64,000 nt of DNA, taken from Pseudohalocynthiibacter aestuariivivens (GTDB taxonomy: Bacteria > Pseudomonadota > Alphaproteobacteria > Rhodobacterales > Rhodobacteraceae). Both the position numbers and the translations under genes were made by a program. The DNA lies in assembly GCF_018457175.1 (NCBI RefSeq), contig NZ_JAGFNU010000006.1, forward strand, positions 124,001-188,000, written 5' to 3'. Positions 1 through 64,000 of the stretch are shown one piece after another. The notes below the pieces were generated by a model that saw nothing but the letters and a program-made list of their open reading frames with translations, did no database searches and was not told where the DNA came from. Position 1 is the first letter of the stretch. The number at the start of each line of letters is the position of its first letter.

Positions 1-178
1 AAGCACGGAAATTGCGCTTGCGGTTCTTGCGGTCGCGGGTTGCATATTGATTTGCTTTATCAACAGCCTGGGTTGCGGTGCGGTAGTTTGTGCTACGGGC
101 ACCATAATAACCTTTAGCGGCTTTGATGATTTTCTTGTGACGGGCGTGGGTTACGGTACCACCTTTAACGCGTGACAT
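1..178 (-). CDS. rplT: 50S ribosomal protein L20, partial (C-terminus beyond window edge)
   Basis: The first 59 codons of ribosomal protein L20 are visible; the gene runs off the left edge. The start [16 protein letters not shown] and the following basic helix ([11 protein letters not shown], then NRKRN) are typical of L20, which binds 23S rRNA early in 50S assembly. The ATG lies 12 bases downstream of the rpmI stop on the same strand, the usual rpmI-rplT order. A GGAG-like stretch (GGAGAAGCC) precedes the start. Family assignment is secure; only the length is unknown. Confidence 0.95.
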
Positions 179-190
179 ATCGGCTTCTCC

Positions 191-391
191 TTAGCGATCG
201 TATGGCATGTAGGACTTGACGATTTTCGCGTCAGGTGCGGACAGGGTGGTTGTCCCGCGTGAATTACGGAGAAACTTGTTTGTCCGTTTGATCATGCCGT
301 GGCGTTTGCCTGCCTGACCAGCTTTGACCATTCCGGAAGCTGTCACTTTAAAGCGCTTCTTAGCGCTCGACTTTGTCTTCATCTTCGGCAT
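191..391 (-). CDS. rpmI: 50S ribosomal protein L35
   Basis: A 66-residue basic protein with the L35 signature: [15 protein letters not shown] at the N-terminus and [14 protein letters not shown] in the middle. It is a structural part of the large ribosomal subunit. A longer reading frame continues 29 codons upstream, but the ATG at 391 is preceded by GAGGAGACGG and gives the standard family N-terminus and length. It is followed by rplT and very probably cotranscribed with it. No infC (IF3), which often precedes rpmI elsewhere, is present upstream. Confidence 0.95.
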
Positions 392-504
392 TTCCGTCTC
401 CTCTTTAAGCGGTTCAGACGCGACTCGGCATGCCAACTTGGCCGGTCGCGCAGTCAGAGAGCGCCGTATATGCGCCAATAGCCTTAGTTACAAGTGAAAA
501 ATCG

Positions 505-729
505 CTAGTTCACCATCATCGAAAAGACCCGAACAAAAGCTGCCGGGATATCCTGGAAGCTGTAGCCGCTGGGTTTCTGAAAAATCGCAATAGCAATCAT
601 CACGCCGCTGACCGCGAACAAGAAAAACGCTGCTTTTGGTGCGCGACTTTCAGAAAACGCATTAATAAGCGATGGAAAAGCAAGCCCGGCCAGAACAAGG
701 CCAAATACAAGAAACAGATCAGAGTCCAC
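505..729 (-). CDS. Small inner-membrane protein, function unknown
   Basis: A 74-residue protein with two hydrophobic stretches (about residues 4-22 and 33-52) and a C-terminal tail ending FVRVFSMMVN. I chose the GTG at 729 because AGGGGG stands six bases upstream. A TTG at 750 would add seven residues (MSLRGRD) but would place that AGGGGG inside the gene. It lies 32 bases downstream of pyk on the same strand and before rpmI, so it may be read from the pyk promoter. I do not recognise a named family; the hydropathy and ribosome site support a real gene. Confidence 0.6.
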   Translation of the reverse strand: MDSDLFLVFGLVLAGLAFPSLINAFSESRAPKAAFFLFAVSGVMIAIAIFQKPSGYSFQDIPAAFVRVFSMMVN

Positions 730-761
730 GTCGCGCCCCCTAAGGCTCAATCATGGAAACA

Positions 762-2207
762 CTATTCCGGATCGGTACGAAAAATCAACCTTTCCTCGCA
801 AGGTGCGACACGCAGGATATTTGTTGTTCCCGGTATGTTGAATGGCACCCCTGCAGTGACAACAATCTGGTCTTTTTCAGTCGCATAGCCACCTTTGCGT
901 GCAGCGCGAGCAGCACTTACAACTGCAGATTTAAATCTGTCAACTTCTCCGGTTCGAACGCAGTTGGTTCCCCAGCTCAAACACAGACGCCGGGCTGTAC
1001 GTTCCAACGGCGTTAAAGCAATGATCGGCACGCGAGGCCGTTCACGCGCGACAAGCAACGCAGTTGTACCCGATTGCGTGAAACAGCAGATCGCCTTGAT
1101 ATCGGTCGTTTCTGCAATTTCACGCGCCGCAGCAACAATGCCATCCGCAATTGTTTTACGGTCTGCCTTGCGACTTGCCTCAATCACTTCGCGATACGTC
1201 GGATCACACTCTACCTCTATGGCGACGTTATTCATCGTCATCACCGCCTCGACCGGGTAACTCCCCGCCGCCGATTCAGCTGACAGCATAATCGCATCTG
1301 TGCCTTCATAGATTGCGGTTGCAACGTCAGAAACCTCTGCCCGTGTAGGCACCGGACTTTCGATCATGCTTTCCAACATTTGTGTTGCCACGATAACGGG
1401 TTTTGCCGCTGCTCGGCACGCCCGAACCAGACGTTTCTGAATAGGCGGTACATTTTGGACCGGCAATTCTACGCCCAGATCGCCCCGCGCAACCATAATC
1501 CCGTCAGAGGCTGCTAAAATTTCTGTAAATGCAGTGACCGCGGAAGGTTTTTCAATCTTCGACAAGATCGCAGCCCTGCCTTTAGCCAGTTCTCGCGCTT
1601 CCTCGACATCTTCAGGACGTTGCACAAAAGACAACGCCAGCCAATCGACGCCCAAATCGCAGACAAACTCCAGATCTGCGCGGTCCTTTTTCGACAACGC
1701 AGCCAGCGGCAACACCACATCAGGGACATTCACGCCCTTTCTGTTTGAAATTGTCCCGCCAACGACTACGCTGCAGTTTGCGAAATCTGCACCGCAGGTA
1801 TCTACCTTCAAGCGAATCTTACCGTCGTTGACCAAAAGGCTTGCACCTGGTTCAAGCGCGTCAAAGATTTCCTTGTGCGGAAGCTGAACGCGGTTCGCAT
1901 CGCCTGGTTTGTCGTCAAGATCAAGACGGAACGTCTGCCCCACCTCAAGCTCTTCTTCCTCGTTTGCGAAAACACCGCAGCGTAGTTTTGGCCCCTGAAG
2001 GTCAGCCAGAATTGCAATGGGTCTACCCAAGTCTTTTTCAATTTGCCGAATTATGGCGTGACGTGCCCGAATTTCTTCGTGGTCCCCGTGGCTCATATTC
2101 AGGCGGAATACATCGGCACCTGCCTCAAACAGTGCCCTTATTGTCTCGTAGTCATTCGATGCCGGGCCCAGTGTAGCCACGATCTTAACATTTCGAAGGC
2201 GCCTCAT
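762..2207 (-). CDS. pyk: Pyruvate kinase
   Basis: 481 residues. It catalyses phosphoenolpyruvate + ADP to pyruvate + ATP, the last step of glycolysis, in the cytoplasm. The N-terminus RNVKIVATLGPAS, the barrel motifs FRLNMSHGDH and ILADLQGPKLR, and the active-site segment ILSKIEKPSAV (catalytic Lys) with MVARGDLGVE are all present, followed by VATQMLESM and the C-terminal domain with FTQSGTTA. Length is normal. The start at 2207 faces an amidohydrolase gene across a 135-base divergent promoter region. It stands alone apart from the small membrane gene downstream. Confidence 0.97.
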   Translation of the reverse strand: MRRLRNVKIVATLGPASNDYETIRALFEAGADVFRLNMSHGDHEEIRARHAIIRQIEKDLGRPIAILADLQGPKLRCGVFANEEEELEVGQTFRLDLDDKPGDANRVQLPHKEIFDALEPGASLLVNDGKIRLKVDTCGADFANCSVVVGGTISNRKGVNVPDVVLPLAALSKKDRADLEFVCDLGVDWLALSFVQRPEDVEEARELAKGRAAILSKIEKPSAVTAFTEILAASDGIMVARGDLGVELPVQNVPPIQKRLVRACRAAAKPVIVATQMLESMIESPVPTRAEVSDVATAIYEGTDAIMLSAESAAGSYPVEAVMTMNNVAIEVECDPTYREVIEASRKADRKTIADGIVAAAREIAETTDIKAICCFTQSGTTALLVARERPRVPIIALTPLERTARRLCLSWGTNCVRTGEVDRFKSAVVSAARAARKGGYATEKDQIVVTAGVPFNIPGTTNILRVAPCEERLIFRTDPE

Positions 2208-2342
2208 ATTGCCCCGTTCCTTGTATTAGTGTGTCATGTCTGGTGAGCCGGCACCTTATATGGCGCAAAATCAGCAACGTGACAACTGGCGCTTTTCAAA
2301 CGCATTGCGTAAAGAGAATGAGCCGAAATTTTTAACAGAATC

Positions 2343-3101
2343 ATGACGTATCACCAACCAGCCAACTACCACCCGTTTCACATCATCGGCGCAGACCGCC
2401 CCGCGCGCTGGGTCGTCACTTGTGACCATGCAACCAACACCGTACCAGCAGAAGTCGGCGGAGGTGATCTTGGCCTGCCCTCCGAAGATATGGCGCGCCA
2501 CATTGCGTATGATGTTGGGGCCGCTGGTGTTACATGGGCCCTAGCAGAGCTGCTGAATGCGCCTGCAATTCTAAGCAACTTTTCGCGCCTCGTGATTGAC
2601 CCGAATCGGGGCGAAGACGACCCGACGCTTTTGATGAAGCTTTACGACGGGACAATTGTTCCAGCCAACCGCCATGCAGACGGAGAGGAAATCGAGCGTC
2701 GTCTCAACGCCTATTACCGCCCGTATCACGACGCGTTGACCAAATTGATTGCGTCCCGTGAGACACCGGTGATCCTTTCAATCCACAGCTTTACACCTCA
2801 GCTGAGCGGGCGCTCGCCACGTCCATGGCACGTCGGGCTTCTCTATGCTGATGACACACGTCTTGCGCTGCCATTGCTGGACCGTCTGAGCAAAGAAACT
2901 GATCTTTGCATTGGTGCAAATGAGCCCTATGGCGGGCACCTGCCCGGTGATGCGATTGATCGGCACGCAATCGACAATGGCCACCCGAACGTTTTGATCG
3001 AAATCCGTAACGACCTAATCCGGACCGACGAACAACAGGTGGCTTGGGCGGAAAGGCTGGCACCAATCCTTCAGGAAGTTCTTGCCGAGACCGGCCTATA
3101 G
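2343..3101 (+). CDS. N-formylglutamate amidohydrolase-family protein
   Basis: 252 residues of the FGase family (Pfam FGase, PF05013), zinc amidohydrolases that include HutG, which cleaves N-formyl-L-glutamate to formate and glutamate. Visible family motifs are VTCDHATNTVP (about 26-36), NFSRLVIDPNR, ILSIHSFTP and a late GGHLPGDAIDRHA with IEIRNDLI. No other histidine-degradation gene is near, so the substrate is uncertain; many family members of this size are not HutG. The tautomerase gene follows after nine bases, suggesting one transcript. The product is cytoplasmic, with no signal peptide. Confidence 0.8.
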   Translation: MTYHQPANYHPFHIIGADRPARWVVTCDHATNTVPAEVGGGDLGLPSEDMARHIAYDVGAAGVTWALAELLNAPAILSNFSRLVIDPNRGEDDPTLLMKLYDGTIVPANRHADGEEIERRLNAYYRPYHDALTKLIASRETPVILSIHSFTPQLSGRSPRPWHVGLLYADDTRLALPLLDRLSKETDLCIGANEPYGGHLPGDAIDRHAIDNGHPNVLIEIRNDLIRTDEQQVAWAERLAPILQEVLAETGL

Positions 3102-3110
3102 AAAGAAACG

Positions 3111-3455
3111 ATGCCGCATATTGTTGTTGAATATTCCGCTACACTCGATCAATCGCATGACATGCAGGCGCTATGTGAAAAACTTTTCAAAGTGGCGTGT
3201 GACAATGGAATTTTCCCGGACACTGGCGCAGTCAAGGTGCGGGCACTGCCTTGCCCCTATGTGTATATTGGCCAGGAGCCGCAAAGCTTTGCCCATGCCA
3301 CCGTTCGCCTTCTGTCAGGGCGTGACACGGAATCAAAGGCGCGCCTAACAAACTTGATTTTAAAAGCGCTCGTCGCCACATTGCCTGATGTCGGAAGTCT
3401 GACAGTCGACATCAAAGACATTGACCGCGAAACCTACGCGAAACGCGTCCTGTAA
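3111..3455 (+). CDS. 5-carboxymethyl-2-hydroxymuconate isomerase-type tautomerase
   Basis: 114 residues, CHMI/HpaF family of the tautomerase superfamily. The start MPHIVVEYS leaves Pro1 as N-terminus after Met removal, the catalytic base in this superfamily; the central part carries PCPYVYIGQ and FAHATVRLLSGRD, and the end DIDRETYAKRV matches HpaF proteins. In homoprotocatechuate degradation HpaF isomerises 5-carboxymethyl-2-hydroxymuconate, but no other hpa gene is seen here, so the in vivo substrate is open. It sits between the amidohydrolase gene and the DUF1244 gene, nine and 16 bases away. Confidence 0.8.
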   Translation: MPHIVVEYSATLDQSHDMQALCEKLFKVACDNGIFPDTGAVKVRALPCPYVYIGQEPQSFAHATVRLLSGRDTESKARLTNLILKALVATLPDVGSLTVDIKDIDRETYAKRVL

Positions 3456-3471
3456 ACAGAGCAAGGAATCT

Positions 3472-3783
3472 ATGATGGACAAAGCCACACGAACCGAACT
3501 GGAAGCTGCCGCGTTTCGTCGTCTGCGGGATCATCTAAGAGAACGGACAGACGTCCAGAACATCGATATGATGAACCTTTCAGGGTTCTGCCGGAATTGC
3601 CTTTCAAGATGGTATCAGGAAGCTGCCAACGAACGCGGCATTGAGATGAGCAAGGAAGAAGGCCGCGAGGCGTTTCTCGGAATGCCCTCTGCCGAGTGGA
3701 AAGAAAAATACCAAGCCGAAGCCAGCCCTGAAAAACAGGCCGAGTTCGAAGTCGCCTTCCGAGAAAATGTGGGAGAGCGGTAA
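3472..3783 (+). CDS. DUF1244 family protein
   Basis: 103 residues, mostly helical and charged. The segment MMNLSGFCRNCLSRWY with a CRNC pair, then EEGREAFLGMPSAEWKEKYQ, is characteristic of the DUF1244 family found in many Proteobacteria; its function is not established. A frame continues upstream to 3421 inside the preceding gene, but AAGGA at 3463-3467 points to the ATG at 3472 (a second ATG follows directly). It is the last gene of the amidohydrolase-tautomerase group. The close Cys pair could bind metal or act in redox; that is inference. Confidence 0.8.
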   Translation: MMDKATRTELEAAAFRRLRDHLRERTDVQNIDMMNLSGFCRNCLSRWYQEAANERGIEMSKEEGREAFLGMPSAEWKEKYQAEASPEKQAEFEVAFRENVGER

Positions 3784-3984
3784 GGCTTCAAATATCTGCT
3801 CGTTGGATGGACACAAAAAAACTGATGGTGCTGAGACCAGAGCCTGCAACTGTTCCAAAAATGAAAACCTTTGTGCCCGGTCAGCGTTGGGCCTTTAGTT
3901 GCCGTTATATGCGAACGGCGTTGCCAGAATCTGTCGCCAGTGGCAGGATCATCAAAGGAAATGAGAAATAGAAGTGCCTGACCG

Positions 3985-4785
3985 ATGAGTGATCCTGTTC
4001 CCACTGAACTGCTCGAGGCGGGGCGAGGCTATGAAAGACTTTTCGTGCCCGCTCTGTTTGCACCTTGGACCAAACATCTCCTTGAAGCGGTAGGGGTGCA
4101 CGAAGGTGACCACGTTCTTGATATTGCCTGTGGTACCGGCGTGCTCGCACGGGATGCCCTGTCTCGCGTTGGCGTCGCTGGCAGTGTCGTCGGTGTTGAC
4201 GCGGCACCGGGTATGATTGCAGCGGCTAAGGAATTGGAAGCCAACATCGATTGGGTGCTCGGTCATGCCGAAGCGCTAGCGCTGGAAGACGCATCTTTCG
4301 ACTGCACCATGTCACAGTTCGGGATGATGTTTTTTGAGGACCGGGAAGCGGCAGTTCACGAGATGTTTCGGATCCTCAAGCCCGGCGGCAAACTCGCGAT
4401 TTCGGTGTGGAACACGATCGAGGAGAACCCCACGTATGAAGAGATCATTTCCGTCCTGCGAGAACATGTTGGCGTAGCTGCGGCAGACGCTGTGCATCTG
4501 CCATTCACATTGGGAAACCATGGCGACGTTATGACTTTGCTTGAACGTGCGGGTTTCAGCGATATCATTGTCGAAACGAAGGTCGAGTCCGCCCGTTTCC
4601 CAAGTTCGCAGAGCATGGTCGAAGCCGAACTTCGCGGTTGGCTACCTCTATTCGATATTCATCTTGGAGAAGCCAGGATTAAAGAAGTTCTTGAACACTC
4701 AGACCGGACGCTTTCGAAATATGTGGTCCAATCTGGCGAAGCGGTTTTTCCGACTTCGGGGCATGTTATTTCAGCGAGAAAGTGA
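3985..4785 (+). CDS. Class I SAM-dependent methyltransferase
   Basis: 266 residues with a UbiE/Methyltransf_11-like Rossmann core. Motif I is VLDIACGTGVLA (about residues 44-55), followed by VVGVDAAPGMI (acidic ribose-binding residue), DASFDCTMSQFGMMFF at motif IV and ILKPGGKLAIS at motif VI. The C-terminal part is variable and probably sets substrate choice; the sequence does not identify the substrate. It lies 201 bases after the DUF1244 gene and 107 bases before the next one, so it may be a single-gene unit. Confidence 0.85.
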   Translation: MSDPVPTELLEAGRGYERLFVPALFAPWTKHLLEAVGVHEGDHVLDIACGTGVLARDALSRVGVAGSVVGVDAAPGMIAAAKELEANIDWVLGHAEALALEDASFDCTMSQFGMMFFEDREAAVHEMFRILKPGGKLAISVWNTIEENPTYEEIISVLREHVGVAAADAVHLPFTLGNHGDVMTLLERAGFSDIIVETKVESARFPSSQSMVEAELRGWLPLFDIHLGEARIKEVLEHSDRTLSKYVVQSGEAVFPTSGHVISARK

Positions 4786-4892
4786 AACTGTAGTAAGTAC
4801 CAAGCTAACTAATTACCTGTCATTGCGCGATCATGCCTCTTTTGGCTATCTTACATTTAGAAAAACCATCACTTGCTTTAAGGCTGACCAAC

Positions 4893-5531
4893 ATGCGCCC
4901 AGCTGATCAAATAGCCGTTTTTGTACATGACGCCCTTGCCGCTGGCAGATCGCGTGATGAAATTTCTGAGGCACTGGCAAAAGCGGGGTGGGCCCCGAAC
5001 GAGATATCTGACTCTTTAAATGCCTGGGTGGACAGTGATTTTTCGCCGCCAGTGCCGCGACCTCGCGCGTACGTTTCGGCGCAAGAAGCATTTTTCTACG
5101 GCCTGATGTTTGCTGCTTTGGGTATGACCGCGTGGCATTTAACCACTTTATCCTTCAACCTGATTGACCGCTGGCTTCCCGATCCCTCAGATATCCGGCC
5201 CGCCAGCTACGCGCTTGGACAAATGCGTTGGTCGATCGCCTCGCTTATCGTCTTTGCGCCGCTTTTTCTTATCCTGAATACTCGTGCAACGCGCGAAACC
5301 CGCGTTGACCCTGGTAAAAGCCGGTCTGGCGTCAGGAAATGGTTTGGATACATCACGCTGTTTATCGCATCAATCTCTTTGCTGGGTGATCTGATGTACG
5401 CGATCTTTGCCTTGTTGAGCGGTGATCTAACCTTGCGCTTCATTGCGAAGTCAATTGTTGTTGCTGTCGTTGCAGGTATCATATTTTTCTATTTCAGCAA
5501 GGAAACCAACGAGAAAAAAGATGCGCTCTGA
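4893..5531 (+). CDS. DUF5671-type membrane protein
   Basis: About 212 residues. The N-terminal 45 residues form a helical repeat-like unit (VHDALAAGRSRDEISEALAK) often seen before this membrane domain. Four hydrophobic helices follow, roughly at residues 68-88, 110-130, 148-168 and 175-198, as in the DUF5671 family. The frame is open from 4833, but the ATG at 4893 has TAAGG upstream and gives the expected soluble N-terminus. Its last 11 bases overlap the start of the next gene, so the two are translationally linked. Function unknown. Confidence 0.7.
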   Translation: MRPADQIAVFVHDALAAGRSRDEISEALAKAGWAPNEISDSLNAWVDSDFSPPVPRPRAYVSAQEAFFYGLMFAALGMTAWHLTTLSFNLIDRWLPDPSDIRPASYALGQMRWSIASLIVFAPLFLILNTRATRETRVDPGKSRSGVRKWFGYITLFIASISLLGDLMYAIFALLSGDLTLRFIAKSIVVAVVAGIIFFYFSKETNEKKDAL

Positions 5532-5922
5532 GTACCTCCCCCAGATCCTGATCGCGCTGATTGTAGTTGTAGCCGTCATCGTGGGACTGGTTGTCGTTGG
5601 GGGCCCGACCGCGGGGCGCATGGAAAAACGTGACGAAGCACGGATAACCGACCTCAGAGAGTTAGCTTCATTCGTTGAATGCGTTGCCGATTCAAATCAG
5701 AATACGCTTCCCGAAGAACTCGGACAAATCGAAAGCTGTAGCAGAGATGTCCGCCTTTCAGATCCTTTTACTGATGTGCCCTATCGATATGAACCTATCT
5801 CACCAACAGCTTTCAGAGTGTGTGCGGAGCTCGAAAGGCCAGGCGCAGCAACGCAAACCAGTTGGCATAACTGGGAATTTGAACCGTCTACAGGGTGCCT
5901 AACGGCTTCATATCTCCGATAA
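5521..5922 (+). CDS. Single-pass membrane protein with pseudopilin-like layout, partner of the DUF5671 gene
   Basis: 133 residues: one N-terminal transmembrane helix (about 7-28, IALIVVVAVIVGLVVVGG), then a periplasmic-type domain with three Cys (FVECVAD, ESCSRDV, FRVCAEL) and a fourth near the end (TGCLTA). It starts inside the stop of the preceding gene. The layout of a hydrophobic N-terminal helix followed by RDEARITDLRELASFVE and a short globular domain recalls type II secretion pseudopilins, but no prepilin peptidase site is evident. I do not recognise a named family. Confidence 0.65.
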   Translation: MRSEYLPQILIALIVVVAVIVGLVVVGGPTAGRMEKRDEARITDLRELASFVECVADSNQNTLPEELGQIESCSRDVRLSDPFTDVPYRYEPISPTAFRVCAELERPGAATQTSWHNWEFEPSTGCLTASYLR

Positions 5923-5934
5923 GCCAGAAATATA

Positions 5935-6786
5935 TCAGACCGCGACCTTCTGACTTTCATCGAGATAAATTTCGCGCAGGCGTTTTGCAACTGGACCCGG
6001 CGTTCCATCGCCAAGCTCTGCCCCATCAACGGAAACCACCGGCATAACAAAAGCAGAAGCAGATGTTGTAAAGGCTTCATCCGCGTCCATCGCCTCTTCA
6101 ATGGTGAAAGGGCGTTCTTCGACTTCCATCTGGGCCTCGCGCGCGAAACGCAGAACGGCAGCGCGGGTGATCCCGTGCAGAATGTCAGTTGAAAGCTGAC
6201 GGGTGATAATCCGGCCATTCTTGACGATATAGGCGTTGTTGCTTGTGCCTTCGGTCACGAAACCATCTTCGACCAGCCAGGCGTCATCCGCACCTGCAGC
6301 CTTTGCCATCATCTTACCCATAGACGGGTACAGCAACTGCACGGTTTTGATGTCGCGGCGCCCCCAGCGGATATCTTCAATCGAAATGATCTTGGCACCT
6401 TTTTTCGCGGCCGGACTGTCGATCAACGTTTTTGACTGGGTGAACAGCACAAGCGTTGGGGCAACACCTTCGGGGAAAACAAAATCCCGGTCTGCGGCTC
6501 CGCGCGTCACCTGCAAATAGACGAGGCCTTCGTCAACTTCGTTCAGACGCACCAGTTCACGGTGAATTTTAAGCAATTCATCCATGGTGCAGGGTGCTGC
6601 CATATCAAGCTCGTTCAGAGACCGCTCCAGCCGTTTGGCGTGACCTGCAAAATCAATCAGTTTACCGCCCAGAACGCTGGTTACTTCGTATACACCATCA
6701 GCAAACAGAAATCCGCGGTCAAAGACTGAAACCTTGGCGGCCTCTTCCGGCACGAAAGATCCGTTTACATAAACTGTCCGGCTCAT
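5935..6786 (-). CDS. dat: D-amino-acid transaminase (class IV PLP aminotransferase)
   Basis: 283 residues. D-amino-acid transaminases move the amino group between D-amino acids and 2-oxoacids. Motifs: VFDRGFLFADGVYEV near the N-terminus, EDIRWGRRDIKTVQLL (Lys of the DIK motif should carry PLP; this context is closer to D-amino-acid than to branched-chain enzymes), and VTEGTSNNAYIV. I moved the start to 6786, where GAGGAG stands just upstream. It follows dgcA with an 11-base gap on the same strand, so an operon dgcN-dgcA-dat is likely. A 4-amino-4-deoxychorismate lyase assignment is less likely given the RxxDIK context. Confidence 0.8.
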   Translation of the reverse strand: MSRTVYVNGSFVPEEAAKVSVFDRGFLFADGVYEVTSVLGGKLIDFAGHAKRLERSLNELDMAAPCTMDELLKIHRELVRLNEVDEGLVYLQVTRGAADRDFVFPEGVAPTLVLFTQSKTLIDSPAAKKGAKIISIEDIRWGRRDIKTVQLLYPSMGKMMAKAAGADDAWLVEDGFVTEGTSNNAYIVKNGRIITRQLSTDILHGITRAAVLRFAREAQMEVEERPFTIEEAMDADEAFTTSASAFVMPVVSVDGAELGDGTPGPVAKRLREIYLDESQKVAV

Positions 6787-6797
6787 CTTATCTCTCC

Positions 6798-7763
6798 TCA
6801 ACCCCAAAGTTCGGCCACAGGTGGGTGTACCCCGGCGTCGTCAAACTGCAATGCGTTATCGCGGTCTTCGGCTAACAGAAGCGGCCCGTCAAGGTCTGTT
6901 ACCAATGCACCCTGCGCAACAAGCGTCGCAGGGGCCATTGCAAGTGAAGATCCAACCATACAACCAACCATAACGTCGTAGCCTTGCTTCAACGCCTCGT
7001 CGCGCAAGGCAAGCGCCTCGGTCAACCCGCCAGTTTTGTCGAGCTTGATGTTCACTACGTCATACTTACCCTTCAAATCAGGCAGGCTCGCCCGGTCGTG
7101 GCAGCTTTCGTCTGCACAGACGGGCAAAGGCCGCTCGATTTCTGAAAGCATGTCGTCCGCACCCGCAGGAAGCGGCTGCTCCACAAGCTCAACACCAAGC
7201 CGCAGCAGGTGGGGCGCGAGGTCCGCATAAACCTCAGCTGTCCAGCCTTCGTTCGCATCAACAATGATGCGGGATTTCTGTGCGCCTGCTCGCACGGCTT
7301 CAAGCCGCCCCATGTCGTCGGGCGTGCCGAGTTTGATTTTCAGCAATGGACGGTGTGCATTCTTGGCTGCCTGCGCACGCATTTTTTCCGGGGTGTCGAG
7401 CGACAAGGTATAGGCCGTAATCTCCGGCCCAGGTTTCGCAAGACCCGCCAACTGCCATACACGCTTGCCTGCATGTTTTGCCTCCAGATCCCAAAGTGCG
7501 CAGTCAACAGCATTGCGCGCGGCACCTGCGGGAAGAAGACCAGCAAGCGACACCCGATCCAAATCTGATGGCAAACTTGCGATCTGATCCGCCACAGACT
7601 CGAGCATTTCGCCGTACCGCGCATAAGGAACACATTCCCCCCAGCCAGTTTTTTCGCCTTCTGTCGCGCGTACGGTCAGCACTTTCGCTTCGGTCCGTGA
7701 CCCCCGCGAAATCGTGAAAACCTGCGCCAGCTTGAACACATCCGGGGTGATTAAGAGTTCCAT
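6798..7763 (-). CDS. dgcA: N-acetyl-D-glutamate racemase (DgcA), enolase superfamily; often annotated dipeptide epimerase
   Basis: 321 residues, muconate lactonizing/dipeptide epimerase group of the enolase superfamily. Seen: the K-x-K motif LLKIKLG, metal ligands in IVDANEGW, ELVEQPL and VCADES, and the opposing Lys in VNIKLDKTGG. Alone this would be called an L-Ala-D/L-Glu epimerase. Adjacent to dgcN, it matches the published DgcN-DgcA pathway of marine bacteria, in which DgcA converts N-acetyl-D-glutamate to the L form. The start at 7763 has GGGAGG upstream; the frame before it is spurious. The gap to dgcN is 83 bases. Confidence 0.8.
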   Translation of the reverse strand: MELLITPDVFKLAQVFTISRGSRTEAKVLTVRATEGEKTGWGECVPYARYGEMLESVADQIASLPSDLDRVSLAGLLPAGAARNAVDCALWDLEAKHAGKRVWQLAGLAKPGPEITAYTLSLDTPEKMRAQAAKNAHRPLLKIKLGTPDDMGRLEAVRAGAQKSRIIVDANEGWTAEVYADLAPHLLRLGVELVEQPLPAGADDMLSEIERPLPVCADESCHDRASLPDLKGKYDVVNIKLDKTGGLTEALALRDEALKQGYDVMVGCMVGSSLAMAPATLVAQGALVTDLDGPLLLAEDRDNALQFDDAGVHPPVAELWG

Positions 7764-7846
7764 ATGTTGCCTCCCGGCATCTGGCGTTTCCTTGTAGGCA
7801 CTCTTCACCCGAGTGGAATGTTTTTGCAAGGAAACGTAGAGAGGTT

Positions 7847-8848
7847 TCAGAGCGTGGCGAGTGCATCCACCAGACGCGCCGCCCCCTGACGGAACGGGTC
7901 AACCGCAGGAATGCCCATGCGTGCCTCAACCTCTGCCAGATAGCTAAGTGCTTCATCATCGCTCAGGTGTTGCGTGTTCACAGAAACACCGACAACCTGA
8001 CAGGCCGGGTTTGAAACCCGTGCCAAAGGCAAAGCAGTATCACGCAGCTCTTCCAGCGAGGGCAAATCATATCCCGGCAGACCACGCATGTGGTTGCGTG
8101 TCGGCTCATGCGCAAGGATCAACGCGTCTGGCTGCCCACCGTGGAGCAACGCCATCGTGACACCAGAATAGGAAACGTGAAAAAGTGACCCCTGCCCTTC
8201 AATGTGATCCCAATGATCGTCGTCATTGTTGGGCGTAAGATATTCAACAGCACCCGCCATAAAATCGGCGATCACTGCATCAAGTGGCACACCTTGGCCT
8301 GTGATCAGGATACCAGTCTGACCCGTCGCGCGAAACGAGGTATTCATTCCCCGTTTCTGCATCTCGGCATCCATCGCCAGAGCAGTGTACATTTTGCCAA
8401 CGGAACAGTCCGTCCCAACCGCCAGGCAGCGCTTTCCCGTACGCTTTTCACCATTCGCGATTGGGTACCAGACCGTCGGAACCCGCACGTCGTGCACGGT
8501 GCCGCCGTGAGTTTGCGCAGCGGCGACAAGATCACCTTCGTCGCGCAACAGGTTGTGCAAACCAGAAGCAAGGTCAAACCCCATCTCGAGCGCCTCAATC
8601 AGCACAGCTTTCCATGCTGCTGAGATATAGCCGCCGCGGTTGGCGACACCAATGACCAGTGTTTTGGCGCCAGCGGCTTGCGCTTCTGCAAGGCTGAGAT
8701 CCTTAAGCCCAACGTCGGCGCCACATCCGGGTAACCGAAACTGACCAACGGCGTTTTCAGGGCGCCAATCCTTGATACCCTGCGCAACTTTTGCTGCGAG
8801 TTGGTCCGGCGCATCGCCGAGAAAAAGAAGGTATGGTGTTTCGATCAT
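7847..8848 (-). CDS. dgcN: D-glutamate N-acetyltransferase (DgcN), DUF1611 family
   Basis: 333 residues of the DUF1611 family. The N-terminal half has a Rossmann-like region with GVANRGGYIS; the C-terminal half has a P-loop-like AVGTDCSVGK (about 143-152) and HVSYSGVTMALLHG, LILAHEPTR. DgcN acetylates D-glutamate to N-acetyl-D-glutamate in the D-Glu catabolic route described in marine Pseudoalteromonas and roseobacters. It leads the minus-strand operon with dgcA and an aminotransferase. GGGGG lies eight bases before the ATG. No LysR-type dgcR gene is next to it, so the regulator must be elsewhere or different. Confidence 0.82.
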   Translation of the reverse strand: MIETPYLLFLGDAPDQLAAKVAQGIKDWRPENAVGQFRLPGCGADVGLKDLSLAEAQAAGAKTLVIGVANRGGYISAAWKAVLIEALEMGFDLASGLHNLLRDEGDLVAAAQTHGGTVHDVRVPTVWYPIANGEKRTGKRCLAVGTDCSVGKMYTALAMDAEMQKRGMNTSFRATGQTGILITGQGVPLDAVIADFMAGAVEYLTPNNDDDHWDHIEGQGSLFHVSYSGVTMALLHGGQPDALILAHEPTRNHMRGLPGYDLPSLEELRDTALPLARVSNPACQVVGVSVNTQHLSDDEALSYLAEVEARMGIPAVDPFRQGAARLVDALATL

Positions 8849-9170
8849 GTCAGCCCCCAGAAAAATCAGTCTCTATTATTCACAATTTTGGCAGGGAATA
8901 TTTCGCAAGATACGTGGCAATATTACTTATTGATGCACGTTTATTCGTGAGAATTAGAATTTCTTAGAATAATATATACTCTTTTATTCACAATACTTCA
9001 TTTTTCTCCTCTCACCAAATTTGATTCTAAACAAACTATCGCGAGTAGCTCTTTATAGTCGCTTAGCTTGAATTGCTGCAGTTGCAAGCAATGCTGCTTG
9101 CGCAGCATGACGCAATATTCTATCCCTCCAGCAATCCATAACGTAACATCATTACCGAGAGGCCAATTCT
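8849..9170. other. AT-rich divergent promoter region between dgcN and mcl1
   Basis: A 322-base gap with no gene, clearly richer in A and T than its surroundings. On the dgcN side an 11-base word, TTATTCACAAT, occurs twice in the same orientation (8876-8886 and 8994-9004), and TTATTCGTGAGAAT at 8941 is similar. Nearer mcl1 the sequence is rich in TTGC/GCAA words, with an inverted repeat at 9091-9108 (listed separately). The region must hold both promoters; I could not pick convincing -35/-10 pairs. Confidence 0.6.
9091..9108. promoter_or_regulatory. Inverted repeat upstream of mcl1 (possible operator)
   Basis: Perfect arms ATGCTGC and GCAGCAT separated by TTGC, 62 bases before the mcl1 start. 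The surrounding 40 bases are full of TTGC/GCAA half-sites, for example TTGCT at 9073 facing AGCAA at 9087. TTGC-rich palindromes are bound by ScfR/RamB-type acyl-CoA regulators in relatives; linking this site to them is inference. It could instead form a leader-RNA hairpin. Confidence 0.35.
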
Positions 9171-10127
9171 ATGAGCTTTCGCATTCAACCCGCTGCTCCA
9201 GCCCGTCCGAACCGTTGCCAATTGTTTGGCCCGGGCTCGCGCCCCGCGATCTTTGAAAAGATGGCCGCTAGCGCCGCAGATGTTATCAACCTTGATCTGG
9301 AAGACTCTGTCGCCCCTTCCGACAAAGATAGTGCGCGTGAGAATGTTATCGAAGCTATCAGTGGTGTTGATTGGGGAACCAAAACCCTGAGCGTCCGGAT
9401 CAATGGTCTCGATACACCCTACTGGTACAAAGATGTCGTTGATCTGATGGAACAGGCGGGCGACCGGTTGGATCAAATCATGATTCCGAAGGTGGGGTGT
9501 ACAGCAGATATCTATGCGGTTGATGCCCTGGTCAGCGCCATCGAGGCCGCAAAGGGGCGCGCAAAGCCGATCAGTTTTGAAGTGATTATCGAAAGTGCTG
9601 CTGGTATCGCGCATGTGGAAGAAATCGCTGCATCAAGCCCGCGACTTCAGGCGATGTCATTGGGTGCTGCGGATTTTGCTGCGTCGATGGGCATGCAGAC
9701 AACCGGAATCGGCGGCACGCAAGAAAACTATTACATGTACCGTGAAGGCGAAAAACACTGGTCCGACCCGTGGCACTGGGCGCAGGCTGCAATTGTTGCG
9801 GCATGTCGCACACACGGAGTTTTGCCTGTCGACGGCCCCTTTGGCGATTTCAGCGATGATGAAGGCTTTCGCGCACAAGCCCGACGCTCGGCCACTTTGG
9901 GTATGGTTGGCAAATGGGCGATCCACCCAAAGCAGATTGCAATCGCGAACGAGGTCTTCACACCCTCAGAGGAACAGGTTACCGAGGCACGTGAAATCCT
10001 TGCTGCAATGGAAACCGCAAAGGCGAACGGCGAAGGCGCAACTGTCTACAAAGGTCGTTTGGTTGATATCGCGAGCATTAAACAGGCCGAAGTGATTGTC
10101 CGGCAGTCAGAAATGATTAACGATTAA
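9171..10127 (+). CDS. mcl1: L-malyl-CoA/beta-methylmalyl-CoA lyase
   Basis: 318 residues, the length of Rhodobacter Mcl1. CitE-like TIM barrel: INLDLEDSVAP (acidic residues near the Mg site), LSVRINGLDTP, IMIPKVG, FEVIIESAAGI (Glu Mg ligand), MSLGAADFAASMG (Asp ligand) and GKWAIHPKQI. The enzyme cleaves L-malyl-CoA to acetyl-CoA and glyoxylate and acts on beta-methylmalyl-CoA in the ethylmalonyl-CoA route of C2 assimilation. GAGAGG precedes the ATG. It faces dgcN divergently and is followed after 27 bases by a racemase-fold gene. No other ethylmalonyl-CoA pathway gene is in the window. Confidence 0.93.
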   Translation: MSFRIQPAAPARPNRCQLFGPGSRPAIFEKMAASAADVINLDLEDSVAPSDKDSARENVIEAISGVDWGTKTLSVRINGLDTPYWYKDVVDLMEQAGDRLDQIMIPKVGCTADIYAVDALVSAIEAAKGRAKPISFEVIIESAAGIAHVEEIAASSPRLQAMSLGAADFAASMGMQTTGIGGTQENYYMYREGEKHWSDPWHWAQAAIVAACRTHGVLPVDGPFGDFSDDEGFRAQARRSATLGMVGKWAIHPKQIAIANEVFTPSEEQVTEAREILAAMETAKANGEGATVYKGRLVDIASIKQAEVIVRQSEMIND

Positions 10128-10154
10128 GACACATAGGAATTCGGGATAGGCGCG

Positions 10155-10772
10155 ATGGAAAAACCACTGACGCTTTTGCACACAGCAACGGTGCATCACG
10201 CAACCTTTTCAAAACTGGCAGAGCAAATTGCGCCAAATTTGGAACTTGTACAGCACATCCACGAAGACTGGCTGACGCGCGCGCGTGAAAATGGCATGGA
10301 TTCTGCTTTGCATGCAGAGATTTCTGAGTTGGTGCAAACTGCAGACGGCCCTGTTGTTTGCACCTGCACAACTTTGGGCCCGGTCGCAGAAGAGCTTGGT
10401 GCTATCCGAATAGACCGGCCCATGATGAGTGCAGCGGCGCGGCGTGGTGGAAAAATTCTGATGGTATTTTGTCTGGAAAGCACGCGGACCCCCAGCACTG
10501 AGCTTTTGGAACAGGAAATTGAAGCGACTGATTCAGACGCAACGATCATACCAATGTTCCTTGAGCAGTTTTGGCCCTTGTTTGAAGCTGGTGAAAACGA
10601 GGCGTTTCTGGCCTGCATTGCCGGGGCCGTGAACGCATATGTTGTTGACCATCCTGACACAAACACCGTCGTGCTTGCGCAAGCATCGATGGCTGGCGCG
10701 TCTTCTTTATTGAGCCAGCTAAAGATGCCGGTTCTGACTTCGCCTGGAATTGCCCTTCAAGCCTTTGCTTAA
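10155..10772 (+). CDS. Asp/Glu racemase-superfamily protein with one catalytic Cys
   Basis: 205 residues with the two-lobe layout of the Asp/Glu/hydantoin racemase superfamily: HTATVHHATF at the start, VVCTCTTLGPVAEELG where the first catalytic Cys loop lies, and NTVVLAQASMAGASSLL where the second should be. At that second site AQAS stands in place of the usual CT, so only one lobe has the Cys. A two-base racemase mechanism is therefore unlikely; a decarboxylase, lyase or non-enzymatic role is possible. It follows mcl1 by 27 bases and may be cotranscribed. Confidence 0.65.
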   Translation: MEKPLTLLHTATVHHATFSKLAEQIAPNLELVQHIHEDWLTRARENGMDSALHAEISELVQTADGPVVCTCTTLGPVAEELGAIRIDRPMMSAAARRGGKILMVFCLESTRTPSTELLEQEIEATDSDATIIPMFLEQFWPLFEAGENEAFLACIAGAVNAYVVDHPDTNTVVLAQASMAGASSLLSQLKMPVLTSPGIALQAFA

Positions 10773-10936
10773 AACTGATACGCAATTCGCATTAATTAAT
10801 TTTTTTGATTGATCGAACTTGGAAACGCAGGAAAATCCCACTCGCCATAGGCTTATCTGCGCGTCATAATCTTGCTGAGTTGCATTGCGCAGCGGGTATT
10901 GCCATATACGGACAGATCAGGTTTCCGGAGTAGATT

Positions 10937-11899
10937 ATGACCCACTATCTCGAATTCGAAAAGCCGCTTGCCGAAATTGAAGGCAAAGCCGAAGAACTGC
11001 GCGCCCTTGCGCGTGCGAATGAAGAGATGGACGTCGAACAAGAAGCCGCCGGGTTGGATAAAAAGGCGGCGACCATGCTGGTCGACCTCTACAAAAACCT
11101 TTCACCATGGCGCAAATGTCAGGTCGCGCGCCACCCTGACCGTCCGCATTGCAAAGATTACATAAATGCGCTGTTTAAAGAATACACGCCACTCGCCGGA
11201 GACCGTAATTTTGCGGATGACCACGCAGTCATGGGTGGGCTTGCACGGCTTGGCGATACCGCGGTGATGGTCATTGGCCACGAAAAGGGCAACGATACGA
11301 AAACTCGTATCGAGCGCAATTTCGGGATGGCACGGCCAGAGGGGTATCGTAAAGCGATCCGGCTTATGGAAATGGCCGATAAATTTGGCCTTCCGATCAT
11401 CACACTTGTAGACACCCCGGGTGCATACCCCGGCAAAGGCGCAGAAGAGCGCGGCCAGTCAGAGGCGATCGCACGCTCAACCGAAAAATGTTTGCAGGTC
11501 AAAGTGCCGTTAATTTCGGTTATCATCGGCGAGGGCGGGTCTGGCGGTGCAGTAGCATTCGCGACGGGCAACAAAATTTTGATGCTCGAACATTCAATCT
11601 ATTCGGTGATCAGCCCTGAAGGATGTGCCTCTATCCTTTGGAAGGACGCGGAGAAAATGCGCGAAGCGGCCGAAGCATTGCGTCTGACTGCGCAAGATCT
11701 GCTTAAACTGGGCGTAGCAGATACAGTCATCAAAGAACCTGTTGGTGGCGCACAACGCGACCGTACCGCTGCAATAGAAGCAGTAGGTCGTGCACTGGAA
11801 ACAACGCTGGCAGAACTTTTAAAGAAAAAGCCTGATGCGCTGGTCAAGGACAGACGAAAGAAATATCTGGATCTCGGATCAAAGGGGCTCGCTGCATAA
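10937..11899 (+). CDS. accA: Acetyl-CoA carboxylase carboxyltransferase subunit alpha
   Basis: 320 residues. AccA with AccD transfers the carboxyl group from carboxybiotin to acetyl-CoA, making malonyl-CoA for fatty acid synthesis. Seen: the N-terminal [37 protein letters not shown], the crotonase-fold oxyanion region [19 protein letters not shown], and [17 protein letters not shown]. Length and motifs are complete. GGAG lies just upstream of the ATG. It is preceded by a 164-base gap with no gene and converges on the MarR gene, the stops 14 bases apart. Confidence 0.96.
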
Positions 11900-11913
11900 C
11901 CTGGAAAAAGGTT

Positions 11914-12363
11914 TCATTTCCTGTCGGGTGGGCTGATCTGATCAAGGCGTGAAGCAACACTTTCTATTTCCGACGCGCTAAACCTGTCTTCCAGCAGTTT
12001 TTTCAAACACTCTTCATAAACGGGCCACATCTTTCGGCGGGTTTCCCTTCCGTCTTTCGTAATTCTTACAGCGTGCCCCCTGCCGTCTGAGTCACAGGCA
12101 ATCCTGGAAATTAACCCCGCGTTTTCAATTTTGTTCAATAAACGCGAGGTCCCGTATTGCGGCAACAATAACTGATCCTTCAGCGCGTATGGCCGTATGC
12201 CTTCTTTTCCTGCCTTTTCGATTTCGAGCAGGGCGTCATACCAGTTTAGTGGTGGCAAACTCTGCGTTGCCAACTCGGCCTCGATAAACGCGAGCGCACG
12301 TTCGCTTGCGCGCATAAGGCTTTTCCACAGATCGATAGTTTCATCTTTGATTTGTTTAGCCAT
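11914..12363 (-). CDS. MarR-family transcriptional regulator
   Basis: 149 residues with a MarR winged-helix core: WYDALLEIEKAG, the recognition region LLLPQYGTSRLLNKIENAGLI and the wing DSDGRGHAVRITKDGRE. The frame is open to 12441, but that start would lie inside an operator, so the ATG at 12363 is preferred. It is divergent from a glutathione S-transferase gene across 98 bases that hold two copies of one inverted repeat. The natural reading is an autoregulated repressor of itself and the GST, relieved by an electrophile or aromatic ligand; the ligand is unknown. Confidence 0.85.
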   Translation of the reverse strand: MAKQIKDETIDLWKSLMRASERALAFIEAELATQSLPPLNWYDALLEIEKAGKEGIRPYALKDQLLLPQYGTSRLLNKIENAGLISRIACDSDGRGHAVRITKDGRETRRKMWPVYEECLKKLLEDRFSASEIESVASRLDQISPPDRK

Positions 12364-12377
12364 ATCGGGTTCATGAC

Positions 12378-12401
12378 ATATAGATGCAAATGCATCAAGG
12401 T
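12378..12401. promoter_or_regulatory. Probable MarR operator, marR-proximal copy
   Basis: Core GATGC-AAAT-GCATC (12383-12396). The marR-side arm ATATAGATGC (12378-12387) is identical to that of the second copy; the other arm diverges outside GCATC. Its edge lies 14 bases upstream of the marR ATG, where it would block transcription or initiation of the regulator gene. Confidence 0.6.
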
Positions 12402-12423
12402 TGACTCTAAAATATATCCACCC

Positions 12424-12447
12424 ATATAGATGCGATTGCATCTATAT
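12424..12447. promoter_or_regulatory. Probable MarR operator, GST-proximal copy
   Basis: A perfect inverted repeat: arm ATATAGATGC (12424-12433), spacer GATT, arm GCATCTATAT (12438-12447). Its edge lies 14 bases upstream of the GST ATG, the same distance as the first copy from marR. The centres of the two sites are 46 bases apart. Palindromes of this size between a marR gene and its divergent target are the usual MarR binding sites. Confidence 0.7.
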
Positions 12448-12461
12448 TAAAGGATCACCAA

Positions 12462-13154
12462 ATGACACTTCACCTGATCAGCCACCACCTGTGCCCTTAT
12501 GTACAACGCGCAGCCATTTCACTTGCAGAAAAAGGCGTTTTGTTTGACCGTACGTATATCGACCTCTCGAACAAACCTGACTGGTTCCTAAAAATTTCGC
12601 CGCTTGGAAAAACACCTGTATTGGTGGCAGAGAATACTCCAATCTTCGAATCCGCAGTTATTCTGGAATATCTTGAAGATACGCAACCAAACCCACTTCA
12701 TCCCAATAATCCTCTGACACGTGCGCGTGACCGGGCTTGGGTTGAGTTTGGATCTGCTATTCTGAACGATATTGCGGGGTTCTATAACGCGGATAACTCT
12801 GAGAACCTCAGCAAGAAATCGATTGCGCTCTCTGAAAAATTCACCCGCTTAGAGACGGAGATTGGCGAGGGGCCCTACTTTAACGGTGCTGATTTTAGTC
12901 TCGTTGACGCAGTTTTCGGCCCAGTCTTTCGGTACTTCGATGTCTTTGACCAAATCCTTGACCACTCAGTTTTTGAGGGCAAACCCAAAGTGGCCCACTG
13001 GCGTGCAATGCTGACAAAAAGACCTTCAATTGTCGAAGCTGTATCGTCGGATTACAATAATCAACTGCTTGAATTCCTAAAAAATCGCGATTCACACCTT
13101 GCTGCGCTTATCGCCTCTGCAAACCTCGCGCCAGCGCTAAGCAACGCGCTGTGA
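12462..13154 (+). CDS. Glutathione S-transferase family protein (Cys-type)
   Basis: 230 residues. The thioredoxin-like N-domain has CPYVQRAAI with Cys11 at the usual active position of omega/beta-like GSTs, the cis-Pro region LGKTPVL and ESAVILEYL for the gamma-glutamyl contact; an all-helical C-domain follows with SLVDAVFGPVF. Such enzymes usually do glutathione-dependent thiol transfer or reductive dehalogenation rather than classic conjugation. AGGATC precedes the start. It is divergent from the MarR gene and probably repressed by it. A hairpin terminator lies beyond the stop. Confidence 0.85.
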   Translation: MTLHLISHHLCPYVQRAAISLAEKGVLFDRTYIDLSNKPDWFLKISPLGKTPVLVAENTPIFESAVILEYLEDTQPNPLHPNNPLTRARDRAWVEFGSAILNDIAGFYNADNSENLSKKSIALSEKFTRLETEIGEGPYFNGADFSLVDAVFGPVFRYFDVFDQILDHSVFEGKPKVAHWRAMLTKRPSIVEAVSSDYNNQLLEFLKNRDSHLAALIASANLAPALSNAL

Positions 13155-13226
13155 GCCGCTGACAGACCGTCTGATCCAGGGTCGGATTGCGACGTGTTAT
13201 TCTGAAATTCAAGCGAGCTCATAAAA

Positions 13227-13262
13227 AAAACCGCAGCCATTCCTGAACGGGGCCGCGGTTTT
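13227..13262. terminator. Bidirectional rho-independent terminator
   Basis: Arms AAAACCGC (13227-13234) and GCGGTTTT (13255-13262), with an A-run on the left and a T-run on the right, so it can end transcription both of the GST gene (plus) and of the response regulator gene (minus), which converge here. Confidence 0.65.
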
Positions 13263-13318
13263 CGTTTGTTAGGTTGGGATGGTTGGCTGCTGACACCAAC
13301 CATCCCTTTGGCAGTTTA

Positions 13319-14299
13319 TTATGGGACACGCCGAATGTTCGGTCGGCTGAGTAGCCCTTGTTTTGCATTGTAGGTGTCTTCCGACCGCGCAATTGCCACG
13401 CGGAAAATCCGGTGCGTTCCCTTGGAGGCGCTCACACGAGGCTTCAGCGATTTCCCAACCGAAACATTGATGTCCATAGGTGAACCATTGTCGTAAGCTA
13501 ACTCACGCTCATCAATCGCGTATTGAAGCGTCAATACCGCATCCGGATCGGAGTCAAAGTAGTTGCTATGAGAAACGCATAGAAAATGTCCGCTTCCCGC
13601 GTAAGTCATCAGGAAAAACCCTTTTTCCCGAAGGATTTCAGCGATCACGTCAGCGACCTCTGACAAGGCAAAAGAATACTCCAGCGGGCTTGTCTTTGAG
13701 TGGATCTCTTCCGCCTGATCAATCTTGATCGCGAAGATATTTGAACTGTCCAACCCAGCTCTTGAAAGCTGACCCAGATAGTTTGAAAGCGCTTCATATT
13801 CGACCGCACCTTCAACATCTTCGATGCGCTGCGGATCAAGGAATGCTGTTGCGACAACGGGTTCGCTTTTGCTCACAGGGGAGGTTTTGGCCGCCTGACG
13901 CTCTTTGACGCCATTCTGAGAAGCGATCAGTTTTTCCGCGATATGCACCCGGGCACCAATCTCTGTCACGTCGAACGGTTTTGTAACATAGTCAGTTGCA
14001 CCTGCCTCGAACGCCCGGTCGATATGCGAGATGTCAGACATCACGGTCAACATAATGATTGGTGTTTCTTTATAACCCGGCAAAGCGCGAATTCTGCGGC
14101 ATAGCTCGATACCGTCCATACCCGGCATTGCGATATCAAGGAAAAGACAGTCGAACTTGGGTTCTTCCCGCTCTAAAAGCGAAAGAGCGCGGATAGGGGA
14201 CGCGCGAACTGACACGTCGTGATACCCAGAGTTTGCCAAAACAACTGGAAGTAGTTCGAGGATGAATACATCATCATCAACGGCAAGTATTTTCATCAA
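13319..14299 (-). CDS. Response regulator: receiver domain plus degenerate GGDEF-like output domain
   Basis: 326 residues. Receiver domain at 1-125: acidic pair D9/D10, phospho-acceptor D55 in LFLDIAMPGMDG, T85 and K107 (YVTKPFD). After a linker, residues about 170-310 look like a decayed nucleotide cyclase fold: LSNYLGQLSRAGLDSSNIFAIKID, then TYAGSGHFLCVS where a GGDEF loop would sit. The signature is lost, so c-di-GMP synthesis is unlikely. No histidine kinase is adjacent, so the partner is unknown. A second ATG three bases in is an alternative start. It converges on the GST gene with a shared terminator. Confidence 0.8.
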   Translation of the reverse strand: MMKILAVDDDVFILELLPVVLANSGYHDVSVRASPIRALSLLEREEPKFDCLFLDIAMPGMDGIELCRRIRALPGYKETPIIMLTVMSDISHIDRAFEAGATDYVTKPFDVTEIGARVHIAEKLIASQNGVKERQAAKTSPVSKSEPVVATAFLDPQRIEDVEGAVEYEALSNYLGQLSRAGLDSSNIFAIKIDQAEEIHSKTSPLEYSFALSEVADVIAEILREKGFFLMTYAGSGHFLCVSHSNYFDSDPDAVLTLQYAIDERELAYDNGSPMDINVSVGKSLKPRVSASKGTHRIFRVAIARSEDTYNAKQGLLSRPNIRRVP

Positions 14300-14616
14300 A
14301 TTTCTCCGCAGCTGTCTTACTGACTTGAGAGATCAGACTAGTTGATGGGGATTGTATTTTTTATGGAAATTTTAAGGCCATATTATGTTGTATTGTTTCT
14401 AAACACCCGCTCTAGGGGAGTGCGAAAGTGGAAAAACATCCGACCCTATCTTTAGAAACTCTAGAGCAAACGACGTTCAGATGCAGCGGTTTTTCGTGCA
14501 AACACTAGGAAACCCATACTTTTCCTTGCTCAATAGAAAAATTTTAATGTTCAAAAAAACTTAGTCTGACCCATACCTCACCATGCAGCCTTTGTTTAGC
14601 TACTGATCTGTTGTTC
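14300..14616. other. AT-rich gap between response regulator and Lrp genes
   Basis: 317 bases with no supported gene. It must hold the promoter of the response regulator (minus) and the 3' end region of the Lrp gene (minus). It contains long A/T runs such as TTTTTTATGG and AAAATTTTAATG. A 36-codon plus-strand frame from about 14345 has no ribosome site and no recognisable sequence. I see no repeat or RNA structure that I can support. Confidence 0.5.
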
Positions 14617-15075
14617 TCAAATGACAGAAGCAAAGGCGCGGTTCTGTTTTACGGTCCCGTACGCAAAGCTCGTATCGATCGACGCAATCGAAGGGATTCG
14701 GTGAATTTTCTCACGAATAAAGTCTTCGTAAGACGCTAGGCTTTCAACGATCACGCGCAGCAGATAGTCGCTGTCTCCAGTCATCAGATAGCAATCAAGG
14801 ACTTCGTCGATCCGGTTTATGTGCTGCTCAAACACCTGAACGGCCTCTTTATTGTGGTGCTCCAGCCGAATACGAATGAAGACAGTAATAGGCAAACCAT
14901 AGGCCGCCTGATCAACCAACGCCGTATATCCCTGGATAACTCCGGATTTCTCAAGGTTTCGCAAGCGGCGCAAACACGGTGATGGCGATAGATTCACCCG
15001 TTCAGCAAGTTCATTATTTGTAAGCCGCCCATCAAGTTGAAGCTCGCGAATAATTTGTTGGTCTTTAGCATCCAT
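14617..15075 (-). CDS. Lrp/AsnC-family regulator, probably of megL
   Basis: 152 residues. N-terminal helix-turn-helix (KDQQIIRELQLDGRLTNNELAERVNLS, then CLRRLRNLEKSGVI) and C-terminal RAM/ligand domain with VFIRIRLEHH, CYLMTGDSDYLLRV and SIDTSFAYGTVK. I chose the ATG at 15075, which has AAGAAGG eight bases upstream; a longer frame from 15105 has no such site. It is divergent from methionine gamma-lyase, as MdeR is from MdeA in Pseudomonas putida, so activation of megL in response to methionine is likely. Promoters of both lie in 15076-15194. Confidence 0.85.
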   Translation of the reverse strand: MDAKDQQIIRELQLDGRLTNNELAERVNLSPSPCLRRLRNLEKSGVIQGYTALVDQAAYGLPITVFIRIRLEHHNKEAVQVFEQHINRIDEVLDCYLMTGDSDYLLRVIVESLASYEDFIREKIHRIPSIASIDTSFAYGTVKQNRAFASVI

Positions 15076-15194
15076 ATCTTCGACCTTCTTAGCAATAACT
15101 GCCATTTATATTTCATTACTTGGCAATATTAGCAACTAAATGCGCTCTTACTTAGCATATCATAGAGGTAACTCAAAGTACCGGAGACGCAGAA

Positions 15195-16412
15195 ATGACC
15201 CAAGCTTCAAAATCGTCCAGCACTGGCTTTGCTACCCGTGCAATCCATCACGGGTATGATCCTCAGGATGAACACGGTGCATTGACCCCGCCTCTGCACC
15301 TGACATCTACTTTTTCGTTTGCCACGGCTGAACAAGGGGGCGAAATGTTCGCCGGAGAGCGGCCCGGCCATATCTACTCTCGCATCTCAAACCCAACACT
15401 TGACTTGTTAGAGCAACGCATCGCGAATCTTGAAGGCGGTGAAGCGGCGCTCGCGAACTCATCCGGTATGGGATCAATCACTTCAGTTCTCTGGACTTTT
15501 CTAGAGCCGGGCGACGAGGTGATTGTTGATAAAACGCTTTATGGCTGCACTTTCTCATTTATGAACCACGGCCTTCGGAAATTCGGCATTACGATCACGC
15601 ATGTCGATATGACAATTCCTGAAAACCTGTCCCGCGCAATGAATGCGAAAACCAAGATTGTCTACTTTGAAACACCCGCTAACCCGAATATGCGGCTCGT
15701 TGATATTGCCGCGATCTCGGAAATTGCTAAAGCGGGTGGCGCAAAGGTAGTCGTCGACAACACCTATGCCACGCCTTTGTTGACCCGTCCGATTGAACTG
15801 GGCACTGATCTGGTTGTGCATTCGGCAACAAAGTATCTGGGCGGACATGGTGACCTGATCGCTGGCATGGTTGTCGGCAATGCAGAAGACGTAACGCGTG
15901 TTCGCATGGAAGGCATGAAGGATATGACGGGCTCTATCATGTCACCTTTCAACGCTATGCTCATTACCCGGGGCCTGAAAACGCTGGAACTGCGGATGGC
16001 GCGCCATTGCGAAAGCGCAATGATCGTTGCGCGGGAGCTGGAAGCGCATAGTGCAGTTGAAAAGGTCTATTTCCCTGGACTTGAAAGCTTTGAACAACAC
16101 GGCCTGGCGAAAAAGCAAATGGCAGATTTTGGTGGAATGATCGCCTTTGAAGTTCATGGTGGAATGCGTACCGGCATTGAAACAATGAACCGGCTTCAGA
16201 TGATCCAGCGCGCTGTTAGTCTTGGCGACGCGGAAACATTAATTCAGCATCCTGCCAGCATGACCCATTCAACCTATACACCGGAGGAACGCGCCGAGCA
16301 TGATATTGGAGAGGGGCTGATCCGCTTGTCTGTCGGTCTTGAAAATGTCGATGACATTCTGGAGGATCTGATGGGCGCATTGCCAAGCGTCGCGCGGAAA
16401 GTGGCCGCTTAG
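15195..16412 (+). CDS. megL: Methionine gamma-lyase
   Basis: 405 residues, Cys/Met-metabolism PLP family. It splits L-methionine to methanethiol, 2-oxobutyrate and ammonia. The PLP lysine is in HSATKYLGGHGD. TLYGCTFSF carries the Cys that marks methionine gamma-lyases (Cys116 in P. putida), and GMKDMTGSIMSP matches the lyase-specific Lys-Asp pair (240-241), which separates it from cystathionine enzymes. GGAG precedes the ATG. The divergent Lrp gene is the probable regulator. In roseobacters this enzyme releases methanethiol, linking methionine to the sulphur cycle. Confidence 0.92.
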   Translation: MTQASKSSSTGFATRAIHHGYDPQDEHGALTPPLHLTSTFSFATAEQGGEMFAGERPGHIYSRISNPTLDLLEQRIANLEGGEAALANSSGMGSITSVLWTFLEPGDEVIVDKTLYGCTFSFMNHGLRKFGITITHVDMTIPENLSRAMNAKTKIVYFETPANPNMRLVDIAAISEIAKAGGAKVVVDNTYATPLLTRPIELGTDLVVHSATKYLGGHGDLIAGMVVGNAEDVTRVRMEGMKDMTGSIMSPFNAMLITRGLKTLELRMARHCESAMIVARELEAHSAVEKVYFPGLESFEQHGLAKKQMADFGGMIAFEVHGGMRTGIETMNRLQMIQRAVSLGDAETLIQHPASMTHSTYTPEERAEHDIGEGLIRLSVGLENVDDILEDLMGALPSVARKVAA

Positions 16413-16497
16413 AAGGTTAAACTGATATCAGAGATGACTGGCCGCAAATACACTGTTGCCAGTTCGGAATACTATACAAAGTGTGTTACCGTAACCG

Positions 16498-17103
16498 TTA
16501 CCACATAGTTTTGACGGCGCGCCCTGCCCAATCGGCATCATAGCGCGCGCCGTCAAATTCATCCGAGGTCATTTCGCGAAGCATATCACCCACTGTTGGC
16601 AAACCTTCGGACTGGTCGCCATCACGCCAGATCCCCGCACGTATTACCGCCCGGGCGCATTGCGAGTAAATCTCTGCAATATCAATCAAAATGACCGATC
16701 GTGGCTGCTTACCAACCTTTTCAAACCGACCGAGCATGTCGGGATCGGCTGTAAGTTGCGCTGTGCCATTCACACGCACGACATTTTCAGACCCCGCAAC
16801 CATAAACATCAGTGAAACACGTCCGTCCCTTACAATATTGCGCAGGGAATCCATCCGGTTGTTTCCGCGCCAGTCCGGCATGGCAAGCGTATGAACATCA
16901 AGTTCCTGAACCACTGGACCAGCATCACCGCGTGGTGAACCGTCGGTACCGTCTGGCCCGACGGTTGAAAATACACAGAACCGGCTGGCCATGATCCATT
17001 TTCGATATGTCGGGGTCATTTGACGCGCGACTTTAAGAATGGACGCTTCGCCGGGGGTTCCATAGATCGCTTCAAGTGCGGCGATACTGTCTATCATTTC
17101 CAT
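16498..17103 (-). CDS. Pyridoxamine 5'-phosphate oxidase-family FMN protein
   Basis: 201 residues with the split-barrel flavin fold: FCVFSTVGPDGTDGSPRGD, LAMPDWRGNNRMDSLRNI and GRVSLMFMVAGSENVVRVNG. It fits the MSMEG_1061-type PPOX subfamily rather than PdxH, as the PdxH substrate residues are not evident. Function unknown; such proteins often bind FMN, F420 or haem. It follows plsC with a three-base gap as the last gene of the ftsE-ftsX-plsC run, so it is probably cotranscribed. AGGA lies upstream of the start. Confidence 0.75.
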   Translation of the reverse strand: MEMIDSIAALEAIYGTPGEASILKVARQMTPTYRKWIMASRFCVFSTVGPDGTDGSPRGDAGPVVQELDVHTLAMPDWRGNNRMDSLRNIVRDGRVSLMFMVAGSENVVRVNGTAQLTADPDMLGRFEKVGKQPRSVILIDIAEIYSQCARAVIRAGIWRDGDQSEGLPTVGDMLREMTSDEFDGARYDADWAGRAVKTMW

Positions 17104-17106
17104 CGG

Positions 17107-17841
17107 CTAGTCCTTTTTCACGAAACCGGCTTCGGCCTCCAATGCCTCGGTTGCCGTTTCAATCGCTACTTCCAGTTCGGCAAGAAACTCTCTTTCAGGT
17201 TTGCCCGGCGGAATGCGCGGTAAGAATTCAAGCACTGCGACGCCCGGGTAACGCATAATACCGTGTCGCTTCCAGAACATCCCTACATTTGTAGCCGCTG
17301 GCACGACCTCTTGACCCGTTTGATCATAAAGAACCGCCGTTCCAACCTTGTACGGCTTCTTGACCCCAGCCGCGACACGGGTTCCTTGTGGGAAAATCAC
17401 CAACTGGCTTGGTTCTTTTGTGCCCTTGTTCACGTCAGCAACCATCTGCTTGATGGCCTTTCCGCGTTTGCCCCTGTCAACCGGAATCGTATCGGTCCAA
17501 TATGCGTATTGGCCAATCACCGGTACCCAGCGCAGTTCTTTTTTCATGATAAAACGCAACCGCGGCACCACACTGGAGATCAGCAGAATGTCGAAAAAGG
17601 ACTGGTGCTTGGATGCGACAATGACGCCGTCTGTTGGCACCTCACCGCGGATTTCAGATTTGAGACCGACAATCCAGGACGCGCTCCAGCGCACGTAGTT
17701 GCAATAGATATGAATTGCACGAAACGCCCATTTCCGGTTCACCGCAGCAAGTGGCATGAAACCAAAGCCAACAATCCCAAGCGCGATGTACATCTGAATA
17801 ATGAAAATAAGTGAACGAACCCATTGAATAGCGTGACGCAT
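17107..17841 (-). CDS. plsC: 1-acyl-sn-glycerol-3-phosphate acyltransferase
   Basis: 244 residues. Acylates lysophosphatidic acid at sn-2 to give phosphatidic acid on the inner membrane. The N-terminal hydrophobic helix (about 9-32) is followed by the acyltransferase motifs ASKHQSFFD (HX4D catalytic pair), VDRGKRGKA and VIFPQGTR. Length is normal. Its ATG shares one base with the ftsX stop, so translation is coupled to the division genes. Several alphaproteobacteria carry more than one PlsC-like gene, so this may not be the only one. PlsY, the preceding step, is at 62.1 kb. Confidence 0.88.
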   Translation of the reverse strand: MRHAIQWVRSLIFIIQMYIALGIVGFGFMPLAAVNRKWAFRAIHIYCNYVRWSASWIVGLKSEIRGEVPTDGVIVASKHQSFFDILLISSVVPRLRFIMKKELRWVPVIGQYAYWTDTIPVDRGKRGKAIKQMVADVNKGTKEPSQLVIFPQGTRVAAGVKKPYKVGTAVLYDQTGQEVVPAATNVGMFWKRHGIMRYPGVAVLEFLPRIPPGKPEREFLAELEVAIETATEALEAEAGFVKKD

Positions 17842-18746
17842 CAGGTCATTCCCCCCAACGTTCTAAGTGCAGCCGTTCTTGTCGCCCAGAACGAGACAAT
17901 TGCAGCAAGTGGCGGGATCAAGAGCGGCAATAGCCAATGCACGCCCTGAAAGCCAAGCCCGGTTAAAAAACCGCCAGCAGCTTGTGCATCAGGTAAGATC
18001 GCCACGGCAATCATCGCCAAAACAGTGCCAACACCCGCGCCAACAAGCGCCCTGAGGGTAAAGCGGCGAACAAAAGCACGCGCAATATAGACATCTCTTG
18101 CCCCGACCAGACGAAGCACACGAATAACCTGAAGATTCGCCGCAAGCGCTGCATTCGCGGCAAGTGTAATCATAGCAGCTGTGGTTGCAGCAATTAGAAT
18201 GATCGAAATCACACCAAGAAGCCGCAACCTGTCTGCCGCTTTGACAAGAGGCGTGCGCCAACGCGTGTGGTCGTCCAATACTGCACCCGGCGCTTCGCCT
18301 GCCAATCGTTGACGTAGCCCCTCTGCATCAAAACCATCACTGTCTTCAATTACCTCAATCAACTGCGGAATCGGCAGGCTATCGACAGGCAAGTCGGGCC
18401 CAAACCAGGGTTCCAGCAGCGCGCGTTGCTCCGCTTCATCCAAAGCCCGGGCGCTGGCAACACCGGGTGTCGTGCGCAGAACTTCAAGCGCGGCTTGCGT
18501 CTGCGCTGCCATCTGCCCAGAAGGTGCGGAAATTCGCAAGGTTGAACTGCGAGCCAGTTCTGATGACCACCGATCCGCCAATCGTCCTGTTGCAAGCGAA
18601 AGCGCAAGCGAAAACACGGCGAGGAAGGCCATCGCACCTGAAACAAACAAGGTCAGCCAGGCAGTGTACCCGGTCGGCGGCACCACGCGATCAGCGTGTA
18701 CATCACCAACAAACAACGCTCTTAGGGCAACAATTGCTTGGTTCAC
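17841..18746 (-). CDS. ftsX: Cell division protein FtsX
   Basis: 301 residues, the membrane half of the FtsEX complex, which transmits ATP-driven change to periplasmic murein hydrolases. One N-terminal helix (about 30-52), a periplasmic domain of roughly 110 residues, and three helices toward the C-terminus within an FtsX permease fold (LRVLRLVGARDVYIARAFVRR before the second half) can be seen. It overlaps ftsE by four bases and plsC by one. No murein hydrolase activator such as EnvC is adjacent. Confidence 0.88.
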   Translation of the reverse strand: MNQAIVALRALFVGDVHADRVVPPTGYTAWLTLFVSGAMAFLAVFSLALSLATGRLADRWSSELARSSTLRISAPSGQMAAQTQAALEVLRTTPGVASARALDEAEQRALLEPWFGPDLPVDSLPIPQLIEVIEDSDGFDAEGLRQRLAGEAPGAVLDDHTRWRTPLVKAADRLRLLGVISIILIAATTAAMITLAANAALAANLQVIRVLRLVGARDVYIARAFVRRFTLRALVGAGVGTVLAMIAVAILPDAQAAGGFLTGLGFQGVHWLLPLLIPPLAAIVSFWATRTAALRTLGGMT

Positions 18747-19420
18747 AGATCTGCCCCCGCCAACTGAACGCTCTGGTTCTGGATGCGCAGTACGCGGGCG
18801 CCAACCTGCGCCTTGGCAGCGCGGATAAGCGCGAGGTCATGCGTTGCAACCATGATCGTTTTGCCCATGCGATTCAGTTCCACGAGAAGCGAAAGCAAGC
18901 GTTGCGACATTTCCCAGTCAACATTACCGGTTGGTTCGTCCGCCAGAATAACATCTGGCGACATGATCACGGCGCGTGCCAGTGCGGCGCGCTGGCGTTC
19001 TCCACCCGATAGCTGCGGTGGCAGTGCATCTGTGTGTTGGCTAAGCCCAACCCAGTTCAACAATTCTGTCAGGTTCGCTGCTTCCGCCGACGCGTCACGC
19101 CCTGCAACCGTCAGGGGCAGTGCGACGTTGGCAGCAAGCGGTAAGTGGTCAAGAAACTTACAATCCTGATGGACGACACCGATACGGCGCCGGTTCCGCG
19201 CAATATCATCACGGGTCATTTGGCTTGCGTCTGCCCCGAAAACCCGGACCTGACCGGATGTCGCCGCAAGCTCCATATAGCAAAGTTTCAGGAACGTAGA
19301 CTTGCCGACACCGGATGGCCCCGTAAGAAAATGAAACGATCCGGGTGCCAATTTGAGCGAGATATCGTTAAAAAGTTCGCCCCCGCCATAGCTGTAGGCG
19401 ACATTGTGTAGCTCAATCAC
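18743..19420 (-). CDS. ftsE: Cell division ATP-binding protein FtsE
   Basis: 225 residues, ABC ATPase partner of FtsX. Walker A is TGPSGVGKST, the signature LSGGERQRAALARA, Walker B VILADEPTGNVD, and the switch His in MVATHDLAL. The start is a GTG at 19420, with GAGGAG seven bases upstream; the frame runs on to 19678 but that part is not FtsE-like. It begins a minus-strand run ftsE-ftsX-plsC-PPOX and faces a zinc-ribbon gene across a 169-base divergent promoter region. Confidence 0.92.
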   Translation of the reverse strand: MIELHNVAYSYGGGELFNDISLKLAPGSFHFLTGPSGVGKSTFLKLCYMELAATSGQVRVFGADASQMTRDDIARNRRRIGVVHQDCKFLDHLPLAANVALPLTVAGRDASAEAANLTELLNWVGLSQHTDALPPQLSGGERQRAALARAVIMSPDVILADEPTGNVDWEMSQRLLSLLVELNRMGKTIMVATHDLALIRAAKAQVGARVLRIQNQSVQLAGADL

Positions 19421-19589
19421 TCTGTGCTCCTCGGCCCAATCCGTTATATCTTTGACACAGTTTTTGCCAAGTTTACGAAATGATGCAATATCATGGTGGC
19501 TCAAACGCTTTGATCTTTGCCGTCGCCCTGTTAATACGTTTATCATTAGACAAATTGAAGCGATAAAACCGTAGTAGGGACCGAGAAAT

Positions 19590-20456
19590 ATGCGGCTAAT
19601 TTGTCCGAATTGCGATGCGCAATACGAGGTGGACGATAGCGTTATCCCCGAAGAAGGGCGTGACGTACAATGTTCCAACTGCGGCCAAACGTGGTTTCAG
19701 AACAACTCAAATGTCGATCTAGACGCAGACGATGAACTGACAGATCAGGATCACGTGGAAACGTCGGAGACGGAAGAGGCACACTCTGACGTTGAGAGTG
19801 AGGATGTTCACGCAGCGGAAGATGACAAACTGGAAGAGTCGCAGGAAACCGAAGAAACCCCGGATAAAACCAGTGACGACGACGAGACAGCGGAAGGCGA
19901 AGAAACACCCGAGGAGATTCACCGGCGGACTTTAGACGAAGCGGTTTTGGATGTTCTGCGCGAAGAAGCCGACCTGGAAACACGCAATCGGCGGGCCGAA
20001 GGTAGCGCAACGATAGAAACTCAGCCCGATCTGGGGCTGCAAGAAAGCAATGACACGACTGAGTTGCAAGCCGCAGCGATAAAAGAACGCACTGCGCGCC
20101 TGCGGGGTGAAGAACCCGAACCAGAGGAACCGGGCAACCGTAGCGATTTACTTCCAGATATCGAAGAAATAAATTCGACTCTGCGATCGGCATCTGAACG
20201 TGATGAAGACGGTGAAACTGAAGAAGAAATAGAAGTTCACCAGCGCAGCAAAGGTTTCAGGCTTGGTTTCGGACTCATCCTGGCTTTGTTTGCTCTTGGA
20301 ATTGGTCTTTATGCCGTCGCGCCGCAAATTGCAGAAGCTGTTCCTCAGGCAAAACCTGCTTTGATCGCCTATGTTGACTGGGTGAACGGTCTGCGTCTTT
20401 GGATGGACAATGCGCTTGGCCGCGCTGTAACGCTCATTTCCGGCGCGACAGAATAA
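19590..20456 (+). CDS. MJ0042-type zinc-ribbon protein with acidic linker and one membrane helix
   Basis: 288 residues. Residues 1-37 form a zinc ribbon (CPNCDAQYEVDD, then VQCSNCGQTWF, two CxxC pairs). Residues about 40-110 are strongly acidic, mostly Glu, Asp, Ser and Thr. A single membrane helix lies near 229-250 (LGFGLILALFALGIGLYAVAP) and a short tail follows. This layout is common in alphaproteobacteria next to ftsEX, but its job is not known. GACCGAGAA lies upstream of the start. It is divergent from ftsE and may share regulation with it. Confidence 0.8.
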   Translation: MRLICPNCDAQYEVDDSVIPEEGRDVQCSNCGQTWFQNNSNVDLDADDELTDQDHVETSETEEAHSDVESEDVHAAEDDKLEESQETEETPDKTSDDDETAEGEETPEEIHRRTLDEAVLDVLREEADLETRNRRAEGSATIETQPDLGLQESNDTTELQAAAIKERTARLRGEEPEPEEPGNRSDLLPDIEEINSTLRSASERDEDGETEEEIEVHQRSKGFRLGFGLILALFALGIGLYAVAPQIAEAVPQAKPALIAYVDWVNGLRLWMDNALGRAVTLISGATE

Positions 20457-20536
20457 AAACATCGTTTTGTTGGTAAGTTTGATACCGGTTCAAGAAATGT
20501 GTCCCGCCTGAATCTCCGGGCGCATTCAATAGAAAC

Positions 20537-23107
20537 TCAAAATCTGTCCAGCAAACGTTTGAGATATTCTATCTCTGGTTTCGGGCGCGTCTGATCTGCC
20601 GCCCGGTCGCGCAACTCGTTCAACAATTCTCTTGCGCGCCTATAAACATCCGCGCCTTGCAACATACCTTCGTTCGTTCCGGGATTGCCGCGCGCGCCAG
20701 CATTACGCCCCAGTGGATCGCGCGCTTGACCTTCACCAGAGACTTGCCCCTGCTGACCCTGATTTTCACTGTTCTGCTGTGCCAAAGCCTCGCCTAGCTG
20801 TCGCATGCCTTCACGCAGGGCTTCCATCGCTTCGGCCTGATTGTCGAGTGCTTCGGCAAGATCATTGTTACGCAGTGCTTCTTCTGCTCCATCCATCGCG
20901 CGTCCTGCTTGATCAAGTGCACCTCTTGCGGCGTCTCCTTCAGGCGTACCAGCACCGGGCAGCCCGTTTTGTTGCTGGCGCAGCGACTCGCGCAATTCGC
21001 GCTGGCGTTCCGCAAGGCTTCGTTCTTGCCCACCGCTTTGGCCATCTCCCTGCAACTCGCCGTCACCAGAGCCCTGCCCCCCTTGACCCTCATGGCTTTG
21101 GCCACGGCCTTCTCCGCCATTGCGACCTTCGTTCTCGTCGCTTTGCCCTGCCTGTGCGCCGGGATTAAACTGTTCCTGAAGATCACGGAAAGCATCATCC
21201 GAAAGGCCCTGCTGACCGCGCAGAGTTTCTTCCAGCCCTTGCATGGCCTGCTCGCCTTCACCGCCAGGTTCGCCGTTTGGCGCACCTTCGGTCACTTGCA
21301 TGTTCTCCATCATTTCGGCCAGTTGATCGAGCAGTTCCTGCGCCTCCTCCATGCGGCCCTGTTCCATCAATTCCTGAATGCGGTCCATCATATCCTGAAG
21401 GTCCTGCTCGGTCAGTTGCTGCATGTTCCGGCTGTCGGCCTGTTGCTGATCACCACCTTCACGTGGGTTTTGCGCCAACTGGCGCAGGTAATCCTGTGTC
21501 GCCTCGCGCAGTTCCTGCATGAGTCCGGCAATCTCCGCGTCGCTTGCACCTTCACGCATTGCCTGGCTTAGCCGGTCCTGCGCGCGATGCATTCTTTCCA
21601 ATGCGTCTGAAAGATTTCCATCTTCCAGAAGAACAGCAATATCCCAAAGCGCAGTCGCGATTTCCTCTTTCGATTCATCTGACAAGCCTGCATCAACCCC
21701 AGCCTCAAGACGTCTGATCGCAACCCGAAGCATCAGATAGGCTGACGTGGAGCGGACGAAATCTTCTGGTCGGTGGGTCACCGCGCGCAAAACCTGCGCA
21801 ACACGCGGGGCGTTTTCAGTTGCCCAAAGAAGATCGCGCCGTCCTTCAATCACCGAACGCGCGAGCGGGTCAAAAAACCGCCGCCCCGGAAGGGCAATTT
21901 CCAGTGGCTCGGACTTTCCGTTTTGTCCCAGTGCATCTTCTGCGCGCAGCACAATCCTGACCGGTAGACCTGACCACGGATGCAAAGACAGGTTTTCGAC
22001 CAGTGTTTCACTAAATTCACCACGATCACCTGATATGGTCATCGGCAGATCAAGAACGATCGCCTCGCGCGGGTCCGGATCAATAGCCAAACCATAGCGA
22101 CGATCAACAGCCCCGAGATCGAGCGTTATTTCTGCCTGACCCCCAACAACACCATAGTCGTCAGTTACAGCAAAGGGCTGCCGCATTTCGCCACTGGCGG
22201 CGACATCCATGTCACCATCAAACTCAATGGAAGGTGGCTTATCCGCGATCACGCTTACTTGCCAACTGCGCCCGCCCGACCCTTCAACTGATAACGTACC
22301 ACCAGTTTCAACTGTGAAAACCTCTGCCAGTTCAGTGTTGTCGGATTGTACTTCGTTACGACCGGAAACCGTTTCCGACACGGCGAGCGACCCCACTTCG
22401 CCATAAAGGTGCACAGTTATCAAGCTGCCCTTTGGCAGCAAAAGCGGCCCCTCTGCGATGTCATTCAAATAGAGGCTTGGTTTGCCGGTATATGTCGGTG
22501 GCTCGACCCAGCCTTCCCAACTTGGGCCAGTTGCCAATGCCTGACCCCCGACCGCGAGTTCTGTAACGCTCGCAATACGCCAGATAGACCCGAAGCTGAC
22601 GGCAACGATAAAAGCGAGAACCGCCATGTATCGCAGGCCGAACGGGTCATTGCGGGAAACGCGCAGGTCTGGCTGAACGGCGTGCGCCGCCCGTGTTGCC
22701 TCGCGCATTCGCGACAGATGGGCCTTCCATACTGCACGCGACGCTTCATCGTTTGCGCCGATTGCCTGATGGTCTGCCAAAGCCGCCAAAGGTTGCCCGG
22801 GTAATGTCGCATCTAACCTTGCTGATGCTTCGATTGCCGAAGGCCAGTAAAACTGGCGTATGCCGCTCCAAACAAACCAAATCATAGCAAGACCGGAAAC
22901 CACAGCTATGCCCCAGAAAACTTCGCTCGACAATCTGTCGTGCAGGCCAAGCATCAAGGCGGCCAAGACAGCCAGACACACCGTCCAGACAGGCCAGAAA
23001 GCGCGCGTAACACGCTCCGCGACCATACCCAAACGCGTGAGCCGCAATGGCCAGCGCAATTTGTTCAGTGTTGCCTTCGTCGGCGAGATTTTAAACTGGC
23101 TCATCAT
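20537..23107 (-). CDS. TIGR02302-family membrane protein (DUF4175)
   Basis: 856 residues. Three hydrophobic segments lie near the N-terminus (about 38-56, 62-80 and 160-180); a beta-rich region follows, and the last 300 residues are Gln/Glu/Gly-rich with coiled-coil stretches (MQELREATQDYLRQ, MEEAQELLDQLAEMMEN) and Gly-Gln low complexity. This is the layout of TIGR02302, a family restricted to alphaproteobacteria and without known function. The second ATG three bases in may be the start. It follows lysA by 31 bases and is probably the last gene of argH-lptM-lysA. Confidence 0.85.
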   Translation of the reverse strand: MMSQFKISPTKATLNKLRWPLRLTRLGMVAERVTRAFWPVWTVCLAVLAALMLGLHDRLSSEVFWGIAVVSGLAMIWFVWSGIRQFYWPSAIEASARLDATLPGQPLAALADHQAIGANDEASRAVWKAHLSRMREATRAAHAVQPDLRVSRNDPFGLRYMAVLAFIVAVSFGSIWRIASVTELAVGGQALATGPSWEGWVEPPTYTGKPSLYLNDIAEGPLLLPKGSLITVHLYGEVGSLAVSETVSGRNEVQSDNTELAEVFTVETGGTLSVEGSGGRSWQVSVIADKPPSIEFDGDMDVAASGEMRQPFAVTDDYGVVGGQAEITLDLGAVDRRYGLAIDPDPREAIVLDLPMTISGDRGEFSETLVENLSLHPWSGLPVRIVLRAEDALGQNGKSEPLEIALPGRRFFDPLARSVIEGRRDLLWATENAPRVAQVLRAVTHRPEDFVRSTSAYLMLRVAIRRLEAGVDAGLSDESKEEIATALWDIAVLLEDGNLSDALERMHRAQDRLSQAMREGASDAEIAGLMQELREATQDYLRQLAQNPREGGDQQQADSRNMQQLTEQDLQDMMDRIQELMEQGRMEEAQELLDQLAEMMENMQVTEGAPNGEPGGEGEQAMQGLEETLRGQQGLSDDAFRDLQEQFNPGAQAGQSDENEGRNGGEGRGQSHEGQGGQGSGDGELQGDGQSGGQERSLAERQRELRESLRQQQNGLPGAGTPEGDAARGALDQAGRAMDGAEEALRNNDLAEALDNQAEAMEALREGMRQLGEALAQQNSENQGQQGQVSGEGQARDPLGRNAGARGNPGTNEGMLQGADVYRRARELLNELRDRAADQTRPKPEIEYLKRLLDRF

Positions 23108-23138
23108 CCCTTTCAGCGGCAGATGCGCGATATGCGCG

Positions 23139-24404
23139 TCAAAGCCATGCGGGGATGTTATCGCGATTTATCATTTCTTCAAAGCTCGGACGTGCGCGTA
23201 TAACCGCGAATTGATCACCTTTCACCAGAACCTCAGGAATCAAGGGACGGCTGTTGTACTCAGAAGACATGACAGCGCCATATGCGCCAGCAGACCGGAA
23301 TGCGACAAGGTCACCCTCTGTTATCGGAGGAAGGTGACGCCCTTTTGCAAAGGTATCCCCAGATTCACAAACCGGGCCAACAATGTCATAACGTGTTGTT
23401 TCCAAACCCGGAACCGGTTCAGCCACCGGGATGATATCGTGGTATGCATCATACATGGACGGGCGGATCAAATCATTCATTGCGGCGTCAAGTATTAGAA
23501 ACTTCCGGTCTTCACCCTCTTTCAGATAAATCACTTTGCTGACCAAAATACCCGCATTACCGGAAATCAACCTGCCGGGTTCAATTTCGATCTCACATCC
23601 CAAATCACCCAGTGTCCGTTTGATCAAGGCACCATACTCAACCGGCAACGGGGGGGCCGAATTGGAACGCTCGTAGGGAATCCCAAGCCCGCCACCCAGA
23701 TCAAGACGCCGGATATCATGGCCTTCGGCGCGCAAGGTTTTGGTCAGTTCCGCAACCTTTTGATATGCTGTCTCAAAAGGCTCAAGCTCGGTCAACTGAC
23801 TGCCGATATGAACGTCGATGCCAATGGCATCGAGTCCCTGCATTCCGGCGGCCATTGCATAGACCTGCACAGCGCGCGAAATTGGAATGCCGAACTTGTT
23901 CTCCGATTTACCAGTCGCAATTTTTGCATGTGTTTTTGCATCGACGTCCGGATTCACCCGAACCGCAATAGGCGCAATGACACCCAAAGAGAGGGCAACC
24001 TCGTTCAGCGCGAACATTTCTGGTTCGCTCTCGACATTAAATTGTCGAATGCCGCCTTCCAGCGCCATTTTCATTTCTTCACGCGTTTTTCCAACACCGG
24101 AAAACACGATCCGCGAGCCAGGGATTCCCGCAGCGCGTGCGCGCAGATATTCACCCCCCGACACTACATCCATCCCGGCGCCGAGATCTCCAAGCACCTT
24201 TATCACCGCCTGATTGGAGTTCGATTTCATCGCGAAGCAAACAAGATGATCCGTCCCCTCAAGCGCGTCATCAAACAGCTTGTAGTGACGAGCCAGTGTC
24301 GCCGTCGAATAGCAATAAAAAGGGGTTCCAACCTGCGTAGCTATGTCAGCTACACGAACATCTTCTGCGTAAAGTACGCCGTCACGGTAAAGAAAGTGAT
24401 CCAT
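23139..24404 (-). CDS. lysA: Diaminopimelate decarboxylase
   Basis: 421 residues, fold type III PLP enzyme. It decarboxylates meso-diaminopimelate to L-lysine. Seen: PLP lysine in VCFAMKSNSN, IVFSGVGKT, the His in DVHIGSQL, LDLGGGLGIPY, EPGRLISGNAG and CESGDTF with the active Cys near the C-terminus. The frame is open from 24467, but the family N-terminus MDHFLYRDGVLYAEDV begins at 24404. It lies downstream of the small lptM-like gene and upstream of the TIGR02302 gene. Confidence 0.95.
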   Translation of the reverse strand: MDHFLYRDGVLYAEDVRVADIATQVGTPFYCYSTATLARHYKLFDDALEGTDHLVCFAMKSNSNQAVIKVLGDLGAGMDVVSGGEYLRARAAGIPGSRIVFSGVGKTREEMKMALEGGIRQFNVESEPEMFALNEVALSLGVIAPIAVRVNPDVDAKTHAKIATGKSENKFGIPISRAVQVYAMAAGMQGLDAIGIDVHIGSQLTELEPFETAYQKVAELTKTLRAEGHDIRRLDLGGGLGIPYERSNSAPPLPVEYGALIKRTLGDLGCEIEIEPGRLISGNAGILVSKVIYLKEGEDRKFLILDAAMNDLIRPSMYDAYHDIIPVAEPVPGLETTRYDIVGPVCESGDTFAKGRHLPPITEGDLVAFRSAGAYGAVMSSEYNSRPLIPEVLVKGDQFAVIRARPSFEEMINRDNIPAWL

Positions 24405-24525
24405 CAGACGATCGGCCTTGTGCGTAAAAACAGGTAAAACGGCAAGCGGCAGATGACAAAGAAACACATCGGAACAATTGCGCCATTGACAGTGCGGGTC
24501 AGATTGATCGGCCGTTGTCTACACA

Positions 24526-24624
24526 TCAGTAGGCAACCGCATTTTGTGTTGGTGGCACAGGTGGGCCATCAACGCCGCAGGCAGCAAGGGCCAATAGCGC
24601 AGCAACAAGAATACCCCGGATCAT
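24526..24624 (-). CDS. lptM: LptM-like small lipoprotein
   Basis: A 32-residue lipoprotein precursor: hydrophobic signal (residues 4-15), lipobox LAAC with Cys16, then GVDGPPVPP, close to the CGxxGPL-xxP pattern of LptM/YifL. LptM helps mature the LptD-LptE outer-membrane LPS translocon in E. coli. Its ATG overlaps the argH stop (ATGA) and AAGGAG lies within the end of argH. The argH-lptM-lysA order is common in alphaproteobacteria. The gene is below usual ORF cut-offs, and only the N-terminal 10 residues after the Cys match, so function is by family and context. Confidence 0.75.
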
Positions 24625-26012
24625 CCCAAAATCTCCTTCCAGCGTTTGACCTGCACACGAACCTGATCAGGTGCCGTACCCCCATAGCTAACTCGGCTCG
24701 CCACGGAATTCTGCACACCAAGCACTTCGAACACGTCCTTTGTAATCGCGTCATGAACGGATCGCATATCGTCAAGTGTCAGGTTCGGCAGGTCACATCC
24801 TCTGCTTTCTGCCAAAGCGACGAGCGTTCCAGTTACATGATGCGCATCTCGGAACGGCATGTTCAGTGCGCGCACCAACCAATCAGCAAGATCCGTCGCA
24901 GTCGAGAACCCGCTGGCAGCGGCAATTTCCAGCGCCTCGCGGTTGGCGGTCATATCGCTGACCATTCCCGTCATTGCCGCAAGGGCCAGCATCAGATTGT
25001 CAGCCGCATCGAATACTTGTTCTTTGTCTTCTTGCATGTCCTTTGAATAGGTCAGCGGCAGCCCCTTCATAACAGTGAACAGACCAACCATAGCCCCCAT
25101 GATCCGGCCAATCTTGGCGCGGATCAGCTCTGCCGCGTCGGGGTTCTTTTTCTGCGGCATGATTGATGAGCCGGTCGAGAACCGGTCGCTCAGCGCAACA
25201 AATCTGAACTGGGAAGACGACCAGATAACAAGTTCCTCTGCAAAGCGGCTCAGGTGCATAGCGCAGATTGTTGATGATGAAAGGAATTCGAGCGCAAAAT
25301 CCCGATCAGCCACTGCATCAAGCGAGTTCGCAGCCGGGCGGTCAAAGCCCAGCGCCTCTGCCGTCATGTGCCGGTCAATCGGAAAGGATGTGCCGGCCAG
25401 CGCGGCCGCACCCAATGGGCTTTCATTCATACGAACCCGCGCATCCCGGAACCGCGACATATCGCGGCCAAACATTTCGACGTAAGCCATCATATGGTGG
25501 CCCCAGGTCACCGGCTGCGCAACTTGCAGATGGGTAAAGCCGGGCATCACCCAATCCGCCCCTGCTTCAGCCTGATCAAGCAGCGCCTTGCAAAGCGCGG
25601 TTAAGCCCTCGATCACTGCATCAACCTGATCACGCACCCAAAGCCTGAAATCGACGGCGACCTGATCATTCCGGCTGCGCCCGGTGTGCAATCGCCCAGC
25701 CGGCTCTCCGATCAGGTCTTTCAGACGGGATTCCACATTCATGTGGATATCTTCAAGCGCCGTCGAAAACGTAAAATCGCCACGCTCAATTTCTGACAAG
25801 ACTGTGAGCAGGCCTTCCCGTATCGCCTGTTCATCACTATCTGTAATGATACCCTGTGCAGCCAACATGGCAGCGTGGGCGCAAGAGCCTGCGATATCCT
25901 GGGCAGCCATTCGTTTGTCAAACCCGATAGAGGCGTTTATCGCTTCCATGATCGCGTCGGGTCCGGCAGCAAAACGGCCGCCCCACATCGCGTTAGAACT
26001 TGTGTTGGTCAT
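24621..26012 (-). CDS. argH: Argininosuccinate lyase
   Basis: 463 residues. Splits argininosuccinate to arginine and fumarate, last step of arginine synthesis. Superfamily signature [12 protein letters not shown] is present with the catalytic Ser loop, along with [11 protein letters not shown] at the start, [11 protein letters not shown] and [16 protein letters not shown]. Length and motifs are complete. It starts 21 bases from the divergent thioredoxin-like gene, so the two promoters overlap each other's 5' region. It leads the run argH-lptM-lysA-TIGR02302. Confidence 0.96.
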
Positions 26013-26033
26013 GTCAGAACCCCTGGAGGGAAA

Positions 26034-26594
26034 ATGCGGTATTTACGTTCAATGGTCCTATACGCCGGGCTTGCGCTTACTGCAACGACTGCAGCGGCCA
26101 CTGACATAGCAGAACTGGAAGCGTTGCGCGAAGGGTTGATGCAGAAACTGAACTTTCACGAAGTGCCGCGTGACGGATCAAATGTAGCATTTTTCGACCC
26201 GGACGGAGGCAAACATACGCTTGCCGACTATCAGGGCAAATACGTCGTGCTTAACTTCTGGGCGACATGGTGCACCCCCTGCCGCAAAGAAATGCCATCG
26301 CTAGACCGGCTTCAGGCCGAAATGGGCAGTGACAAGTTTGAGGTTGTGCCGGTCGCAACCTCCCGCAACCCAATGCCGGCAATTAAGCGTTTCTTTGAGC
26401 AAGAAAACATCGCAGAACTGCCAATCTTGCTAGACCCAAGCCGTGAACTGGCCGCTGATCTGGCAGTGCTCAGCCTGCCTGTGACAATGATTCTAAACCC
26501 CGAAGGTCAGGAGATTGCCCGTTTGATTGGTGACGCTGAATGGGACAGTGACAGTGCCAAAGCGATATTCGCTGCTCTTCTTGTGGAAGAATAA
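26034..26594 (+). CDS. TlpA/ResA-type periplasmic thioredoxin
   Basis: 186 residues: signal peptide ([20 protein letters not shown], about 1-24) then a thioredoxin domain with [14 protein letters not shown] holding the WCTPC active pair and cis-Pro in LSLPVTMIL. Such proteins reduce disulphides in the periplasm, often in cytochrome c or oxidase assembly. The frame extends upstream to 25875, antisense to argH; GGAGGG at 26024-26029 fixes the ATG at 26034. In many alphaproteobacteria a TlpA gene faces argH in this way. The exact client protein is not shown by the sequence. Confidence 0.87.
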
Positions 26595-26765
26595 TGGCCG
26601 TTTAATGCACGCATACATTCGCCATGCTGACACTTTGAAAGCAACCATTCGCCAGGCTTCTGCGCCTAGAAACACGCCAATTTAGCGAAATCGGTCTAAT
26701 TTACTTGCTAATTCGCCCCGGTAGTTTATCCGACATTACAAAAGGCCAGTGAGATCCAAAGCAGT

Positions 26766-27809
26766 ATGAACAACGTTTCAATTGACGACCAAACCCCCAG
26801 CACCGTGGAAAATGCACGCGACTGGATTCAAATTCTCGCGAAATACCGCAACCCAAGTAAAGTGCGCAGCATCTTTGAGCTTGCCGTCAGCGTTGTACCA
26901 TTTGTGCTACTCTGGGCAGTTGCTTGGTGGGCTCTCTCGGTCAGTTACTGGCTCGCCCTTGGAATCGCGGCATTGAATGGCGCGTTTTTGGTGCGGCTTT
27001 TTGCGATCCAGCATGACTGCGGGCATAGCGCATTCTTCAAAAACCGGTATGCAAATGACTGGGTTGGCCGCGTTCTTGGGGTGCTTACCTTAACCCCTTA
27101 TGATGTGTGGCGACGCACCCATTCGGTTCATCATTCAAGTTCTGGCAATCTTGATAAGCGTGGCATCGGCGATGTGCATACGATGACAGTGCGTGAATTC
27201 CAGAGCATGTCAAAACTGGGTCAGTTGCACTACCGCATTTATCGTCATCCGATCGTGCTGTTCGGACTTGGGCCGATTTATCTGTTTTTCCTTCAGAATC
27301 GCTTGCCTTTTGGCCTGATGAAAGCGGGACAAAAATACTGGACGAGCGCCATGTGCACCAACGCTGCAATTGCAGTTATGTTGGGGCTGGCAATTTATTT
27401 TGGCGGTTTCATGCCTTTGCTTCTGGTCTACTTACCAACAGTTGTCATCGCCGCAACGATGGGGGTCTGGCTGTTTTATGTGCAGCACCAGTTTGAAGAG
27501 ACCCAATGGGATGACGACGAAGACTGGCAGCTACACGATGCCGCGCTTCATGGAAGTTCACACTATGATCTTCCCGTTGTACTGCGCTGGCTGACCGCGA
27601 ATATTGGTGTCCACCATGTGCATCACCTGTACAGCCGCATCCCCTTTTATCGGCTGACCGAGGTTCTGCGTGACTATCCCATTCTGGCAGAAACACAGCG
27701 CATGACATTGGTTCAAAGCCTTGCTTGCGTAAAACTTCAGTTGTGGGATGAAAACAACCGCAAGCTCTTGTCTTACGCCGATGCTCGGGCCCTCTACGGC
27801 ACAAAGTAA
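26766..27809 (+). CDS. Membrane fatty acid desaturase
   Basis: 347 residues, di-iron membrane desaturase. The three His boxes are present: HDCGH (about residue 80), HSVHH (about 117) and HHVHH (about 283), set among hydrophobic helices (VVPFVLLWAVAWWAL, LGIAALNGAFLV, MPLLLVYLPTVVIAATMG). The box spacing fits acyl-lipid omega-6 or omega-3-like desaturases; regiospecificity cannot be read from sequence. It would introduce double bonds in membrane lipids, for example in the cold. It stands alone in a 171-base upstream gap and overlaps the tag gene by 16 bases at the 3' end. Confidence 0.87.
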   Translation: MNNVSIDDQTPSTVENARDWIQILAKYRNPSKVRSIFELAVSVVPFVLLWAVAWWALSVSYWLALGIAALNGAFLVRLFAIQHDCGHSAFFKNRYANDWVGRVLGVLTLTPYDVWRRTHSVHHSSSGNLDKRGIGDVHTMTVREFQSMSKLGQLHYRIYRHPIVLFGLGPIYLFFLQNRLPFGLMKAGQKYWTSAMCTNAAIAVMLGLAIYFGGFMPLLLVYLPTVVIAATMGVWLFYVQHQFEETQWDDDEDWQLHDAALHGSSHYDLPVVLRWLTANIGVHHVHHLYSRIPFYRLTEVLRDYPILAETQRMTLVQSLACVKLQLWDENNRKLLSYADARALYGTK

Positions 27810-28408
27810 CGCGCACTGGTACGCCATTCGACAGTCTGGCGGTGGAAATCTGCGATCTTTTCGTGGCAAGGGCATCCAATAAGGTGATCATTCACCATGC
27901 CGACAGCCTCCATGAAGGCATAGACAATTGTGGGTCCACAAAACCGAAAACCCGCTGCCTTCAGATCTTTGGAAACTTGCCTGGAAAGCGCTGTTTCGGT
28001 TGGCACTTCCGCTTGGGTTTTAAATTGGTTTTGCAATGGTGCACCGCCGACATAGCGCCAAAGAAACTGATCAAACCCTTCCCGCGCCTCAATAACCTGC
28101 CAGGCACGCGCATTGCCGATAGTCGCTTCTATTTTTCCACGGTGACGCACAATCCCAGAATCCGCTAACAAGCGGAGCACATCATCCTCTCCCCATTTTG
28201 CGATCACATTGGGGTCGAAACCTTTAAAAGCTGCCCTAAAATTTTCACGCTTTTTCAGAATGGTGATCCAGCTCAATCCTGCCTGGAAACCATCAAGAAT
28301 CAGTTTTTCCCAAAGGGCGCGGCTGTCATACTCTGGCACACCCCATTCTGTGTCGTGGTAGGTCCTATAAATTTCAGAGTCACCGACCCAGCTACAAGCT
28401 TCATTCAT
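27794..28408 (-). CDS. tag: DNA-3-methyladenine glycosylase I
   Basis: 204 residues, Tag family HhH glycosylase that removes 3-methyladenine from DNA. Seen: CSWVGDSEIYRTYHDTEWGVP at the N-terminus with Cys and His zinc ligands, FEKLI-like WEKLILDGFQAGLSWITIL, and FCGPTIVYAFMEAVGMVNDH with later CPCHEKI. Length is normal. It runs convergently with the desaturase gene and its last 16 bases overlap that gene. It is monocistronic. Confidence 0.93.
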   Translation of the reverse strand: MNEACSWVGDSEIYRTYHDTEWGVPEYDSRALWEKLILDGFQAGLSWITILKKRENFRAAFKGFDPNVIAKWGEDDVLRLLADSGIVRHRGKIEATIGNARAWQVIEAREGFDQFLWRYVGGAPLQNQFKTQAEVPTETALSRQVSKDLKAAGFRFCGPTIVYAFMEAVGMVNDHLIGCPCHEKIADFHRQTVEWRTSARYFVP

Positions 28409-28538
28409 TTTTTGCAGTCACCACAGCAGTTTAACAAATTGAATCATGGTTAGCTCAATTTCGAATAAAATACGATTGTTCATCTGTTGTTAGGGTTGGA
28501 GAAAGCAAAGTATTTTCGCCCAATGATGGAGAAAACCA

Positions 28539-29372
28539 ATGCTATCTGACCTCTCGACGCTCGGCGTCGAAATTGCCGACAGCATTTCCAGCCCACTGTC
28601 TGTCGCCATTGAAAGCCGCGATCGTGACACCCTTAAAATGGTGCGCGATGCTTTGAACAGAAAACAGGTGATGCTGGCCTTTCAGCCTATCGTTCAGGCC
28701 CGAAATCCCAATCAGATCGCCTTCTATGAAGGGCTTATCAGAATAATGGATGGGAATGGGCGCATCATACCAGCGCGCGATTTTATCGACGTTATTGAAA
28801 ACAATGAAATGGGTCGGATTATAGACTGCCTGGCGCTTGAGCTGGGTTTAAATACCCTTGCAAATGACGCTGGCTTGCGATTGTCGATCAACATGTCAGC
28901 GCGCTCCATAGGGTATCAACGGTGGATGCAGACCCTGAACCATGGTCTCGCGCTCGAACCAACAATTGGCGAACGGCTGATTCTCGAGATCACCGAATCT
29001 TCCGCGATGTTGATGCCCGAACTTGTAACAAGCTTTATGGCGGACCTTCAAAAAAAGGGGATCGCATTTGCGCTTGATGATTTTGGCGCAGGGTATACTG
29101 CATTTCGCTACCTCAAAGATTTCTATTTCGATGTCATCAAAATCGACGGTCAGTTCGTCCGTGGCATCAGCAAGGAAGCCGATAATCAGGTTCTAACACG
29201 CGCCTTGATGTCAATTGCCCAACACTTTGATATGTTTACAGTCGCAGAAGCCGTAGAAAACGTAGAGGATGCGATCTTTTTAACCGAAATGGGTATTGAT
29301 TGCCTGCAGGGCTATTACTTTGGCGCACCCTTTGTAAAGCGGCCTTCCGGCCCTGAATTGAAGCGCGCTTGA
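28539..29372 (+). CDS. EAL-domain protein (possible c-di-GMP phosphodiesterase)
   Basis: 277 residues with one EAL domain (about 40-270) and no other domain. The signature reads EGLIR at 64-68 instead of EALIR, keeping the metal-binding Glu. [34 protein letters not shown] and VAEAVE keep the Asn, Glu, DD, Lys and Glu positions used for Mg binding and catalysis, so activity against c-di-GMP is possible. There is no membrane segment. It lies alone, with 130 and 163 bases on either side. Its partner cyclase is not in the window. Confidence 0.85.
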
Positions 29373-29535
29373 GCGCGAGAATGATATTCGCGAAAGTGTG
29401 AGACACCCTGTCCGTTGCTCTTTCAGGGCAGACCCCCTAAGACTCTGCGGGAATAAGCTAGCTGGGCTTCGAATGCACGACCAAGCGTTGTGTGCCGTCC
29501 TTGCCCAATTCCAAAACCGAAAGAGGAAATCTTAC

Positions 29536-30711
29536 ATGACCAACGTTGTTATTGCCTCCGCCGCCCGTACTGCTGTTGGCAGCTTTGGCGGTTCTTTTGC
29601 CAATACTCCAGCACATGATCTTGGTGCAGCCGTTCTTGAAGCTGTGGTTGAGCGGGCAGGCATCGAAAAAGCCGAAGTATCAGAAACCATTTTGGGGCAA
29701 GTTCTGACAGCAGGTCAGGGTCAGAACCCTGCGCGCCAGGCACATATCAATGCAGGTCTTCCAATCGAATCTGCAGCGTGGAGCATTAATCAGGTCTGTG
29801 GGTCTGGTCTTCGTGCGGTTGCACTTGGTGCCCAGCATATCCAACTGGGCGACGCGGAAATCGTTGCTGCAGGTGGTCAGGAAAGCATGACTTTGTCACC
29901 GCATGTTGCGCATCTTCGTGCGGGCCACAAAATGGGCGACGTGAAATACATCGACTCGATGATCCGTGACGGTCTTTGGGACGCGTTCAATGGCTACCAC
30001 ATGGGCCAAACAGCCGAGAACGTTGCCAACCAATGGCAGATCAGCCGCGACACGCAGGACGAATTTGCAGTGGCCAGCCAAAACAAAGCCGAAACCGCAC
30101 AAAAGGCCGGCAAATTTGCCGATGAAATCACCGCATTCACCGTCAAAACACGCAAAGGTGACATCGTTGTCGATGCTGACGAATACATTCGCCATGGCGC
30201 GACAATGGAAGCAATGCAAAAATTGCGCCCTGCCTTTACCAAGGATGGCTCCGTCACTGCAGCCAACGCATCAGGTTTGAATGATGGTGCCGCCGCGACG
30301 TTGCTGATGAGCGCAGCGAATGCTGAAAAACGCGGTATTCAGCCCCTCGCCCGTATTGCGTCCTATGCAACAGTCGGCCTCGACCCGTCTGTTATGGGCG
30401 CTGGCCCGATCTATGCATCGCGCAAGGCATTGGAAAAAGCTGGCTGGTCTGTTGGTGATCTCGACCTCGTCGAAGCCAATGAAGCCTTCGCAGCGCAAGC
30501 CTGTGCTGTGAACAATGACATGGGCTGGGATCCTTCGATTGTTAACGTGAACGGTGGTGCAATCGCCATTGGTCACCCCATTGGTGCCTCTGGTTGCCGG
30601 ATTCTAAACACCTTGCTTTTTGAAATGCAGCGCCGTGATGCGAAGCGTGGCCTTGCGACACTTTGTATTGGTGGCGGTATGGGTGTTGCTCTCTGCGTTG
30701 AACGCGACTAA
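29536..30711 (+). CDS. phaA: Acetyl-CoA acetyltransferase (beta-ketothiolase)
   Basis: 391 residues, thiolase family. Condenses two acetyl-CoA to acetoacetyl-CoA. Catalytic Cys in [13 protein letters not shown] (about 88), [19 protein letters not shown] for the His and C-terminal [12 protein letters not shown] with the second Cys region. The frame is open from 29398 but GAGGAA at 29523-29528 and the standard [19 protein letters not shown] start fix 29536. phaB follows after 78 bases with a hairpin between. Together they make (R)-3-hydroxybutyryl-CoA for PHB; phaC is not in the window. Confidence 0.93.
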
Positions 30712-30721
30712 ACAACGTGAT

Positions 30722-30746
30722 GGGTGCGCAATAAAATTGCGCACCC
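30722..30746 (+). other. Hairpin between phaA and phaB
   Basis: Perfect 11-base arms GGGTGCGCAAT (30722-30732) and ATTGCGCACCC (30736-30746) with an AAA loop. There is no T-run after it, so it is not a classic terminator. It could stabilise the phaA message, attenuate, or set unequal phaA/phaB levels. Confidence 0.5.
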
Positions 30747-30789
30747 TGTCACAAATTTGTAACTTGATTACACACTAGTCGGAGGAATT

Positions 30790-31512
30790 ATGGCCAGAGT
30801 TGCACTTGTCACCGGAGGGTCGCGCGGTATTGGAGCGGCGATTTCTGTTGCTTTAAAGAACGCAGGATACACCGTCGCCGCAAACTACGCAGGCAACGAT
30901 GAAGCCGCATCCAAATTTACTGAAGAAACCGGAATTCCAACTTATAAATGGTCGGTCGCAGACTACGATTCATGCGTGGAAGGTATTGCGAAGGTTGAAG
31001 CCGATCTTGGTCCAGTTGATATTCTGGTCAATAACGCCGGCATTACCCGCGACGCACCATTTCACAAAATGACACCTGAGCAATGGCATCAGGTCATCGA
31101 CACCAACCTGTCAGGTGTTTTCAATATGACTCACCCGATCTGGCCGGGCATGCGCGAACGTAAGTTTGGACGTATCATCACAATTAGTTCGATCAACGGT
31201 CAGAAAGGCCAGTTCGCACAGGTGAACTACGCTGCCTCCAAGGCTGGCGATCTTGGTATCACCAAATCACTGGCCCAAGAAGGCGCGCGTTTTGGCATCA
31301 CGGCGAACGCGGTTTGCCCAGGCTACATCGCAACCGAAATGGTTATGGCAGTTCCTGAAAAGGTTCGCGAGTCTATCATTTCTCAAATTCCTGCAGGTCG
31401 CCTTGGCGAGCCTGCAGAAATCGCACGATGCGTGACATTCCTCGCATCTGACGAGTCGGAATTCATCAATGGTTCCACAATTTCTGCGAACGGGGCTCAG
31501 TTCTTCGTTTAA
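30790..31512 (+). CDS. phaB: Acetoacetyl-CoA reductase
   Basis: 240 residues, short-chain dehydrogenase. NADPH-binding VTGGSRGIGAAI at the start, NNAGITRD, catalytic Ser in ITISSINGQKGQ, and Y-x3-K in VNYAASKAGD. It reduces acetoacetyl-CoA to (R)-3-hydroxybutyryl-CoA. GGAGGAATT precedes the ATG at the right distance. It follows phaA and ends at a strong terminator. FabG-like use in fatty acid synthesis is less likely given the phaA neighbour and the PhaB-type TRDAPFHKMTPEQWHQVIDT. Confidence 0.92.
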   Translation: MARVALVTGGSRGIGAAISVALKNAGYTVAANYAGNDEAASKFTEETGIPTYKWSVADYDSCVEGIAKVEADLGPVDILVNNAGITRDAPFHKMTPEQWHQVIDTNLSGVFNMTHPIWPGMRERKFGRIITISSINGQKGQFAQVNYAASKAGDLGITKSLAQEGARFGITANAVCPGYIATEMVMAVPEKVRESIISQIPAGRLGEPAEIARCVTFLASDESEFINGSTISANGAQFFV

Positions 31513-31531
31513 GAAAGCCTAATTCAATATC

Positions 31532-31561
31532 AAAAGGCCACCCTTTGGGGTGGCCTTTTTT
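31532..31561 (+). terminator. Strong rho-independent terminator after phaB
   Basis: Arms AAAAGGCCACCC (31532-31543) and GGGTGGCCTTTT (31548-31559) with a TTTG loop and a T-run. It lies 19 bases after the phaB stop. The A-run on the left strand also allows it to work on minus-strand transcription. Confidence 0.85.
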
Positions 31562-31583
31562 GTAACACCGCAGCCAAACTTGG

Positions 31584-31721
31584 TTAGACTGCCGCTCCGG
31601 AACGGCGCTTGCTGGTTCGGCGAAACAATCCTGACAATATGGCCTTTAGCGCATCTGCGCGTGCTTGATGCGCTGCTTCAAATGCATTTCGTGTCTTTCT
31701 TGATGTTGTGCCTTCAATCAT
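31584..31721 (-). CDS. Possible 45-residue basic helical protein
   Basis: An ATG-to-TAA frame of 45 codons: a short polar start, an Ala-rich amphipathic helix (AFEAAHQARADALKAILSGLF) and a basic tail (RRTSKRRSGAA). AGG lies 10 bases upstream of the ATG. Small proteins of this kind are frequent in Rhodobacterales, often unannotated. It lies in the 700-base gap between phaB and the EamA gene, pointing toward the terminator. I know no named family. Coding is plausible from composition but not certain. Confidence 0.4.
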   Translation of the reverse strand: MIEGTTSRKTRNAFEAAHQARADALKAILSGLFRRTSKRRSGAAV

Positions 31722-31830
31722 TTTATTACCTATCTACATTTGAAAAACTGAACTGGAATTCAGATCGACGTTCTGAAGGCTATTTACAAACAAGGCTTTT
31801 AGTCGCTTCGGTTTAGTTTTACTTAACTGT

Positions 31831-32138
31831 ATGCAGGATCGTTTACTGCCCTTCGTGCCTTTGAGGCTGCTGCACGGCATATGAGCTTTGCCAAAGCCGC
31901 AGACATAGGAACATCGCCAAAGGTTGGTCCTCGACTCTCCCACGCAGATCACGCACATGATGCTGCGATCTCCGGCAGCGGTGTTGTATTGGGGCACTAT
32001 TCGCTTGCGGAAAAAGCCCTGCGAGATGGGCAGCTCGCCGCCCCATTTAAGATTGCAATTGACTTACCCTACAAATACAGATTCGTGTGCCTAAGTGGCA
32101 CAGAGACACGCCTAAATATTGCTGCGTTCAAACAATAG
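31831..32138 (+). pseudogene. Remnant of a GcvA-like LysR regulator
   Basis: One frame reads TALRAFEAAARHMSFAKAAD, a clear LysR/GcvA N-terminal helix-turn-helix start, then jumps directly to GPRLSHADHAHDAAISGSGVVLGHYSLAEKALRDGQLAAPF, the usual GcvA C-terminus, ending at a stop at 32138. Roughly 170-190 middle residues are missing. The proper start is also lost: an ATG at 31831 (MQDRLLP) lies in another frame, and a stop at 31824 closes the LysR frame upstream. It is therefore a deletion-plus-frameshift remnant. Confidence 0.75.
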
Positions 32139-32212
32139 CTTCATTCGGAAATTAGTGTAATGAAAACTTTCCGCGACAGACACGATTTCATCAACGCTGA
32201 TGAGCTATCTGG

Positions 32213-33088
32213 ATGACCCGCAGTAAAGCAACAGGCATCGGTTTTGTCGCAGTCCTACTGTGGGCTTTGCTTGCACTTTTCACCGTTGGATCTGCACCGG
32301 TTCCACCGTTGCAGCTTAGCGCCATATGCTTTGCGATCGGTGCCGGGATCGGTTTGATTTGGGCGGCACGGACCGGCGGTCTGAAACAACTCAGACATGT
32401 TTCGTGGAAGGTTTATGCCTTCGGCACGTTTGGGCTGTTTGGTTATCACTTTTTTTATTTCACGGCTTTACGCATCGCACCGGCTGCTGAAGCTGGTTTG
32501 ATTGCCTATTTGTGGCCCCTGCTCATCGTTCTGATGTCTGGTTTATTGCCGGGCGAACATCTGCGTAAAGGGCATGTGATAGGCGGGCTAATCGGCTTTG
32601 CAGGTGCAGCGCTCATCGTTGCAAAAGGTGGCGTAGGCTTTCAGACCAGCGCGTTACCAGGCTATGCGCTGGCATTTCTCTGTGCATTGACATGGGCAAG
32701 CTATTCCGTTTTGTCGCGACGCTTAGGCGACACACCTACCGCAAGCGTTGCCGTTTTTTGCGCGCTAACAGCTGTGCTTGCCTTTGGCGCGCATCTTTTC
32801 ATGGAAGAAACGCAATGGCCCACGTCAGCAATCGGCTGGTTATCTTGTATCGCACTGGGGCTGGGGCCTGTCGGCCTTGCGTTTTATGTTTGGGATATTG
32901 GCGTAAAACAAGGTGACATCCAGCTTCTGGGTGTTGCCTCTTACGCAGCACCACTTTTGTCTACAATTGCGTTGATTCTTGCCGGGGTCGCAACGGCCAA
33001 CTGGCCTCTTTTGCTGGCTGCAGCCCTGATTGCTGGTGGCGCAGCTCTGGCGGCACGCGCCAGCGCTGCAGCCTCCGATTCCAACTAG
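32213..33088 (+). CDS. EamA/DMT-family transporter
   Basis: 291 residues with about ten hydrophobic helices in two EamA repeats (first around 1-130, second 140-285). FGYHFFYFTALRIAPAAEAGLIAYLWPLLIVL and WASYSVLSRRLGDTP are family features. The overall sequence resembles the YddG aromatic amino acid exporters, though substrate cannot be fixed. It is an inner-membrane protein. It follows the LysR remnant by 75 bases, and its stop overlaps the 3' end of the YdcH-like gene by four bases in the opposite direction. Confidence 0.8.
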   Translation: MTRSKATGIGFVAVLLWALLALFTVGSAPVPPLQLSAICFAIGAGIGLIWAARTGGLKQLRHVSWKVYAFGTFGLFGYHFFYFTALRIAPAAEAGLIAYLWPLLIVLMSGLLPGEHLRKGHVIGGLIGFAGAALIVAKGGVGFQTSALPGYALAFLCALTWASYSVLSRRLGDTPTASVAVFCALTAVLAFGAHLFMEETQWPTSAIGWLSCIALGLGPVGLAFYVWDIGVKQGDIQLLGVASYAAPLLSTIALILAGVATANWPLLLAAALIAGGAALAARASAAASDSN

Positions 33089-33252
33089 GCGTCGGTTAAA
33101 CGTGTAATTTCTTCTTTTAATTTGAGTTTTCGTTTTTTCATTTTAGCGATCTGAAATTCATCAGCGCCCGGGCTGCGTTGCGCGGCCTCTACTTCCTCAG
33201 ATAATGTTTGATGCTTCTTGCGGAGTTCCTGTACATGTGAACTCATTGTCAT
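33085..33252 (-). CDS. YdcH-family (DUF465) small protein
   Basis: 55 residues, helical hairpin of the DUF465/YdcH family: VQELRKKHQTLSEEVEAAQ, a turn at RSPGADEF, then QIAKMKKRKLKLKEEITRL. GGAGG lies six bases before the ATG at 33252; an internal ATG at 33246 is the alternative. The function of the family is unknown. It overlaps the end of the EamA gene by four bases on the opposite strand. It is too short for usual ORF cut-offs. Confidence 0.8.
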   Translation of the reverse strand: MTMSSHVQELRKKHQTLSEEVEAAQRSPGADEFQIAKMKKRKLKLKEEITRLTDA

Positions 33253-33377
33253 TCTTGTCCTCCGTCATATAAGATTTACCATCACATACAGTCGAACACA
33301 GATTTTGAGTCGTGTCACGCTTCACCGCAGCATGCGGCGGATTTTTTCCCGGTAAAATGCGAAATACCTTAGTAACC

Positions 33378-34145
33378 CTAGCGCCCACCAAACTTGAGAG
33401 CCACACCGTCGCGCAACACTGACCGAATCTGATCCGTGTAGCTTTCCCGATCACCAGCATGCGCTACCCCCTGATGCATAACACGCGGAGAATAAAGCCG
33501 AAAAGCGGCGCGACCACCCTTGCGCGCACGCAACAAGAATAAATGCGAGTCGCGCCCTAAACGCGCTGCAAGCGGCAGTATTTCGATACTTCCAAGCCTT
33601 GCGCTCACTGCCTCAAGTAACTCAGGAAGGCGGCGAATATCTTGTATAAAAGTTGCGTAGCCTTTGGGTTTAAGTCTTTTGGCAGCCGCCTGAACCCAAT
33701 CTTTCATTAACGTTGCACCCGCCAAGGCGATATCACGCCCCGCATCTGGTGCGGCTGTACCATGTGCGCGATCAAAATAAGGGGGGTTGGCGATGATATG
33801 ATCAAAGCTTTGGTTAAGCAGTTCTTTGGGCAGCACCCGCAAATCGCCATTATAAACAGCCATTTCCAGATTGTTGCGCGCGGCATTTTGTACGGCCAGT
33901 TCACTATATTCGGGCTGTAATTCAATCCCACTCAGGGATAACCCTTTGACCCTGTGTCCTAAACAAAGACTTGCAACACCTGCGCCACACCCAAGTTCAA
34001 GAACCGACTGCCCGGGAATTGCTGGAACCGAAGCGGCAAGCAAAACCGGATCAACACCCGCGCGATACCCCTTTGCTGGTTGCAGTATGTCCAACGCCCC
34101 TCCTAAGAAATGGTCGGACGTTAGCGTATTGGGATCAAATCTCAT
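33378..34145 (-). CDS. TrmN6-like tRNA (adenine-N6) methyltransferase
   Basis: 255 residues. SAM motif VLELGCGAGVASLCL, GIELQPEYSELAVQNAARN and the N6-adenine signature IIANPPYF (NPPY) are seen, followed by KRLKPKGYATFIQDIRRL. It matches the tRNA1(Val) m6A37 methyltransferase YfiC/TrmN6 group; the exact tRNA target is not shown. The frame runs to 34178 within the DUF2007 gene, but the ATG at 34145, four bases after the DUF2007 stop, gives the family start MRFDPNTLTSDHFLGG. The two genes form a pair. Confidence 0.8.
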   Translation of the reverse strand: MRFDPNTLTSDHFLGGALDILQPAKGYRAGVDPVLLAASVPAIPGQSVLELGCGAGVASLCLGHRVKGLSLSGIELQPEYSELAVQNAARNNLEMAVYNGDLRVLPKELLNQSFDHIIANPPYFDRAHGTAAPDAGRDIALAGATLMKDWVQAAAKRLKPKGYATFIQDIRRLPELLEAVSARLGSIEILPLAARLGRDSHLFLLRARKGGRAAFRLYSPRVMHQGVAHAGDRESYTDQIRSVLRDGVALKFGGR

Positions 34146-34149
34146 CTTT

Positions 34150-34365
34150 TCAGGACCCAAGCGGTATTTCATTGTCACTCATAACGGATCGCGCAATGAA
34201 CAGATCGGATTGACGTACCATCAACCTTCGTGGAAAGATTCCAATTGATCCTTCCAGCACGCTCATATTTACGTCCATTTCAAAGCAGTCTATACCCTCG
34301 CCTTGAAGGAGCGCTTTGGCATATGCAATAATCGTCGGGTCGTTTGTTCTGAGAAGCTCTTTCAT
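34150..34365 (-). CDS. DUF2007 domain protein
   Basis: 71 residues, the small DUF2007 (putative signal transducing protein) fold: MKELLRTNDPTIIAYAKALLQGEGIDCF then VNMSVLEGSIGIFPRRLMV. The frame extends upstream to 34443, but the ATG at 34365 gives the usual length. It is divergent from the polyprenyl synthase gene by 55 bases and lies directly upstream of the TrmN6-like gene. Function unknown. Confidence 0.82.
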   Translation of the reverse strand: MKELLRTNDPTIIAYAKALLQGEGIDCFEMDVNMSVLEGSIGIFPRRLMVRQSDLFIARSVMSDNEIPLGS

Positions 34366-34420
34366 AATGATGAGATAAGGGCATGGCGTACGATTCGTCG
34401 AGCTATGTGACGGGGATGTG

Positions 34421-35419
34421 ATGGGGCTGGTTGAAGAAAGCATAAAACCACATGAACGCCTGAGCGAACATCTGGCCGATGATTTAGCTGCAGTTAACGT
34501 GCTTATTCGCGAGCGTATGGCGTCAAAGCACGCGCCGCGTATCCCTCAGGTAACAGCACATCTTGTTGAGGCCGGGGGTAAAAGGTTACGCCCGATGCTG
34601 ACACTAGCCGCAGCCCGACTATGCAATTACGATGGCCCGTACCATGTGCATCTTGCTGCCACTGTGGAGTTTATCCACACGGCGACCTTGCTGCACGATG
34701 ACGTTGTCGATGAATCAGGTCAACGGCGCGGGCGACCCACGGCAAACCTTCTGTGGGATAATAAATCCAGCGTTTTGGTTGGAGACTACCTGTTTTCACG
34801 CTCGTTTCAGTTGATGGTTGAAACCGGCTCACTGAAGGTTCTTGATATTCTGGCAAATGCATCGGCCACTATCGCCGAAGGTGAAGTATTGCAACTTACC
34901 GCCGCACAGGATCTTGCGACGACGGAAGATATTTATATGCAGGTTGTGCGTGGTAAAACCGCTGCGTTGTTTTCTGCTGCCACAAAAGTTGGCGGTGTTA
35001 TCGCCAATGCACCCGAGGCTCAGGTTGCTGCGCTGTCCACTTATGGTGATGCGCTCGGAATAAGCTTTCAAATCGTTGATGATCTGCTCGACTATTGGGG
35101 TTCGGGCGCGACTGGCAAGAACGTTGGCGATGATTTTCGCGAACGAAAACTCACGCTACCTGTCATTAAAGCCGTCGCAAAAGCCAATGAAGAAGAACAC
35201 GCTTTTTGGGTCCGGGCAATTGAAAAGGGTGCGCAGGGCGGCGGTGATCTAGACCATGCGCTGGTCCTGCTTAAAAAGCACAATGCCATGGAAGAGACGC
35301 GGATCGAGGCTTTGTCATGGGCCGCAAAAGCCAAGGATGCGCTTTGCGTACTACCGGACGCGCCAATCCGTCATATGCTGACAGACATCGCTGACTACGT
35401 TGTTGAACGGGTTAATTGA
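34421..35419 (+). CDS. Long-chain polyprenyl diphosphate synthase (ubiquinone side chain)
   Basis: 332 residues, trans-isoprenyl diphosphate synthase. First Asp-rich motif LLHDDVVDESGQRRGRPT (DDxxD) and second DDLLDYWG are intact; GGKRLRP, GDYLFSRSF and GDDFRERKLTLPV also match IspB/DdsA. It extends farnesyl diphosphate with isopentenyl units; in Rhodobacterales the product is expected to be C50 for ubiquinone-10, from taxonomy. A GTG at 34418 is an alternative start directly before the ATG. It converges on ispE with an eight-base overlap, so two isoprenoid genes meet here. Confidence 0.9.
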   Translation: MGLVEESIKPHERLSEHLADDLAAVNVLIRERMASKHAPRIPQVTAHLVEAGGKRLRPMLTLAAARLCNYDGPYHVHLAATVEFIHTATLLHDDVVDESGQRRGRPTANLLWDNKSSVLVGDYLFSRSFQLMVETGSLKVLDILANASATIAEGEVLQLTAAQDLATTEDIYMQVVRGKTAALFSAATKVGGVIANAPEAQVAALSTYGDALGISFQIVDDLLDYWGSGATGKNVGDDFRERKLTLPVIKAVAKANEEEHAFWVRAIEKGAQGGGDLDHALVLLKKHNAMEETRIEALSWAAKAKDALCVLPDAPIRHMLTDIADYVVERVN

Positions 35420-36260
35420 CGCCGGATCCTAACGTTCCGGTGGCGACCCACCATTCAGGATGCCTGACTGAAATGGATCGCGTGGCTATCGAGGCGTCTT
35501 CCTCTGTTGCGTACAGCCCAAAACACGTTGCACCAGAACCTGACATGCGTGTCAGAACAAGCTTTTTAGTCGTGGCCAGAGCCGCCAGAACATCGCCGAT
35601 CACAGGCTCCATAGCGATTGCGCCGGGCTGAAGGTCATTGCGCTGGTCCAAGAGCCAGGCCGTCATTTCGCCCAGGTTTTTGAACACAGGAATAATTTCG
35701 GGCATCGATGGGTTTTCTTTTGAGGCCAAGGCCTTAAACGACCGCGGAGTCGAAATTTCCACGCCTGGATTGACCAATACAACCCAGACAGGCGGAAGCG
35801 CGGGTATGGGCGTCAGAACTTCACCGATCCCCTGCATCCGAGCAGTTTTACTTTCAAGACAAATCGGTACATCCGCACCAAGCGAAAGAATGTCCGGAGC
35901 AGATGGCAAGGGTTGTTTGTAAAGCTTGTGAATCGCGCGCAGCATGGCCGCGGCATCCGCCGAACCTCCACCAATACCCGATGCTGCAGGCAAATGTTTT
36001 TCCAGCGTGATCGATGCACTCTGACCTGAAAGCATCAAATCTGCTGCGCGTAAAACTAGGTTGCTGTCATCAGTCGGAACACCCATGGCGCGCGGCCCTC
36101 TAACAGTAAAATGCATCTCAGGCGCTTTATCGACAGCGACCCAATCACCGATATCGGCGAACGCGACCAGGCTATCAATCAGGTGGTAACCATCACTCTG
36201 CTGCCCGGTAACATGAAGCGTCAGATTGATCTTAGCGGGGGCAAATTCCCTAATCGCCAT
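35412..36260 (-). CDS. ispE: 4-diphosphocytidyl-2-C-methyl-D-erythritol kinase
   Basis: 282 residues, GHMP kinase. Phosphorylates CDP-methylerythritol in the MEP isoprenoid route. Seen: FAPAKINLTLHV with catalytic Lys, ATP-binding AASGIGGGSADAAAMLRA, and GADVPICLES; C-terminal RMSGSGATCFGLY. The ATG at 36260 matches the family N-terminus and lies 11 bases inside the end of the TPR gene; an ATG at 36269 is possible. It ends an etfQO-TPR-ispE minus-strand run. Confidence 0.92.
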   Translation of the reverse strand: MAIREFAPAKINLTLHVTGQQSDGYHLIDSLVAFADIGDWVAVDKAPEMHFTVRGPRAMGVPTDDSNLVLRAADLMLSGQSASITLEKHLPAASGIGGGSADAAAMLRAIHKLYKQPLPSAPDILSLGADVPICLESKTARMQGIGEVLTPIPALPPVWVVLVNPGVEISTPRSFKALASKENPSMPEIIPVFKNLGEMTAWLLDQRNDLQPGAIAMEPVIGDVLAALATTKKLVLTRMSGSGATCFGLYATEEDASIATRSISVRHPEWWVATGTLGSGVN

Positions 36261-37944
36261 TTGCAACAAACAGCGCTTCCGATCCCTCTTCCAGCAATAC
36301 TGCGTCTAGCCCAATTTCAAGCTTGCGCAATATACGTGCAGCATCTTTTTCTTCAGGATCGAACGACATAGCCCGGCGCCATTGGAATTCTGACTCGCGG
36401 GTTCTGCCGACGGCCCATAGGACATCACCCAGATGATCGCTAACGATTGGATCAACCGGCGCCAGTTCCGCAGCGCGCTCCATATGAACAATCGCTTCCT
36501 CGTAGCGCCCTAGCCGAAACAATGCCCAGGCCAATGAATCGACGATGTAACCGTCGTCAGGGCGCGCGGCCACCGCTTCTTCGATCATCGCAAGTGCCTC
36601 ATCCAGCTTGATTTGTTGTTCGACTAAAGAATATCCAAGATAGTTCAGAACATGTGGTTGGCCAGGATTAAGTTCTAATGCTTTCCTGAAATCCGCTTCC
36701 GATTCATCCCATCGGTTTTCGCGTTCACGCGTTATTCCACGCGAATAAAACGCGATCCACTGATCTCTTTCCGGTTCCTCAAACAGAGCGATTGCACGAT
36801 CATACGCTTCTGTCGCTTCAGCATAACGCTGCAACCCGCGCAACGTATCGCCGAGGGTCGAGTGAACGATTGGCAATTTATTATGGCTTTCAGCCAACTG
36901 CATCAGCACTTCGATCGCCGCGTCGGGCTTGCCAGAATTGCGAAGCGCCTCTGAACGGCCAAGCTCAGCTATGTGATAGACAAAGCTGTCACGAGGGACC
37001 TGATCGTAGACCTCCGTTGCCAGTTCATAGCGTTCAAGTCTTTCCAGTATACTGGCAGTCAGCAAAAGCGCCTCTTCATGATCAGGGCTTAAAAACCCAG
37101 CAATGCGCGAATAAAGCAATGTATAGGCTGGTGACGCTTCGCTACTAAGGACGCTGGCGACTGTAAAGAATACTTCAGTAATCCCGTCCTGTGCGCTGGA
37201 AACTTGCGTAAATGGCAATGTTTCACCCGTTTCAAGTGCTGCACGCATCTCGGCGATCCCGGGCTCTGTATTGCCTTCAAATATGAGATCCAAAAGTTCT
37301 AATGCATCGCTGTTGCGCTCTAACTGGCTCAGGATTTCGATATGCGCAATCACGCCACTGCGCGTTGCGCGGAGCGGTCCATTTGCTTCGCCAGACAAAA
37401 TTTTGTCAGCGCCTTCATAGTCTCCGACCAGTGCAAGCGCCAATGCCTTGTGGTAAAGGCCAAAAGCGCGAGTACCGCGAATTTGCGTTACGTCATCAAA
37501 ACCCGTCAGGGCCTCTGTCATCTGACCTTTTCCAACCAAAGCCCATGACTGAACCAGACCATCGACCAAGGGGCCAATTCTGTGACCGTCCTTGTAGTCG
37601 TTTAAAACAGCGTCAAAATCACCAGCGGCAATATTATTGGCGATCAGCACCATAAACCCAGCCTGACTTTCCAACCCGTCGGCCCGCATTTTTCTGGCAA
37701 TAGGCAAAGCGGACTCAAGCTCGCCAAGCCCCAAATACGTCGCAACAGCGCTGTCCAAAAGAACCGGGTTTGAGGGGTCTTGCGCAAGCGCCATTGTGAA
37801 ATAGCGGGCTGCCGCTTCATAATCCGATTCGATGCTTGCTTGCCTTGCGGCCAGATAAGCCCCGGCCAATCCTTCGGAAAATACCGGCCCGGAAGGGGCG
37901 AGCGCGAGCGTTGAAACTGCAAGTATTTTTAGATGCCTGATCAT
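36250..37944 (-). CDS. TPR-repeat protein with signal peptide
   Basis: About 564 residues. An N-terminal signal (IRHLKILAVSTLALAPSGPVFS) is followed by tetratricopeptide repeats through most of the length, for example ASIESDYEAAARYFTMALAQDPSNP near the start and the tandem units ADFRKALELNPGQPHVLNYLGYSL, MIEEAVAARPDDGYIVDSLAWALF and HMERAAELAPVDPIVSDHLGDVLW near the end. It should be exported, with a protein-binding role. I chose 37944 because the longer frame from 38040 disrupts the signal. In related genomes it commonly lies between etfQO and ispE; function unknown. Confidence 0.78.
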   Translation of the reverse strand: MIRHLKILAVSTLALAPSGPVFSEGLAGAYLAARQASIESDYEAAARYFTMALAQDPSNPVLLDSAVATYLGLGELESALPIARKMRADGLESQAGFMVLIANNIAAGDFDAVLNDYKDGHRIGPLVDGLVQSWALVGKGQMTEALTGFDDVTQIRGTRAFGLYHKALALALVGDYEGADKILSGEANGPLRATRSGVIAHIEILSQLERNSDALELLDLIFEGNTEPGIAEMRAALETGETLPFTQVSSAQDGITEVFFTVASVLSSEASPAYTLLYSRIAGFLSPDHEEALLLTASILERLERYELATEVYDQVPRDSFVYHIAELGRSEALRNSGKPDAAIEVLMQLAESHNKLPIVHSTLGDTLRGLQRYAEATEAYDRAIALFEEPERDQWIAFYSRGITRERENRWDESEADFRKALELNPGQPHVLNYLGYSLVEQQIKLDEALAMIEEAVAARPDDGYIVDSLAWALFRLGRYEEAIVHMERAAELAPVDPIVSDHLGDVLWAVGRTRESEFQWRRAMSFDPEEKDAARILRKLEIGLDAVLLEEGSEALFVANGD

Positions 37945-38008
37945 ATGAAGGGGTGCCTCGAATTTATACCTCGCCGAAAAGGTAGTCATTCTATCGCGTA
38001 TAAGCAAT

Positions 38009-38034
38009 GCGGGGCGGCCAATTGACCACCCCGC
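38009..38034 (-). other. GC-rich hairpin between ETF-QO and TPR genes
   Basis: On the minus strand, arm GCGGGGTGG pairs with CCGCCCCGC (one G-U pair), extended inward through TCAATTG. No T-run follows. It sits 25 bases after the ETF-QO stop and may act as a partial terminator or protect the upstream message. Confidence 0.4.
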
Positions 38035-38059
38035 TAACAAAGGTTTTTTCCGGGTTTAT

Positions 38060-39712
38060 TTACATATTCGGGTAGTTCGGTCCGTCCCCGCCTTGCGGCG
38101 TCACCCATGTTATATTTTGACTTGGGTCTTTGATGTCGCATGTCTTGCAATGAACGCAGTTCTGAAAGTTGATCAGGAAGCGCGGCTCTTTACCTTCTTC
38201 CTCGACAACCTCATAAACACCAGCTGGGCAGTACCGCTGCGCAGGCTCTGCATATTTTGCGAGATTAATAGCGATTGGGATTGATGCGTCTGCGAGGTGC
38301 AAGTGTGCAGGCTGGCTTTCTTCGTGGTTGGTCATTGAAAAGCTGACATTGGTCAGCCGGTCAAACGACAGAGTCCCATCTGGTTTGGGATAGTCGATTG
38401 GCTTGTGCTTTGCGGCTTCTTCGGTTGCCTGCGCGTCGTTCTTGCCGTGCTTCATCGAACCCAGAGGGTTGAGACCGGTAATATTGGCAACCCACATATC
38501 AAAGCCACCCAAAACCAGCGACGCTGTGAGCCCCAGTTTCGACCAAAGCGGTTTCACGTTGCGAACGCGCTTGAGATCTTTGGCAACCGGGCCTGATTTC
38601 AGATCGGCTTCATAAGCTGTGAGTTCATCACCGGAACGCCCATCGCTGATTGCGGCATAGGCCGCCTCAGCCGCAGCTTTTCCAGACAGCATTGCATTGT
38701 GGTTGCCCTTGATGCGCGGCACGTTCACTAACCCCGCAGAACACCCCAAAAGAGCACCACCCGGGAAACATGTTTTTGGAACCGACTGCCAGCCCCCCTC
38801 AGAAATCGCACGCGCACCATAGGCAACGCGTTTGCCGCCTTTCAAAAGCTCAGCAACCATCGGGTGATGTTTGAAGCGCTGAAATTCCATGTATGGGAAA
38901 ATGTAGGGGTTCTTATAGTTCAGGTGTACAACAAACCCGACATAGACCTGATTGTTGTCGAGATGATAAATGAACGAACCCCCGCCAGCATTGCTGCCAA
39001 GCGGCCAACCCATAGTATGAGTTACAGTACCTTCCTTATGTTTCGCAGGGTCGATTTCCCAAATCTCTTTCATTCCGATGCCGAACTTCTGAACGTCGGA
39101 GTTCTTACTTAGGTCGTATTTGACGATCACCTCTTTTGAAAGTGAGCCGCGAACACCCTCTGACAGGAAGACATATTTGCCGTAAAGTTCCATTCCCGGT
39201 TCATAGTTCGCACCATGGGAGCCATCGGCTTCTTTGCCAAATTCGCCGGCAACCACACCTTTGACTTCGCCGTTTTCACCGTATACCAACTCGGAACACG
39301 CCATGCCCGGGAAAATCTCCACTCCCATCTCTTCAGCTTGTTCCGCCATCCAGCGACAGACGTTACCCATTGAAACGATGTAATTGCCGTGGTTGTTCAT
39401 CAGCGGTGGCATTGGGAAATTCGGAATACGAACCTGGCCAGCTTCGCCAAGGAGGTAAAAATTATCCTTTTTCACAGGCACTGTTATCGGCGCGCCCTTT
39501 TTCTTCCAGTCGGGAATAAGTGCATCAATGCCTGACGGGTCGAGCACCGCACCAGACAGAATATGCGCCCCCACTTCAGAGCCTTTTTCCAACACCACAA
39601 CCTGAAGATCAGCATCAAGCTGTTTCAAACGGATCGCTGCCGACAGGCCCGCAGGGCCAGCCCCGACGATCACAACGTCATATTCCATCGACTCGCGTTC
39701 AATCTCGGCCAT
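38060..39712 (-). CDS. Electron transfer flavoprotein-ubiquinone oxidoreductase
   Basis: 550 residues. Takes electrons from ETF (acyl-CoA and choline-type dehydrogenases) to ubiquinone on the inner membrane. FAD-binding VVIVGAGPAGLSAAIRL at 10-26; central VNVPRIKGNHNAMLSGKAAAEA; C-terminal 4Fe-4S ligands in RYCPAGVYE and CVHCKTCDIKDP. Length is normal for the family. Upstream is a 432-base gap with a decayed gene. Here it would serve the acyl-CoA dehydrogenase at 48.5 kb among others; the etfAB genes are not in the window. Confidence 0.95.
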   Translation of the reverse strand: MAEIERESMEYDVVIVGAGPAGLSAAIRLKQLDADLQVVVLEKGSEVGAHILSGAVLDPSGIDALIPDWKKKGAPITVPVKKDNFYLLGEAGQVRIPNFPMPPLMNNHGNYIVSMGNVCRWMAEQAEEMGVEIFPGMACSELVYGENGEVKGVVAGEFGKEADGSHGANYEPGMELYGKYVFLSEGVRGSLSKEVIVKYDLSKNSDVQKFGIGMKEIWEIDPAKHKEGTVTHTMGWPLGSNAGGGSFIYHLDNNQVYVGFVVHLNYKNPYIFPYMEFQRFKHHPMVAELLKGGKRVAYGARAISEGGWQSVPKTCFPGGALLGCSAGLVNVPRIKGNHNAMLSGKAAAEAAYAAISDGRSGDELTAYEADLKSGPVAKDLKRVRNVKPLWSKLGLTASLVLGGFDMWVANITGLNPLGSMKHGKNDAQATEEAAKHKPIDYPKPDGTLSFDRLTNVSFSMTNHEESQPAHLHLADASIPIAINLAKYAEPAQRYCPAGVYEVVEEEGKEPRFLINFQNCVHCKTCDIKDPSQNITWVTPQGGDGPNYPNM

Positions 39713-39868
39713 GTTTTCTTCCTTCTGCAGCGCAAGCGCGCACTCATCCTACCTGAATAAAACTCCGCACCTCGATATCTTCGGCAGGGAAACGCGTCAA
39801 TCGTCGACGAAACAATATTTCACACGGAAAGGTAAGTTTTTAACGACGCAACCCAACGTCATATCGTT

Positions 39869-40036
39869 TCACCCGGTCACACTGGTTTGAAGGGAAGGGT
39901 TTGTTCCGGCACGCCGCCGCAGGAAAACCCAATATGCAAACACCAGTGCTACGGAAAAATAGCCGTCAATCGCGCAGTGCCAGCCAAAATGAACCGAAAG
40001 AAAATTCTCATTTGGATCTGGCTTTTTGTTTGTGAT
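39869..40036 (-). pseudogene. C-terminal remnant of a PAP2-like membrane protein
   Basis: A 55-codon minus-strand frame between two stops reads NFLSVHFGWHCAIDGYF, then SVALVFAYWVFLRRRAG and a polar tail. This resembles the end of PAP2/inositolphosphotransferase proteins, where GWHYAIDGY carries the catalytic His. There is no start codon fitting the family and a stop closes the frame upstream at 40037-40039. The rest of the gene is absent. The assignment rests on one motif and a membrane helix, so it is tentative. Confidence 0.5.
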
Positions 40037-40144
40037 TTACCGTTGTCTAGCTAGAATTGAACTCTCATCCTATTGACTTTCCGCTGAGGGATTGAATTAA
40101 CAGCACTGTGTTGCCTATTCCCCAACAAGCATTTCAGGGCACTT

Positions 40145-40615
40145 ATGGAAAAAATACCTATGACACGCGCAGGGTTCACTGCGCTTGATGAAGAATTGAA
40201 AAACCTGAAAACAGTGGAACGCCCCGCTGTCATTAAAGCTATCGCTGAAGCACGAGAACACGGCGATCTTTCCGAGAACGCCGAGTATCATGCTGCCCGT
40301 GAGAAGCAGAGCTTTATCGAAGGCCGCGTAAAAGAGCTTGAAGCTGTTATTTCGCTTGCTGAAGTTATCGACCCGAAGACCTTGAGCGGTGCAATCAAAT
40401 TTGGCGCAACCGTTACGCTGGTTGATGAGGACAATGATATTGAAAAGACTTACCAGATCGTTGGCGAACCAGAAGCCGATATTGAGAACGGCAAGCTCAA
40501 CATCAAATCTCCGCTTGCCCGTGCATTGATTGGGAAAGAGGAAGGTGACAGTGTAGAGGTAAGAACCCCCGGTGGGGAACGCAGCTATGAAGTATTGAAC
40601 ATCCTTTTCGTCTGA
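40145..40615 (+). CDS. greA: Transcription elongation factor GreA
   Basis: 156 residues. Rescues backtracked RNA polymerase by stimulating transcript cleavage. N-terminal coiled coil with the tip acidic pair ([17 protein letters not shown]) and C-terminal FKBP-like domain ([45 protein letters not shown]) are complete. The ATG is at 40145; a TTGACT at 40073-40078 could be a -35 element but I see no clear -10. The following membrane-protein gene is 20 bases downstream. Confidence 0.95.
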
Positions 40616-40635
40616 CGCGGAGTCAGGGCCAACCA

Positions 40636-41667
40636 ATGGCAGAGCCAAAAAAAGATAAACCGATAAATCTCGGTATTTTCAATTCAGCCGGCGAGGATGG
40701 TATCACTTCGGCTGAGTTGATTGCTATTGTCTTAAGCGCGCTGTGGATTGCGGCTGTCACCGGGTTTTACGTGTTCTCGGGCGACGGAAATGACGCTTCG
40801 GGTTTTGACTCTTTAAAGTTTGTGATGACCCTGATGTCGATCTTTTTGCCGATTGCTGTGATTTGGATTGGCGCGATCGCAGCGCGCAGTGCGCGTGTCA
40901 TGAGAAACGAAAGCGAACGCCTGCAAGCTGCTATTGACGCAATGCGACATACCTATGTCGAACAGTTCCAGTCGGCCGGGATGGGGGTAAAGCCCTCTTT
41001 CGAAAAGAAGCTTGATGAAATCGCTGCAGCCCAGAAAATGACGGAAAGCGCGCTGGTCACGTTCACATCGAGCAGGGAGCGTGACGCGAGCAAAGGCTCT
41101 GCAAAGAAACCTGCAATCGCGGCAACTGCCGAAGCTTCTGGTTCCGAAGGCCAATCGTCGCTTGCGCTGGGTACGCCCGCTGAAGCACTTGATCCACCGA
41201 TTTCGATTCCTGACTTCATTCGTGCGCTGCATTTTCCCGAGACCCCGGAAGACCATGAAGGGTTTGATGCTTTGCGGCGCGCATTGCGTGATCGCCAGAC
41301 AGCAAAGCTTGTTCAGGCCTCTCAGGATGTACTGACCCTGCTCAGTCAGGATGGTATCTACATGGATGATCTAAGGCCAGACCGTGCACGCCCGGAAATT
41401 TGGCGCAGCTTCGCCAGGGGCGAGCGCGGGCGGCCCGTAGCGGCCCTGGGTGGGGTACGTGACCGTTCCAGCCTCGCTCTAACTGCTGGACGGATGCGCC
41501 AGGATCCGATTTTTCGCGATGCTGTGCACCACTTTCTGCGCGAGTTCGACAAAACCTTTGTTGAATTCGAAGGCAACGCGTCTGATGAAGACATTGCCGC
41601 CTTGTCCAACACACGTACAGCACGGGCTTTCATGTTGCTTGGCCGCGTCACAGGAACGTTTGACTAA
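40636..41667 (+). CDS. Membrane protein of unknown function downstream of greA
   Basis: 343 residues. Two membrane helices (about 25-48 and 60-82: IAIVLSALWIAAVTGFYVF and MTLMSIFLPIAVIWIGAIAA), a helical linker with RNESERLQAAIDAMRHTYVEQFQS, an Ala/Ser-rich stretch, then a folded-looking C-terminal domain (IPDFIRALHFPETPEDHEGF to DPIFRDAVHHFLREFDKTF). The sequence type is familiar from Rhodobacterales but I cannot name a domain. It is 20 bases from greA and probably cotranscribed. Downstream lies the 3' end of the MobB-MoeA gene, converging. Confidence 0.75.
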   Translation: MAEPKKDKPINLGIFNSAGEDGITSAELIAIVLSALWIAAVTGFYVFSGDGNDASGFDSLKFVMTLMSIFLPIAVIWIGAIAARSARVMRNESERLQAAIDAMRHTYVEQFQSAGMGVKPSFEKKLDEIAAAQKMTESALVTFTSSRERDASKGSAKKPAIAATAEASGSEGQSSLALGTPAEALDPPISIPDFIRALHFPETPEDHEGFDALRRALRDRQTAKLVQASQDVLTLLSQDGIYMDDLRPDRARPEIWRSFARGERGRPVAALGGVRDRSSLALTAGRMRQDPIFRDAVHHFLREFDKTFVEFEGNASDEDIAALSNTRTARAFMLLGRVTGTFD

Positions 41668-41743
41668 GCCCTAACTGCGTCTTTAGAATTCTTGGATATA
41701 GGCAACGGGACAATCGCGTTCAACATCGCACATACGCTGACCG

Positions 41744-43519
41744 CTACAGTCCAAATGCCCCGTATGGGATAAACCGCACCAGATCACCGGGTTTTACATG
41801 GCGTGCGCCATCTTCCAGTTCCACCAATCCGTCGGCCCATGTCAGACCTGAAATCCGGCCTGAGCCTTCTGATGCAAACACCTCGGCCTGACCTGTGTCT
41901 GTTATCCTTGCGCGTAAGTATTCTCGCCGCCCCGCTTTTTTCTTCTTTTCAAAGCTGGCCGGAACGTCAAAACCGACAGGATCTTGCCACGCAGCACCCG
42001 AAAGCACGGCGCAGGCCGGACGGGCAAAAATCAAAGCACATACAAATGCCGCAACCGGATTTCCGGGCAACCCAAATACCGGAACACCTTGCCAAAGGCC
42101 CAGCGCCAGTGGCCGCCCCGGTTTCATTGCGATACGCCACATCTGCAATCCACCTGCTTCCATTAGCAACGCCGACATGTGGTCTTCGTCCCCTGCAGAA
42201 GCCCCACCGGAGGTTAGGATCACGTCACATTTTTGCGCTGCGGCATCAAGTGCGTCGCGTAGTAGCGCGCGATTGTCACCAACATGACCCAAATCTACCG
42301 GCTGATACCCCCAGCGCGCGGCCAGTGATAACAGCATCGGTCGATTAGCATCATAGGTAGAGGCAACATCTTCAGTGCTCCCCGGAGGTACCAATTCATC
42401 CCCTGTCGATATTACCCCAACGCGCAGGGTTTCAAAAACCGATACACCGTCAATGCCAAGTGCTGACAAAAGGGCCAGATCGGGCGGCCGCAGAACATGA
42501 CCAGCCATAATTGCAACGTCACCTTGCTTCACATCCTCTCCGGCTTTACGCGTATTTGACCCCGCTTTAACAGAGCCTTCAAAAGTAATGTTTGACCCGA
42601 CAACTGTTACATCTTCCTGCAGCACCACCGTATCAACGCCTTTTGGCAGGATTGCCCCAGTCAGTATACGAACCGCATAACCCAAGGGCACCTCCCCCAA
42701 ATAGGGTGAACCGGCGGCGGCGCGCCCGTTAACAAGTGGTAACTTCTGAGATTGTTGGTCCGCTAAAGCCGCATACGCAAAGCCAAAGCCATCCACTGCA
42801 GAGTTAGGGGCTGGCGGGTTAGAGCGTCGTGCGATCTGGTCTTCTGCTAACACGCTGCCGAGAGAGTCTGATACCGGCAGAGTTTCGATTCCGACACACC
42901 GGCCCAGATTTTCCCGAAGGTGGGCAAGCGCCGTATCGACTGGTGTCCAGTCAACGCCCGACGGCAGGGCAAAACAATCATTTTTCAATTGCATTTCAGC
43001 TTTGGTAGGTTTCGCCTGACTGACCGACAGACCCACCTGTTGTAAAACAAAATCCGCAATTCCAACGGTATCGTCCAGATCGAAAACTGGTATCACCGAC
43101 TCTGCCAAGGCGACGTCGCTTGCAACTGCGACAATGCTGTCGTCCTCTATCGAAATTAGAGGATGTTTTGTTGCCGCGCGATACGCCTCGATTTTTGGGT
43201 GACGATCCCGCTTATATCCTTCAATCAACACCAGATCTACCGGCGAGAGTCGTGCAAGTAAATCAGAAAGCACCTCTTCGTCTTCTCCGCGTAATTCGCT
43301 CATCAACGCCCAGCGATTGCGAGACGACAGCAGAACCTCTCGTGCACCTGCTTCGCGGTGGCGCGCGCTATCTTTGCCGGGGTGGTCAACATCAAAACTG
43401 TGGTGCGCATGTTTTACAGTCGAAACGCTAATCCCACGCGTCGTAATTTCACGGACCAGCCGTTCCATCAACCCGGTCTTACCCGCATTTTTCCAGCCGG
43501 TTACACCAAAAACTTTCAT
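41744..43519 (-). CDS. MobB-MoeA fusion (molybdenum cofactor)
   Basis: 591 residues that join two enzymes. Residues 1-160 are MobB: VTGWKNAGKTGLMERL (P-loop), TVKHAHHSFDVDHPGKDS, LVLIEGYKRDRHPKIE. Residues about 185-591 are MoeA, molybdopterin molybdotransferase: AVDGFGFAY, RAAAGSPY, VRILTGAILPKGVDTVV, VGVISTGDELV, LTSGGASAGDED and GLPGNPVAAFVC. MoeA inserts molybdate into adenylylated molybdopterin; MobB aids MGD formation. Fusion fixes them in one chain. It overlaps mobA by four bases. Confidence 0.9.
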   Translation of the reverse strand: MKVFGVTGWKNAGKTGLMERLVREITTRGISVSTVKHAHHSFDVDHPGKDSARHREAGAREVLLSSRNRWALMSELRGEDEEVLSDLLARLSPVDLVLIEGYKRDRHPKIEAYRAATKHPLISIEDDSIVAVASDVALAESVIPVFDLDDTVGIADFVLQQVGLSVSQAKPTKAEMQLKNDCFALPSGVDWTPVDTALAHLRENLGRCVGIETLPVSDSLGSVLAEDQIARRSNPPAPNSAVDGFGFAYAALADQQSQKLPLVNGRAAAGSPYLGEVPLGYAVRILTGAILPKGVDTVVLQEDVTVVGSNITFEGSVKAGSNTRKAGEDVKQGDVAIMAGHVLRPPDLALLSALGIDGVSVFETLRVGVISTGDELVPPGSTEDVASTYDANRPMLLSLAARWGYQPVDLGHVGDNRALLRDALDAAAQKCDVILTSGGASAGDEDHMSALLMEAGGLQMWRIAMKPGRPLALGLWQGVPVFGLPGNPVAAFVCALIFARPACAVLSGAAWQDPVGFDVPASFEKKKKAGRREYLRARITDTGQAEVFASEGSGRISGLTWADGLVELEDGARHVKPGDLVRFIPYGAFGL

Positions 43520-44139
43520 GCGGCACCCGTCTTTAAATACGCTTCAGCAAGCGCCAAATCTTCGGCAGTATTAACGTTAAAAAACGGGTCCAACGCGGCA
43601 ACCGGAAACAGCGCCTGTCCTGCACCATGCCTGTCGGTCCAAAGAACAACTTTTCTTAACCCATCTGAAAGCGCTGCCCGTAAATCGTCGCGCAAAGCAA
43701 CTGGCCACAAACCGAACGTTGGATGCCGGGCCACACCACGCTTCGGATCAGGCGTCGCAGCAAGCGCGATCGGCGTCCCCAATGTTTCCGCAGCCAAAAT
43801 CAACTGTGGCACCAGATCGGCAGGAAAGAACGGTGTATCGGCTGCTGCAGTTACGATATGGTCTGCACCTTTTTTCGCCGCCCAGTCCAGCCCGGCCAAA
43901 ACGCCTGCTAGCGGTCCTGCAAAACCTTCAATGCTATCCGCGATAACCGGAAGTCCAAATTCGGAAAATCGTGTTGCATCCCCATTTGCATTTAGCGCCA
44001 ATTCCGCAACCTGAGGGTCGAGTCGCTCAATCACATGGTCCAGAATTCGCGCACCACCTAGCGGCAACAAGCCTTTGTCACCACCTCCCATGCGGCGTGC
44101 CTGACCGCCCGCAAGAATTACCCCTAAAGGCTGCTTCAC
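43516..44139 (-). CDS. mobA: Molybdenum cofactor guanylyltransferase
   Basis: 207 residues. MobA attaches GMP to molybdopterin to make MGD, needed by formate dehydrogenase and DMSO reductase-family enzymes. Nucleotide-binding ILAGGQARRMGGGDKGLLPLGG begins the chain, with VIADSIEGFAGPLAGVLAGL and AAADTPFFP (Mg-binding Asp) following. Length normal. It lies between fdhD and the mobB-moeA fusion and overlaps both by four bases, so this is a translationally coupled operon. Confidence 0.93.
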   Translation of the reverse strand: MKQPLGVILAGGQARRMGGGDKGLLPLGGARILDHVIERLDPQVAELALNANGDATRFSEFGLPVIADSIEGFAGPLAGVLAGLDWAAKKGADHIVTAAADTPFFPADLVPQLILAAETLGTPIALAATPDPKRGVARHPTFGLWPVALRDDLRAALSDGLRKVVLWTDRHGAGQALFPVAALDPFFNVNTAEDLALAEAYLKTGAA

Positions 44140-45026
44140 AAACTTGCCCCCTTGCGCCCGTTCTTCTTCCCCTCATCGGGAACTGTGGCTGGGTCAGCGT
44201 CACGGACCAACCGCTCTTCGCCAGACAAGCAAATAAAGCGCCTCCCACGTAACCGGCCAACCAAGGTTAAACCAACTTCGCGCGCTATCTCGACACCCCA
44301 GGCAGTGAAACCTGACCGGGATGCAAGGACGGGAATACCCATCATGGCAGTCTTGATCACCATCTCTGATGTCAGCCGACCAGTTGTATAAAGGATCTTG
44401 TCTTCGGCTGTCGCGCCTTTGGAAAGCATCCAGCCCGCGATTTTATCAACCGCGTTATGACGCCCCACATCTTCCATATAGACCAGCGGCTGGTCCTGAT
44501 GACACAGAACCGTCCCATGTATTGCACCGGCCTCCAGATAAAGGCTTGGCGTGCGGTTTATCTTGGCTGAGAGCGCATAGAGCCACGAGGTGCGTAACGT
44601 CGTTCGTGGCAGCACCAGCCCTTCCAGACCCTCCATCATATCGCCAAAGACTGTCCCAACCGCGCAGCCGGATGTGCGCGTCTTCTTTTTCAGCTTTTCT
44701 TCATAGGTGGTTTGCCCATCCGTCCGCACAACGACGGTTTCCAGATCTTCGTCATAGTCGATGCCGCGAATGGTCTCGCCCGGCTGTAACATCCCCTGAT
44801 TGCTTAAAAACCCAAGCGCCAGGTATTCCGGATAGTCGCCAATCGTCATTGCAGTCACAATTTCCTGGCTGTTCAGAAAAATCGTCAAGGGGCGTTCTTC
44901 TACCACGGAAATTTGCGTTTCGGCACCGTCCTGATCGCGCCCGACGACTGCACGCGTCAATCTGTGATGCGCCGGATCAGGTGCTATCAGATATTGATCA
45001 AGATCATCACGCGTTGCCATTTGCAT
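44136..45026 (-). CDS. fdhD: Formate dehydrogenase accessory sulfurtransferase FdhD
   Basis: 296 residues. FdhD carries sulphur from IscS to the MGD cofactor of formate dehydrogenase. Family motifs: EERPLTIFLNSQEIVTAMTIGD, YLALGFLSNQGM, EDVGRHNAVDKIAGWML, LYTTGRLTSEMVIKTA and LASRSGFTAWGVEIARE. The Cys loop reads RTSGCAVGT with one Cys, not the CxxC of E. coli. The start is at 45026 (AGGGGA upstream); the frame before it (to 45251) is antisense to azlC. No formate dehydrogenase gene is in the window. It leads fdhD-mobA-mobB/moeA. Confidence 0.9.
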   Translation of the reverse strand: MQMATRDDLDQYLIAPDPAHHRLTRAVVGRDQDGAETQISVVEERPLTIFLNSQEIVTAMTIGDYPEYLALGFLSNQGMLQPGETIRGIDYDEDLETVVVRTDGQTTYEEKLKKKTRTSGCAVGTVFGDMMEGLEGLVLPRTTLRTSWLYALSAKINRTPSLYLEAGAIHGTVLCHQDQPLVYMEDVGRHNAVDKIAGWMLSKGATAEDKILYTTGRLTSEMVIKTAMMGIPVLASRSGFTAWGVEIAREVGLTLVGRLRGRRFICLSGEERLVRDADPATVPDEGKKNGRKGASL

Positions 45027-45077
45027 CTTTCCCCTGAAACAGGCATGGATTTGCAAGTAATAGCTTAGAGTCACCGA

Positions 45078-45794
45078 ATGACATCCACCACCTCGAAATC
45101 CGCCTATTGGCGTGGCATTCGCAACGGTTTGCCATTTTTGTTTGTTGCGATCCCTTTTGCAACGCTTTTTGGGGTTGTCGCAACCGAAGCCGGTTTCAAC
45201 ATTCTGGAAACCATGGGCTTTAGCGTGCTGATCATTGGCGGGGCTGCACAATTTGCCGCTGTTCAGCAGATGGTCGACAATTCACCCACGCTTATTGTTA
45301 TCGCAATTGCGTTGGCTGTTAACTTGCGCATGGCGATGTATTCAGCGGCACTTGTTCCCTATCTCGGCTCAGCCCCTCTCTGGCAGCGAGTTCTGTTGAG
45401 CTATGTTCTGTTTGACCAGAACTATGCGCTATCTGTGCTGGAATATGAGAAACGTCCGGAAATGTCAGTGGGCGAGAAAGTGGCCTTTTTTGTTGGTGCC
45501 GCGACACCGATCATCCCGGCTTGGTACGGCATGACACTGGTTGGTGCCTTGGTCGGCTCGCAGATTCCACCGGAATACGCATTGGATTTCGCGCTACCGA
45601 TCACATTCCTTTCAATCTTAGCCCCTGCGATCCGCACGCTTGCACATTTGCTGGCAGCGGTTGTTTCAGTCACTGCTGCGCTGATTTTTGCATTTCTTCC
45701 CTTCAACCTTGGCCTGCTGGTTGCCGCGGTTTTGGCAATGATCACAGGCGCACAAACGGAACTTTGGCTTGAAAGGCGCGGGAAATGGACATGA
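45078..45794 (+). CDS. azlC: AzlC-family branched-chain amino acid exporter, large subunit
   Basis: 238 residues with about five to seven hydrophobic helices. AzlC-type features: RGIRNGLPFLFVAIPFATLFGV, IIGGAAQFAAVQQM, VNLRMAMYSAALVPYLG and VLFDQNYALSVLEYE. With AzlD it makes a membrane exporter for branched-chain amino acids or azaleucine. It overlaps azlD by ten bases. It is divergent from fdhD with 51 bases between the starts. Substrate in this organism is not known. Confidence 0.85.
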   Translation: MTSTTSKSAYWRGIRNGLPFLFVAIPFATLFGVVATEAGFNILETMGFSVLIIGGAAQFAAVQQMVDNSPTLIVIAIALAVNLRMAMYSAALVPYLGSAPLWQRVLLSYVLFDQNYALSVLEYEKRPEMSVGEKVAFFVGAATPIIPAWYGMTLVGALVGSQIPPEYALDFALPITFLSILAPAIRTLAHLLAAVVSVTAALIFAFLPFNLGLLVAAVLAMITGAQTELWLERRGKWT

Positions 45795-46123
45795 ATAGTA
45801 GCGAAACATGGATTGTCATCGTCGCGATCGGAATTGGATCGTTTCTGATCCGGTTTTCTTTTGTGGGCCTGATTGGCGACCGGAAACTTCCGGATTGGGT
45901 GTTGCGGCATCTGCGCTACACACCCGTTGCGGTCATCCCCGGTATGGTTGCGCCACTTGTTCTGTGGCCGCCCGCAACGGGGGGTGAGCCCGATTTGGCA
46001 CGCCTATTGGCTGCGGGTGCTGCGCTGACAATCGGTTATGTAACGAAAAATGTGCTTGCCTCAATCTTCGCGGGCATAGGTACGCTTTATCTGGCGCTAT
46101 ATACCCTCAATATCCTCGGCTGA
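45785..46123 (+). CDS. azlD: AzlD-family small subunit
   Basis: 112 residues, four hydrophobic stretches with the AzlD pattern: GIGSFLIRFSFVGLIG, LRHLRYTPVAVIPGMVAPLVLWP, and LAAGAALTIGYVTKNVLASI. Partner of AzlC, whose end it overlaps. Its own 3' end overlaps the following lipoprotein gene by 27 bases on the opposite strand. Confidence 0.82.
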   Translation: MDMNSSETWIVIVAIGIGSFLIRFSFVGLIGDRKLPDWVLRHLRYTPVAVIPGMVAPLVLWPPATGGEPDLARLLAAGAALTIGYVTKNVLASIFAGIGTLYLALYTLNILG

Positions 46124-46717
46124 AGCTTCGACCAGAAGGTACTTGTTGTCGGCGGCATCGTCGTCGCGCAAAATCTGCGTTGTTACCCCAGGAAACTTTG
46201 CAAATTCTTCCATGGTTTTCTTTGGAAACCAGCTGAACGGGAATTCTTCAAAACCCGGCAAGCTCGCAAGAATAGTTGAAAGACTCTTTGAGCATTGCGC
46301 CTTTGGAACCGCCCCGTAGCTCTGGACCGCTTGCATCGCTGCCTGTGCAACTTCGGGTGACACCTCAAGTGTCTGGACCACTGCGTAGTGCGTTATACGC
46401 GCATGGTAGTCGAGATAGGAATCGAGAAAGCTCGGCGTAAAGCCATAGTGCACATCGTTGCGTTCAGGTGCTGCCGGATGGTGCCAAGTACCCGCAGGGT
46501 CAAACAGAATCCGCTGGTTTCCATTGACCATCAAGCCCGAATGCGCGCCAGCTCCGTTTTGCGCATTGATCACTGTAAACAGCGTCAGAGATGTTGGCCC
46601 GCCGTCAGTGTAGACCGCGCGCTCTACTTCCTCTGCAGGGGCCCAAACGGGCTCTGCCGCGGTTCCGCAGGCCACAAGAAAACCCGAAAGAAGAAACCAC
46701 AGGAATAGCTTTCGCAT
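46097..46717 (-). CDS. Lipoprotein with a possible permuted papain-like His/Cys pair
   Basis: 206 residues. Signal with lipobox LVAC (Cys17), so anchored to a membrane. Then FTVINAQNGAGAHSGLMVNGNQRILFDPAG, with a His before a beta strand, and later VPKAQCSKSLSTILASL, a Cys at the start of a helix. His-before-Cys in this arrangement is that of LRAT/YaeF-type permuted NlpC/P60 enzymes, so an amidase, acyltransferase or thioesterase role is possible. This is inference; I know no named family. It overlaps azlD at its 3' end. Confidence 0.7.
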   Translation of the reverse strand: MRKLFLWFLLSGFLVACGTAAEPVWAPAEEVERAVYTDGGPTSLTLFTVINAQNGAGAHSGLMVNGNQRILFDPAGTWHHPAAPERNDVHYGFTPSFLDSYLDYHARITHYAVVQTLEVSPEVAQAAMQAVQSYGAVPKAQCSKSLSTILASLPGFEEFPFSWFPKKTMEEFAKFPGVTTQILRDDDAADNKYLLVEASAEDIEGI

Positions 46718-46773
46718 TATCTGTTCCCTGAACTCTTAGCTAAGCGGCAAACATTTCCGCGCGCGGCAGAAGA

Positions 46774-46908
46774 TCAGCTATTAAAGATGGCAAGAAAAAT
46801 CAGAATACCAATAATGAAAACGCTGGAATATGTGACGGCTTTGATAAAGCCAGAATAGGTCTTTTCCTGAACTGTCGTTCTCATTGTTCCGTGTTTATGT
46901 TCTGCCAT
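46774..46908 (-). CDS. aa3-type cytochrome c oxidase subunit IV peptide
   Basis: 44 residues: MAEHKHGTMRTTVQEKTYSG, then one membrane helix (about 22-42, FIIGILIFLAIF) ending NS. It matches the COX_aa3 subunit IV family (PF07835), which in Paracoccus and Rhodobacter binds the aa3-type oxidase core. The distant position from the core genes is usual. It is too short for common ORF cut-offs. It lies between a lipoprotein gene and the DUF6173 gene. Confidence 0.8.
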   Translation of the reverse strand: MAEHKHGTMRTTVQEKTYSGFIKAVTYSSVFIIGILIFLAIFNS

Positions 46909-46996
46909 AGGTGCGATCCTCATAATGTCTTGCGCTTCACTTAGACGATTTTACAAGCGCTGTCACGCATCTGTTAACGGGATCATAGACCCAAAT

Positions 46997-47458
46997 TCAA
47001 CCGGCTTCTATATCCGCAGCCAACCTGAAACCAATCCGGTTTGGCTCTTTGCGGCTAACTTCTTTAGGAAGCGCGCGCAGCATGACATTAAGTTGGGTGA
47101 CATGTTGAACCAGTTGCGTTTTGGCGCCAGCCTGATCCGAACCATAAAAGGTCACAATATCCGGGTCAAAATAACCCAGCCCTTCGATCCGCAGAACACC
47201 CGCATCGCCGCCGGTAAAGCCCATTGCGACCTCTTGTTCATTGTCGAGCTGCTCTTCAAAGTTTTTGATGTAAAGAATGATGCGTTCATACGCCCATTCG
47301 GCGGGGCTTTTTTGTTTAACGGTTTTTTTGGTTTTGCCCTTTGGTAGGTTGCGGCCCTCGGTCGTGACTGTGCCGTCCGGGTTGCAATGCACTGCATGGG
47401 CGCGTGGCAGTGCGGCGTCTTCTTCCGCTTCGGCTGACGTTTTGATTCTACCGTCCAT
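46997..47458 (-). CDS. DUF6173 family protein
   Basis: 153 residues. Conserved core SPAEWAYERIILYIKNFEEQLDNEQEVAMGF, then VLRIEGLGYFDPDIVTFYG and TQLVQHVTQLNVMLRALPK, ending RIGFRLAADI. This fits DUF6173, a family known mostly from Rhodobacterales. Function unknown. The ATG at 47458 has AGGGGG upstream; an ATG at 47464 overlaps the MBL stop and is the alternative. It is the last gene of acyl-CoA dehydrogenase-MBL-DUF6173. Confidence 0.75.
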   Translation of the reverse strand: MDGRIKTSAEAEEDAALPRAHAVHCNPDGTVTTEGRNLPKGKTKKTVKQKSPAEWAYERIILYIKNFEEQLDNEQEVAMGFTGGDAGVLRIEGLGYFDPDIVTFYGSDQAGAKTQLVQHVTQLNVMLRALPKEVSRKEPNRIGFRLAADIEAG

Positions 47459-47460
47459 AT

Positions 47461-48507
47461 TCATCCCCCTACGTAGTAAAGCCAAGCACCGTCTTCGCGC
47501 CGCCGACGCGCAATTTTATCAAGTTGGTACAGATGAGAGACGTGCGCCTTTGCCTCGACCAGTGCAAGCCCGTATTCACCTTCACCAATTTCCCGCTTAA
47601 ACAGAGGTGCGAAACATTCGCCCGCTGTTCGCGGTGTTTCAAGGTGCGCCATCAGCCGGTTCAACGCGCCATGGTGGTTATCAATCAGTTGCCGCATTCG
47701 GGTTGGCAAACCCGTAAATGGCAGATTATGGCCCGCCAACACCAAGTGGTCAGGCCGCGCAAGTGTTTGAAGACGTTCGCAAGCTTCAAGCCAGTCAGCT
47801 AACGGATCAGCGCCAGGCTCTGTTGCATAGACGCCTACATTTGGCGAGATTGACGCAATGATCTGATCGCCAGAAATCACCAAATTGTCATCGCGTGACC
47901 AGAAAGTTGCATGCTCTGGCGCGTGCCCGTTCCCAATATGAACGTCCCAGTCACGTCCGCCGATTCGCATGACATCACCTTGCTTGATGCGGTTAAACCC
48001 CAATGGCATGGGCGCGACGATATCAGCGAAATTGAAGGGTCGTTCCGTAGCACGGTTTTCCAGCACGTCCGCATCCATACCGCATGATCGCCAAAAGTTC
48101 AGCGTTTCTTCGGTCGGCACCGCCTGTTCATCCAGCATAAGCATTCGCGCGAACAGCCAGGCAGTACGTGTCGTCCATAGTTCAGCCCCCTGTGCGGCCT
48201 GAAACCACCCGGCCAATCCCACATGGTCTGGGTGATGATGTGTGACGATCACCCTACTGACGGGCTTGCCACCAAGTGGGCCAGCCAGCAGTTTTTCCCA
48301 GACCGCGCGTGTGCGGCGTGAGTCAAAACCAGTGTCGATGACCGTCCAGCTTTCACCTTCATCCAGCGCATAAACATTCACATGATCCAGTTTCATTGGA
48401 AGCGGCAGCCGCATCCAAAGCACACCATCAGCGACCTCTACCGCATCTCCTTCGACGGGAGGCGATGTATGGGGATAGCGGAGAGGCGTCTCTGCGCCGT
48501 CCATCAT
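47461..48507 (-). CDS. Metallo-beta-lactamase fold hydrolase
   Basis: 348 residues. Metal motif THHHPDHVG (HxHxDH), later ligands in NGHAPEHATF (His), ISGDQIIAS (Asp) and VLAGHNLPF (His), so a two-metal site is intact. The C-terminal helical part (EGEYGLALVEAKAHVSHL) fits the BLACT winged-helix type seen in LACTB2-like proteins, which act on RNA or thioesters; substrate unknown. It overlaps the acyl-CoA dehydrogenase gene by four bases, so a thioester hydrolase role for it is worth considering. Confidence 0.83.
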   Translation of the reverse strand: MMDGAETPLRYPHTSPPVEGDAVEVADGVLWMRLPLPMKLDHVNVYALDEGESWTVIDTGFDSRRTRAVWEKLLAGPLGGKPVSRVIVTHHHPDHVGLAGWFQAAQGAELWTTRTAWLFARMLMLDEQAVPTEETLNFWRSCGMDADVLENRATERPFNFADIVAPMPLGFNRIKQGDVMRIGGRDWDVHIGNGHAPEHATFWSRDDNLVISGDQIIASISPNVGVYATEPGADPLADWLEACERLQTLARPDHLVLAGHNLPFTGLPTRMRQLIDNHHGALNRLMAHLETPRTAGECFAPLFKREIGEGEYGLALVEAKAHVSHLYQLDKIARRRREDGAWLYYVGG

Positions 48508-50219
48508 GCGCCCAATTCATCCAGCGAGAGCGCGTAGAGTCCGCGCGCGCCTTCGCGTACATGCGTCAGCTGAGCAGCATATTCCGGTAGCAGCCGTTTG
48601 ATGTAGAAACGCGCAAGATGGGTACGTGGGCCACTCCCGCCTTCTGCCTTTGCGGCTTTCAGGTGGAAATGCGCGCCCAAAACCCGTGCGAACGCGCGCA
48701 AGTAAGGCACAGCACCGGCAAAACGTTCATTAAGATCTTCCTGTGAAACCAACCATTCCGTCGTCTCGCGCAGGGTTTCTGCCGCAGACCAAAGCGCTTC
48801 GCTCATATTCGGGAACAATTCCCGCTCTGCTTCGGCAGCCATTTCGACTTCTTCCAACAAACGAAATGCGGCGTCGCCGCCGTCCATCAGCTTTCTGGCG
48901 ACCAGATCCATCGCCTGAATACCGTTTGTCCCTTCGTAGATAGCAGTCACACGCACATCGCGTGAAAACTGCGCAGCACCTGTTTCCTCAATAAAGCCCA
49001 TACCGCCATGTACCTGAACCCCCATATGCGCGACCTCGTTGCCGATATCGGTACCATGCGCTTTGGCAATTGGCGTAATTAGCGCCGCGCGTGCCAGCCA
49101 GTCTGAATCACCTGTTGCGCGCGCCATATCAATCGCGACAGCGCAGGACAGTGCGATAGAGCGTGCCGCAAAAACCTCGGCCTTCATTGTGGTCAACATC
49201 CGGCGCACATCGGCGTGATCAGCAATGGTGCCGCCGCCTTCTACCGGCGTACTACCCTGTTTTCTTTCAAGCGCATAACCAAGCGCCTGCTGATAGGCAC
49301 CTTCGGCTGAACCAATCCCCTGTCCGCCAACGCCCAGACGCGCATTGTTCATCATTGTGAACATGGCTTTCATGCCCTGATGTGGTTCTCCCACGAGCCA
49401 ACCAGTTGCGCCATCGAATTGCATTACCGCTGTGGGGGATCCGTGCAGCCCCAGTTTATGTTCGAGCGACACAACACTCAGGCTGTTGGCGACACCGGGT
49501 TCACCGTCAGTATCTGGGATATATTTGGGGACCATGAACAGGCTGATACCCTTTGTGCCAGCAGCACCATCCGGCAAACGGGCCAACACAAGGTGGCAGA
49601 CATTCGCGCTGAAATCATTGTCAGCCCAGCTGATATAGATTTTCTGGCCCGTAACAGCAAAAGTGCCGTCACCATTTGACTCTGCCTTTGACCGCAATGC
49701 ACCAACATCTGAACCTGCTTGTGACTCGGTCAGGTTCATCGTTCCGCACCATTCACCACTGATAAGTTTCGGCAGGTAGATCGCCTTGATCTCTTCACTC
49801 GCGTGGTGTTCCAGCGCTTCGATCTGGCCCTGACTCATGAGCGGATTCAGCTGCAGCGCCAGACATGCGCCAGCCATCATCTCATTCACGGCTGTTGTGA
49901 GGGTCATTGGCAAACCCATCCCCCCGCTTTCCGCGCTTGCAGAGATTCCGATCCAGCCTCCTTCAGCAATAGCACGATACCCCTCGGCAAAACCCGGAGA
50001 CGTACGAACAACACCGTTTTCCAGAACTGCCGGATGCAAATCCCCGTTGCGTTGTAGTGGCGAGAGGACTTCGCTACACATCCGCCCGGCTTCTGACAGA
50101 ATCGCAGATGTCATATCCGGGGTGGCCTCGGCAAACAAATCTATTTTTGCGACCTGATCAAACTCCACCACGTGGTCAAAAATATACTGAAACTCATCCA
50201 CCGGTGCGCGATAGGCCAT
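48504..50219 (-). CDS. Acyl-CoA dehydrogenase, DmdC/long-form type
   Basis: 571 residues, longer than classic acyl-CoA dehydrogenases (about 380), with an extra C-terminal domain (ACAD C-terminal family, PF12806). Seen: ISASAESGGMGLP, CGTMNLTESQAGSDVGALRSKA for FAD binding, YISWADND, VHGGMGFIEETG and the base Glu in TAIYEGTNGIQ. This is the architecture of DmdC, which oxidises methylmercaptopropionyl-CoA in roseobacters, but several paralogues exist per genome and a fatty acid substrate is equally possible. The start is 50219. MBL and DUF6173 genes follow. Confidence 0.82.
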   Translation of the reverse strand: MAYRAPVDEFQYIFDHVVEFDQVAKIDLFAEATPDMTSAILSEAGRMCSEVLSPLQRNGDLHPAVLENGVVRTSPGFAEGYRAIAEGGWIGISASAESGGMGLPMTLTTAVNEMMAGACLALQLNPLMSQGQIEALEHHASEEIKAIYLPKLISGEWCGTMNLTESQAGSDVGALRSKAESNGDGTFAVTGQKIYISWADNDFSANVCHLVLARLPDGAAGTKGISLFMVPKYIPDTDGEPGVANSLSVVSLEHKLGLHGSPTAVMQFDGATGWLVGEPHQGMKAMFTMMNNARLGVGGQGIGSAEGAYQQALGYALERKQGSTPVEGGGTIADHADVRRMLTTMKAEVFAARSIALSCAVAIDMARATGDSDWLARAALITPIAKAHGTDIGNEVAHMGVQVHGGMGFIEETGAAQFSRDVRVTAIYEGTNGIQAMDLVARKLMDGGDAAFRLLEEVEMAAEAERELFPNMSEALWSAAETLRETTEWLVSQEDLNERFAGAVPYLRAFARVLGAHFHLKAAKAEGGSGPRTHLARFYIKRLLPEYAAQLTHVREGARGLYALSLDELGA

Positions 50220-50344
50220 CGTGTTCCCTTTCCAAAACCGCCTTATTGTGGTCAAAACAGCGGCAACAGTAAAAAATTCTTCGCGGCCCAAGTTAAACGA
50301 CGGCCCCCGTACAGCAACATTGACGCAGCGTCACAGGGCAGACA

Positions 50345-51292
50345 GTGATCGAAACCAAAACTCTTTCCGTAACTCCGCCAGACCTCAAAGAAGCGGCTGA
50401 GATCCTTCATAACGGAGGGCTTGTCGCCTTTCCAACCGAAACTGTCTACGGTCTGGGGGCCGATGCCTGCAGTAACCGCGCTGTTGCACGGATTTTTCAA
50501 GCAAAGGGAAGGCCAAGTTTCAACCCGTTGATTGCCCATGTTGCTGACATCCGGATGGCGCGTGCTTTCGCGCATTTCGATGATATCGCTCTTCGACTTG
50601 CCGCTGCATTTTGGCCGGGGCCTCTGACACTTGTGCTTCCGTTGCGCGAAAACTCTGGCATGTCTCCTCTCGCCTCTGCAGGGCTCAACACGATAGGTCT
50701 GCGTGTACCGGAACACCGTGCTGCGCAAATGCTCCTTGAAGAGTTCGGTGGCCCTATTGCTGCGCCTTCAGCGAACCGTTCAGGCCAAATCAGCCCGACG
50801 ACTGCGGCGCATGTTCTGGCTGGGCTTACCGGACGTATTGAGGCGGTGCTGGATGACGGCCCTTGCCCTGTCGGTCTTGAATCCACAATCATTGGGTTTG
50901 AGGGCGGCGCAACCTTACTGCGCGCAGGGGGGTTACCGATGGAAGTCATCGAATCCTGCCTTGGTAAGCCGCTGCGGTTTATCTCGAAAACTGACCCGGT
51001 CACGGCACCGGGACAGCTTGCATCCCATTACGCGCCAAACGCGCGAGTCCGCCTGAATGCAACGACTAAGAATGAGGGCGAAATGCTGCTTGGTTTCGGG
51101 TCGGTCGAGGGTGCTGATTTAAACCTTTCACCCAGCCACGATATGGTAGAAGCCGCTGCAAACCTGTTTGGCTACCTTCACCAACTTGACGCAATGGGCG
51201 CAAAGACAATCGCAGTCTCAACCATTCCTGATACCGGGCTTGGCCGTGCAATTAATGACCGCCTGCGCCGCGCAGCAGCACCTCGCTCATAA
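50345..51292 (+). CDS. L-threonylcarbamoyladenylate synthase (Sua5 type)
   Basis: 315 residues. YrdC domain at 1-200 (GGLVAFPTETVYGLGADA, KGRPSFNPLIAHV, LNTIGLRVPEH, APSANRSGQISPT) plus a C-terminal Sua5 domain (about 230-315) with DDRL-like RAINDRLRRAA. It makes threonylcarbamoyl-AMP for the t6A37 tRNA modification. The start is GTG at 50345, with AGGGCAGACA upstream. It faces the acyl-CoA dehydrogenase gene divergently and stands alone, 125 bases from its start. Confidence 0.92.
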   Translation: MIETKTLSVTPPDLKEAAEILHNGGLVAFPTETVYGLGADACSNRAVARIFQAKGRPSFNPLIAHVADIRMARAFAHFDDIALRLAAAFWPGPLTLVLPLRENSGMSPLASAGLNTIGLRVPEHRAAQMLLEEFGGPIAAPSANRSGQISPTTAAHVLAGLTGRIEAVLDDGPCPVGLESTIIGFEGGATLLRAGGLPMEVIESCLGKPLRFISKTDPVTAPGQLASHYAPNARVRLNATTKNEGEMLLGFGSVEGADLNLSPSHDMVEAAANLFGYLHQLDAMGAKTIAVSTIPDTGLGRAINDRLRRAAAPRS

Positions 51293-51358
51293 AGGGCAAT
51301 GAAACCTCTTAGCCTTAAAAATGCCCTTGCTATTAGTAGAACGATCTAGCGCTTAAGT

Positions 51359-51916
51359 TTAAGCCCGCCCGGCCGTTGCCGACAAAAGCAGGGGATCAAC
51401 TCCCAACGTTTTTAACGCTGCTTCCCATTTGCTCCGATTGCTCTTGGCAAAAACAACTTCGGGACTGGCATCACAGGTTAGCCAGCCGTTTTGGCCAATT
51501 TCCGCCTCCAACTGACCCGGCCCCCAGCCAGCATATCCAAGCGCCAGAAGAACACGCTCTGGCCCTTGGCCTTGCGCAAGATCTTCCAGAACATCCAACG
51601 TAGCTGTCATTGCGAAACAGTCATCAATTTGCATCGTCGTTTCTTTTGTTCCGTATTCCGAAGAATGCAGCACAAAGCCGCGGCCAATTTCAACCGGGCC
51701 TCCAAAATGGACGTCGGGAACAACGATGCCGGGAACGATATTGATCGAAAGCTGTTTTAGAAGTTCATCAAACTTCATTTCAACCGACGGCTTGTTTACG
51801 ATAAGCCCCATGGACCCCGCGTCAGAATGTGCGCATAGAAATACAACAGATTTCTCGAATCTGGTATCACCCATGCCCGGCATGGCCACCAGAAGCTTAC
51901 CGCTCAGATTCGTCAT
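51359..51916 (-). CDS. UPF0301/YqgE family protein
   Basis: 185 residues. NLSGKLLVAMPGMGDTRFEKSVVFLCAHS, then GLIVNKPS, FGGPVEIGRGFVLHS and LALGYAGWGPGQLEAEI are the AlgH/YqgE (UPF0301) signatures. Function of the family is not established. A start at 51934 adds MEASGD; 51916 matches the family N-terminus better. It is divergent from the DsbD-domain gene with 129 bases between the chosen starts. Confidence 0.87.
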   Translation of the reverse strand: MTNLSGKLLVAMPGMGDTRFEKSVVFLCAHSDAGSMGLIVNKPSVEMKFDELLKQLSINIVPGIVVPDVHFGGPVEIGRGFVLHSSEYGTKETTMQIDDCFAMTATLDVLEDLAQGQGPERVLLALGYAGWGPGQLEAEIGQNGWLTCDASPEVVFAKSNRSKWEAALKTLGVDPLLLSATAGRA

Positions 51917-52045
51917 GTCGCCTGATGCTTCCATGGCTTAAGCATGGCCGCTCTTTGGCTTGTTCGCAAGGTCAAGAACGCCACAGTCACAACCTATCTC
52001 CCAAATGTGATTTTCTATCCCGTGTGGCTCGTCTATTGTCTTTGC

Positions 52046-52864
52046 ATGATTAAGAATTTCCTCATGAACGCGGTCTTGGCTGGCGTTTTCATGGTACCGT
52101 TGTCTGTACCAGCGTCGGCGCAGGTCGCAGATGGGGTTGTCACGATTGATGTGTTGCCCGGGTGGCGAACGGAGAATAACACGCATATGACCGCGCTGCG
52201 CGTTCGTCTTGCCGAAGGATGGAAAACCTATTGGCGCGCACCTGGAGATTCTGGGATTCCTCCACGGTTTGACTGGACCGGCTCAAGAAACATTGGTTCT
52301 GTCGAGCTTCACTGGCCAAGGCCATCCGTGTTTGACACGAACGGGCTTCGCACGATCGGATACATTAATGAAGTTGTGATCCCACTGGAGTTCACACCGA
52401 ACCGCGCAAACGCATCTATTCTGATACGCGGCAAGGTGGAACTTGGTGTATGCGCATCTGTTTGCGTGCCGGTAACGTTGCGTCTGAATGCGGAACTTGG
52501 AAATGATTTGACAGAAAGCGACCCGGTCATTCGGCTTGCGCTAAACCAACAACCAACCAGCGCTGTGCAAGCGCAGGTCAGTTCCGTTCTTTGTCAGGTC
52601 GAACCCATTGAAGACGGGCTGCGCGTGACGGCGAGCATCACTATGCCATCGCTTGGCCGCAATGAGGTTGCGGTGTTCGAATTACCGGATCAAACGATCT
52701 GGATTAGCGAGGCGAGCGCACACCGCTCAGGCAGTGAGCTAAAAGCATCCGCAGATATGGTCCCACCAAATGCGCAACCTTTTTCGCTTAACAGGTCCGA
52801 CGTGCGGATAACGGTTTTGGGGGCGGATCGCGCTGTGGATATTCAGGGCTGCCATGGCGGCTAG
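52046..52864 (+). CDS. Stand-alone DsbD N-domain periplasmic protein
   Basis: 272 residues. Signal peptide about 1-24 (NAVLAGVFMVPLSVPASA), then a beta-rich domain: LAEGWKTYWRAPGDSGIPPRFDW, then VELGVCASVCVPVTL with a CxxxC pair and DRAVDIQGCHGG at the C-terminus. This is the ScsB/DsbD N-terminal type, without the membrane or thioredoxin domains of DsbD. It may act as a periplasmic reductase partner for a separate CcdA/DsbD channel, which is inference. An ATG at 52064 is an alternative start. The 3' end overlaps the RND permease gene by four bases. Confidence 0.78.
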   Translation: MIKNFLMNAVLAGVFMVPLSVPASAQVADGVVTIDVLPGWRTENNTHMTALRVRLAEGWKTYWRAPGDSGIPPRFDWTGSRNIGSVELHWPRPSVFDTNGLRTIGYINEVVIPLEFTPNRANASILIRGKVELGVCASVCVPVTLRLNAELGNDLTESDPVIRLALNQQPTSAVQAQVSSVLCQVEPIEDGLRVTASITMPSLGRNEVAVFELPDQTIWISEASAHRSGSELKASADMVPPNAQPFSLNRSDVRITVLGADRAVDIQGCHGG

Positions 52865-55800
52865 CTCTTTTCCAAACGACCAAGGCGTAAAAATAGAGCA
52901 CCGCATATAAAGGCGAATATTACTATTGCCGCAGTTGAAATTACAAAAAGCAGAAAGCCGACAGAGAGAGCTGATATATTTTGAAGAACCGGCAAGGCGC
53001 CAAGCAATGCATTCGGCAAGGTTCCCGTGAAGGCGGCAGTTCCTAAAGTGAAAACAAAAATCCCTAAAGTTACCAGACCTGCCAGCGCTGTAATCAGCCA
53101 AACCCGGCCCGAACGGGCGGGCAGGCTAAGTGCACGACGAAAACCGTTTAACTGACGCGTAACGTCCAACTGCATGGCCAGCAAAGCAGGGACAATCAAC
53201 AACACAATTAACATCCCGAATCCCAGGCCGTAGACAAGCGTTATAACGGTTGGTTTCAGAAACTGCGCCTGAACGGACCTCTCATAGAGCAATGGTGTCA
53301 GCCCGAGCACCGTTGTCATTGTGGTCAACAAAACCGGGCGTAAACGATCTGCAGTGCCATCGATAATCGCCGGAATGAGCCCCCGTTCCTTTGCATAGTC
53401 ATCGATCGTTGTGACCAGAACGATGGAATCATTGATGACGATACCTGTCATACCAATCAGGCCGACAACGCTGAACATTGATAGCGGCACCTCCCAGGCG
53501 ACGTGTCCGTAGATCGCACCAACCATCCCAAAAGGCACGATTGCGATAACAACGACAGGCCGTGTCCAGCTCGAAAAAATCCAGGCGAGCGTGAGATAGA
53601 TACCGATCAGGCAGAGAAAAAAGCCAAATGCTGCATCACTTAAAAAATCATTTTCCTGCTCGGCCAAACCAGACATTTTGAACGACACGCGATATTCGCT
53701 TTCGATACGTGGCAGTATCTCGTTCTCCAGTTCGGCCATGATCGCCTCGGCACGCGCCGGGTCGTCCTCGGAAATATCTCCTGTAACTGAGACCAGACGG
53801 AGGCCATTCTCGCGGCGTATCGTTGAAAAACCGCTGCGCCTTGTGACCGTCACAATATCCGACAGGGGAACATATTCTCCTTCAGCTGTTCGCATTTGAC
53901 TGCGATCAAGAAAATCAGCGGTCAACTCGCCTTCGGGTAATTCAACCCGAACTTCAGCGGTGCGTGGACCATCGGGGTAAGTCGCGGCCTCAATCCCCCC
54001 CAGCCTATTGCGCAACACGCGCCCCAACCCGTCAATTGTGAACCCAAGAGCCTGACCCTGTGGTGTAAGCTCGAGGATCAGTTCTACTTTGTCATAGGCC
54101 AGTGAATCCTGAACGGCTGATACCTCCGGATAAGGAATAAGGGCAGTTTTCAATGCCTCGGCTGCCGCCTTCAATGTCGCCGAATCCGCGCCGTAAAACT
54201 CTACATCAAGCGCATCGCCGCCGGGGCCAGAATGCCAGCGCCTGAAACTAACCGTCTCTGCCAGAGGGTGCTGGCGAACCAGATCCTGCAATTCGGCGAC
54301 AAAACTGAAGGCTGAATAGGGGCGCAGATCCGCGTCGATCAATTCGATCGCGATCGACCCCAACAAAATCGGATCTTTCGCGGATGCCCCTGACAGCCCG
54401 CGTCCCGTGTTGCCGCCAATTTCCGCAACAACATATTTTAATGGGTTCTCCCCGTATTGTTCTTCATAGAGCTTGCCAATTTCTTCGGTTGCGCGCTGCA
54501 TCTCGCGCATCATAGCGAGCGAGTCCTCACGCTTAGCGCCTGGCACCATCGCAAAATTCCCGGAAACAGACGAACGTTCCGGCGCATTGAAAAAACGCCA
54601 TTGCAGATCACCACGAACAAAAATCGAAACCTGACTGGAAAGGACAACCAACACCCCGGCGAACACCGGGTAACGCGCCCAAACCACAAAACGCATCAGA
54701 GGGCGAAACAGCTTGTCGCGCACCTTCGAAAACCCCCGATTCACAATGCGGTTTGGCCAGTCATACCAATGTTGTTTTGCTGAATGGGCCAGCGCATGGC
54801 TCATATGGTTTGGTAAAACCAGAAAACATTCCACGAGCGAAGCAAGCAACACAACAATCACGGTAAACGGAATATCGGCAATCAGGTCCCCAAACCGCCC
54901 GCCAATTGCAACCAGTCCGAAAAACGCAATCACAGTCGTAATTGTTGCTGAAAACACCGGAGCAGCCATGCGGCGCGCCGCATTTTCAGCCGCTTCAACA
55001 GGTCCTTCTCCAAGCCGCCGCGCGCGAAAATCTGCGTGTTCGCCAACAACAATGGCGTCATCCACCACAATCCCCAATGTGATAATCAACGCAAACAGCG
55101 AAACCATGTTGATCGTCAATCCAAAAGCATACATCAGCGCGATCGTCGCCAGCATTGAAACCGGAATGCCAGCCGCAACCCAAAATGCTGTGCGCGCGTT
55201 CAGGAACAGAAACAGCAAAGCAACCACAAGCCCCAGCCCGACAAGCCCGTTATCAAGCAGCAAATTCAGGCGACTCGTTATCGCCGCTGCACGTGTTCGG
55301 ATCAAATCTATTGAAACGTTTTCCGGCAGGGTTGCACGCAAGTCGGCGGCAACCTCTTCCACCTGTTTCTGAATTCGGATGGCATCGCCCTGTCCCGACC
55401 GATCAACACGCACCGAAATTGCCGGGTTGGCACCAACGTAATAGGCCCTGTCCCGGTCAATCCCTTCAACAATAACACGGCCAACATCCCCGACCGTAAG
55501 ATGCGACCCATCAGGGTTGGAGCGCAAAGATATGGCTGAAATCTGATCCGCACGCCTTTTTTCTATGCCCGTCCGCACACGCGCATTTGCGCCAGATACG
55601 TCTCCTGCGGGATCGGAAGAAACCTCTGCGTTAATCGTCGCCGCGATTTCTGCCATTGTGACATCGTTCTTGATCAACGCCGCAGAAGGCACTTCTACAA
55701 TCGTTTGCGGGGCTGCCACACCTCTGATGGTGGTCCGCGTCACACCCTCGGCAAACAACCGGGTGACAAATTCATCCGCGAACCGACCCAACTGATCCAC

Positions 55801-56265
55801 CGCAACAGGACCAGTTATCACAACATCAGTTACCCTGTCCCACCATGCTCCGCGCCTGACCTTTGGTTCTTCTGCGTCTTCCGGCAATGTGTCGACTGCG
55901 TCAACCGCCGCTTGCACCTCATCTGCGGCGCGCGCCATGTCCCATTCCGGTTCAAAATCGAGCGAAATACTCGCCCGGCCTTCGCTTGATGTCGCAGAAG
56001 AGCTTTCGACGCCCTCGACAGCCAGCAAAGCCGACTCCAGAACCTGCACAATTGCAGCGTCCACATCTTCGGCTCCGGCTCCGGTCCAGACGACCGAAAC
56101 GCTTACGTTATCAATGATCACATCTGGAAAAAACTGTGCGCGCATCCGCGGCATTGCCGCCAGACCCAACCCGATCATCAGTACAAGCAACAAATTTGCG
56201 GCTGTCCGATGGCGGGTAAAGTAGCTGAGTATCCCAGCCGCCGCCGGGGGGATTTCGCGCACCAT
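52861..56265 (-). CDS. RND efflux permease
   Basis: 1134 residues, AcrB-type architecture. First helix about 25-45, a large periplasmic part with GRASISLDFEPEWD and FPDVIIDNVSV, then a helical block with TM4 motif GIVVDDAIVVGEHADF (proton-relay Asp pair), repeated in the second half by GLIGMTGIVINDSIVLV where DD is replaced by ND. It is an inner-membrane drug/proton antiporter subunit. The adaptor gene ends one base away (56267). No outer-membrane TolC gene is adjacent. Substrate unknown. Confidence 0.88.
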   Translation of the reverse strand: MVREIPPAAAGILSYFTRHRTAANLLLVLMIGLGLAAMPRMRAQFFPDVIIDNVSVSVVWTGAGAEDVDAAIVQVLESALLAVEGVESSSATSSEGRASISLDFEPEWDMARAADEVQAAVDAVDTLPEDAEEPKVRRGAWWDRVTDVVITGPVAVDQLGRFADEFVTRLFAEGVTRTTIRGVAAPQTIVEVPSAALIKNDVTMAEIAATINAEVSSDPAGDVSGANARVRTGIEKRRADQISAISLRSNPDGSHLTVGDVGRVIVEGIDRDRAYYVGANPAISVRVDRSGQGDAIRIQKQVEEVAADLRATLPENVSIDLIRTRAAAITSRLNLLLDNGLVGLGLVVALLFLFLNARTAFWVAAGIPVSMLATIALMYAFGLTINMVSLFALIITLGIVVDDAIVVGEHADFRARRLGEGPVEAAENAARRMAAPVFSATITTVIAFFGLVAIGGRFGDLIADIPFTVIVVLLASLVECFLVLPNHMSHALAHSAKQHWYDWPNRIVNRGFSKVRDKLFRPLMRFVVWARYPVFAGVLVVLSSQVSIFVRGDLQWRFFNAPERSSVSGNFAMVPGAKREDSLAMMREMQRATEEIGKLYEEQYGENPLKYVVAEIGGNTGRGLSGASAKDPILLGSIAIELIDADLRPYSAFSFVAELQDLVRQHPLAETVSFRRWHSGPGGDALDVEFYGADSATLKAAAEALKTALIPYPEVSAVQDSLAYDKVELILELTPQGQALGFTIDGLGRVLRNRLGGIEAATYPDGPRTAEVRVELPEGELTADFLDRSQMRTAEGEYVPLSDIVTVTRRSGFSTIRRENGLRLVSVTGDISEDDPARAEAIMAELENEILPRIESEYRVSFKMSGLAEQENDFLSDAAFGFFLCLIGIYLTLAWIFSSWTRPVVVIAIVPFGMVGAIYGHVAWEVPLSMFSVVGLIGMTGIVINDSIVLVTTIDDYAKERGLIPAIIDGTADRLRPVLLTTMTTVLGLTPLLYERSVQAQFLKPTVITLVYGLGFGMLIVLLIVPALLAMQLDVTRQLNGFRRALSLPARSGRVWLITALAGLVTLGIFVFTLGTAAFTGTLPNALLGALPVLQNISALSVGFLLFVISTAAIVIFAFICGALFLRLGRLEKS

Positions 56266-56266
56266 C

Positions 56267-57724
56267 TCAGCCCCCTATTCGCGCTTCGATGCGTTCAACA
56301 ACCTGGGCAGGAACCCGTTCCTGAGCAAGCAATCCTAGAACCCGGGTTTTAGCTTCTTCCGGCATCCGGTCACTTTCGGTTACAAAAGCGACAAGCCGGG
56401 CGCGGCGCTCTTCACTGAGTTCGAGCATTTCCTGCTCCTGCGCAGTGGTAGAACCGTTACTACGGATTGGACGTACTTTTATTCCCGCGCCAAGCAAGGG
56501 TGAGCGTTCTGCAACGAGTTCGCGACCGTCAAGCATTTCACCACGAACAATCACATCGTCGCCCTGTCGTCGTAGCAATTCGACTGATGCTACTTCAAGC
56601 CTGTCTTCTGGGCCTATCAGCAACACGGTTTCAGCGGAATCCACAGCAGAGGACGGCAGCAACGCGACATCAATCAATTCAGGCTCCCGAACCTTGACTG
56701 TTACAAAGTCACCGGGCCTGAAGCCCCGCGCGTCTTTTAGGTGCGCGAACAAAAGTCGCCCGGTCTGACCTTCCCCCACGGATGCGCTTTCACGTGAGAT
56801 CACACCAGAGGTCGAAAGATCGACCCCATACACATCCAGCAATACTTCTACAGGAGCGCGGTTCAATGCTCCCAGACTATCGAGAAGTCTCGTGTATTGA
56901 GTGGTCGAAACACGGAAAGACACCTCCAGCAGGTCCGGGTCCGTCAATCGTGCTATGCGTTCGTTGTTTGCAACAAGTCCACCCTGAACAACGCTGACGT
57001 CCCCCAGTGTACCTGAGAACTCTGCGAAAATTTCGGTATCTGCAAGTTCGCGCTCCGCATCCGCGAGATTAATTTTTTGCCGGCGCAGCTCCGTATCTGC
57101 CTGATCTATCCTCGCCTCTGCCTGCGCAATGGCCTGACGCCGGGACAGCAAAGATTGCTGCGCCACTGCCTCTGCGAGTTCGGCAGCCTCAACCGAAGCC
57201 TCGGTTCCTACACCACGACCGCGCAAATCACGCTGGCGTGCCAAAGCATTTTGACGCAAAACCAGTTGCGCCTCCGCTGTTTCCTGTTCATTCACGGCAA
57301 GATCATAGGAACGAGCTGCATCGCGCACCTCGGCTTCAGCTTCTAAGACGTCGGTTTGCGCACGCTGCAACTCAGATTGCGCTTCGCTCGGATCAATCCG
57401 GGCCAGCAAGGCGCCTTTTTCTACACGGCCACCCTCAACAAAATTCTCTGTCAGCTCTACGATGGTGCCGGACGCAGTTGCTCTCAAATCCAGGGTCCGG
57501 CGGCTGCGCACTTCCCCAAATGCTGTCAGGACCGGTGCGATGTTGCCGGGTTCATATCTAACGACATTTGCTGCAAAAATGCGCTCACGGTTTGGCATCG
57601 TGAAATCGTCTTCGGCCCATGAAATCAGAAGCGCATTGTAAAACATGGCACCGGCCATCGCCAAAAATCCCACTGTCACAGACAGAAGGAACAGCCCCAT
57701 AAGACTACGTGCCAAAAACCGCAT
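56267..57724 (-). CDS. RND periplasmic adaptor (membrane fusion protein)
   Basis: 485 residues. N-terminal anchor about 8-30 (LMGLFLLSVTVGFLAMAGAMFY), HlyD barrel-sandwich part with TASGTIVELTENFVEGGRVEKGALLARID, a long coiled-coil (AQTDVLEAEAEVRDAARS, VGTEASVEAAELAEAVAQQ), then a beta-barrel. Links the permease to an outer-membrane channel. It starts 81 bases from the moaB stop and is followed after one base by the permease gene. A C-terminal segment from 430 on, Glu- and Arg-rich, is longer than in common adaptors. Confidence 0.88.
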   Translation of the reverse strand: MRFLARSLMGLFLLSVTVGFLAMAGAMFYNALLISWAEDDFTMPNRERIFAANVVRYEPGNIAPVLTAFGEVRSRRTLDLRATASGTIVELTENFVEGGRVEKGALLARIDPSEAQSELQRAQTDVLEAEAEVRDAARSYDLAVNEQETAEAQLVLRQNALARQRDLRGRGVGTEASVEAAELAEAVAQQSLLSRRQAIAQAEARIDQADTELRRQKINLADAERELADTEIFAEFSGTLGDVSVVQGGLVANNERIARLTDPDLLEVSFRVSTTQYTRLLDSLGALNRAPVEVLLDVYGVDLSTSGVISRESASVGEGQTGRLLFAHLKDARGFRPGDFVTVKVREPELIDVALLPSSAVDSAETVLLIGPEDRLEVASVELLRRQGDDVIVRGEMLDGRELVAERSPLLGAGIKVRPIRSNGSTTAQEQEMLELSEERRARLVAFVTESDRMPEEAKTRVLGLLAQERVPAQVVERIEARIGG

Positions 57725-57805
57725 AGCTGTCCTTTCAGACCGGTTTACTTAGAGTATACGCAAAAATTCTGCCTTTGGCTCATAATTGTATTACGTACCA
57801 GGCAG

Positions 57806-58339
57806 CTATTTCCGTCGCTTATGTTCCTCTAATCTTGGAAAAATTTCCACAAAATTACACGGAGCATGGCGATAATCGAGCTGCGCGGCCAAAATTTCGT
57901 CCCAGGCATCCTTGCAGGCACCCGGACTGCCAGGCAATGCAAATAGGTATGTGCCCTGCGCTACGCCGCCTGTTGCGCGTGACTGAACGGCAGACGTGCC
58001 TATCTTTTTGTAAGACACCATGGTGAAAACGGTAGCAAAGGCCTCAATCTCTTTCTCGTAGACGTCCCGATGTGCTTCGACACTCACATCGCGCCCTGTC
58101 AAACCGGTTCCCCCTGTTGAAATAACAACATCGATTTCAGGGTTTGCACACCATTCGCGCAGTTGGTCGGCTATCTGATGCCGCTCATCCGGAAGTATCT
58201 TGCGGTCCGCAAGCTCATGCCCGGCACCGGATATCCGTCCGACCAGAACATCACCAGATCTGTCCTCTGCCAAACCACGACTATCGGAGACTGTAAGTAC
58301 GGCGATCCGGACCGGGATAAATTCTTTTTCGGTTGTCAT
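57806..58339 (-). CDS. moaB: Molybdenum cofactor biosynthesis protein MoaB
   Basis: 177 residues, MoaB/Mog fold: IAVLTVSDSRGLAEDRSGD, DVVISTGGTGLTGRDVS (substrate-binding GGTG) and FALPGSPGACKDAWDE. It adenylylates molybdopterin in preparation for MoeA. The complete fusion MobB-MoeA and mobA lie 14 kb away, so the moco genes here are split. It lies upstream of the RND adaptor and eight bases downstream of the LysE-type exporter, on the same strand. Confidence 0.9.
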   Translation of the reverse strand: MTTEKEFIPVRIAVLTVSDSRGLAEDRSGDVLVGRISGAGHELADRKILPDERHQIADQLREWCANPEIDVVISTGGTGLTGRDVSVEAHRDVYEKEIEAFATVFTMVSYKKIGTSAVQSRATGGVAQGTYLFALPGSPGACKDAWDEILAAQLDYRHAPCNFVEIFPRLEEHKRRK

Positions 58340-58347
58340 TCTTTTCT

Positions 58348-58962
58348 CTACTTCTCAAGCGCCAGCCGTACGGCAAGCGCACCAAAAACTGTTGCAGAGA
58401 CCCAGCGCAACCCACGCTGAAAACCAACAGCGCCAGTTATACGCCCGCCAAGGCCACCCGCGAATATACCAGCTAAGGCGTTGATTACAAAGCCTCCAAG
58501 GCCAAGAACCGCCCCGAAAACAAGGAATTGGGCTAAAATGCTTCCGCGTGAGGGATCAACAAACTGCGGGATGAACGCCAATACAAACAAGATCACTTTT
58601 GGGTTTGTCAAATTCACGAGCAGCCCATCCCAAAACGCACGTTTTGCTGAAACTGCGGGTGCGCCGTTAGCCTCAAGCGGGCTTCGCAACACCTTTATGG
58701 CAAGCCACACAAGATAGGTTATTCCCATCCAGCGAATTACGTCAAAAACTGCGGGATAGGCAGAAACCAAAGCGCCAAGCCCAATACCCGCCAGCGTCAC
58801 GTGTACAAATGATCCGATTGAAATACCAAAGCTCGCCGATGTGGCAGCACGCACGCCCCCCCGCAAACCCTGACCGACACAAAACATCATGTCCGCACCG
58901 GGTGTCAGGTTCAATGCGAGCGCAGCCGGGATAAACGCAAGAAGCGTTGTGAACTCAACCAT
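58348..58962 (-). CDS. LysE/RhtB-family amino acid exporter
   Basis: 204 residues with about six hydrophobic helices, RhtB/LysE fold: LNLTPGADMMFCVGQGLRGGVRAA near the N-terminus, GITYLVWLAIKVLRSP and NLTNPKVILFVLAFIPQFV. The sequence does not fix the substrate; members export homoserine, threonine, lysine or others. It overlaps the uracil-DNA glycosylase gene by eight bases and precedes moaB. Confidence 0.85.
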   Translation of the reverse strand: MVEFTTLLAFIPAALALNLTPGADMMFCVGQGLRGGVRAATSASFGISIGSFVHVTLAGIGLGALVSAYPAVFDVIRWMGITYLVWLAIKVLRSPLEANGAPAVSAKRAFWDGLLVNLTNPKVILFVLAFIPQFVDPSRGSILAQFLVFGAVLGLGGFVINALAGIFAGGLGGRITGAVGFQRGLRWVSATVFGALAVRLALEK

Positions 58963-59740
58963 CTACATCACCTCGCAAGCGCGCCTGCAAAGACAAAAGG
59001 TCGGCCCATGCTTCGCGTTTCGCTTCGGGCTTGCGTAACAGATAGGACGGGTGAACCATTGGCAATACCGGTATGCCAAACACCTCTGTCCATATCCCGC
59101 GCAAGCGGGTTATGCCTGTCTTCCCTAACAAGGTTTTGGATGAAATGTTCCCGGTCAAAACCAGAAACTCCGGGTTCACCAGCGCAATGTGACGTTCCAG
59201 AAACGGGCGCATCATTGCGATCTCCTCTGGTGTCGGGTCACGGTCTTGCGGCGGACGCCAAGGCAAGACATTGGTGATGTAGACCGAAGATTCGGGTTCT
59301 TCCGCATCGCGCGCCATGTTGATCGCTGCAAACATCCGGTCGAGCAACTGACCGGAACGGCCAACAAATGGTCGACCTTGCAGGTCCTCGTCGCGCCCCG
59401 GCGCCTCGCCAACAATCATGACCCGCGCAGCCGGATTACCGTCGGCAAACACAAGATTACGCGCACCGCGCTTCAACTCGCAAAATTCAAATGCGTCGAT
59501 TTCGGTTCTCAGTTCAGGCAAATCGGTCGCCCGCATCGCCGCGGCTTTTGCTATTTCAACAGGGTTAGGCGCTTCTAAAACAGGCGCAGGCGCAACCTCT
59601 TCGGTTGCTTTGGGTTTCGGCGCTTCAGCCGGAACCTCATAGCGGTTCACCGGAACGTCGCCAATTGCCTCGGTCGCACCAAGTTCAACCTGCCATTCCA
59701 GCATCGCCTTTAGATGATGAAAGTCCTGAGTCTCGTTCAT
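58955..59740 (-). CDS. Uracil-DNA glycosylase (family 4-like) without full Fe-S ligand set
   Basis: 261 residues: a variable N-terminal part of about 75 residues with Ala/Pro/Glu-rich linker, then the glycosylase. Motif A is [21 protein letters not shown], motif [10 protein letters not shown]. In family 4 enzymes four Cys hold a 4Fe-4S cluster; here only [12 protein letters not shown] keeps one, PWRPPQ replaces the second-pair Cys and MMRPFLER has Met in place of the last. The enzyme is likely cluster-free. It removes uracil from DNA. It overlaps the LysE gene and is divergent from pyrB. Confidence 0.85.
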
Positions 59741-59901
59741 TGCGCCACGCTAGAGCATGATTGCGGGAAACGAAACCGCACAACGCGCTTTGAAACGTTC
59801 ATTTGAGCGTGATTTGAGCGGTTCGCGGCAATGAGGCTCGCACACTCTTGCCTCGCCAAGCATGCACACCCTATAAGCAAACAAATCAGACAGAGGTCGC
59901 C

Positions 59902-60855
59902 ATGAGTTTTCGTGCGAAGCATCTTTTAAGCATCGAGCAACTATCGCCCGAAGAAATTGAAACGATCCTGAATCTATCCGACGAATACGTCGATCTGAAC
60001 AGGCGACAGGTCAAACACTCTGACGCGCTGGCGGGCCTCACCCAAATCAACATGTTTTTTGAGAACTCGACGCGCACGCAGGCGTCGTTTGAGCTGGCCG
60101 GGAAACGGCTGGGTGCAGATGTTATGAACATGGCGATGCAGGCGAGTTCGGTCAAAAAGGGCGAAACCCTGATCGATACGGCCCTGACACTGAACGCAAT
60201 GCACCCCGATCTGCTGGTTGTGCGCCACCCCCATTCCGGCGCTGTGGAATTGCTTGCCTCCAAGGTGAACTGTGCGGTGTTAAATGCAGGCGACGGACGG
60301 CATGAACACCCGACACAAGCCCTGCTTGATGCGCTGACCATCAGGCGCAAAAAGGGCCGCCTGCATCGCCTCAGCATCGCGATTTGCGGGGATATCGCCC
60401 ATTCCCGCGTGGCGCGTTCAAACCTGATCCTGCTTGGCAAAATGGAAAACCGGGTACGCCTCGTCGGCCCGCCAACGCTCATGCCATCACAAATCGCGGA
60501 ACTGGGTGTCGAAGTTTTCGACGACATGCGCGAGGGGTTAAAAGACGTTGATGTCGTGATGATGCTGCGCCTGCAGCGCGAGCGCATGGATGGTGGGTTT
60601 ATCCCGTCAGAGCGCGAGTATTATCATCGCTTCGGACTCGACGCGGAAAAGCTGAGCTACGCAAAGCAAGACGCCATCGTCATGCACCCCGGCCCGATGA
60701 ACCGCGGAGTAGAGATTGACGGCCTACTGGCCGATGACATCAACCGAAGCGTTATTCAGGACCAGGTTGAAATGGGGGTAGCAGTGCGGATGGCTGCGAT
60801 GGACCTTTTGGCCCGAAATCTGCGGGCAAGCAGTGATGAGGGGGTGATGGTATGA
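59902..60855 (+). CDS. pyrB: Aspartate carbamoyltransferase catalytic chain
   Basis: 317 residues. Joins carbamoyl phosphate and aspartate in pyrimidine synthesis. Carbamoyl-P binding [27 protein letters not shown], and [10 protein letters not shown] with [11 protein letters not shown] are intact. AGAGG at 59893 and the family N-terminus [14 protein letters not shown] set the start at 59902; the frame before it is spurious. Its stop overlaps the pyrC-like start by four bases. No pyrI or pyrR is nearby; the neighbour suggests a class A holoenzyme with a dihydroorotase-like partner. Confidence 0.95.
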
Positions 60856-62144
60856 GCGACCTTTTCCTCACCAACGCCCGCCTGATTGACCCGGAAGCGG
60901 GCACCGAAACTTTCGGTGCTATTAAGATTTCGGAAGGAAAGATTGCCGAAATCTTAACGCAAGATATTGAAAAAGCTATTAAAAACTTCCCTGCCGGGAA
61001 GGTTGCGGACTGCGGCGGTCAATATCTTGCTCCCGGTATCGTCGACATTGGCGTTAAAATTGGCGAGCCGGGTGAACGGCACAAGGAAAGTTTCCGCACG
61101 GCTGGTGCGGCGGCGGCGGCAGGTGGCATAACAACGATGATCACGCGCCCCGATACAACCCCGGCGCTTGATACACCCGAAGCGCTTGAATTCGTTGCAC
61201 GGCGCGCGAACGAAGCCGCCCCGGTTCATATCCTTCCCATGGCAGCGCTCACCAAAGGACGTGAAGGCCGCGAGATGGTCGAAATCGGTTTCCTGCACGA
61301 CGCTGGTGCCGTTGCCTTTACCGATTGTGACCGTGTTGTCGAAAGCCCAAAGGTGTTTTCACGCTGTCTGACTTATGCGCGCAGCCTTGGTGCCTTGGTG
61401 ATGGCACATCCGCAAGACCCCGGACTGTCTAAAGGGGCGGCTGTTACATCCGGTAAATTCGCCTCACTCAAAGGATTGCCTGCCGTGTCACCTATGGCGG
61501 AACGCATGGGGCTGGAGCGTGACCTTGCATTGGTTGAAATGACGGGCGCGCGTTACCACGCTGACTGCATTTCAACCGCAGGCGCCCTGCCCGCGTTGCA
61601 ACGCGCCAAGGACGCAGGTCTTGATGTTACCGCTGGCGTGTCAATTCACCACCTGACACTGAATGAATTCGACGTGGGTGACTACCGTAGTTTCTTTAAG
61701 GTTAAACCGCCACTTCGATCCGAAGATGACCGGTTTGCAACCGTCGCTGCCGTTGCCAGTGGGTTGATCGACGTGATCTCATCCTTCCACACACCGCAGG
61801 ACGAGGAAAGCAAACGCCTGCCCTATGAAGAAGCAGCAAGTGGTGCCGTTGCGCTGGAAACCTTGTTGCCTGCAGCACTCCGGCTTGTGCATGCGGGTGC
61901 GATCGATTTGCCGACACTTTGGCGCGCGTTGTCGCTGAACCCGGCGCGCCGTCTTGGGCTTGATGCCGGACGTCTGGCGGTTGGAGCGCCCGCAGACCTT
62001 GTTTTGTTTGACCCAAACACACCTTTTGTGCTGGATCGTTTCAAACTGCGTTCGAAATCAAAGAATACACCCTTTGACGAACAGCGGATGCAGGGCAAAG
62101 TATTAAAAACCTTTGTCGGCGGTATCGAAGTTTTTGGAGCCTAG
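60852..62144 (+). CDS. Dihydroorotase-like protein PyrC', probably inactive
   Basis: 430 residues, dihydroorotase fold. Where active enzymes have the metal HxH, this reads [18 protein letters not shown]; the later sites also change: VMAHPQD for Hx[10 protein letters not shown] for HxxHxST, and ISSFHTPQ for xDHxPH. The Lys and residues for the fold remain (FKVKPPLR). It overlaps pyrB by four bases. In Pseudomonas and Rhodobacter-type bacteria, such a dead partner holds PyrB in its active dodecamer. The functional dihydroorotase must be elsewhere. Confidence 0.9.
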
Positions 62145-62147
62145 GCT

Positions 62148-62756
62148 ATGCCAGCGATTGTAAATTCCCTTCAAATGCTCATCCTCGCTGGTGTGCTTGG
62201 CTATTTGCTTGGCTCTGTTCCTTTCGGCATGGTGGTTGCCCGCGTCATGGGGCTGGGCAATCTGCGCGACATTGGGTCTGGTAATATTGGCGCAACAAAC
62301 GTGCTGCGCACAGGTAACAAGCTCGCCGCGTTTCTGACGCTTGTATTTGATGCTGGTAAAGGTGCTGTTGCCGTGCTGGTCGCGCGTGCGCTGCTGGGCG
62401 AGGACGCTGCACAACTCGCCGGGGTCTGCGCCTTTCTCGGCCACTTGTTCCCGGTCTGGTTGGGTTTTAAAGGTGGCAAAGGCGTAGCGACATTCCTTGG
62501 TATACTGCTTGCGCTTAACTTCTTTGTGGGTTTGGCCTGCTGTGCCACATGGCTGGTCGTGGCTTTGGTGTTTCGTTATTCCTCGCTCGCCGCGCTTCTG
62601 GCTGCGGGCATATCACCTTTCTGGATGATGTATTTTTTCTACGGCCAAGCCATCCTGTTGGGTCTTCTGTTGTCCATTCTGGTTTACGCGCGCCACTGGG
62701 CAAACATCAAACGTCTGCGTGCAGGGACCGAACCCAGAATAGGCCATAAGAGCTAG
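62148..62756 (+). CDS. plsY: Glycerol-3-phosphate acyltransferase PlsY
   Basis: 202 residues, five or six membrane helices. PlsY moves acyl groups from acyl-phosphate to glycerol 3-phosphate. Motifs: LLGSVPFGMVVAR, DIGSGNIGATNVLR (first GSGNxGxTNxxR), GHLFPVWLGFKGGKGVAT and RYSSLAAL. It follows pyrC' by three bases and comes before a small unknown gene by three, so pyrB-pyrC'-plsY-orf form one transcript. With plsC at 17.1 kb it starts membrane phospholipid synthesis. Confidence 0.93.
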   Translation: MPAIVNSLQMLILAGVLGYLLGSVPFGMVVARVMGLGNLRDIGSGNIGATNVLRTGNKLAAFLTLVFDAGKGAVAVLVARALLGEDAAQLAGVCAFLGHLFPVWLGFKGGKGVATFLGILLALNFFVGLACCATWLVVALVFRYSSLAALLAAGISPFWMMYFFYGQAILLGLLLSILVYARHWANIKRLRAGTEPRIGHKS

Positions 62757-62759
62757 GCC

Positions 62760-63020
62760 ATGAAGGCGTTTCTTGCTGCGTTTGATGCGCTGCCGTTCGG
62801 CACCCATCAGGGGCGTTATCAGAACCGTCCCTATGTTCTGACGAAATCGCGATTTGCCGGGGGACGCAGCCAAAAACTTATTGCAGAAGAATTGGGTGGC
62901 CCGGACTATATTAGCCTCAACCTATATCAACTATCCTCTGGAAAATCGCTGCTAAAGCCCTGCGAAATGCCAGAGGAAAAAGTAATATCATTTGTCAGGG
63001 ATGTCATCGTTTCAAAATGA
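62760..63020 (+). CDS. Small conserved protein after plsY
   Basis: 86 residues: FDALPFGTHQGRYQNRPYVLTKSRFAGG, a Lys- and Arg-rich start, then KLIAEELGGPDYISLNLY and CEMPEEKVISFVRDV. The sequence type is familiar from Rhodobacterales, where such proteins have sometimes been labelled methionine sulphoxide reductase, but no MsrA/MsrB motif is visible. It begins three bases after plsY, likely in the same operon. Function unknown. Confidence 0.72.
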   Translation: MKAFLAAFDALPFGTHQGRYQNRPYVLTKSRFAGGRSQKLIAEELGGPDYISLNLYQLSSGKSLLKPCEMPEEKVISFVRDVIVSK

Positions 63021-63034
63021 AACCCCAAGCCGTG

Positions 63035-64000
63035 TTAGTAGCTGTATTCTGCAAAAATTCGGTTCAGGTCACCACCCCAGGCTCCGTGGTATTTTTCTAA
63101 CAACTCATCAGCCGGGGTCTGCCCGGTTTCAATACTGTCTTTAAGCGCGTTGAGGAAATGTGTCTCATCCGGGATCAGCCCGTCAGCACCGGGGCGTGCG
63201 CGTGCTTTTAACCCAGCCTCTGCGATTTCGACCGCCTGTGCAGCGAGATCCTGCATTTTAAGACCATTGACCTCTGCCTGAAGTGCATCTTCCGAGGCCG
63301 CAATGCGCAGCCCTTCACGGGTTTCCGCGTCCCAGCCTTTGACCATATCCCAGGCCGCATCAAGCGAGGATTGGTCGTACAACAGACCAACCCAGAATGC
63401 CGGAAGAGCGCACAGCCTGCGCCAAGGGCCACCATCCGCACCGCGCATTTCGATGAACTGTTTCACACGCGCCTCTGGAAAGGCCGTTGTCAGATGATCC
63501 GCCCAATCGCTAAGCGTTGGGGTTTCGCCGGGAAGAGCCGGAAGTTTGCCTTGCAGAAAATCCCGGAAAGACTGGCCCAGCGCGTCAATATATTTCCCGT
63601 CGCGATAGACGAAATACATCGGCACATCGAGCGCATATTGCACCCAGCGCTCAAACCCCATGCCATCCTCAAAAACAAAGGGCAGCATGCCGGTGCGCGC
63701 ATTATCAAGCCCGCGCCACACACGGCTACGCCAGCTTTTGTGGCCATTGGGCTTGCCTTCAAAGAACGGTGAATTGGCAAACAAGGCGGTTGCAACAGGC
63801 TGCAACGCCAGTGCCACGCGTAATTTCTGAACCATGTCCGCTTCAGATGAAAAATCGAGGTTCACCTGCACGGTACAGGTTCTGTACATCATCTGTGTTC
63901 CGTGGGTGCCGACACGGCCCATGTATTCCGTCATCAGCTTGTAACGCCCTTTGGGCATCTGTGGCATTTCTTCATGTGTCCAGGTCGGTGCAGCACCGAG
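63035..64000 (-). CDS. gshA: Glutamate-cysteine ligase, partial (N-terminus beyond window edge)
   Basis: 322 codons are visible; the frame is open to the right edge, so the 5' part is missing. GTHGTQMMYRTCTVQVNLDFSSEADMVQKL, LFANSPFFEGKPNGHKSWRSRVW and DVPMYFVYRDG match the plant/alphaproteobacterial type GCS2, as does IEMRGADGGPWRRLCALPAFWVGLLYD. Makes gamma-glutamylcysteine for glutathione, the cofactor of the GST at 12.5 kb. The end converges on the small plsY-linked gene with 14 bases between stops. I did not choose a start. Confidence 0.93.
   Translation of the reverse strand, partial: LGAAPTWTHEEMPQMPKGRYKLMTEYMGRVGTHGTQMMYRTCTVQVNLDFSSEADMVQKLRVALALQPVATALFANSPFFEGKPNGHKSWRSRVWRGLDNARTGMLPFVFEDGMGFERWVQYALDVPMYFVYRDGKYIDALGQSFRDFLQGKLPALPGETPTLSDWADHLTTAFPEARVKQFIEMRGADGGPWRRLCALPAFWVGLLYDQSSLDAAWDMVKGWDAETREGLRIAASEDALQAEVNGLKMQDLAAQAVEIAEAGLKARARPGADGLIPDETHFLNALKDSIETGQTPADELLEKYHGAWGGDLNRIFAEYSY

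Follow-up and report, generated by a model that had tools for sequence, protein, structure and literature searches.

The window, a stretch of 64,000 nucleotides of the Pseudohalocynthiibacter aestuariivivens genome, carries a pair of divergent genes, one coding for a MarR-family regulator (P0001) and the other for a glutathione S-transferase (GST, P0002), whose start codons (12363 on the minus strand and 12462 on the plus strand, respectively) are separated by 98 nt (12364–12461). A repeat search finds two related sequences in this gap, CATATAGATGCAAATGCATC at 12377–12396 and CATATAGATGCGATTGCATC at 12423–12442, identical at 18 of 20 positions and 46 nt apart from start to start or centre to centre. 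The GST-proximal copy forms a perfect palindrome with 10-bp arms (12424–12433 and 12438–12447) across GATT, and the outer edge of each repeat lies exactly 14 nt from the nearer start codon. The matched repeats, the perfect pairing of one copy and the 14-base distances had been pointed out in an initial annotation, and all three are borne out. When the gap was shuffled 500 times with its dinucleotide composition kept, palindromes with arms of at least 10 bp turned up in two of the shuffles, whereas no shuffle held a pair of 20-mers that agree at 18 positions or more (best 15). The features of the locus are as follows.

11914–12363, minus strand: gene of the MarR-family regulator P0001, 149 aa, ATG at 12363; PF12802, 39.3 bits (cut-off 27)
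12378–12396, no strand: O3, the regulator-proximal predicted operator, with the core ATGCAAATGCAT at 12384–12395; conserved in relatives
12401–12406, plus strand: -35-like TTGACT of the predicted GST promoter, 17 nt from the start of the O3 core and 29 nt ahead of that of O1
12423–12430, plus strand: probable -10 of the GST promoter, CATATA (16-nt spacer) or TATAGA (18-nt spacer), an inferred element
12424–12447, no strand: O1, the GST-proximal predicted operator, 10-bp arms across GATT; conserved in relatives
12430–12441: core of O1, ATGCGATTGCAT
12449–12454, plus strand: Shine–Dalgarno-like AAAGGA, 7 nt ahead of the ATG of the GST gene, assigned from sequence
12462–13154, plus strand: gene of the glutathione S-transferase P0002, 230 aa; PF13409, 66.6 bits, with PF13410 and PF00043 also above cut-off

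The family assignments of both genes, likewise proposed in the initial annotation, agree with the Pfam results: P0001 exceeds the curated cut-off for the MarR winged-helix domain, and P0002 carries both the N- and the C-terminal GST domains. PDB matches of P0002 include omega- and tau-class GSTs, and the protein has a CPYVQR motif, presumably like that of cysteine-type GSTs. Among PDB entries, a profile of the regulator family picks up MarR chains (best E 6e-20), the second-best match being 3zpl (E 6.7e-18), which we take to be the SCO3205–DNA complex. The best NCBIfam match of the regulator is HpaR (TIGR02337), of which it is not a member (29.4 bits, cut-off 121.2); it passes none of the specific NCBIfam models. 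The only cysteines of P0001 are at positions 90 and 119, so the N-terminal sensing cysteine of the OhrR/EstR peroxide-sensor kind is absent. Cys90 is the sole common cysteine, present in 23 of 39 homologues (Cys119 in one), and a cysteine-sensor reading was dropped on the ground that Cys90 is not conserved. The longest open reading frame (ORF) of the regulator, 175 aa, opens at an ATG at 12441, within the GST-proximal palindrome; this is probably not the real start, because the aligned homologues begin near the start at 12363. The ATG at 12441 is open to choice by automatic annotation. On the 3' side of the GST gene, at 13224–13266, the inverted repeat ACCGC ... GCGGT, preceded by a stretch rich in A and followed by one rich in T, resembles by eye a two-way terminator; a terminator scan reported none there.

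Of 195 genomes searched with P0001, 76 contain a match, its own included, the best other being 49% identical; a homologue from a Rhodanobacteraceae metagenome-assembled genome (L009) is 54% identical. A profile built from 12 sequences (E 1e-25) had matches in 19 of 385 genomes of the class, 30 of 398 of the phylum and 39 of 394 of the family, three draws that overlap and each of which counts the window's own genome. From the matches listed, at most 30 per search, 75 loci were analysed, of which 56 score at least 140 bits, L009 passing this filter on an assigned placeholder of 205 bits and not on a computed score; the main statistics exclude the 19 that score lower. Dropping regulators at least 80% identical to one another reduced the 56 to 39, i.e., the window and 38 nonredundant homologues, which share 30–52% identity with P0001 across the aligned positions.

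An exact ATGC-N4-GCAT occurs in 35 of these 38 loci (66 sites altogether) no more than 150 nt upstream of where the profile matches the regulator, and 27 of them have at least two such sites. When all 256 half-sites were compared, the runner-up to ATGC reached five loci; in 300 shuffles the pattern was found in at most four, and in 150-nt control stretches, downstream and internal, in none of the 38. The shuffle statistics take no account of shared ancestry, which the 80% identity filter counters in part. The conservation of the repeat in orthologous gaps, proposed in the initial annotation as a check, was thus found, in a form different from the GATGC/GCATC core named there: GATGC-N4-GCATC is present in only 13 of the 38 relatives, and what is conserved instead is ATGCA-N2-TGCAT, with the outer G/C variable. 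This core forms part of an 18-bp palindrome, TAnATGCAnnTGCATnTA, conserved together with the regulator, whose half-site reads T (93%), A (57%), any base, ATGC and A (92%). Three of the 38 loci have no exact site close upstream of the regulator: L051, with one-mismatch sites only, L066, in whose stretch neither a GST nor DoxX was matched, and L105, where the site lies past an inserted gene, before DoxX. L103, L062 and L087 each have a single site. Four remoter homologues of the regulator (L112, L113, L115 and L118; 127–138 bits) adjoin a divergent gene of the YceI family (by Pfam for L112) and carry one related site, mostly with one mismatch, e.g., GATGTAATTGCATC in L113, which suggests a sister branch with similar recognition and another target.

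The targets in the relatives were assigned by tblastn, together with Pfam. In 21 of the 39 nonredundant loci the nearest upstream gene codes for a GST of the type found in the window, in six for a GST of a second type, and in six for DoxX followed by a GST-A; in four loci DoxX alone is found within the stretch, and in two neither a GST nor DoxX. In wide-spaced pairs, the window included, the distance from the site to the target's start is 13–22 nt in 18 of 21, with starts chosen by script.

The position of the sites relative to the GST promoter can be judged by comparison, since consensus promoter scans called no promoter in the gap and left TTGACT unreported; the -10 of the window is weak. 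In 20 of the 36 other gaps, the distance from the start of the regulator-proximal core to TTGAC, read on the target strand, is exactly 17 nt. It stands at 11 nt in four gaps, of which L067 has it at both offsets, and once at 22; 23 of the 36 have it at 17 or 11 and 13 at neither. With shuffled flanks the count of TTGAC never rose above two at any single offset. Wide pairs with TTGAC at 17 nt have 28–31 nt between the -35 and O1. O3 stands closer by 6 nt in L053, L098, L060, L109 and L111, of which two have TTGAAA, and the -35 lies 28–30 nt from O1 in four of these five and 34 nt in L098. Seven gaps with a 47-nt spacing between the sites have a mean pairwise identity of 0.46 outside the cores and TTGAC; TTGAC is identical in 7/7, and the identity of the cores largely results from the way these gaps were selected. 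All seven, like the window, have an A 6 nt ahead of the O1 core, where it forms position two of a hexamer lying 17 nt after TTGACN in the relatives and 16 nt after it in the window. The probable -10 region of the window overlaps the left (outer) arm of O1. Since TTGAC stands in a recurrent register with the regulator-proximal core, the O3 and O1 pair appears to bracket one target promoter, that of the GST, itself a prediction, and the probable order of the array is O3, the -35, the spacer, and the -10 in the arm of O1. The symmetric placement of the repeats described in the initial annotation stands as a near-symmetry, which recurs in relatives, but not simply as one operator for each gene.

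A third site, O2, is found in the -35/-10 spacer of L056, L058, L075 and L084, 20 nt from O1 and 27 or 28 nt from O3. Judging by spacing, other relatives keep O2 and O3 (27/28 nt) or O1 and O2 (20/21 nt), and the window keeps O1 and O3, 46 nt apart; spacings of 32, 33 and 39–43 nt are also seen. No TTGAC-like box was found in the examined stretch of the 20-nt pairs of L050 and L076.

The palindromes are very probably the binding sites of the adjacent MarR regulator itself, because its relatives in many other bacteria are likewise accompanied by similar pairs, placed about a promoter of this kind, and there is good reason to regard P0001 as an autoregulated repressor of an electrophile-detoxification GST, with the two palindromes as its operators, in line with the autoregulated switch read from the sequence in the initial annotation. 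MarR dimers bind palindromes of 16–20 bp, according to one report (PMC10458429), and in the resting cell one regulator dimer would occupy each of O1 and O3. At the GST promoter, a dimer on O1 would cover the -10 and the start region and one on O3 would lie against the -35, between this box and the regulator's start codon. From these positions it is proposed that, with both operators bound, the GST would be repressed and the regulator would curb its own synthesis, the latter through a promoter expected to overlap or adjoin O3, the core of which is 20 nt away from the regulator's start codon. A small electrophile or its adduct would release the regulator, and both genes would then be expressed.

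It is improbable that the sites serve instead for activation of the GST gene, or for its repression alone without autoregulation. Some MarR proteins act as activators, no clear promoter of the regulator was found, and an array acting in trans may serve a GST that has no divergent regulator: at L150 (1411–1470, genome G478) three sites spaced 28 and 20 nt, a complete array, surround TTGACG upstream of a GST gene that has no regulator next to it, as would be expected of a regulon in trans. However, the location of O1 on the predicted -10 and start, and of O2, where present, in the -35/-10 spacer, suits repression, while 11 of the 21 pairs with wide spacing (window included, starts chosen by script) have 20 nt between the regulator-proximal core and the regulator's start, which argues against control of the GST alone.

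The co-occurrence of the sites with the regulator bears on a further explanation, namely that they are bound by another, wider regulator or by a nucleoid protein and that the MarR protein is a mere neighbour. Exact sites precede the GST or DoxX-GST in 13 of 14 GST-A loci with the regulator in the stretch (window excluded), the lone exception, L140 (= L057), having a one-mismatch site, and in 2 of 15 GST-A loci without it, the other 13 having none (Fisher p = 2e-5). The 29 loci were not thinned for relatedness, L131 and L132 being near-identical, and many overlap with the 38 homologues, so that neither test is independent of the other. The two loci that carry sites without the regulator in the stretch, L136 and L150, would suit a wider binding protein, but both genomes encode the MarR regulator, G923 (L136) one inserted gene away and G478 far away (L063). 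The inserted gene of G923 (L105, 1938–2861, minus strand) lies between the regulator and the DoxX-GST target, on the regulator's strand, and codes for a Xi-class GST resembling glutathionyl-hydroquinone reductases (PDB matches include YqjG, E 2.5e-33); in spite of it, the site has stayed beside DoxX. Three GST-A genes, two in G155 and one in G375, have no sites though their genomes encode the regulator at another place, and the regulator therefore does not govern every GST-A.

A wider regulator also fits poorly with the 3.9-Mb genome of the organism. GATGC-N4-GCATC occurs there at eight places, six of them outside the gap, and ATGCANNTGCAT at six, five of them outside; all these outer copies of the two strict cores fall within mechanically found ORFs of unconfirmed gene status. 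A search with the two strict cores thus found no copies outside ORFs beyond the gap that would point to a further regulon in this genome, and the loose pattern with up to two mismatches, at 94 places versus 87 for a reversed control, is at the level of background; L040, the one place outside the gap that was inspected besides those shared with the strict patterns, lies inside an ORF. A weaker second target may exist in this genome under the general core ATGC-N4-GCAT, which is expected to match by chance at many places. Taken together with the tracking of the regulator by the sites, this makes binding by another protein very unlikely. That the repeats are functionless, arisen by chance or kept by shared ancestry of the gap, can practically be dismissed: the 10-bp palindrome by itself did come up in the shuffles, but the sites recur beside homologues 30–52% identical to P0001, with the sequence between them diverged.

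For the autoregulated repressor, the best guess at an inducer is a quinone-like compound. The guess draws on the company of the GST, of DoxX and of the Xi-class GST of one relative, whose insertion at L105 is a hint of a quinone-type inducer, and on a known association, MhqR-type quinone responses being linked to DoxX.

The nearest experimentally described design among the matches listed is that of EstR of Agrobacterium tumefaciens, a MarR-family repressor with a divergent target and two related palindromes in the gap, by which both genes, estC and estR, are repressed (PMC5201249). There, OI (footprint +16 to -18) lies over the -10 of the target and OII (-46 to -82) overlaps the -35 region of the regulator's own promoter. 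The likeness lies in the two related palindromes of a divergent gap, which are present in the window and, as two or more sites, in 27 of 38 relatives, although the operator role here is inferred. The operators differ, being GTTATCGCGATAAC in EstR and TAnATGCAnnTGCATnTA in the present family; EstR controls an esterase and senses by Cys16, whereas the present target is a GST and Cys90 occurs in 23 of 39 homologues. SCO3205, a MarR protein of Streptomyces, shares the MarR fold and has two operators upstream of its own gene, with the consensus TTnAAnnnTCAA (PMC3737563), but belongs to a subfamily different from that of P0001. MhqR-type MarR repressors of the quinone response, described for a staphylococcal operon (PMC6798810, PMC12893000), resemble P0001 at the family level. 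Among the matches listed, no title of a bacterial regulator study was found with the core variants as literature terms, and no earlier description of the present system was recognised, most subscription journals and regulon databases being outside the scope of the search.

The system would thus be a well-conserved one of the dual-operator MarR switch kind, similar to that of EstR. The case is evenly balanced for a broader view, in which P0001 belongs to an unnamed MarR subfamily with a three-slot array (O3, the -35, O2 in a 17-nt spacer, the -10 and O1, spaced 27/28 and 20 nt) that is kept whole or in part and combined with exchangeable targets. If this were true, lineages would hold all three slots, any two or one, as judged by spacing, and the exchangeable targets would comprise GSTs of two types, DoxX-GST and, in a single case, a Xi-class GST lying on the side of the regulator; the whole would amount to a single conserved switch for quinones or electrophiles in which the dose of repression can evolve. 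For a group of regulators that passes no specific NCBIfam model, an operator and a regulon can now be predicted and a few possible inducers named, and its natural two- and three-site variants may provide a ready series for learning how the number and position of operators around one promoter set repression.
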